From IMG/VR virus record IMGVR_UViG_3300048918_000109, positions 1 to 23,147 of that record: DNA of 23,147 nt; one strand, written 5' to 3'. The DNA is from a virus. A program made the translations under genes and the position numbers. The notes below the pieces were generated by a model, which saw nothing but the letters and a program-made list of their open reading frames with translations, had not been told where the DNA came from and did no database searches. Of this stretch, positions 1 through 23,147 are shown one piece after another (the stretch's first letter is position 1; each line of letters opens with the position of its first letter).

Positions 1-1
1 C

Positions 2-502
2 GAATACAGAATCTTGCGCGAAGCATTCGCGCGAGACGCCAATGTTTCTTCCGCCGAACTCTGCAAGCTTCTCCCGATGCACACGCGCAAGTCAATCGAC
101 ACTAAATGGGTAGAACTCGGACTTCGTCGTCCCGAAGGCGCAAAGCATCAAAAGCCTGGCTGGGCGTCCATAGTGTCGGTTCTTCAGCGCAAACCCATGT
201 CCTGCCAGGAGATAGCGGAGGCTCTCGGGTGCACTCGTTCCAATGTACGTCAAATCATGTCTCGCATGCGGTCTCACTGGCATATCGCGGGCTATCGACC
301 GAGCGGCCATTACGCCGCCATGACGCCAATTTTAGGTCTTGGAGCGGGCGAAAATGCGTCGTACCCGAAGAAGATTCGACAGCGCAAATCAAAGACCTCA
401 AATCCGTTTTCCATAGCTGCTGGTGAAGTGAAGCCGATAGAAGTCCCGACGATGAAGGGACGCGTCTACAACCATCTTTGGGATGACAAGGAGGCCGCAT
501 GA
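2..502 (+). CDS. Putative DNA-binding protein with two helix-turn-helix segments (5' end outside window)
   Basis: The reading frame is open to the left edge of the window, so the true start is probably upstream; a TTG at 14 is the first possible start inside. The visible protein is about 166 residues. Counting from the TTG, residues 7-38 look like a first HTH (SSAELCKLLP followed by a recognition-helix-like KSIDTKWVELGL). Residues 50-90 form a second one, with the pattern CQEIAEALGCTRSNVRQIMS and a wing-like segment ending in HWHIAGYRP. The C-terminal part is basic and probably unstructured. A role in binding phage DNA, as a regulator or replication accessory, is an inference from the HTH pattern; no specific family is recognised. 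The stop overlaps the next start (ATGA), so the gene belongs to the coupled small-gene operon that follows. Confidence 0.7.
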   Translation, partial: EYRILREAFARDANVSSAELCKLLPMHTRKSIDTKWVELGLRRPEGAKHQKPGWASIVSVLQRKPMSCQEIAEALGCTRSNVRQIMSRMRSHWHIAGYRPSGHYAAMTPILGLGAGENASYPKKIRQRKSKTSNPFSIAAGEVKPIEVPTMKGRVYNHLWDDKEAA

Positions 503-708
503 GCCCCGAATACACCAACCTGACGCCGCAGGCAGTCGGACACAAGGCCACGAACCTCAACATAAGCGGCACTCCGGAAGCGCTCATGGAGCTGTGCGTG
601 TGGGCCCAACGCTCCGCCGACCAAGCCAAGCGCGAGGCAGCGCTGGGCAGGATGGTGGCGAATGCGGAAGAGATCGGACTTTATAACGAACCGGAGAAAG
701 CAGCGTGA
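499..708 (+). CDS. Small phage protein of unknown function (69 aa)
   Basis: The ATG overlaps the stop of the preceding gene (ATGA) and has a strong ribosome binding site, AAGGAGG, 5 nt upstream. The product is 69 residues, soluble and mildly acidic. Its C-terminal half is helical and rich in A, E, K and R (RSADQAKREAALGRMVANAE). No domain is recognised. Its place in a translationally coupled chain of small genes fits an accessory early or middle phage protein. The end overlaps the GTG start of the next gene. Confidence 0.75.
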   Translation: MSPEYTNLTPQAVGHKATNLNISGTPEALMELCVWAQRSADQAKREAALGRMVANAEEIGLYNEPEKAA

Positions 709-1043
709 TTAAGACGACTGGGGCAGAGATTAAAGCTTTCTGGAATGACCAAACATACTGGGGTGAATGCGCCGTCGAAGAGGAGGTTGTGACCGTCAAC
801 GGTAAGGAAATCGCGGAGGGCGAGTTCGATACGCGCGACTTGCTCGACAACGACCGTGTGACGATCGACGGCGGCTTCGTATGGGATCAACGCGATGAGT
901 TCGAGTTCGACTGCGATCTGTCGACGTTCTTCCGCCGCTGGCGCAAGCAGCAAACGACCGCGTTTCTCGCCGTCGAAGTGCCGAAGGAAAAGGCCGATGC
1001 GGTGCGCGCGGCGATCGTAGCGGCTGGAGGAAAGGTCAAGTGA
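705..1043 (+). CDS. Conserved-type phage hypothetical protein (112 aa)
   Basis: The GTG start overlaps the previous stop (GTGA) and is preceded by GGAG at a suitable distance. The 112-residue product is acidic in its first two thirds (repeated E/D around EEEVVTVNGKEIAEGEF and DEFEFDCD) and has a basic stretch FFRRWRKQQ near residue 80. The C-terminal segment FLAVEVPKEKADAVRAAIVAAGG looks like one beta strand plus a helix. No known domain or catalytic motif is seen. The reading frame, ribosome binding site and overlaps on both sides make it a convincing gene of unknown role. Confidence 0.75.
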   Translation: MIKTTGAEIKAFWNDQTYWGECAVEEEVVTVNGKEIAEGEFDTRDLLDNDRVTIDGGFVWDQRDEFEFDCDLSTFFRRWRKQQTTAFLAVEVPKEKADAVRAAIVAAGGKVK

Positions 1044-1273
1044 TCAACGATGTTCGAATCATCGACGGTGAGTGGGTAGCCCTCACCGACTGGTACGAGG
1101 CGCACCAGAAGCCCGTCCGTTCCGGGTTGTTCGAGGGAAGGATTTTCGATTGCGGCTGGCAGTACGAATGGACGGTGTACTGGAATCACGAGCGCGGCGC
1201 GTGGCTAGACAAGGAAGGCGGCAACACGCTAACCGATCAAAACATTTCGTGGCGGGGTATTGAACGTGAATAG
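1040..1273 (+). CDS. Small phage protein of unknown function (77 aa)
   Basis: It starts at a GTG that overlaps the preceding stop, with GGAGG about 10 nt upstream. The 77-residue product is rich in tryptophan and other aromatics (EWVALTDWYEAH, CGWQYEWTVYWNHERGAW), which suggests a compact beta fold. No domain is recognised. The 3' end overlaps the following small gene by 8 nt, consistent with coupled translation. Confidence 0.7.
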   Translation: MINDVRIIDGEWVALTDWYEAHQKPVRSGLFEGRIFDCGWQYEWTVYWNHERGAWLDKEGGNTLTDQNISWRGIERE

Positions 1274-1439
1274 CGCAGAACTGTTGGCAAAAGTGAAGAA
1301 CCTGCTGCCCAAGGTCGAAGAACGCAGCGCCAAGGGCTTCCGCACACAAGAGGCAATGCGCCTGCTGTACGAACTCGAAGGAACCGTAGGCGCCCTTCTC
1401 GCCGTGGCTTGTGCGGAGTATGCGAAGGAGGGGCAATGA
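1266..1439 (+). CDS. Very small helical protein (57 aa)
   Basis: A 57-codon frame starts with GTG at 1266, inside the end of the previous gene, and stops at 1437-1439 where it overlaps the next ATG. The protein begins MNSAELLAKVKNLLPKVEER and appears almost entirely alpha-helical, with a hydrophobic patch near the C-terminus (GALLAVACAEY). The ribosome binding site is weak (GGGG upstream), so translation may depend on coupling. The case for a gene rests on the otherwise unfilled 160-nt gap and the overlaps on both sides. Function unknown. Confidence 0.6.
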   Translation: MNSAELLAKVKNLLPKVEERSAKGFRTQEAMRLLYELEGTVGALLAVACAEYAKEGQ

Positions 1440-1639
1440 ACTACCAAGTGATCGCCTTAGTACTCTGGTGGGTAGGTGGCTGCCTGATGGTCGGCGCATT
1501 CGTAATGAGGACGGCCAAGCGGCTGTCAGTTGCCGATGCACTCGCAATTATCGGCGCCGGATGGGTGTGGCCGATCGTCTTCGTCTTGTACTGGATGCTG
1601 GTGGGTGCCGACAACATCGAGATCTGGAGGCGCAAGTGA
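1436..1639 (+). CDS. Small two-helix membrane protein (67 aa)
   Basis: The ATG at 1436 is preferred over upstream in-frame starts because it has an AAGGAGG ribosome binding site and overlaps the preceding stop as ATGA. The 67-residue product has two hydrophobic segments, about residues 4-25 (VIALVLWWVGGCLMVGAFV) and 39-58 (ADALAIIGAGWVWPIVFVLY), separated by a short basic loop and ending in a charged tail (EIWRRK). This is an inner-membrane hairpin. The size and topology would be compatible with a class II holin, but no endolysin gene is nearby and similar small membrane proteins are common in phage accessory regions, so no function is assigned. Confidence 0.7.
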   Translation: MNYQVIALVLWWVGGCLMVGAFVMRTAKRLSVADALAIIGAGWVWPIVFVLYWMLVGADNIEIWRRK

Positions 1640-2130
1640 GCGAAATCAGACCGACCTTCTCCGGAGAGTTCCAGCTAGCGGGCTGGAGCGAATCGCACAA
1701 CGGCGGCTGCAAGGTCACGTTCTGGCTTGCCGACTCCAGCGACCTCGATGCATTCCGCGCCATGACGGTCCGCAAGGGTCAGCAGGCGGGGCATCGTCTT
1801 GCCGCGGTGCTTGTCGAGATTGGCGACGACGAACAGCCAGTCCAGCCTAACACGGCCATGGGAAGTAACACGGCCACGGTAGACGACCACGGCAAGCATT
1901 ACGCCATTCTTTACAAGTCGGGCTGGTTCCACAATCCGCGCGTCATTCTGGCGTTCAACGTTGATAAGAGTTGGGCGCCTGACGATCGGATCGAAGCCAT
2001 CAAGAGCGAGATTTACGAGGTCGCTGGCGTAGATAGCTTGGCGAAGATCGCGCCCGATGATTTTCTGACGCTCTGCGATGAGTTCGGCATCCGCGCCACG
2101 CTTCCGGCCGCGTTCGGAGGTGCCGCATGA
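1636..2130 (+). CDS. Phage hypothetical protein (164 aa)
   Basis: The frame is open much further upstream, but the GTG at 1636 overlaps the previous stop and has TGGAGG just before it, so it is the chosen start. The 164-residue protein starts with a beta-rich segment (TFSGEFQLAGWSESHNGG and KVTFWLADSSDLDAF) resembling a family often found in phage genomes next to replication accessory genes, as best recalled. The C-terminal part (residues 95-160) is a separate region with YKSGWFHNPRVILAF and a helical stretch. No catalytic motif is evident and the function is unknown. Confidence 0.75.
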   Translation: MSEIRPTFSGEFQLAGWSESHNGGCKVTFWLADSSDLDAFRAMTVRKGQQAGHRLAAVLVEIGDDEQPVQPNTAMGSNTATVDDHGKHYAILYKSGWFHNPRVILAFNVDKSWAPDDRIEAIKSEIYEVAGVDSLAKIAPDDFLTLCDEFGIRATLPAAFGGAA

Positions 2131-2258
2131 TCATGGGAATTATCGGCGCTATCGCTGGCTTCGTGATGTCGCACTGCGGATTCGGCGTTACGCACTGGGA
2201 ATGGTGGGCTGTCATGGGCTGCATTTGTGCTGCATTCGTGAAAGGAGTTGCGGAATGA
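2127..2258 (+). CDS. Tiny hydrophobic membrane peptide (43 aa)
   Basis: The ATG at 2127 overlaps the previous stop (ATGA) and is preceded by GGAGG. The 43-residue product has two hydrophobic stretches, IIGAIAGFVMSHCGF and WWAVMGCICAAFV, joined by a short polar turn. It ends in an ATGA overlap with the nuclease gene, whose ribosome binding site (AAAGGAG) lies within its last codons. A role in the cell envelope can be inferred only from its hydrophobicity. The overlaps and ribosome binding site support a real gene. Confidence 0.6.
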   Translation: MIMGIIGAIAGFVMSHCGFGVTHWEWWAVMGCICAAFVKGVAE

Positions 2259-2719
2259 AGCGCTCAGGTTTTGGCCCCCGTAAAAGCTCACTCCAGCGCA
2301 AGCCCTGGAAGTCCAGCGTAACCGACCAACCCGACTGGCGCGCAGAGTTGAGGGCGGGAGGGATAAAGCGATCGTCGCTCAAGAGCAAGCCCAAGCACGT
2401 CACGGTAGCGGATGGGGCGAAGTATCTGGCTGCTTGCAGGGGTGAGCGCTGTTTCTTTCAAATCCCCGGCGTGTGCCGGCTGCGTGAGCCAGATGAGACG
2501 TGCGTACCGGCGCACCGCAATGAGGGCAAGGGGATGGGTCTCAAGGTGCCAAATATCCTGACTTGCCCAGCATGCTATGCGTGCCATGCTGAATTTGATC
2601 AGGGTCGGCGCTTCACTCGCGAAGAAAAGCGCGAGATGTGGAATCGGGCATACGCCGAATGGGAGCCCGTACGGAATAGAAAGATGGGAATTACTCAACC
2701 GGAAATGGAGGCAGCGTAA
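2255..2719 (+). CDS. YbcO/DUF1364-like putative nuclease
   Basis: The start at 2255 is chosen for its AAAGGAG site and ATGA overlap; the frame is open upstream but unsupported there. The 154-residue protein has a basic N-terminal extension (residues 1-50) followed by a domain matching the YbcO/DUF1364 pattern of lambdoid nin-region proteins. This shows CRGERCFFQIPGVC at 61-74, the PAHRN segment with H87, and CPACYACHAEFD at 104-115. The Cys/His cluster (C61, C66, C74, C83, H87, C104, C107, C110, H111) suggests metal binding, as expected for an HNH-like DNase fold. Family members are thought to act in phage recombination or DNA processing; activity here is inferred. In lambdoid phages such genes lie just upstream of Q, as here. 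Confidence 0.75.
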   Translation: MKRSGFGPRKSSLQRKPWKSSVTDQPDWRAELRAGGIKRSSLKSKPKHVTVADGAKYLAACRGERCFFQIPGVCRLREPDETCVPAHRNEGKGMGLKVPNILTCPACYACHAEFDQGRRFTREEKREMWNRAYAEWEPVRNRKMGITQPEMEAA

Positions 2720-3201
2720 TGGATCTGGACGAAATCGAGCGCGCAGCGAAAGCGCTTCAGGCAGTGTATGGCAAGTTGCGCTCTGAAGGCGTTACCGTTG
2801 GAGAATTGAACGCTGCGCGCCAAGCATATGACGATGTGTCGACGCCTGATGTAGTCCTCGCCCTAATCGCCGAGGTGCGAGCGTTGCGCGAAAGGCTGGA
2901 GATCGACCCTAGCCATCCCTATGACGGCATCTACTGCCGGGACGAGACGATACGGCTGCAGGGTGAAGAGATTGAGCGGCTACGGGATATTCAGGCGGCT
3001 AACGTTGAAATCAAGATGGCGCTTCACATGAAAACTCTTGATCTGGCGGAAGAGAATATTGCGTTGCAAGACGAGGTGCGAGCGTTGCGGGAGGGAATGC
3101 AGCGAATCGCCAGCATTGAAGACAAGATGGTCGGCGGCGACTGGGATGAGATCGAGGAAGCCCGGGCAATCGCGCGTGAGGCGCTGGGAGGCGCCAAATG
3201 A
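2719..3201 (+). CDS. Coiled-coil phage protein (160 aa)
   Basis: The ATG shares its first base with the preceding TAA stop and has GGAGG upstream. The 160-residue product is acidic and largely helical, with heptad-like patterns at about residues 50-65 (EVRALRERLE) and 75-133 (EEIERLRDIQAANVEIK, then EVRALREGMQ). It is probably an elongated dimer. It resembles the Ead/Ea22-type accessory proteins of lambdoid phages in composition, but that link is tentative. An internal 18-bp direct repeat encodes the two EVRALRE segments. It ends in an ATGA overlap with the next gene. Confidence 0.7.
   Translation: MDLDEIERAAKALQAVYGKLRSEGVTVGELNAARQAYDDVSTPDVVLALIAEVRALRERLEIDPSHPYDGIYCRDETIRLQGEEIERLRDIQAANVEIKMALHMKTLDLAEENIALQDEVRALREGMQRIASIEDKMVGGDWDEIEEARAIAREALGGAK
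2871..3089 (+). repeat. 18-bp direct repeat inside the coiled-coil gene
   Basis: CGAGGTGCGAGCGTTGCG occurs at 2871-2888 and again at 3072-3089, in the same reading frame. Both copies encode the same EVRALR heptad unit. This points to internal duplication or constraint of the coiled coil rather than to a regulatory element. Confidence 0.7.
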
Positions 3202-3419
3202 CCCACATAGCATGCTTCTGCGCTGGCGCTATCGTCGCCCTGATATTCGCCCTGTGGATGATAACGAGGCGCAAGCCGCCCAGCATCACCATGCACGCTC
3301 GCAAGGCGGTAGACGTGCCGCACACGGAATACCGTAGGCAGTGGAGAGATGCGCCGGAGCGGCGGGAGGAAGGAGTGCGGTACGAATTCATGAACATGAC
3401 TGGGCTGGAGGATAAGTGA
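3198..3419 (+). CDS. Small membrane-anchored protein (73 aa)
   Basis: The ATG at 3198 overlaps the previous stop and follows GGGAGG. Residues 3-22 (HIACFCAGAIVALIFALWMI) form one transmembrane helix, followed by a basic cytoplasm-compatible stretch (TRRKPP) and a polar C-terminal tail of about 45 residues. The topology is that of a single-span N-terminally anchored protein. No known domain is recognised. The end carries the GGAGG used by the next gene. It could be an Rz/spanin-like part by shape only; no partner is seen. Confidence 0.65.
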   Translation: MTHIACFCAGAIVALIFALWMITRRKPPSITMHARKAVDVPHTEYRRQWRDAPERREEGVRYEFMNMTGLEDK

Positions 3420-3829
3420 AAGTAAGCGAACTGAACGGAAGATTGCTGGATGCATGGGTGGCGCGTGCTGAGGGCCACAACGTCGCAACAATCAAGCAAG
3501 GCGATACAGTCGTCGGCTATCAACTGTACTACTACAGCGGAGACACGCCGCCGCTGCCAGAGTACTCGACGGATTGGGCCGATGGTGGACCGATTCTAGA
3601 AAAGGCGGCTATCGGTTGGCGAGATCGCGGACGCACTTCGAATGTCGGAGTGCACAAAGGCCTTTCATCGGTCGAAGGTCAACCGTGGGAAGCATGGTTC
3701 TGTGATGGCGGCGATGAAGGCGGTAATGGCTTTCTTGATCGCGTTCAGGTTGGCGAGACTCTGCTGATCGCAGCTATGCGCGCGTTCGTCGCGAGTCGGT
3801 TTGGCGATGAAGTGCCGGGCGAAGTGTAA
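3416..3829 (+). CDS. DUF2591-like phage protein
   Basis: The GTG at 3416 overlaps the preceding stop and is preceded by GGAGG at 7 nt. The 137-residue product begins with MKVSELNGRLLDAWVARAEG and contains a central PEYSTDWADGGPILEKAAI, a pattern typical of the DUF2591 family of phage proteins. The C-terminal part (QVGETLLIAAMRAFVASRFG) is a helix also typical of that family. The molecular role of DUF2591 is not established. This is the last gene of the coupled chain; the next 60 bases hold regulatory-looking sequence. Confidence 0.65.
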   Translation: MKVSELNGRLLDAWVARAEGHNVATIKQGDTVVGYQLYYYSGDTPPLPEYSTDWADGGPILEKAAIGWRDRGRTSNVGVHKGLSSVEGQPWEAWFCDGGDEGGNGFLDRVQVGETLLIAAMRAFVASRFGDEVPGEV

Positions 3830-3834
3830 AAACC

Positions 3835-3878
3835 GTTGTCCTCTCGCGCATATACAGGATTACGACGCAGAGGACAAC
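3835..3878. repeat. 10-bp perfect inverted repeat, possible operator
   Basis: GTTGTCCTCT at 3835-3844 and its exact reverse complement AGAGGACAAC at 3869-3878 are separated by 24 bp, a centre-to-centre distance of 34 bp or roughly three helical turns. The repeat lies in the first true intergenic gap after the early chain, and the right arm contains the -35 of the putative promoter at 3871. No U-run follows, so it is not a standard terminator. It could bind a dimeric repressor or form an RNA hairpin. An inverted repeat of this length can occur by chance in 23 kb, so the location is the main support. Confidence 0.45.
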
Positions 3879-3899
3879 TAAAAGATTTTCATGTACAAT
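3871..3899 (+). promoter_or_regulatory. Putative sigma70 promoter for the Q-like gene
   Basis: AGGACA (3871-3876) and TACAAT (3894-3899) are separated by 17 bp. The -10 matches 5 of 6 consensus bases and the -35 matches 4 of 6. The -35 sits inside the right arm of the inverted repeat, so a protein bound there would block transcription. Expected initiation near 3906 leaves a leader of about 45 nt before the ATG at 3954. The assignment is from sequence only. Confidence 0.4.
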
Positions 3900-3953
3900 A
3901 TACGTGGTTTAAAAATGATGCTTCCACCATATTTTGTGTCTGCGGGGTTCGTG

Positions 3954-4460
3954 ATGATTCGAGAGAAGATCGTTAGTGCCATGCAATCTAAGAATCTCGC
4001 TTGGCATGCGGAGTTCGAAAGAGCAATTGACACACTCACTGCGGTGGGCATGTCGGACGCGCTTGGAAGCGCCCTATTCCGCCTCAAGTATTGCAATGAC
4101 AGGGGCGCGTATCAGAGCGCCTTGGCGCTTCTTGCAAAAGAAGGTGCGACTCGTCTACGGGTAATGCCCGGATACGCCAGGAAGCTCGCCAAGGTGGCGA
4201 TTAAGGAGTGGGCTCTCGACGCCGATCCGCATTGCCATGGATCTGGGGTATTCACCAAGGCAAACGGCGTAGAGGTGGAATGTCCAAAATGCGGCGGCAC
4301 TGGGATGCGCAAATGGGAAGATCACGAACGCGCATCCGCCTCGGGGATTCCTGTAGAGGCATGGCCCAAGCACCAACGTAACTTCCAAAAGATCGGTGAG
4401 TGCTTGTCTAGAGCGACGGCTGATATGGCCGGGAAAGTCAACCGATTGCTCGCGGACTGA
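3954..4460 (+). CDS. Putative antitermination protein, Q-like (zinc-finger)
   Basis: The frame opens at 3891, but that ATG lies inside the putative promoter; the ATG at 3954, with GGGG upstream, gives a 168-residue protein starting MIREKIVSAMQSKNLAWHAE. The N-terminal 90 residues are helical. Residues 93-116 hold a DnaJ-like metal-binding pattern, HCHGSG followed after a short loop by CPKCGGTG (C94, C110, C113, with H93 or H95 as a possible fourth ligand), and then a basic helical tail. Several families of lambdoid Q antiterminators share this layout. Q proteins load on RNA polymerase at the late promoter and make it ignore terminators. The position just after the nin-like nuclease and before a promoter-leader-terminator unit supports this. 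The alternative is an unrelated zinc-finger DNA-binding protein. Confidence 0.6.
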   Translation: MIREKIVSAMQSKNLAWHAEFERAIDTLTAVGMSDALGSALFRLKYCNDRGAYQSALALLAKEGATRLRVMPGYARKLAKVAIKEWALDADPHCHGSGVFTKANGVEVECPKCGGTGMRKWEDHERASASGIPVEAWPKHQRNFQKIGECLSRATADMAGKVNRLLAD

Positions 4461-4463
4461 CCC

Positions 4464-5072
4464 ATGGCGAAGGAAATTCTATATCGGTGTGCCATGTGCC
4501 AGCATATGTTCGTGGCAGAAAGCTTCAAGCCTCGAGTTTCCGCATGGGAGAAGGGAAGAAGCGATTGCTGCCGCGATTGTGATATTGAGTTCGAGATCTA
4601 TGAGCGCAGCATTCGTTTCCCCATTGAGGCGAAGGCGGAATCTGATAAATGGTGGGCCGAGAATGCGGAAGCGGTAGAGGCATGGAAGGCGGAGTACAGC
4701 CTTGAGCGCATGCTTGAGAAGATGCGCGAACTCGGCAGGGAGCGCCAAGCGGCAATTATCAGGGCGACGCCGCCTTGGGCTAATCAACGCAAGATTGCCG
4801 AGTTTTATGCCGAGGCGGAACGGCTGACCCGTCTTACTGGCAAGCCGCACCATGTCGACCACATCGTTCCACTGCTCGGGCCAAGAGCGAAGATTGGACC
4901 ATTTAAGGGTGAGCGTCTGGTGTACGGGTTACATTGCGAGGCGAACCTGAGGGTGATTCCCGGAGATGAGAATTGCTCGAAGTCGAACAGGTACTGGCCG
5001 GACATGGTGGAAAACAACGGTTATACGCCTCGAAAAATCAGTAGTTGTAAACCAGAAAGATCTGTTGTATAG
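4464..5072 (+). CDS. HNH endonuclease
   Basis: The 202-residue protein starts 3 nt after the Q-like gene. The N-terminus has a small zinc-binding module (C9, C12, C35/C36, C39). After a helical linker with TPPWANQRKI, the HNH core is clear: HHVDHIVPL at 129-137 (H133 as the expected general base), GLHCEANLRVI around 155-165 with N161, and ENCSKSN at 169-175. Such enzymes cut DNA with a beta-beta-alpha-metal site. In phages they act in packaging with terminase or as free-standing homing endonucleases. Here it sits between the Q-like gene and the putative late promoter, 5 kb from terminase, so the role is open. Its stop codon (TAG) lies within the -10 of the next promoter. Confidence 0.85.
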   Translation: MAKEILYRCAMCQHMFVAESFKPRVSAWEKGRSDCCRDCDIEFEIYERSIRFPIEAKAESDKWWAENAEAVEAWKAEYSLERMLEKMRELGRERQAAIIRATPPWANQRKIAEFYAEAERLTRLTGKPHHVDHIVPLLGPRAKIGPFKGERLVYGLHCEANLRVIPGDENCSKSNRYWPDMVENNGYTPRKISSCKPERSVV

Positions 5073-5073
5073 T
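5045..5073 (+). promoter_or_regulatory. Putative late promoter (pR'-like)
   Basis: TTGTAA (5045-5050) and TATAGT (5068-5073) are separated by 17 bp, matching 4 of 6 and 5 of 6 consensus bases. The promoter overlaps the end of the HNH gene. Initiation near 5080 would produce a leader that ends at the intrinsic terminator at 5215-5240 unless antiterminated. This is the arrangement expected for a Q-dependent late promoter downstream of Q. It is a sequence match only. Confidence 0.45.
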
Positions 5074-5079
5074 CCGTTT

Positions 5080-5240
5080 GCCACAATTACATAACCGCTT
5101 GCAGGCCCCGGACATCAATGCGCGGTAGTTGCCGCGTACATGCTGGATAAGCCGACCGGTTGACATATAAGGCGAAATCCCCTCAGGGGATAGTCGTCTT
5201 CAAAATTTCCCGATAAGCCACCCTAACCCGGTGGCTTTTT
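5080..5240 (+). ncRNA. Putative terminated late leader RNA (6S-leader-like)
   Basis: No open frame of note occupies this 160-nt stretch between the putative late promoter and the terminator. It contains two compact hairpins: CGCGG/CCGCG at 5121-5136 with a 6-nt loop, and ATCCCC/GGGGAT at 5177-5191 with a 3-nt loop. The terminator stem follows. By analogy with the lambda pR' leader (about 194 nt), this RNA would accumulate when antitermination is off. The TTGACA at 5160 has no matching -10 and is not taken as a promoter. Confidence 0.4.
5215..5240 (+). terminator. Intrinsic terminator (tR'-like)
   Basis: AAGCCACC (5215-5222) pairs perfectly with GGTGGCTT (5230-5237) across a 7-nt loop, with TTTTT ending at 5240. 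It lies 17 nt upstream of the ATG at 5258, so it must be read through for any downstream late gene to be expressed from the 5045 promoter. Confidence 0.8.
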
Positions 5241-5257
5241 GCATTTCCAGGTTCGCA

Positions 5258-5527
5258 ATGGCGCGCTCGATCACATTTCAAGGTTCGTTCGGCGGTGACC
5301 CGCTGGCGAATCTGGAGCGTAGTCGCGCCGACGCGTCCGGGCGTAAGCCGTCAAAGCGGGAGTTGCTTGAGATGGGGAATCGACCGTTGTCCGACTCCGG
5401 CAGACGCACGCCTGATGACGCTGCGGTGACGCATAAAACGCTGGAAGTCTTCCTCGCTGAAGAGTCGGCGCCGAAGCAACGGAGCGAGGCATGGAGGAAG
5501 TTGGAAGCCTTATTCAGCAAATCCTAG
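5258..5527 (+). CDS. Small phage protein of unknown function (89 aa)
   Basis: The frame begins inside the terminator with a GTG, but the ATG at 5258 is the first start clear of the hairpin. Its ribosome binding site is weak (CCAGG). The 89-residue product begins MARSITFQGSFGGDPLANLE and is hydrophilic, with a basic middle (GRKPSKRELL) and a helical C-terminus (RSEAWRKLEALFSKS). No domain is recognised. It is the first gene after the putative tR'-like terminator, the position where lambdoid phages often carry small late genes. Confidence 0.55.
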   Translation: MARSITFQGSFGGDPLANLERSRADASGRKPSKRELLEMGNRPLSDSGRRTPDDAAVTHKTLEVFLAEESAPKQRSEAWRKLEALFSKS

Positions 5528-5538
5528 CGCTCTGAGGC

Positions 5539-5606
5539 GCAATGATTGGCCCATTTCCTTGTGTGTGGGCCGCTCGCTGGGAAGCGCCGGCCATACCAAT
5601 CATTGC
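5539..5606. repeat. 11-bp perfect inverted repeat with inner stems
   Basis: GCAATGATTGG (5539-5549) is exactly repeated in reverse complement as CCAATCATTGC (5596-5606). The 46-nt interior can form two further short hairpins: CCCA/TGGG at 5550-5569, and CGCT/AGCG at 5571-5586. The whole 68-nt element would fold as a branched RNA. It contains the possible start codon of the frame at 5542, so it either controls that start or argues that this stretch is non-coding. Confidence 0.5.
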
Positions 5607-5781
5607 ACCTGAGATCGTTAAGTCGATGAAGAAAAAGAAGTCTGACGCATTCGCGCGGATTGCTGCGTCGATCCATTGCTATCCGAAGGGCGAGCCTGGC
5701 GTGCTGGTTCCAGCAAAATGGCCCAAAGCCCGGACGCATCGAGTATGCATCTCGCCGGGAAAGCGATTCGCGCGTTCCTGA
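5542..5781 (+). CDS. Possible small protein (79 aa), start uncertain
   Basis: An open frame of 79 codons starts at an ATG with GAGG 4 nt upstream. That start is buried in the arm of the 5539-5606 inverted repeat. An alternative ATG at 5626 gives a 51-residue basic product beginning MKKKKSDAFARIAAS that contains YPKGEPGVLVPAKWPK, which reads like a folded protein segment. No family is recognised. The frame fills an otherwise empty 340-nt gap, but there is no overlap or coupling to neighbours, so it may be spurious. Confidence 0.4.
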   Translation: MIGPFPCVWAARWEAPAIPIIAPEIVKSMKKKKSDAFARIAASIHCYPKGEPGVLVPAKWPKARTHRVCISPGKRFARS

Positions 5782-5853
5782 GTTGCGCTAGAGGCCTAGC
5801 TGGACGCCGATGGGTCTAGGCGGAATACCATTGTCGCGTGAGACTGGCGCAAC
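5782..5853. repeat. Nested inverted repeats in a gene-free gap
   Basis: GTTGCGC (5782-5788) pairs with GCGCAAC (5847-5853), enclosing a second stem GCCTAG (5794-5799) with CTAGGC (5816-5821). The 72-nt span lies between the uncertain frame ending at 5781 and the small gene at 5871. It was tested against the tRNA cloverleaf and fails: there is no T-arm, D-arm or anticodon loop pattern. It may be an RNA processing or folding element of the late transcript. Confidence 0.35.
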
Positions 5854-5870
5854 CCAATAAGGTGAAAACG

Positions 5871-5975
5871 ATGAACCCAGTTGTAGCGTGGTGGCTCTGG
5901 TGGAGCACGATGCACCTCGGCGCATCCAAGGTATGCATGGACATTGCCGAGCAGATGGAAGGCGACGATGAATAA
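5871..5975 (+). CDS. Tiny tryptophan-rich protein (34 aa)
   Basis: The ATG at 5871 has AAGGTG 6 nt upstream. The 34-residue product begins MNPVVAWWLWWSTMHLG and ends with an acidic tail (EGDDE). The N-terminal half is hydrophobic and aromatic and could sit in a membrane interface. The last codons overlap the start of the next gene and carry its ribosome binding site (GGAAGG), which supports a coupled pair. Function unknown. Confidence 0.5.
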   Translation: MNPVVAWWLWWSTMHLGASKVCMDIAEQMEGDDE

Positions 5976-6192
5976 GCTGACGACGATGACGTTCGACAAG
6001 ATGGTCGAGCACGGCAAAGCCAGCGGCGCACCGCTTTACAACGGTATGGCGTGGTCATTTACCTGGCTGGGCCATCCGGTGACGCATGAAAACGACCAGT
6101 GCTATCTCGTCGGCAAAGACGCAGTCCGACTCACGCCCGCCAACTTCATCATCGCATCCGAGAACGGAAACATCGTCTCCATGGCGCAGTGA
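5968..6192 (+). CDS. Small phage protein of unknown function (74 aa)
   Basis: The ATG at 5968 is chosen over earlier in-frame starts because GGAAGG lies 5 nt upstream and it overlaps the preceding small gene. The 74-residue product (MNKLTTMTFDKMVEHGKASG at the start) has a C-terminal beta-like portion, CYLVGKDAVRL. No transmembrane segment or known domain is seen. It belongs to the cluster of small unknown genes that follows the late leader. Confidence 0.65.
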   Translation: MNKLTTMTFDKMVEHGKASGAPLYNGMAWSFTWLGHPVTHENDQCYLVGKDAVRLTPANFIIASENGNIVSMAQ

Positions 6193-6199
6193 GTGGGCC

Positions 6200-6310
6200 G
6201 TGTACGCTTTTCCTGCGCTGTTCGGGAAAACCGTACGGAGCCTAAAACCCGTACACGAAATTCCGATAAATCCGGAAGAATGGCTCTGGCTAAGGCTTTT
6301 GGGGCGATAG
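6200..6310 (+). CDS. Possible tiny protein (36 aa)
   Basis: A 36-codon frame starts at GTG 6200, 8 nt after the previous stop, reading MYAFPALFGKTVRSLKPVHE and continuing with PEEWLWLRLLGR. The ribosome binding site is poor (GAGTGGG). The composition is protein-like and the frame fills most of the 137-nt gap before the gene at 6330, but evidence is thin. Confidence 0.35.
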   Translation: MYAFPALFGKTVRSLKPVHEIPINPEEWLWLRLLGR

Positions 6311-6329
6311 TTCTGATGGAGTAGGAATA

Positions 6330-6635
6330 ATGAAGACGTTCCCGATCCATGAAGCGAGTATCAAGCGAGCGCGAGAGCAGCATTTCCAGTCGCCGCTGGT
6401 CGTTTCGTTCGATCTGGTGAGGCGCCACGAAGAACAGGCGTATGCCAACCACGCTCAGACAGTTGAGCGGCTCGCCGAACGCGGCGGGTTGACGTGGCTG
6501 GAATTGCTCGCAGTTCTCGTCGATAAGCGATGGTCTAGCGAATACATTGGCCGCTTCAAGGGCGCGACAGAAGCGGAAGTCTTTCGCGTCGTGTCGAACG
6601 TACTGATGCACGAATTCAGTAAGGCATACGCTTAA
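6330..6635 (+). CDS. Small helical phage protein (101 aa)
   Basis: The ATG at 6330 follows GGAG and AGGA in the segment TGGAGTAGGAATA. The 101-residue product is predominantly helical and charged (RRHEEQAYANHAQTVERLAE, then LTWLELLAVLVDKRW). A likely helix-turn-helix-like C-terminal half (SSEYIGRFKGATEAEVFRVV) can be imagined but is not a clear motif match. Function unknown. A gene-free stretch of about 120 nt follows, before the tRNA. Confidence 0.65.
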   Translation: MKTFPIHEASIKRAREQHFQSPLVVSFDLVRRHEEQAYANHAQTVERLAERGGLTWLELLAVLVDKRWSSEYIGRFKGATEAEVFRVVSNVLMHEFSKAYA

Positions 6636-6715
6636 ACGGTAACAACGCTGTTCCCCTGCGCGTGATTGGGCGGTGTCCCGGCGCGTTTGGGTGATTGGCA
6701 CAAATCGGCTGCAAA

Positions 6716-6751
6716 GATAGAGCAGCGCCAGAACTCGTAACTGGCGACAAG
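6716..6751 (+). other. tRNA-Thr(CGT)-like remnant
   Basis: AGAGCAGCG followed by a hairpin CGCCAG (6726-6731)/CTGGCG (6741-6746) with loop AACTCGTAA resembles the D-arm 3' side and anticodon arm of bacterial tRNA-Thr(CGT), which has GAGCAGCGC and TTCGTAA at the same places. The loop is 9 nt instead of 7, and no T-arm or acceptor 3' strand follows before the next tRNA. It is therefore a decayed copy, a non-canonical structure, or coincidence. Confidence 0.35.
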
Positions 6752-6756
6752 TCTAT

Positions 6757-6832
6757 TGACCGTAACGCACAACGGTGTGCGGCCGGACTGTTAATCCGTG
6801 TGAGGCAGGTTCGATCCCTGCATGGTCAGCCA
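6757..6832 (+). tRNA. tRNA-Asn (anticodon GTT)
   Basis: A full cloverleaf of 73 nt plus encoded CCA can be drawn. The acceptor TGACCGT pairs with ATGGTCA (one G-U). The D-stem is CGCA/TGCG. The anticodon arm has loop CTGTTAA with GTT at the anticodon position and four paired bases plus a terminal C-U mismatch. The variable loop is 5 nt, and the T-arm is GCAGG-TTCGATC-CCTGC. Discriminator base G fits tRNA-Asn. A terminator follows 10 nt later. The gene lies within the co-directional late region, so it is probably processed from the late transcript. Confidence 0.88.
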
Positions 6833-6842
6833 GCATCAACCC

Positions 6843-6878
6843 AAGCCCGCAAGGTTCGTCCTGCGGGCTTTTTCTTTT
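6843..6878 (+). terminator. Intrinsic terminator after the tRNA
   Basis: AAGCCCGCA (6843-6851) pairs perfectly with TGCGGGCTT (6862-6870) across a 10-nt loop, followed by TTTTTCTTTT. It would end the tRNA transcript in the absence of antitermination. The ATG of the next small gene is 21 nt further on. Confidence 0.85.
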
Positions 6879-6898
6879 GCTCCACAGGAGAAAGCGCA

Positions 6899-7045
6899 AT
6901 GAAGAACAAAACGAAATGGTGGCGTCAACAGCCGAAAGCGGCAGAAGGCCAGCCGTCGAACCGGAATGTCTATAAGGGTACGCCGAACTTCCGTGAGTGG
7001 CACAACCCCAGCCGGTTGCTGATGAGCCTGTTCGCACGAGTCTAA
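6899..7045 (+). CDS. Small basic phage protein (48 aa)
   Basis: The ATG at 6899 has CAGGAGAAAG upstream, a strong ribosome binding site. The 48-residue product is basic and polar at the start (MKNKTKWWRQQPKAAEGQPS) and ends with a short hydrophobic helix (NPSRLLMSLFARV). No domain is recognised. It stands alone between two terminators (6843-6878 and 7321-7347), with a gene-free stretch of 312 nt after it. Confidence 0.55.
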   Translation: MKNKTKWWRQQPKAAEGQPSNRNVYKGTPNFREWHNPSRLLMSLFARV

Positions 7046-7203
7046 TTCGTTGTGGAGCAGCGATTCGCGTGGCCCGCGCGTTAAATGGGCTCCTTCATTT
7101 ATGCTGCCCGGTCCGAACTGGCTTGGGTAAAGAGTACGGCGCACAGAACCTTCCAGGAGGGCCGCCGTTAAATCGCACGTAGCAGCCTACCAAGGCGGCA
7201 TAA

Positions 7204-7309
7204 ACGAAGGTGAAATTGAGCGACGCGCGGTCCGATAGGACGCCACTGCGCCATGCGGTCGTAGAGAGTAGCTTTCACCCTGTCTCCTCAGCGTCGAATC
7301 CCCCTTCGT
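7204..7309 (+). ncRNA. Candidate structured RNA ending near a terminator
   Basis: GGTGAAA (7209-7215) pairs exactly with TTTCACC (7273-7279). Inside lie a GTCC-GATA-GGAC hairpin (about 7230-7241) and ACTGC/GCGGT with a 5-nt loop (7245-7259), forming a three-way junction. An outer pairing, ACGAAGG (7204-7210) with CCTTCGT (7303-7309), partly competes with the first stem, which would allow two alternative folds. The intrinsic terminator begins 12 nt later. It could be a leader controlling the 7358 gene or a free small RNA. It does not fit a tRNA. Confidence 0.35.
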
Positions 7310-7320
7310 CGACACTGATT

Positions 7321-7347
7321 CGCCCGCTGCGTGCGGGCGTTTTTATT
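7321..7347 (+). terminator. Intrinsic terminator just upstream of the 7358 gene
   Basis: CGCCCGC (7321-7327) pairs with GCGGGCG (7333-7339) across a 5-nt loop, followed by TTTTTATT. It ends only 10 nt before the ATG at 7358, so the gene is expressed only if polymerase reads through. This fits attenuation or Q-type antitermination. Confidence 0.85.
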
Positions 7348-7357
7348 GGTGCGACCG

Positions 7358-7753
7358 ATGCCGCGCAGATCCAAGGTCGAGTGGGCCTATATCCCGGTCT
7401 TCCCGATCCCGATCTACGCGGGAAAGTTGCTGGTTTGCTGCGCGCGCGAGGAATGGGCTGGCGTCGCCTTGATGTACGACGGCGACCCCGATACTGAAGG
7501 GTGCAAAGGGCTGGCCATACGGTATCTGAACAGCGAAGGCCGCACGTATGTGATCGGTGTATTTGACGGCGCAGCAGATACGTTCCTGCACGAGCTGGAT
7601 CACACGACGTTTCATATCCTGGGCGATGTAGGAATACCGCTTGAGGACGGTGGCGCGAACGAGGCGCATACATATTTGCTCTCTTGGCTGTTCCGCGAGA
7701 CGTTTCCAGTCTTTCAAGCGGCGACGGCCAAACAATCAAAACTGAGTCGTTAA
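7358..7753 (+). CDS. Putative small zinc metallopeptidase-like phage protein (HExxH)
   Basis: The ATG at 7358 is the first start after the terminator; its ribosome binding site is weak. The 131-residue protein has an N-terminal beta-rich part (WAYIPVFPIPIYAGKLLVCC) and a helix with the motif TFLHELDHTTFHIL, in which H88-E89-x-x-H92 is a classic zinc site. A downstream NEAHTYLL segment offers E112 as a third ligand, as in gluzincin-type enzymes. Comparable small HExxH proteins occur in phage packaging regions, as best recalled, but their substrates are not known. The length is short for a complete peptidase, so activity is not certain. Confidence 0.55.
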   Translation: MPRRSKVEWAYIPVFPIPIYAGKLLVCCAREEWAGVALMYDGDPDTEGCKGLAIRYLNSEGRTYVIGVFDGAADTFLHELDHTTFHILGDVGIPLEDGGANEAHTYLLSWLFRETFPVFQAATAKQSKLSR

Positions 7754-7762
7754 GGGGAAACC

Positions 7763-8929
7763 GTGGATCCAAAGCTTCTCGAATACGCGACGCCTCGCCA
7801 GGCTGAAATCCTGAAGGCCGTTGAGGAGCACGGATCGCAGCGGGCCGCGGCGGAAGCGCTGGGCTTGGCTCATGGCACGGTAGGCGACCTGGTTGCTGCG
7901 GCGAAGAAGAAGGCTGCGCGGGCTGGATATGCGCCCGATCACCTCATGACGCATACAGCCCCCGATGGCTTTTTCATGCGCGGGGTATCGACGCTCATCA
8001 ATAAAGATGGGCAGGTAGTACAGCAGTGGATCAAGAACCAGATTGACCACGATCGGCAGCGCGAGATATTCGAGGCTGCATCTGCGGCATTCTGCGAGAC
8101 GATCCCGCGTGTGCGCCCCCGCCCTGCTCCAGCGCACGGCAATGCTGATCTGTTGAACTGCTTCGTCATCACGGACTTTCACCTCGGGATGCTAAGTCAC
8201 GCCGAAGAGACTGGCGCAGACTGGGACATCAAGATCGCCGAGAACATGATTATTCGGTGGTTCGAGCAAGCAATTGCTCAATCGCCAGATGCTGAGACGG
8301 CAGTTTTCGCGCAGATTTCAGATTTTCTTCATTCGGACTCTGTAGAAGCCCTTACCCCAGCGTCAAAACACGTTTTAGACGTGGATACGCGCTTCCATAA
8401 GATCGTCAGGACGGCAATCCGCATCCTGCGCACGGTCATTGACATGTTGCTCGTGAAGCACAAGCGAGTGCATATCGTAATGGCGGATGCGAATCACGAC
8501 CCGGTTAGCCAAATCTGGATGCGTGAGTGGTTTTCCGCTCTGTACGAGAACGAACCGCGGATCACGGTCGATCGCAGCCCGTCGCCCTACAACGCATACG
8601 AGTTCGGCAAGGTGGCGCTGTTCTTCCATCACGGCCATAAGCGCAAGGTGACGAATGTTGCCGAGGTGTTCGCGGCTCAGTTCCGTGAAATCTTCGGGCG
8701 CACGAAATACGCGTACGCGCACACAGGACACCTTCACAGCATCGACGTGAAGGAAAACAACCTGATGGTTGTCGAGCAGCACCGCACGCTGGCGGCACCC
8801 GATGCTTACGCAGCGCGTGGTGGATGGCTCTCCGGGCGCGATGCCCAGACGATCACGTATCACCGCGAATATGGTGAAGTCTCGCGCGTGCGGATCAACA
8901 GCAACATGCTTCTGCAGGCCGCAGCATGA
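7763..8929 (+). CDS. HTH-containing metallophosphoesterase
   Basis: The GTG at 7763 follows AAGGGGAAA. The 388-residue protein has an N-terminal helix-turn-helix (about residues 10-48, PRQAEILKAVEEHGSQRAAA and ALGLAHGTVGDLV), which suggests DNA binding. From about residue 130 it has calcineurin-like phosphoesterase motifs in order: DFH (138-140), SDFLHSD (186-192) in place of the usual GDxxD, ANHD (243-246) in place of GNHD, HHGH (289-292) and GHLH (322-325). The metal-ligand residues are thus largely kept. Family members hydrolyse phosphodiesters, often in DNA (SbcD/Mre11-like). A role in DNA processing before or during packaging is inferred from its place upstream of terminase. It ends in an ATGA overlap with a tiny frame. 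Confidence 0.8.
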   Translation: MDPKLLEYATPRQAEILKAVEEHGSQRAAAEALGLAHGTVGDLVAAAKKKAARAGYAPDHLMTHTAPDGFFMRGVSTLINKDGQVVQQWIKNQIDHDRQREIFEAASAAFCETIPRVRPRPAPAHGNADLLNCFVITDFHLGMLSHAEETGADWDIKIAENMIIRWFEQAIAQSPDAETAVFAQISDFLHSDSVEALTPASKHVLDVDTRFHKIVRTAIRILRTVIDMLLVKHKRVHIVMADANHDPVSQIWMREWFSALYENEPRITVDRSPSPYNAYEFGKVALFFHHGHKRKVTNVAEVFAAQFREIFGRTKYAYAHTGHLHSIDVKENNLMVVEQHRTLAAPDAYAARGGWLSGRDAQTITYHREYGEVSRVRINSNMLLQAAA

Positions 8930-9003
8930 TCACCCCCGACACCCTACTCCTCGCTTACACGATATTTGTCGCGGCTTGCGTGGTTGTGGCGGGGAGAGGG
9001 TGA
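8926..9003 (+). CDS. Possible 25-aa single-span membrane peptide
   Basis: An ATG overlapping the stop of the metallophosphoesterase gene opens a 25-codon frame reading MITPDTLLLAYTIFVAACVV and ending VAGRG. It is almost entirely one hydrophobic helix. The only supports are the ATGA coupling and the composition; it could be a chance frame. Confidence 0.35.
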   Translation: MITPDTLLLAYTIFVAACVVVAGRG

Positions 9004-9027
9004 GAGACAAACCAAACTGAGTAAATA

Positions 9028-9504
9028 ATGGCTATTCCACAGCAACCTCCGCAGAACTCGGCCGGCATGCCGCAGGTAGCCAATCAGAATGTCGGCTCGA
9101 ATGGCTTGGTGATTCCCGCTTCGGTGGGGTCTGCATACGTTTCGGCGACGCTGAACTCAGCAAGCGGAACGACTTCGACCAACCTGATCACAGGTGCGCC
9201 GGGGTACTACATCGCACAGATCGGGTTCCAGTGCGATCCGACTGCAACGATGTCCGCGGGTGGCATGGAGACGGTCACATTCACGGATTCCGTCTCGGGA
9301 ACGGTCGCTCAGTTCCGCATCTACATTCCTGCATCAGCCGCCGCGCCTACGGTTCCAACGATCATCCGGCAGACCAACGAAGGCCCGTTCGTGTGGAACA
9401 ACAAGACCGCCAACAGCGTCCTGTCAGTCTCGCTGGGTACGGCACTCACCGCCGGGACGATCCGCGTGTTTGTGCGGTATGGAATCTGCAATTACGTGGG
9501 CTAG
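9028..9504 (+). CDS. Probable virion-associated beta-rich protein (158 aa)
   Basis: The ATG at 9028 lacks a clear ribosome binding site. The 158-residue product is rich in S, T, A, G and V, with few charged residues, the profile of phage decoration, fibre or adaptor proteins. Strand-like segments alternate through the protein (SAYVSATLNSASGTTSTNLI, then TVAQFRIYIPASA and GTIRVFVRYGICNYVG). A similar small protein is encoded at 21045. No family is recognised with confidence, and its position before the terminase is unusual for a virion protein. Confidence 0.65.
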   Translation: MAIPQQPPQNSAGMPQVANQNVGSNGLVIPASVGSAYVSATLNSASGTTSTNLITGAPGYYIAQIGFQCDPTATMSAGGMETVTFTDSVSGTVAQFRIYIPASAAAPTVPTIIRQTNEGPFVWNNKTANSVLSVSLGTALTAGTIRVFVRYGICNYVG

Positions 9505-9547
9505 TTGAGTAATTTCTCCTCGGGGCTCGCGCCTCTATAAGCAAGAG

Positions 9548-10204
9548 ATGCGAACCAAAAATCCAGCGGCTGAGTTAAAACCTTTCGCTCAGCGCCCTCG
9601 CCCGCCTGAATCGTTGTTTACCGCAGAGAACTGGTTTCGTCGATTTGTGCCCGCCGATGGCGTCGCCGAATGGGTTCATCAGGCCTTACTGAGCGAGCAT
9701 TCGCCGCTCTATAACGCCGATCACTTCCATCTCAAAGACGCCGATGTCGAGTTTCTCTGGGCGGCGCAAGAAAATAGCAAGCAGATGCGCCGGGTAGTCG
9801 GCCAGTGCGAGGAAGTGACGTTTCGCGCCGGGGCTTGGCAGAAAGGACGGCAAGAGCAGCAAATGCACGAGTGGTTCGGACGAGTTCCGGCCTACCTCAT
9901 CACGCTCGACGCCATGTACGCCAATGAGTGCTCGGACGTCGAGTGGTGTGCGCTGGTTGAGCACGAGCTTTATCACATAGCGCAGAAATCCGATGAGTTC
10001 GGTGCGCCAGCATTCACGAAAGACGGCTTGCCGAAGCTGGGCATCCGATCGCACGACGTGGAAGAGTTCGTCGGGATTGTTCGGCGCTACGGCATAGGAG
10101 CCGGCGAAACGGCCAAGCTGATTGAGGCGTCGCGCCGCGCTCCCGAGATCGGCCAACTGAACATAGCGCAGGCTTGCGGCACATGCATGCTCCGGGCGGC
10201 GTAA
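9548..10204 (+). CDS. Putative phage metallopeptidase (PhageMetallopep-like)
   Basis: The ATG at 9548 follows AAGAG. The 218-residue protein carries VEHELYHIAQ, giving a zinc site H139-E140-x-x-H143, and HDVEEF at 159-164, where E162 or E163 can be the third ligand. The fold and motif spacing match the 'putative phage metallopeptidase' family (PF18894, from memory), found next to terminase genes. The N-terminus (residues 1-60) is proline-rich and then helical. Substrate unknown; roles in head maturation or host protein cleavage are both possible. It is the second HExxH protein in this 3-kb region. Confidence 0.75.
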   Translation: MRTKNPAAELKPFAQRPRPPESLFTAENWFRRFVPADGVAEWVHQALLSEHSPLYNADHFHLKDADVEFLWAAQENSKQMRRVVGQCEEVTFRAGAWQKGRQEQQMHEWFGRVPAYLITLDAMYANECSDVEWCALVEHELYHIAQKSDEFGAPAFTKDGLPKLGIRSHDVEEFVGIVRRYGIGAGETAKLIEASRRAPEIGQLNIAQACGTCMLRAA

Positions 10205-10235
10205 ATATTACCCGCGCATTACAGAGAATTGAAAA

Positions 10236-10733
10236 ATGGCAGCGCTCACAGATGACGTGAAAGCGTTCGTCGTGCAAGCGCTGGCGTGCTTTGACACTCC
10301 CACGCAGGTAGCGAACGCGGTAAATGAAGAGTTCGGGTTAGAAATTACCCGGATGCAGGTGTCGACTTACGACCCGACGAAGTTCATGGGGCGCAACCTC
10401 AGCAAGAAGTGGCGCGAGATTTTCGAGGCGACGCGGAAGGCGTTCCTTGAGGATCAGGCTTCTATCCCGATTGCTAATCAGAACTTCCGGCTGCGTGCGC
10501 TCAACAATCTTTACCAGAACGCCGCAACTCGCGGCAATGCCGCCCTCGCCGCTCAATTGCTCGAGCAGGCGGCGAAGGAATCGGGCGGCTCATTTACAAA
10601 TCGTCGCGAGATGACTGGCAAGGATGGCGCTCCACTGATCCCAACAAAGAGCGCCCAGGAAATGACGGATGACGAACTCGCCGCCTACATTGGAGCAAGC
10701 GGCGCAAGAACTATGGATTCGCCGCAGGGCTAG
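10236..10733 (+). CDS. Terminase small subunit (DUF2280-like)
   Basis: The 165-residue protein opens with MAALTDDVKAFVVQALACFD followed by TPTQVANAVNEEFGLEITRM, a helix-turn-helix typical of DUF2280 small terminases. The segment DPTKFMGRNLSKKWREIFEA and the helical oligomerisation region follow. It should bind the packaging site and regulate the large subunit. Its last 65 nt overlap the large-subunit gene in another frame, a usual coupling for the pair. The ribosome binding site is weak (AGAG). Confidence 0.85.
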   Translation: MAALTDDVKAFVVQALACFDTPTQVANAVNEEFGLEITRMQVSTYDPTKFMGRNLSKKWREIFEATRKAFLEDQASIPIANQNFRLRALNNLYQNAATRGNAALAAQLLEQAAKESGGSFTNRREMTGKDGAPLIPTKSAQEMTDDELAAYIGASGARTMDSPQG

Positions 10734-12213
10734 AGAGGACGTTCTCTCCTACGCCCAAGCTATTGAGATACCGGGCAAACCTGCCGGCGAAGATCCCGAC
10801 ACGGAGTTTTTCCAGCCCATCGAATCGACGATGGCGCAGCACCACCGCCTCATTCTTGAGACGATGGAGCGGGTCAGCAAGACGCCGCACGGTCGGGCCA
10901 TGTTCTTCATGCCGCCTGGTAGCGCGAAGTCGACGTATGCGTCTGTCGTGTTTCCCTCGCGCTATCTCGGCGCGGAGAAGAATCGCAAGGTCATCCTCGC
11001 CAGTTATGGCGATGACCTGGCCCGCAAGATGGGGCGCCGCACGCGCTCGATCATCAAGCAGAAACGGTTCAAGGGAATCTTTAACTGCGAGTTGACGACT
11101 GAATCGTCGGCGGCGCAAGAGTTCTCCCTGACGAACGGTAGCGAGTACATCGCGACCGGGATTCTGGGTGGTGTGACGGGTAATCGTGCCAACGGCATCA
11201 TCATTGATGACCCGGTGAAAGGCCGCGAACAAGCCGACTCGCCGACGATCCGCGACAAGACGTGGGATGCGTATAACGACGACCTGAAAACCCGCCTGAT
11301 TCCTGGCGGCTGGGTGGTTATCATCCAGACGCGCTGGCATGAAGACGATCTCGCCGGCCGCATCCTTCCGGAAGACTGGAAGGGCGAATCAGGCCCGATC
11401 CTCTGTCGCGACGGAAACGTCTGGGAAGTCGTCTGTCTGCAGGCGCGGTGCGAAGTCCAGAATGATCCGCTTGGCCGAAAGATTGGCGAATACCTGTGGC
11501 CGCAATGGTTCACGGAAAAGCACTGGGCGCAGTTTCAGGCGAACGTACGGACGTGGGCGTCGCTTTATCAGCAGTTGCCCCGTCCGCTCGAAGGCACGCT
11601 GTTCAAGGTCGAGAACATGCTGGTCGACGGCCAGCCAGTTGCGATGCCCAAGCAATGTGACTACGTCTTCGCCATCTTGGACAGCGCGCTGAAGGCCGGC
11701 GACAAGAACGATGGAACGGCTGTCACCTACTTCGCCCGTAACAGGTATCACGGAACGAAACTGATCATTCTCGATTGGGACATCACCCAGATCGAGAGCG
11801 ACCTTATCGCAGAGTGGTTCCCGTCAATCATGCAGCGGCTTGGCGAACTGGCTCAAATGACGGGTGCGCGGCTCGGCGCAATCGGCAGCTTCGTGGAAGA
11901 CAAGGGGAGCGGTATCACCCTCCTCCAGCGTGCCGCACGCAACGGATGGCCCGCAACAGCAATCGACAGCAAATTGACATCGATGAGCAAGGACGCCCGC
12001 GGTACAGGCGTGTCCGATTTCGTGCATCACGGCGACGTGAAGATCTGCGAGCACGCTTACAACAAGATCGTCGACTACAAGGGTCGAGCGCAAAACCACT
12101 TCCTTAGCCAGTTTTTCGGCTATCGGCTTGGAATTCCAAATCAAGCGGATGACCTGTACGACACGGGCGTCTACGGCATTGCAATTGGCCTCGGAGACTC
12201 CGACGGCATCTGA
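10669..12213 (+). CDS. Terminase large subunit
   Basis: The 514-residue protein starts at the ATG inside the small-subunit gene. The ATPase domain shows Walker A MPPGSAKST (81-89), Walker B IIIDD (157-161) and a motif III-like TRWHEDD (201-207). The C-terminal nuclease domain has an RNase H-like arrangement of acidic residues: D318 in FAILDSA, E390/D391 in FVEDKGSG and the aspartates of ADDLYD near 474-478. It drives DNA translocation into the prohead and cuts the concatemer. Length and motifs indicate a full-length functional protein. The type of packaging (cos or pac) cannot be told from sequence alone. Confidence 0.95.
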   Translation: MTNSPPTLEQAAQELWIRRRAREDVLSYAQAIEIPGKPAGEDPDTEFFQPIESTMAQHHRLILETMERVSKTPHGRAMFFMPPGSAKSTYASVVFPSRYLGAEKNRKVILASYGDDLARKMGRRTRSIIKQKRFKGIFNCELTTESSAAQEFSLTNGSEYIATGILGGVTGNRANGIIIDDPVKGREQADSPTIRDKTWDAYNDDLKTRLIPGGWVVIIQTRWHEDDLAGRILPEDWKGESGPILCRDGNVWEVVCLQARCEVQNDPLGRKIGEYLWPQWFTEKHWAQFQANVRTWASLYQQLPRPLEGTLFKVENMLVDGQPVAMPKQCDYVFAILDSALKAGDKNDGTAVTYFARNRYHGTKLIILDWDITQIESDLIAEWFPSIMQRLGELAQMTGARLGAIGSFVEDKGSGITLLQRAARNGWPATAIDSKLTSMSKDARGTGVSDFVHHGDVKICEHAYNKIVDYKGRAQNHFLSQFFGYRLGIPNQADDLYDTGVYGIAIGLGDSDGI

Positions 12214-12225
12214 TACGACATCTCC

Positions 12226-13635
12226 ATGGCAGAAATCCTAATCGAAGGCTCCAGGCTGTCCTCGGCTTTGATGGACATCCTGATGGCCGACGACATCATG
12301 CCGGGTTCGGAGATCTCGTATCAGCTCGCCAAGACGCTGTACGCGTGGCATCCGCTGGGCTCGAAGATCGTCGATCAGCCGATCAAGATCGCGATGTCGC
12401 AGCAACGGAAGATTTCCATCCCGAACAGCCCGGAAGAGCGCGTACGCGAGGCTTTCGAGCGTAAATGGGCCGAGATCAACGCAGACACATATATCGCCAA
12501 TGTTTGGCGTCTCGGCAAGATCTACGGCGCATCGGCGATCGTCTATGGCGCGGAAGGCGTCGACACGAACGCCCCGATCAAGCCAGAAGACCTCGCGAAA
12601 AGCGAACTGTATTTCAACGCGCTCGACCCTCTGAACACGGCGGGTTCGCTGGTTCTGAACCAGGACCCGAACGCACCGGACTTCCAGAAGCCGACGATCG
12701 TTACGGCAGCCGGCCAGACATATCACCCGTCGCGCAGTCTCGTGTTTTTCAACGAGTCGCCTTTGTACATCGAGTACACGAACAGCGCCTTTGGCTATAC
12801 GGGCCGCTCGGTCTATCAGCGCGCGCTCTACCCGCTGAAGTCGTTCGTGCAGACGATGATTGCCGATGACATGATCAGCCGGAAAGTCGGCGTGATCGTC
12901 GCGAAGATGAAGCCGGCCGGGTCGATCGCCGATCGCGCAATGGCTGTCCTGCAGGGCATCAAGCGCAACGTCGTCAAGGAAGCGCAGACCAACAACGTCA
13001 TCAACATCACGCCGGAAGAGGCGATTGAGACGCTGAATCTTTTGAACGCCGATGGTGCGCTGACGACGGCTCGCAAGAATATCCTCGAGAACATCGCCGC
13101 AGCGGTTCCGCAGCCGGCGAAACTGCTCAACTCCGAATCGTACGCTGAAGGCTTTGGCGAAGGCACGGAAGACGCGAAGGACCTGATCCGCTACATCAAG
13201 CACGAGCGCGAGGTTGTCCAGCCGCTCTATCAGTTCTTCGACAACATCGTCATGCGTCTGGCATGGACGCCTGAGTTCTTCGAGACGATCCAGAACACGG
13301 TATCCGACTATAAGCGGATGTCGTACGAGGAAGCGTTCTATCAGTGGAAAAACTCGTTCGAAGCAACGTGGCCCTCACTGATGGAGGAGCCGGAAAGCGA
13401 ACTCGTCAAGGTGGAAAAGATCAAGTTCGAAGCGATGACCGCCGCTTTGGAAGTGGTGAAGCCCGACCTTGATCCGAAGAACAAAGCTCGTCTGATCGAA
13501 TGGTTCGCGGACAACATGAACGAGTCCAAGCGGCTGTTTCCGAATCCTCTCGTCCTGGACTATGAGGATCTTGAGAATTACGAGCCTCCTCGGCCCGATG
13601 TAGAACCCAGTGAACCGCATCCGCGCAATATCTGA
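12226..13635 (+). CDS. Portal protein (DUF1073-type)
   Basis: The 469-residue protein follows the large terminase by 12 nt. It has the typical portal start (IMPGSEISYQLAKTLYAWHP) and the central GRSVYQRALYPLKSFVQTM segment of DUF1073 portals, followed by AKLLNSESYAEGFGEGTEDA, the site of the portal tunnel and stem helices. The C-terminus is acidic and proline-rich. It forms the ring through which DNA enters the head. Some DUF1073 proteins are linked to the Acb1 anti-CBASS family; no C-terminal HxT phosphoesterase motifs are present here. Its stop overlaps the next start by one base. Confidence 0.9.
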   Translation: MAEILIEGSRLSSALMDILMADDIMPGSEISYQLAKTLYAWHPLGSKIVDQPIKIAMSQQRKISIPNSPEERVREAFERKWAEINADTYIANVWRLGKIYGASAIVYGAEGVDTNAPIKPEDLAKSELYFNALDPLNTAGSLVLNQDPNAPDFQKPTIVTAAGQTYHPSRSLVFFNESPLYIEYTNSAFGYTGRSVYQRALYPLKSFVQTMIADDMISRKVGVIVAKMKPAGSIADRAMAVLQGIKRNVVKEAQTNNVINITPEEAIETLNLLNADGALTTARKNILENIAAAVPQPAKLLNSESYAEGFGEGTEDAKDLIRYIKHEREVVQPLYQFFDNIVMRLAWTPEFFETIQNTVSDYKRMSYEEAFYQWKNSFEATWPSLMEEPESELVKVEKIKFEAMTAALEVVKPDLDPKNKARLIEWFADNMNESKRLFPNPLVLDYEDLENYEPPRPDVEPSEPHPRNI

Positions 13636-14465
13636 TGGCAACCTTCTATCAAACCGTCTCCGAGGCCATCAGGGAGTTCGAGGAGAATGGCTTTGATAGC
13701 GTCGAGCGCCTTCAATACTGGACCGAAAGGATCCGGAAGGCTGCAATCGAATCGCTGACGCCTGAATCGGTGCTCAACGACACGCTCACGCGAACGCTAG
13801 GCGGCATCTACAAGAAGCTGGTCGACGACGGCCAGATCCTGAAGGCTCATCAAGGCGTCGGCAGATTCACCGTCGATCGGCTGAAGCCGAAACTTCACAG
13901 TGAACTCGATCGGCGCCTGATGGTGTCGCGCAGCCTCATCAAGCTCAATCGCGAGGCGATGGTCGAAAAGACCGTTCAACGTTTCGCTGGCTGGGCTTCG
14001 TCGGTTCCTGCAGGCGGTAGTCGCTCGGTCGATGTGAAAGATACGAAAGACAACCTCAGGAAGGCACTGACGTCGCTTCCATTCGAGGAGCGTCGATGCG
14101 CCACGGACCAGGGACACAAGTTCGTTGCGGCGCTGAACGAGATTGTCGCGGTCGACGGCGGCGCAATCGCCATGAAGTGGCATAGCAAATGGCGTCAGCC
14201 TGGCTACAACTACCGCAAGGATCATAAGGAACGCGACGGCGTTATTTATCTGCTGCGCTCCAGTTGGGCGAAAGACAAGGGACTGGTCAAGCCCGGCCCT
14301 GATGGTTACTACGACGACATCACCAAGGTCGGCGAAGAAGTTTCCTGCTCGTGCCAGGCCGAGTGGATCTATGGGCTTCGCGGACTCCCCGCCGACATGC
14401 TCACCAAGAAGGGTGAGGAATCGCTTGCTGAGGCACGCGCCAAAATCGCCGCAATGAAGAGATGA
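13635..14465 (+). CDS. Phage head morphogenesis protein (MuF-like)
   Basis: Translation is coupled to the portal gene through TGATG. The 276-residue protein is helical at the N-terminus (VERLQYWTERIRKAAIE) and has a C-terminal domain with KWHSKWRQPGYNYRKDH and GEEVSCSCQAEWIYGL, the pattern of the MuF / SPP1 gp7 minor head protein family. C238 and C240 could bind metal. These proteins bind the portal and are ejected or stay in the head in a few copies. Position directly after the portal is the standard order. Confidence 0.85.
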   Translation: MATFYQTVSEAIREFEENGFDSVERLQYWTERIRKAAIESLTPESVLNDTLTRTLGGIYKKLVDDGQILKAHQGVGRFTVDRLKPKLHSELDRRLMVSRSLIKLNREAMVEKTVQRFAGWASSVPAGGSRSVDVKDTKDNLRKALTSLPFEERRCATDQGHKFVAALNEIVAVDGGAIAMKWHSKWRQPGYNYRKDHKERDGVIYLLRSSWAKDKGLVKPGPDGYYDDITKVGEEVSCSCQAEWIYGLRGLPADMLTKKGEESLAEARAKIAAMKR

Positions 14466-14468
14466 CAT

Positions 14469-16352
14469 ATGCCGCTTGAACACGGATCGTCGCAGGAGGC
14501 AATTAGCCAGAATATCGCGACGGAAATCAACGCTGGCAAAGACCCGAAACAAGCCGCGGCAATCGCCTATAGCGTGGCCGGAGAGAACAAATCCGACTCC
14601 GACAAGGTTCGCGCTGCCGGAACGCTGATAATCGCTGACGGCAACGTGCTATTCCTGCGCCGTGGCAACGGTGGCGATCACCCTGGCGAGTGGGCTTTCG
14701 CAGGAGGGCATATTGAGCCCGGCGAAACGCCCGAAGAAGCCGCCCGACGCGAGACACAGGAAGAAACCGGATATGAGCCGCACAAGCTGATTGAACTCGG
14801 CAAGTCTGATGACGGCGCGGTCGAGTTCACGACGTTCTACCATGAGTGCCGGCCGTTCGATGTCGCGCTTAGCGATGAGAGCACGGAATATCTCTGGTCG
14901 CCGATCGGATCATGGCCCGAACCGCTGCACCCCGGTTGCCGGTTTGTGCTCGAGTCTGACGCTTTCAAGTCGATCAAGAAGGCGCTCATGACGGAAACGG
15001 AAGTCGCGCAAGCGATGGTGATGGGCGAATATCCATCGCCGCAGTTCGTGCGGAATATGTGGTTATTCGATATTCGCATCACGGGCACGGGAACCTCATA
15101 CCGGTCGAAGGACGAGGAATATGTCTACCGCCCTCCTGAGAATTACCTGAACGAAGAGTTTCTGGCTCGCTGCAACGGCCTGCCAGTCATCCTGGAGCAC
15201 CCAGAAAAAGCCACGCTCGACTCGCAGGAGTTCGACAAGCGCGTCGTTGGCACCGTCCTGATGCCTTATATCAAAGGCGACGAGGTTTGGGCGATCGCAA
15301 GAATTTACGATGAGGCCACTGCGACGATCATGTCGCAGGAACAGTTGTCGACATCGCCCGCCGTCGTATTCCGCAATCCCGATGTAGAAAACACCACCAT
15401 GACCCTCGATGGTGGGCAGACATTGCTTGTAGAGGGAAAACCGTGCCTGCTCGACCACATCGCAATTTGCGAAGTTGGCGTGTGGGATAAGGGCGGCCCG
15501 CCATCTGGCGTATCCACCATTAACGTTCAGGAATCTGACATGAATGAAGACGTGAAGGCCAAGGCGGACGCCGAGGCGAAAGAAGAACTCGAAGCGCGTG
15601 CCAAAGCCGACGCGGAAGCGAAAGCCAAGGCTGACGCTGAAGAAGAAAAGGCGAAAGCCGATTCCGAAAAATGGGACAAGCTGATGTCGGCGGTCGACTC
15701 GCTCAAGGCAGACATGGACGAGATCAAGGGCAAGAAGGCCGATGCCATGCCCGGCGAAGAAATGCCGGTCGGCGACAAGAAGGCTGACGCTGAGAAGGAG
15801 GCGGAAGAAAAGGCTAAGGCTGACGCAGAGGAAAAGGAAAAGGAAGAAGCCGCAAAGGCAGACTCCGAAAAATCCGCCCTGCTCGCCCGTGTTGCGCAAC
15901 TCGAAAGCCTGCTTGTACAGACGGCGAAGCTCACGCCGAAGCCCCTGAGCGATGCTGACTATGCATCGATGGCGGACGCACAAGCCAAGGCCGATAGCGT
16001 CTACTCGGCGTTCGGCAAGTCGGCGAATCGACCGCTGAATGGCGAAGACCTTCTGGCCTATCGTAAGCGCATGGCAGCCCCGATGAAGTCGCACAGCGCC
16101 ACTTGGAAGGACGTCGATCTGTCGAAGCTTGAGGCAGCAGTCTTCGACATCGCCGAATCGGCAATCTACGCCGACGCGATGGCTGCCGCGATCAACCCGG
16201 CCGCTTCGCCTGAAGGTGGTCTGCGCGCTGTCACGAAGGACATCGGCACGGGTCACCGCGTCACGACGTTCTACGGCAAGCCCAGCGATTGGATGGATGA
16301 CTTCCGGGCGCCGCGCGCAAAAGGCCGCATCAACGTTCAGAAGAGCCACTAA
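14469..16352 (+). CDS. Nudix hydrolase / prohead protease (DUF2213-like) / scaffold fusion
   Basis: The 627-residue protein has four parts. Residues 1-40 ([20 protein letters not shown] and following) form a short helical segment also seen alone in other phage proteins. Residues 45-170 are a Nudix domain with a complete box at 80-102 ([20 protein letters not shown] then TGY). Residues 185-350 resemble the DUF2213 prohead protease, with likely catalytic H244 (LEHPEK), S294/S296 (QLSTSPAVV) and H330 (LLDHIAIC). Residues 355-480 are highly charged coiled coil built from KADAEAK-type units, as expected for a scaffold, with a conserved-looking C-terminal domain after 500. The protease would clip scaffold and capsid, and the Nudix domain would cleave nucleoside diphosphate derivatives. 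Nudix function in a virion precursor is unusual. Confidence 0.85.
15540..16352 (+). CDS. Possible nested scaffold protein from internal start
   Basis: An in-frame ATG at 15540, codon 358 of the fusion gene, is preceded by CAGGA 7 nt upstream. Translation from it would give a 270-residue product starting [14 protein letters not shown]. It would contain only the coiled-coil scaffold and C-terminal domain, without Nudix and protease. Lambda makes its scaffold (Nu3) from an internal start in gene C in the same way. A second candidate internal start, ATG 14988 (codon 174), would give the protease plus scaffold without Nudix. Confidence 0.4.
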
Positions 16353-16371
16353 GCTCATCGTCGCCACTTCG

Positions 16372-16396
16372 AAGCCCGCCACTGAGCGGGCTTTTT
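16372..16396 (+). terminator. Intrinsic terminator between scaffold and decoration genes
   Basis: AAGCCCGC (16372-16379) pairs with GCGGGCTT (16386-16393) across a 6-nt loop, with TTTTT to 16396. It separates the protease-scaffold gene from the 16416 virion gene, whose ribosome binding site follows at once. Partial read-through may set gene dosage unless Q-type antitermination is active. Confidence 0.85.
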
Positions 16397-16415
16397 CAAT
16401 TTCTGGAAGGTAAAA

Positions 16416-17297
16416 ATGGCATTCACTGTCCCCTTCAATCCGTTTGGCACGACGAACGCCGCTGGCTCGTTCTCCGTGCAAAGCGCGGGTTATGTTCAGG
16501 GCGTCTTCATGGACGACCCTTCAATCCGCAATGAACTCGCAACTGGCACCGTTTCCCAAAGCGCAACGTCCCCTCTGTGGGGTGGCATGGCGATTTCGGA
16601 AAGCGTCGCGCCGTCGACGGGCTATGACCGCACGCTGGGCGGCACGATCCTGCAGGCAACCGCAGTAACGAACGTCACTGGCTTCTCGGTATTCAACCAG
16701 GCATACAGCATGGTTGGTTCGCCGTCCAGCCCGGTTCCGCTGACCGGCAATCCGGGCGCCTCGATGGCTTTCTTCCGCATGGGTTCGGGCGCACGCATCG
16801 CTGTTGCAATGGACCCGTCGCTCGTTTCGCTCAATGGCGGACTGATCACGCAAAACGTGTCGTGGGACTTCAACAATCAGGTCCTGCAACCGTATGACGC
16901 AGCGACGGCGACCTACTCGGTAACGTCGGCAACTTCTTCGTTCGCGAGCGGCGTGTACACGATCGCCATCGTGATGGCGGCTGCTTCGCCGGTCGCAGGC
17001 GTGGGCGACCTGATCAACATCAGCGGCGTGACGGGTACGGGCGCAGCGCTAGTGAACGGCAACCAGACGGTAACGGCTTTCACCGACAACCAGCACTTCT
17101 CGATTCAGATCACCGCTGGCTCGGGCGCTATCGCAACAGGCGCACTGACGGGCACGATCGTCCTGAACTATGGCACGGGCGCACTGCCGGTCAAGATCCT
17201 CGACATCAATGCTGGCAACAGCATGACTGTCTCGTACAACGCAATCACTGGCGCGACCTGGAATCGTCAAGGTTACGCGGCCCTCATCCAGATCTAA
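16416..17297 (+). CDS. Head decoration-like structural protein with inserted beta domain
   Basis: The ATG follows GGAAGG. The 293-residue product is rich in G, A, S, T and V and nearly free of charged stretches, as in highly expressed virion proteins. Residues 1-160 and 253-293 (PVKILDINAGNSMTVSYNAI) read as one domain. Residues about 165-252 look like an insert (GDLINISGV, VNGNQTVTAFTDNQHFSIQI, then TGALTGTIV), an FCCH- or Ig-like beta fold. The position directly before the major capsid gene suggests head decoration or stabilisation. The exact family is not recognised. Confidence 0.7.
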   Translation: MAFTVPFNPFGTTNAAGSFSVQSAGYVQGVFMDDPSIRNELATGTVSQSATSPLWGGMAISESVAPSTGYDRTLGGTILQATAVTNVTGFSVFNQAYSMVGSPSSPVPLTGNPGASMAFFRMGSGARIAVAMDPSLVSLNGGLITQNVSWDFNNQVLQPYDAATATYSVTSATSSFASGVYTIAIVMAAASPVAGVGDLINISGVTGTGAALVNGNQTVTAFTDNQHFSIQITAGSGAIATGALTGTIVLNYGTGALPVKILDINAGNSMTVSYNAITGATWNRQGYAALIQI

Positions 17298-17306
17298 GGA
17301 AAAAAC

Positions 17307-18326
17307 ATGGCCAATATCGTACCGGCACAGATTCGGGTCAGCCCGCATTACCTGATTCCCGAACTGATCCTGCAATACCAACAGGCTTCGGGCGCATTCG
17401 ACCTGATCGCAACGGGCGACCCGCTCGTTCGTCTTGGCGAAGATGACCTCGCCGTTTATGCGAAGCGTCTGGATGTCCGCACGGAAGTGGCGACCAGCCA
17501 GTTCGCACCGAACCAGCTTCCGAGCTGCACGGTGGTCTACAACGAAATCAGCACGCCGACGTATCTGATTCAGACGCGCGCTGAGTACGACCATCACGAC
17601 ACGGCAGCTCTCGGCCGCGTTGGTGTTGCGACGCCGGAAGCGCACCGCCTGGCGATGCGTCAGGGCACGTTCCAGCAACAGCGCAACCTGCTGCTGTTCG
17701 GCGCAAACCCGCTCAACGGCGAAGGCCTGCTGAACACGAACGGTGCGACGGCTATCAGCCTGCCGCCTGATTCAAATGGCAACACGACCATCGTCACGTA
17801 TGACAACGGTCAGCTTGCTCTTTTCCTGGCGCAGACGCTCGGTTCGATCAAGGTTCGCACGAACCAGATGGGCATGGGCGTGAAGTTCGCAGTCACGATG
17901 CCCCAGCGTGTTCTCGAGTCGATCAGCTACGACGTGGTTCAGTTGACGCAATTCCAGCGTCAAGGCGCTGGTTCGAAGTCAGCCCGTGGTCTCGTGGATG
18001 ACGTTCTCGAATGGAATGAGGACGACATCACGTGGGGCGCAGATGACACGCTCATCGGAAAGGGCGCTGGTGGCACGGACATGATCGTCATTTCCATGCC
18101 GGAAGTGAAGAAGCCGAAGGGCGGAAAGATCAACACGAACGCGTTCGCAGAACTCACGCCGGGCCTTCAGGCTTGCGCACTGCAGCTCGTCGACCGCGCA
18201 GCACCGACCGAAATCACCGCGCCGCTTCCGAAGGGTGCTGTGGACGTTGTGTCGGAACTGCGTTCGACGTCGGGTTGGTCGATTCGTCCGGAAGCCCTGA
18301 CGCTCCTGAGCGTTCAGTATCAGTAA
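17307..18326 (+). CDS. Major capsid protein (DUF2184-like)
   Basis: The ATG follows AAGGA. The 339-residue protein has the size and order position of an HK97-fold major capsid protein, after protease/scaffold and decoration protein. It shows features of the DUF2184 group: RLAMRQGTFQQQRNLLLFG around 114-132, where E-loop or spine-helix residues are expected, and a C-terminal beta-rich part ending EALTLLSVQYQ. It is low in Cys and uses frequent codons, fitting high expression. No N-terminal delta domain is apparent, consistent with a separate scaffold. The family assignment is from memory. Confidence 0.8.
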   Translation: MANIVPAQIRVSPHYLIPELILQYQQASGAFDLIATGDPLVRLGEDDLAVYAKRLDVRTEVATSQFAPNQLPSCTVVYNEISTPTYLIQTRAEYDHHDTAALGRVGVATPEAHRLAMRQGTFQQQRNLLLFGANPLNGEGLLNTNGATAISLPPDSNGNTTIVTYDNGQLALFLAQTLGSIKVRTNQMGMGVKFAVTMPQRVLESISYDVVQLTQFQRQGAGSKSARGLVDDVLEWNEDDITWGADDTLIGKGAGGTDMIVISMPEVKKPKGGKINTNAFAELTPGLQACALQLVDRAAPTEITAPLPKGAVDVVSELRSTSGWSIRPEALTLLSVQYQ

Positions 18327-18426
18327 GTGAAGGTCAGGCCGCGGATAGGTTGCGCAACTGACAAGCACGCCCCCTGTCGTGTTTCCGCGGACTCCATACA
18401 GGGACAATCTTTAACAGGGAAATGAT
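18327..18426. other. Intergenic spacer with palindrome and hairpin
   Basis: No gene fits here. The 100-nt spacer contains a perfect palindrome GTTGCGCAAC (18349-18358) and a stem CCCTGT (18372-18377)/ACAGGG (18398-18403) with a 20-nt loop. CCGCGGA occurs twice. There is no U-run after the stem, so it is not a standard terminator. It could stabilise the capsid mRNA 3' end or act as a weak regulatory site. The ribosome binding site of the next gene (AGGGA) lies at its end. Confidence 0.4.
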
Positions 18427-18936
18427 ATGCCGTTGTATATCGCGAATACGTCAAAGTTCAACTACGAACTGCATTACTGGGTCGACAACTCGAAAAAGCC
18501 CGTCGTCACCAAGATTCGTCCGGGCGGTCAAGAAAGCGTCTACCCGCAAGGGACGCGAGACGATCACCAGCGCATCGTTGAGCAGCATAAGATGTACGGT
18601 CTGATCCCGGTCTCGGAGATCGATCGCAGCCAACAATTCATCGGCCAGTGCTATCAGTTTGACACACCGATCACGCACGATCGTCTTTTCACGACGATGG
18701 AGCGCAATGACGATGTGCTCTATGAGCAGGCCCTAGAGCGTCGCAAGGAAGCGATGGCCTCTACCGATGATCTGGTTCGCAGGGCGGCCCAGGAGACCGA
18801 CTGGAACGTCGGGAACATCGAAGTAGAGATCAAGGAAGTCGAGCAAAAGGGCGTCGAGCCGCAGATTCATGAAGTGATCAAACTCGGCGAAGATGACAAC
18901 CAACCTCGGCGCCGCGGTCGCCCGCGTCGTAGCTAA
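18427..18936 (+). CDS. Head-region protein with AT-hook-like tail (169 aa)
   Basis: The 169-residue product begins MPLYIANTSKFNYELHYWVD and has a compact N-terminal beta domain (to about residue 75), a helical middle (EQALERRKEAMAS) and an acidic linker. It ends in RRRGRPRRS, an AT-hook-like basic motif with the GRP core. It follows the major capsid gene, where head-completion or tail-joining proteins are usual. The basic tail may contact DNA or RNA. No family is identified. Confidence 0.65.
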   Translation: MPLYIANTSKFNYELHYWVDNSKKPVVTKIRPGGQESVYPQGTRDDHQRIVEQHKMYGLIPVSEIDRSQQFIGQCYQFDTPITHDRLFTTMERNDDVLYEQALERRKEAMASTDDLVRRAAQETDWNVGNIEVEIKEVEQKGVEPQIHEVIKLGEDDNQPRRRGRPRRS

Positions 18937-18938
18937 TC

Positions 18939-19430
18939 ATGTTTCCATTTCTTCCGGGTGCTGGCGGGCTGGCTCCGTGGCAAACGCAAACCACGCCGAA
19001 TGTCACGGATCTGTACACCTTCCTGACGACGGTCGCGGGGATTCCGACATCCGCGCTGCCGTCGAATAGCCCATACATTCCGTGGGCGCTTAGCTACTCG
19101 GAAGAAATGACGCTGCTCGTTCTGAATGCCGTGGGGCAGGATTACTACTGCTTCGCGGTGTACTGCCTGGCGACGTCCTTCCTGATCAACTGGTGTCCCG
19201 ATCAGATGGGCGGAACGTATTTCCAGACGCTTCGGCAGAAATGGAATCTAACGGGCTTTGTCGGCGGAACGATCCAGTCATCGGCAGATCAGGCGACGTC
19301 TGAGTCGTTGCTGTCGCCGGAGTTTCTGAGTGGCCTGACGCTCGCTCAACTGCAAATGTTGAAAGACCCTTTCGGGCGTCAATTCTTGGCGATGAGCCAG
19401 GAACTCGGCGCTATCTGGGGCATCAGCTAA
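18939..19430 (+). CDS. Putative head-tail connector protein (163 aa)
   Basis: The frame starts 2 nt after the previous stop, without a visible ribosome binding site, so it is probably coupled. The 163-residue product is helical with hydrophobic segments (LSYSEEMTLLVLNAVGQDYY and CFAVYCLATSFLINWC) and resembles the helix-bundle adaptor proteins that follow the capsid gene in many phages. Identity is by position and composition only. The short start sequence (MFPFLPGAGGLAPW) may be an extended arm. Confidence 0.6.
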   Translation: MFPFLPGAGGLAPWQTQTTPNVTDLYTFLTTVAGIPTSALPSNSPYIPWALSYSEEMTLLVLNAVGQDYYCFAVYCLATSFLINWCPDQMGGTYFQTLRQKWNLTGFVGGTIQSSADQATSESLLSPEFLSGLTLAQLQMLKDPFGRQFLAMSQELGAIWGIS

Positions 19431-19439
19431 AGGTAAATC

Positions 19440-20024
19440 ATGGCGGCAAAAGTCGATACTCCGATGGCTGAGGGTGGCGGAAGTTACGCCCAACGTCCAT
19501 CGGCGACGATGGCGGGGCCGCCAGCCAAGATCACGCTCCACTTGGGCGTAATCGACATACCGTATTCGGACTACCAATCGTCGCAAAAGGTTGCAAAGGC
19601 GAAGAAAGGAAAAGCGAACAAGCCCATAAAGGCGTCATCTGGCGCAACCAAAACGACGGGCGACGTCGCTGAAATCCTCGAGGAGAAGTACGGCATTCTG
19701 GATTCGTTTGCCTTTGCGAGACTGCCCGATATTGCCAAGGCGCTCGAGGAATCGATCGCGGGCGAACTTGAAAGCATGTTGATGGGTGCGCCGACATCGG
19801 GAAATCCATTCAAGAGCGCCGAGTCAGCCATCGCCACGATGATGAAGCAATTCGTCTCGTCGCAAGCCATCGAGCACATGGGCATCGAAGGTGTGCCGAC
19901 GCAGGCAGCGCTCAACGGCGTAAGTCATCGCCTGAAGCATCCGTATGCGAAGGGCAATTCGCGACGCCCGTCCTTCATGGACACCCACTTAATGGTCAAT
20001 TCGTACGTCGCGTGGTTTTCTTGA
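19440..20024 (+). CDS. Neck or tail-joining protein candidate (194 aa)
   Basis: The ATG follows AAAGG. The 194-residue product has a flexible N-terminus (MAAKVDTPMAEGGGSYAQRP), a lysine-rich linker (KVAKAKKGKANKPIKASSG) and a helical core with GVPTQAALNGVSHRLKHPY near the C-terminus, ending SFMDTHLMVNSYVAWFS. The ending resembles HK97 gp10-like and other stopper/tail-completion proteins in shape, but no firm match can be claimed. Order suggests head-tail joining. Confidence 0.55.
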   Translation: MAAKVDTPMAEGGGSYAQRPSATMAGPPAKITLHLGVIDIPYSDYQSSQKVAKAKKGKANKPIKASSGATKTTGDVAEILEEKYGILDSFAFARLPDIAKALEESIAGELESMLMGAPTSGNPFKSAESAIATMMKQFVSSQAIEHMGIEGVPTQAALNGVSHRLKHPYAKGNSRRPSFMDTHLMVNSYVAWFS

Positions 20025-20032
20025 GATAACAA

Positions 20033-20980
20033 ATGCCGTCCATCGCAGAGTCACTGAACAGCCAAGACCAATTGGCTGATACGCTGGCGGCCGGTCTCAA
20101 TACGCTGTCGCTAAACCAAGAGGTGTCTTTTACGCAGTACACGCAGCAGATCATCTCGCAAGACGGCACGGTGTTCTACGTGAGCACCGGCCAGACAACG
20201 ACTGTCCAAGGTTCTCTGCATTACGCGATCGACCGACAGCAGAACGAAGACGAAACGATCGACGTCAACCGCGTGATTTTCACGGCGCTGTCTCAGATTG
20301 ACATTTTCAATCAGGCTGCGCCGGGCGATCTGTTTATTGGCACGTTCAACGGCGAGCAGTTCGCATGGCGTGCGCGGCATTCGTTTTACCAGCAAGCGAA
20401 CCTGTACCACTATGAGGGCAATGCGGTTTATCCCGCCCTCGCCTCGCAGATCATCAACAGCGCTGCGGATCTGCCGGTCGGGCCGATCGTCACGAACAGC
20501 CTGCCGATCTGGCTGACGCTGACGACGGTCGGAACACAGACGGTACCGGTTTATCCATCGTACCTGGTGCCAGCCAATATCGTACCGCCCTACATTGTGG
20601 CGCATGTCGAGCCAGACCTGACAGAGGTGCCGTCGTTCCCGATCTATGAGTGGCCGGGTACGCCTACGCCGCCTACTGCGTTGCAACCAATGGCCAGCAC
20701 GCAACTGGCAAAAGACCGCGTGCGGCTCACGCTTTACGGGTTCACCAATCAGCAGGCCATCCAGTATCTGGTCTCACTGATCGAGTACTCGCTCGACACG
20801 GAAAACTTCGGCTTCGGCAATTCGCCCGCGATCAAAGACGCGAAGCGAACGCAGTCTGAACTTTCCGTGATTGCCATGAAAAAGACGATCGACATTGACG
20901 CCTGGTATCTGCAGGGAACGTCAGATGCGATCGCGCGCCGACTCATCCTGTCGGCTGGATTTTCTTCCATCACCACCTAG
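20033..20980 (+). CDS. Phage neck/tail terminator-like structural protein (315 aa)
   Basis: The ATG follows a weak TTGAGA. The 315-residue protein has a beta-rich N-terminal part (QEVSFTQYTQQIISQDGTVF), a proline-rich middle (residues 170-220) and a C-terminal part with RVRLTLYGFTNQQAIQYLVS and a helical end. The C-terminal part recalls the phage neck terminator protein family placed before the sheath in myoviruses. It lies just upstream of a terminator and the sheath module. The role is inferred mainly from order. Confidence 0.6.
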   Translation: MPSIAESLNSQDQLADTLAAGLNTLSLNQEVSFTQYTQQIISQDGTVFYVSTGQTTTVQGSLHYAIDRQQNEDETIDVNRVIFTALSQIDIFNQAAPGDLFIGTFNGEQFAWRARHSFYQQANLYHYEGNAVYPALASQIINSAADLPVGPIVTNSLPIWLTLTTVGTQTVPVYPSYLVPANIVPPYIVAHVEPDLTEVPSFPIYEWPGTPTPPTALQPMASTQLAKDRVRLTLYGFTNQQAIQYLVSLIEYSLDTENFGFGNSPAIKDAKRTQSELSVIAMKKTIDIDAWYLQGTSDAIARRLILSAGFSSITT

Positions 20981-21004
20981 CGGGGCACCCCGACTAGTCA
21001 TTCC

Positions 21005-21032
21005 ACCCCGCCGCGAGCGGGGTTTTTCTTTT
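21005..21032 (+). terminator. Intrinsic terminator before the tail sheath module
   Basis: ACCCCGC (21005-21011) pairs with GCGGGGT (21017-21023) across a 5-nt loop, followed by TTTTTCTTTT. A small preceding hairpin (GGGG-CA-CCCC near 20982-20992) lies 12 nt upstream. It divides the head/neck genes from the tail genes, and the next ribosome binding site (AGGAG) starts 3 nt after it. Confidence 0.85.
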
Positions 21033-21044
21033 CAGGAGCTTTAA

Positions 21045-21422
21045 ATGCCCCAGGCCCCGCTTCAGGCAAATGTCGCAGTCAATCAATCCACGCTCAAGAG
21101 CACGCCGCTGCAGATGGACAACAGCGGCAACTTGCTCGTCGGCAATGGCTCTCTGAACGCGAAGAACGTCACCGCCATTACGGCTATCAAGGCCAGTGCT
21201 GGCCGTGTTTGCAAGATCACTGTCGTTGCAGCCGCTACGGCTGGCAACTTCGCCGTTTATGACGTTGCCACGACTGGTGCCGCCGCAACCGCGAACGCAA
21301 TTCTGAAATTCACCGCTTCGTGGCCGGCAGTCGGAACCGTGATCAATCTGGATTTCCCCTGCACGGCCGGGATCGTCGTTGATCCGGGTACGAGCGGTCA
21401 AGTTGCCGTCTCGTTCGACTAA
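21045..21422 (+). CDS. Small virion-like beta-rich protein (125 aa)
   Basis: The ATG follows AGGAG. The 125-residue product is poor in charged residues and rich in A, V, T and G (KSTPLQMDNSGNLLVGNGSL and VCKITVVAAATAGNFAVYDV). The profile is that of a beta-sandwich virion protein, similar in type to the product at 9028. It lies between a terminator and the sheath gene. No family is recognised; a tail- or head-decoration role is inferred from composition and place. Confidence 0.65.
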   Translation: MPQAPLQANVAVNQSTLKSTPLQMDNSGNLLVGNGSLNAKNVTAITAIKASAGRVCKITVVAAATAGNFAVYDVATTGAAATANAILKFTASWPAVGTVINLDFPCTAGIVVDPGTSGQVAVSFD

Positions 21423-21440
21423 TAGCTGGAGCTCGCCCAC

Positions 21441-22763
21441 ATGGCACAAACAATCACCCCGACGATCGTAACGGTTAATACGACCGTCACGCGGGCGCCG
21501 ACTGTCTCGCAGCTTCAGCAAAGTGGTGCGATTGTGTCGGCGGGCGGGACAACTCTCGCGGCCGGCACTTACCAATTCTGCGGCACGCTGTCGGCCGTTA
21601 CTTCGATCCTTGCAGCGCCTCTCGCACTAAGTGGCATCGTCTGGTCGAGCGGCACCGCTACTGCCACGACAACAGCAGCACTTTCCCTGTCAAGCGGTCA
21701 GACGTTCACGACCACCATCGCAGGCGCGACGCCGGCAGGCTACAACGGCACATTCACGGCGACGGTTACGGGCACGAACACGTTCACGTATGCGCTCGCC
21801 ACGAACCCCGGCACCGAGACCGTTCCGGGTACGTACCTGCCGTCGAACGCCGGGTTTGTCAACAATTCGGCCACCACGTTCTTCGCACAGGGCACGTCGG
21901 TCGGCGTGTACGTGCTTGAGCTCGGCTCGGTCACGACCGCGGCGCTTGGCATCACCGCGCTCCAGACGTGGATCACGGCGAATAGCAATCCGCAGGTGTT
22001 CTACGCCTACCTGCTCCCGGCTTCGTGGGACGCTGCGTCGTCCGCGGCGCTGAACACCATGACGGCGAATTACGAAAGCCCGAGCGGCCAGACGTATTTC
22101 TTCGTCACGACGACGGTTGCAAACCTGCCCACCTATGCCACGAACAAGGCTGTGTACGCGCAGGTTCCAAGCCCGACGAAGGCATCGACAGAGCACCAGT
22201 TGTCTGCGGACTTCTATCAGTGGCTGGTGAACAATCCGGGCCCCGCGAATCCGCTGGCTCCGATGTCGTACCGCTACGTGTTCGGCGTGACACCGTGGTC
22301 TCTGGTGAACAACCAGACCAGCATCAACACGACGCTTAGCGACTTCGGCAACCTGATCCTGACGGGTGGTGAGGGCGGCGTATCCACTGCGGCCATCTTC
22401 AAGGGAACGACGATGGATGGCGAGCAGGCGTCCTGGTGGTATGGCGTTGACTGGTTCCGCATTCAAGTCAAGCAGGCGCTCGCCAACGCGATCATCAACG
22501 GATCGAACAGCAATCCTCCTCTGCTCTACAACCAAGCGGGCATCAATACGCTGCATGCCATTGCCCAGAACGTCGGCAATTCGGCCGTCGCTTTCGGATG
22601 CGCTCTGAGCGTGGTGGTCAACGCCGTTCCGTTCACGACGTACACGACGCAGAACCCCAACGACTACAACGCCGGTATCTACAACGGCCTGTCGGCGACG
22701 ATGGTTGGTCAGAATGGATTCTTGACGATCACATTCCAACTCGACGCTACGCAGTTTGTTTAA
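21441..22763 (+). CDS. Tail sheath-like protein (DUF3383-type)
   Basis: The ATG follows TGGAG. The 440-residue protein matches the DUF3383 family, linked to contractile tail sheaths: an N-terminal barrel beginning ITPTIVTVNTTVTRAP, then VGVYVLELGSVTTAALGITA and VFYAYLLPASWDAASSAAL, and a C-terminal domain with DWFRIQVKQALANAIING ending ITFQLDATQFV. Residues about 63-133 appear to be an inserted beta domain (SSGQTFTTTIAGATPAGYNG then TFTATVTGTNTFTYAL), similar in type to the insert of the 16416 protein. If it is a sheath, the phage is a myovirus. Confidence 0.85.
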   Translation: MAQTITPTIVTVNTTVTRAPTVSQLQQSGAIVSAGGTTLAAGTYQFCGTLSAVTSILAAPLALSGIVWSSGTATATTTAALSLSSGQTFTTTIAGATPAGYNGTFTATVTGTNTFTYALATNPGTETVPGTYLPSNAGFVNNSATTFFAQGTSVGVYVLELGSVTTAALGITALQTWITANSNPQVFYAYLLPASWDAASSAALNTMTANYESPSGQTYFFVTTTVANLPTYATNKAVYAQVPSPTKASTEHQLSADFYQWLVNNPGPANPLAPMSYRYVFGVTPWSLVNNQTSINTTLSDFGNLILTGGEGGVSTAAIFKGTTMDGEQASWWYGVDWFRIQVKQALANAIINGSNSNPPLLYNQAGINTLHAIAQNVGNSAVAFGCALSVVVNAVPFTTYTTQNPNDYNAGIYNGLSATMVGQNGFLTITFQLDATQFV

Positions 22764-22772
22764 GGACGAAAA

Positions 22773-23147
22773 ATGGCAAATCCAAATATTGCGCAAGGCG
22801 TCCTGAATCGCGTCCGTTGCTCCGTGGTTGTGGCGGCGTTCCCGACGTTGAACATCACGTCGCCGTACATGGGCAAGTCGTTCGCTCGCATCGAATTTGA
22901 GGGCGATTTTGTGCCCCAGATCGAGACGGCGACGGGCGTCGTGAACTCGCCCGAGCCGTATGTGATGGCGAGTATCACGGTCGGCCTGCTGCGCCCGCAG
23001 GCGCTAGCTTCGAGTTGGCTGGCACAGGCTCAAGACACTGGCGTGCTGGGTGATGTGACGATCCACAGCGATACGTCGCAGTTCCCGGCTATCACCTTGT
23101 CGAGCACGGCAATCAAGTCGCTCGAGCCCGGTTCCTATGACGGCACG
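22773..23147 (+). CDS. Putative tail tube protein (3' end outside window)
   Basis: The ATG at 22773 has AAGGA 5 nt upstream and lies 9 nt after the sheath stop. The frame stays open for 125 codons to the window edge, so the protein is incomplete. It begins MANPNIAQGVLNRVRCSVVV and continues with LNITSPYMGKSFARIEFEGD, a beta-rich protein of the kind that follows DUF3383-type sheaths. The tail tube is the usual product at this place in contractile tails. The assignment relies on order and fold type. Confidence 0.7.
   Translation, partial: MANPNIAQGVLNRVRCSVVVAAFPTLNITSPYMGKSFARIEFEGDFVPQIETATGVVNSPEPYVMASITVGLLRPQALASSWLAQAQDTGVLGDVTIHSDTSQFPAITLSSTAIKSLEPGSYDGT

Follow-up and report, generated by a model that had tools for sequence, protein, structure and literature searches.

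A probable lambda-Q-type late-gene switch in Burkholderia-type phages whose short terminated RNA is probably itself under selection

Organization of the locus

The DNA analyzed here, a 23,147-base virus record from a phage of the Burkholderia kind (hereafter the window), carries in order a gene for a 168-amino-acid protein that we call Q, a gene for an HNH endonuclease, a promoter, a leader and a terminator (Table 1). These coordinates agree with those of a preliminary description of the same DNA, which had picked out a compact set of late-control parts, each of which we located where that description had placed it. Judging from its Pfam match, the ninX-like gene immediately 5' of Q is nin-region context, and TerL, portal and head-like genes, recognized by reading the open reading frames, lie 3' of the switch on the same strand. 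The arrangement recurs: 28 loci, counting the window and one or two near-duplicates, share the order Q, sigma-70-type promoter, leader of 113–164 nt and terminator. The relatives of Q were drawn from IMG/VR, Paraburkholderia phenoliruptrix and other Burkholderiaceae genomes.

Table 1. Features of the switch and its surroundings, in window positions.
Feature	Position	Strand	Basis
ninX-like gene	3416–3829	+	Pfam PF10765, E 1.7e-19, exceeds its cut-off
Candidate Q promoter, AGGACA-17-TACAAT	3871–3899	+	Pattern scan; -10 of relatives
Q, 168 aa, compact antiterminator of predicted lambda-Q class	3954–4460	+	AF2 model, fold search, profile, PHROG 127/6060
Zinc-finger stretch, residues 91–113	4224–4292	+	34-member alignment
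HNH endonuclease (endonuclease VII-like), slot gene	4464–5072	+	PHROG 26577, E 7.7e-21; PHROG 1035, E 7.6e-7
Predicted late promoter pR': -35 TTGTAA (5045–5050), 17 bp, -10 TATAGT (5068–5073)	5045–5073	+	Scan; 28 loci
Spacer, candidate Q-binding element	5051–5067	+	Spacer comparison; position by analogy with the lambda/21 QBE (PMC6606751)
Leader RNA, untranslated	5080–5214	+	Fold z -3.06; conservation; substitutions avoid stems
Candidate -10-like sigma pause element, CACAAT	5082–5087	+	4/6 to TATAAT
Intrinsic terminator tR'	5215–5240	+	Perfect 8-bp stem, 7-nt loop, T run

The slot between Q and the late promoter varies in content. An HNH gene fills it in the window and in some ten relatives, L032 has a phosphatase gene there and L160 an integrase gene, other small genes occupy it elsewhere, and it is empty in seven loci (L042, L046, L047, L130, L131, L133 and L134). 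Because these seven lack any gene at this position and others hold different ones, the HNH gene is best read as an insertion between Q and its promoter, as the preliminary description had proposed, and the sequence comparison supports interchangeable contents. The stretch between Q and its promoter is thus a cargo slot in these phages.

Reading of translations identified tyrosine-integrase-like genes directly after Q in L151 (6511–7680) and, in L160 (6446–7552), in the slot ahead of the late promoter, where an integrase is unusual. In the late region of the window, positions 6758–6828 (+ strand) are tRNA-like by Rfam (30.6 bits, barely over the cut-off), the sole Rfam match in the window, and direct reading finds a CCA close behind; ARAGORN found no tRNA.

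A compact protein with the fold of lambda Q

Structural prediction of the 168-amino-acid protein gave an AF2 model with a pLDDT of 80, for which Foldseek returned lambda Q at ranks 1–4 (7ubn_Q, E 5e-4). VIA-align likewise placed lambda Q at ranks 1–2, led by 7ubn_Q, which is lambda Q in a loading complex (Z 11.6, rmsd 3.5, 145 aligned residues), with a second lambda Q chain, 7ubm_Q, at Z 11.2. AlpA came next (Z 8.9 and 7.8), and the first unrelated chain, which followed further lambda Q entries, scored 5.4, with all unrelated folds at 5.4 or less. The AlpA paper (PMC9371919) remarks on the likeness in conformation of lambda Q, 82Q and AlpA, lambda Q having an inserted zinc finger. The preliminary description had suggested comparing the predicted structure with lambda, phage 21 and 82 Q: lambda Q gave the best match. 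Phage 21 Q was absent from both the Foldseek and the VIA-align lists, an absence that carries no weight by itself; on present evidence the protein does not look like the phage-21 type.

Sequence profiles point the same way. A 34-member family profile searched against the whole PDB matched lambda Q weakly (E 0.064) and collinearly, residues 22–130 aligning with 31–169, well past the zinc motif, and two more lambda Q constructs were also among the PDB matches. Of the 34 members, 28 match PHROG 127 ("anti-termination protein Q-like"), with a best E of 3.7e-8. Searched alone, the window protein matches Q families weakly (PHROG 6060, 2e-4; PHROG 127, 5e-4) and PF03589 under its cut-off (E 0.015), and Pfam, NCBIfam and phmmer gave weak zinc-motif matches only. 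At a threshold of E 1e-5, named phages gave no match at either the DNA or the protein level, and no close named phage record was found for the compact Q subfamily; the best tblastn match among named phages is MW202713, annotated as an antitermination protein, at E 2e-9 to the relative L138. The short zinc motif by itself also matches DnaJ and anti-TRAP; we rejected both readings, since lambda Q is matched by the fold and by the N-terminal region of the protein.

From the fold and the collinear profile we therefore conclude that the protein is, by predicted fold and more weakly by sequence, a lambda-Q-class antiterminator; antitermination activity would follow from this class and from the gene layout. 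The preliminary description had left the family of this Q-like protein uncertain, and had made its case depend on similarity to some Q family by sequence or fold. This condition does not count against it, as lambda Q leads the fold ranks and PHROG 127 matches most of the family, which can now be placed in the lambda-Q class.

The zinc-finger-like stretch of the protein reads CxGxG...CxxCxGxG. Paired motifs of the CxxCxGxG...CxxCxGxG type occur in all members of the family except the window clade (the window, L001 and L002), which keeps three of the four cysteines. The 34-member alignment shows C94, C110 and C113 retained in the window protein, whereas the first zinc cysteine, C91 (4224–4226), is replaced by D in the window clade, with H93 nearby, and is present in every member outside it. 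The Q frame runs about 70 codons further upstream in L151 (5791–6507) and L160 (5791–6504), with a cysteine-rich stretch (CLGC...YVC...RCKKF) that is possibly a fused N-terminal domain, and L131, L133 and L134 have a similar stretch upstream of Q.

Predicted promoters of Q and of the late genes

A separate promoter seems to serve Q, and we propose for it the candidate at 3871–3899: most relatives carry a TAnAAT/TACAAT-like -10 hexamer 5' of Q. Beside this conserved -10, and with a poor -35, a box, AGGACTAC or GTAGTCCT, recurs in relatives; it resembles an operator at which an activator or a repressor could control Q. In the window the box is represented by a 10-bp inverted repeat (3835–3844 and 3869–3878; GTTGTCCTCT/AGAGGACAAC), whose right arm overlaps the candidate promoter.

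Only five hexamer pairs on the + strand of the 23 kb reach a score of at least 9/12. The predicted late promoter pR' is one of them, and the stop codon of the HNH gene (5070–5072) falls within its -10. Counts from the pattern scan are near chance, both for promoters (3 found, 1.3 ± 1.1 expected) and for terminators (2 found, 2.3 expected), and the promoter and terminator are credible beyond chance because the arrangement recurs in 28 loci and the leader is conserved. Across these loci the hexamers are mostly spaced 16–17 bp apart, with TTGTAA, TTGACA or TTGCAC at -35 and TATACT, TATAGT, TACAAT and similar sequences at -10; the promoters of L036, L138 and L139 were assigned by hand. Transcription would start at about 5080, 7 nt past the -10.

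Known Q proteins rely on a -10-like element immediately past the start and on a spacer site to which they bind (PMC6606751). As a candidate for the former, CACAAT lies at about +3 to +8 and retains A2 and T6; the same element is present in L001 and L002, and its chance occurrence over the three allowed offsets is about 2.4%. In group I the pause-like element is TACTGT, present at +2 to +7 in most members; no match in the other groups is convincing, the element being weak or absent in groups II and III. The pR' spacer opens with ACC, like those of many relatives, and no repeat common to all pR' spacers was found in the relatives compared.

A leader better conserved than the rest of the locus

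None of the window's open reading frames between 5074 and 5257 is a credible gene. The leader, about 161 nt from the putative start, has a fold z of -3.06 against shuffled sequences and is predicted to form a first domain at 5092–5162 with an inner hairpin at 5119–5138, and a second hairpin at 5169–5200, followed by an unpaired AU-rich stretch containing AAAATTTCC. Two folded domains thus precede the terminator, in keeping with the preliminary account of a gene-free leader with two hairpins and a perfect terminator. We rejected a leader peptide: the only ATG frame noticed in the leader, about ten codons at 5118, lacks an evident Shine-Dalgarno sequence, and 1–2-nt indels break it in L001 and L002.

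Comparison of the three window-clade sequences showed that conservation within the locus is highest in the leader. It is 94% identical to that of L001 and 92% to that of L002, as against 83% and 79% for the DNA of Q, 72% and 76% for the HNH gene, and 45–58% for third codon positions of Q and HNH within the clade; the next gene past the terminator is 63% identical to that of L001 (L002 ends there). tR' is 100% identical in L001 and L002, and an equivalent terminator stands behind the other leaders. Even with the terminator left out, all three pairs retain 93–94% leader identity while both flanking genes diverge.

The changes that do occur avoid the predicted stems. They fall in 4 of 76 paired and 11 of 59 unpaired columns (p 0.015), and the same tendency holds with either of the other two members as reference (p 0.0001 and 0.006), all on structures predicted from single sequences. 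The window-clade pair count is uninformative, with one two-sided change only. Since it is better conserved than the neighboring genes, the leader is likely to be functional, and these alignments suggest that the untranslated RNA probably has a job of its own. The preliminary description underrated the leader, regarding it as a gene-free and passive spacer: conservation and stem avoidance indicate a selected RNA.

Leaders in other groups

Leader conservation extends beyond the window clade. In all of 35 close pairs, a biased choice in that they were picked by leader identity above 0.75, the leader is more alike than the third positions of Q, with means of 0.87 and 0.60. The leaders of L004 and L138–L140 are 90–93% identical and their Q proteins just 57%, a likeness that may include recombination. 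Substitutions avoid predicted stems in group I (p 0.001 and 0.0002) and do not in groups II and III by the same test. Compensatory pairs exceed those of shuffled alignments by covariation score in group I (3/500) and group III (0/500), in samples of nine and five sequences and with shuffles that ignore relatedness, and they also lie far beyond those of slid structures. No covariation is demonstrable in group II, whose sequences are too uniform.

Between groups the leader sequences are wholly different despite similar Q proteins, and a MAFFT alignment over the groups is poor. Most leader groups start their closing stem at +2 to +4, the window clade at +13. An inner hairpin loop (G/C)AAACA(A/G)A, closed by GC pairs, recurs in the otherwise unlike leaders of groups II and III, L003 and L045. 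The leaders of L040 (4308–4457) and L042 (6629–6741) both carry CGCCGGAAACGGCACTAAGTTTTACACAGCGATG, which was found in none of the other groups.

A scan with a 3' leader motif, blind to Q, gave 15 matches with a terminator in 80 contigs, 13 of them with a promoter; L128 and L129 have the motif without such a promoter. The newcomers L055 and L091 turned out to carry compact Q, and L066 is the same contig as L140. Two RNA models match 3 of 398 Burkholderiaceae genomes, each with compact Q just upstream, and these loci or copies of them are also in the models' training sets. When covariance models R1 and R2 (groups I and II) were run on 387 kb, the leaders of other groups were the next-best matches, at modest E-values (L145/L147, 1.4e-5; L003, 7.5e-5; L045, 0.0025; L047, 0.03; others, 0.7–5), and nearly all of these weak cross-group matches fall on leaders. 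Neither model recovers the window's own leader, and R1 does not find the leader in lambda; we therefore do not claim a single RNA family spanning all groups. Searched against Rfam at a relaxed threshold, the leaders of the window, L004, L008, L131 and L133 gave no match that approached a gathering score. A partial coverage of the literature revealed no account of such leaders, a weak sign of novelty.

Discussion

We consider it likely that a late-gene switch of the lambda-Q type operates at this locus and that selection acts on the short RNA released at its terminator. Computation places in these phages a lambda-Q fold, a fixed gene order, the promoter–leader–terminator arrangement of 28 loci and selection on the leader; the start site, the pause, Q binding and antitermination are steps that we infer. 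In this scheme, sigma-70 RNA polymerase would initiate constantly at pR', at about 5080, and pause just past the start. Without Q it would stop at 5215–5240 and release an RNA of about 160 nt. Q, once made, would bind promoter DNA, load onto the paused polymerase and narrow its RNA exit channel, so that transcription would pass tR' and the terminators beyond it and reach the downstream genes for terminase, portal and head proteins. The proposal that the phage follows the logic of lambdoid Q, pR' and tR' thus holds for the protein class and the circuit layout.

The zinc protein might instead be a promoter activator or another DNA-binding regulator with a lambda-Q-like fold, given that a helix-turn-helix and zinc fold do not by themselves prove antitermination. 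Yet its target promoter has a good -35 and -10 in most relatives and always has a terminator behind it, a layout that needs an antiterminator, and we hold this alternative to be very improbable. Leader conservation could also reflect recombination without any RNA function, with the leader serving as a shared linker at module exchange that gene conversion keeps alike. The leaders of L004 and L138–L140 suggest swapping of this kind, and the adjoining slot takes up different genes. Against this stand the three window-clade pairs that keep their leader while both flanking genes differ, the avoidance of stems by substitutions (p 0.0001–0.015) and the compensatory changes in groups I and III, and we judge recombination as the whole explanation to be improbable.

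If the RNA is selected, it could act in cis, its stems keeping Q or host factors on the polymerase or tuning pausing or terminator strength. The strict linkage of the leader to the compact Q family would fit, as would a closing stem that most leader types start at +2 to +4, near the expected pause site, and the put RNA of HK022 (PMC9378689) is a precedent for RNA that acts on polymerase. Known Q proteins, however, are described as needing DNA elements at the promoter only (PMC6606751). Leader sequences are also unlike between groups though Q is alike, and the unpaired, AU-rich stretch that precedes the terminator is more suggestive of a small RNA. Such stretches are a trait of Hfq-type sRNAs. 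On balance we find action in cis rather unlikely.

For the function of the selected RNA we tentatively propose, giving it a little less than an even chance, that it is a stable small RNA with its own job, made during prophage silence, by analogy with StxS. With the same reserve, the leaders may form a new family of structured phage RNAs, produced continuously in lysogens and acting on host or prophage genes, with a proposed architecture of a closing stem near the 5' end, an inner branch, one or more further hairpins, an unpaired AU stretch and tR'. If this holds, the Q switch's "waste product" would be a conserved regulator that evolves more slowly than the silent sites of Q. An old loose end, whether the short late-promoter RNA does anything, becomes a testable question, for which 28 leaders from several clades, with constrained positions and compensatory changes, provide a comparative set.

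The system is best understood beside its known counterparts. It resembles lambda in the fold class of Q, with a zinc finger inserted in the C-terminal helix-turn-helix region, in the nin-type genes before Q, in the succession of promoter, untranslated leader, intrinsic terminator and late genes, and in a leader that opens with a 5' stem, as the 6S leader of lambda does when folded. It differs from lambda in that Q has 168 rather than 207 residues and seems to have its own promoter, an exchangeable gene sits between Q and pR', the leaders measure 113–164 nt rather than about 193 and are unrelated in sequence (R1 was blank in lambda), and a -10-like pause element is not evident in all groups. 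Phage 21 Q follows the same logic of a promoter-embedded binding site, an early pause and terminator read-through (PMC6606751), but a direct-repeat QBE of the 21 type was not noticed at these loci. AlpA of Pseudomonas aeruginosa, the second-best fold, is an antiterminator loaded at a promoter with a terminator nearby (PMC7969949, PMC9371919); unlike the protein described here, it is without a zinc finger and governs cell-lysis genes of a bacterial locus. StxS of Shiga-toxin phages is a stable RNA that runs from late promoter to terminator in lysogens when Q is absent (PMC7873438), and in the phages described here the RNA between these elements is under selection; the constraint in our leaders extends over nearly the full length and several stems. 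The switch is a new subfamily member of the known lambda-Q class, extending that class to a compact subfamily in Burkholderia-type phages, with a constrained multi-stem leader and a cargo slot as its variant features.
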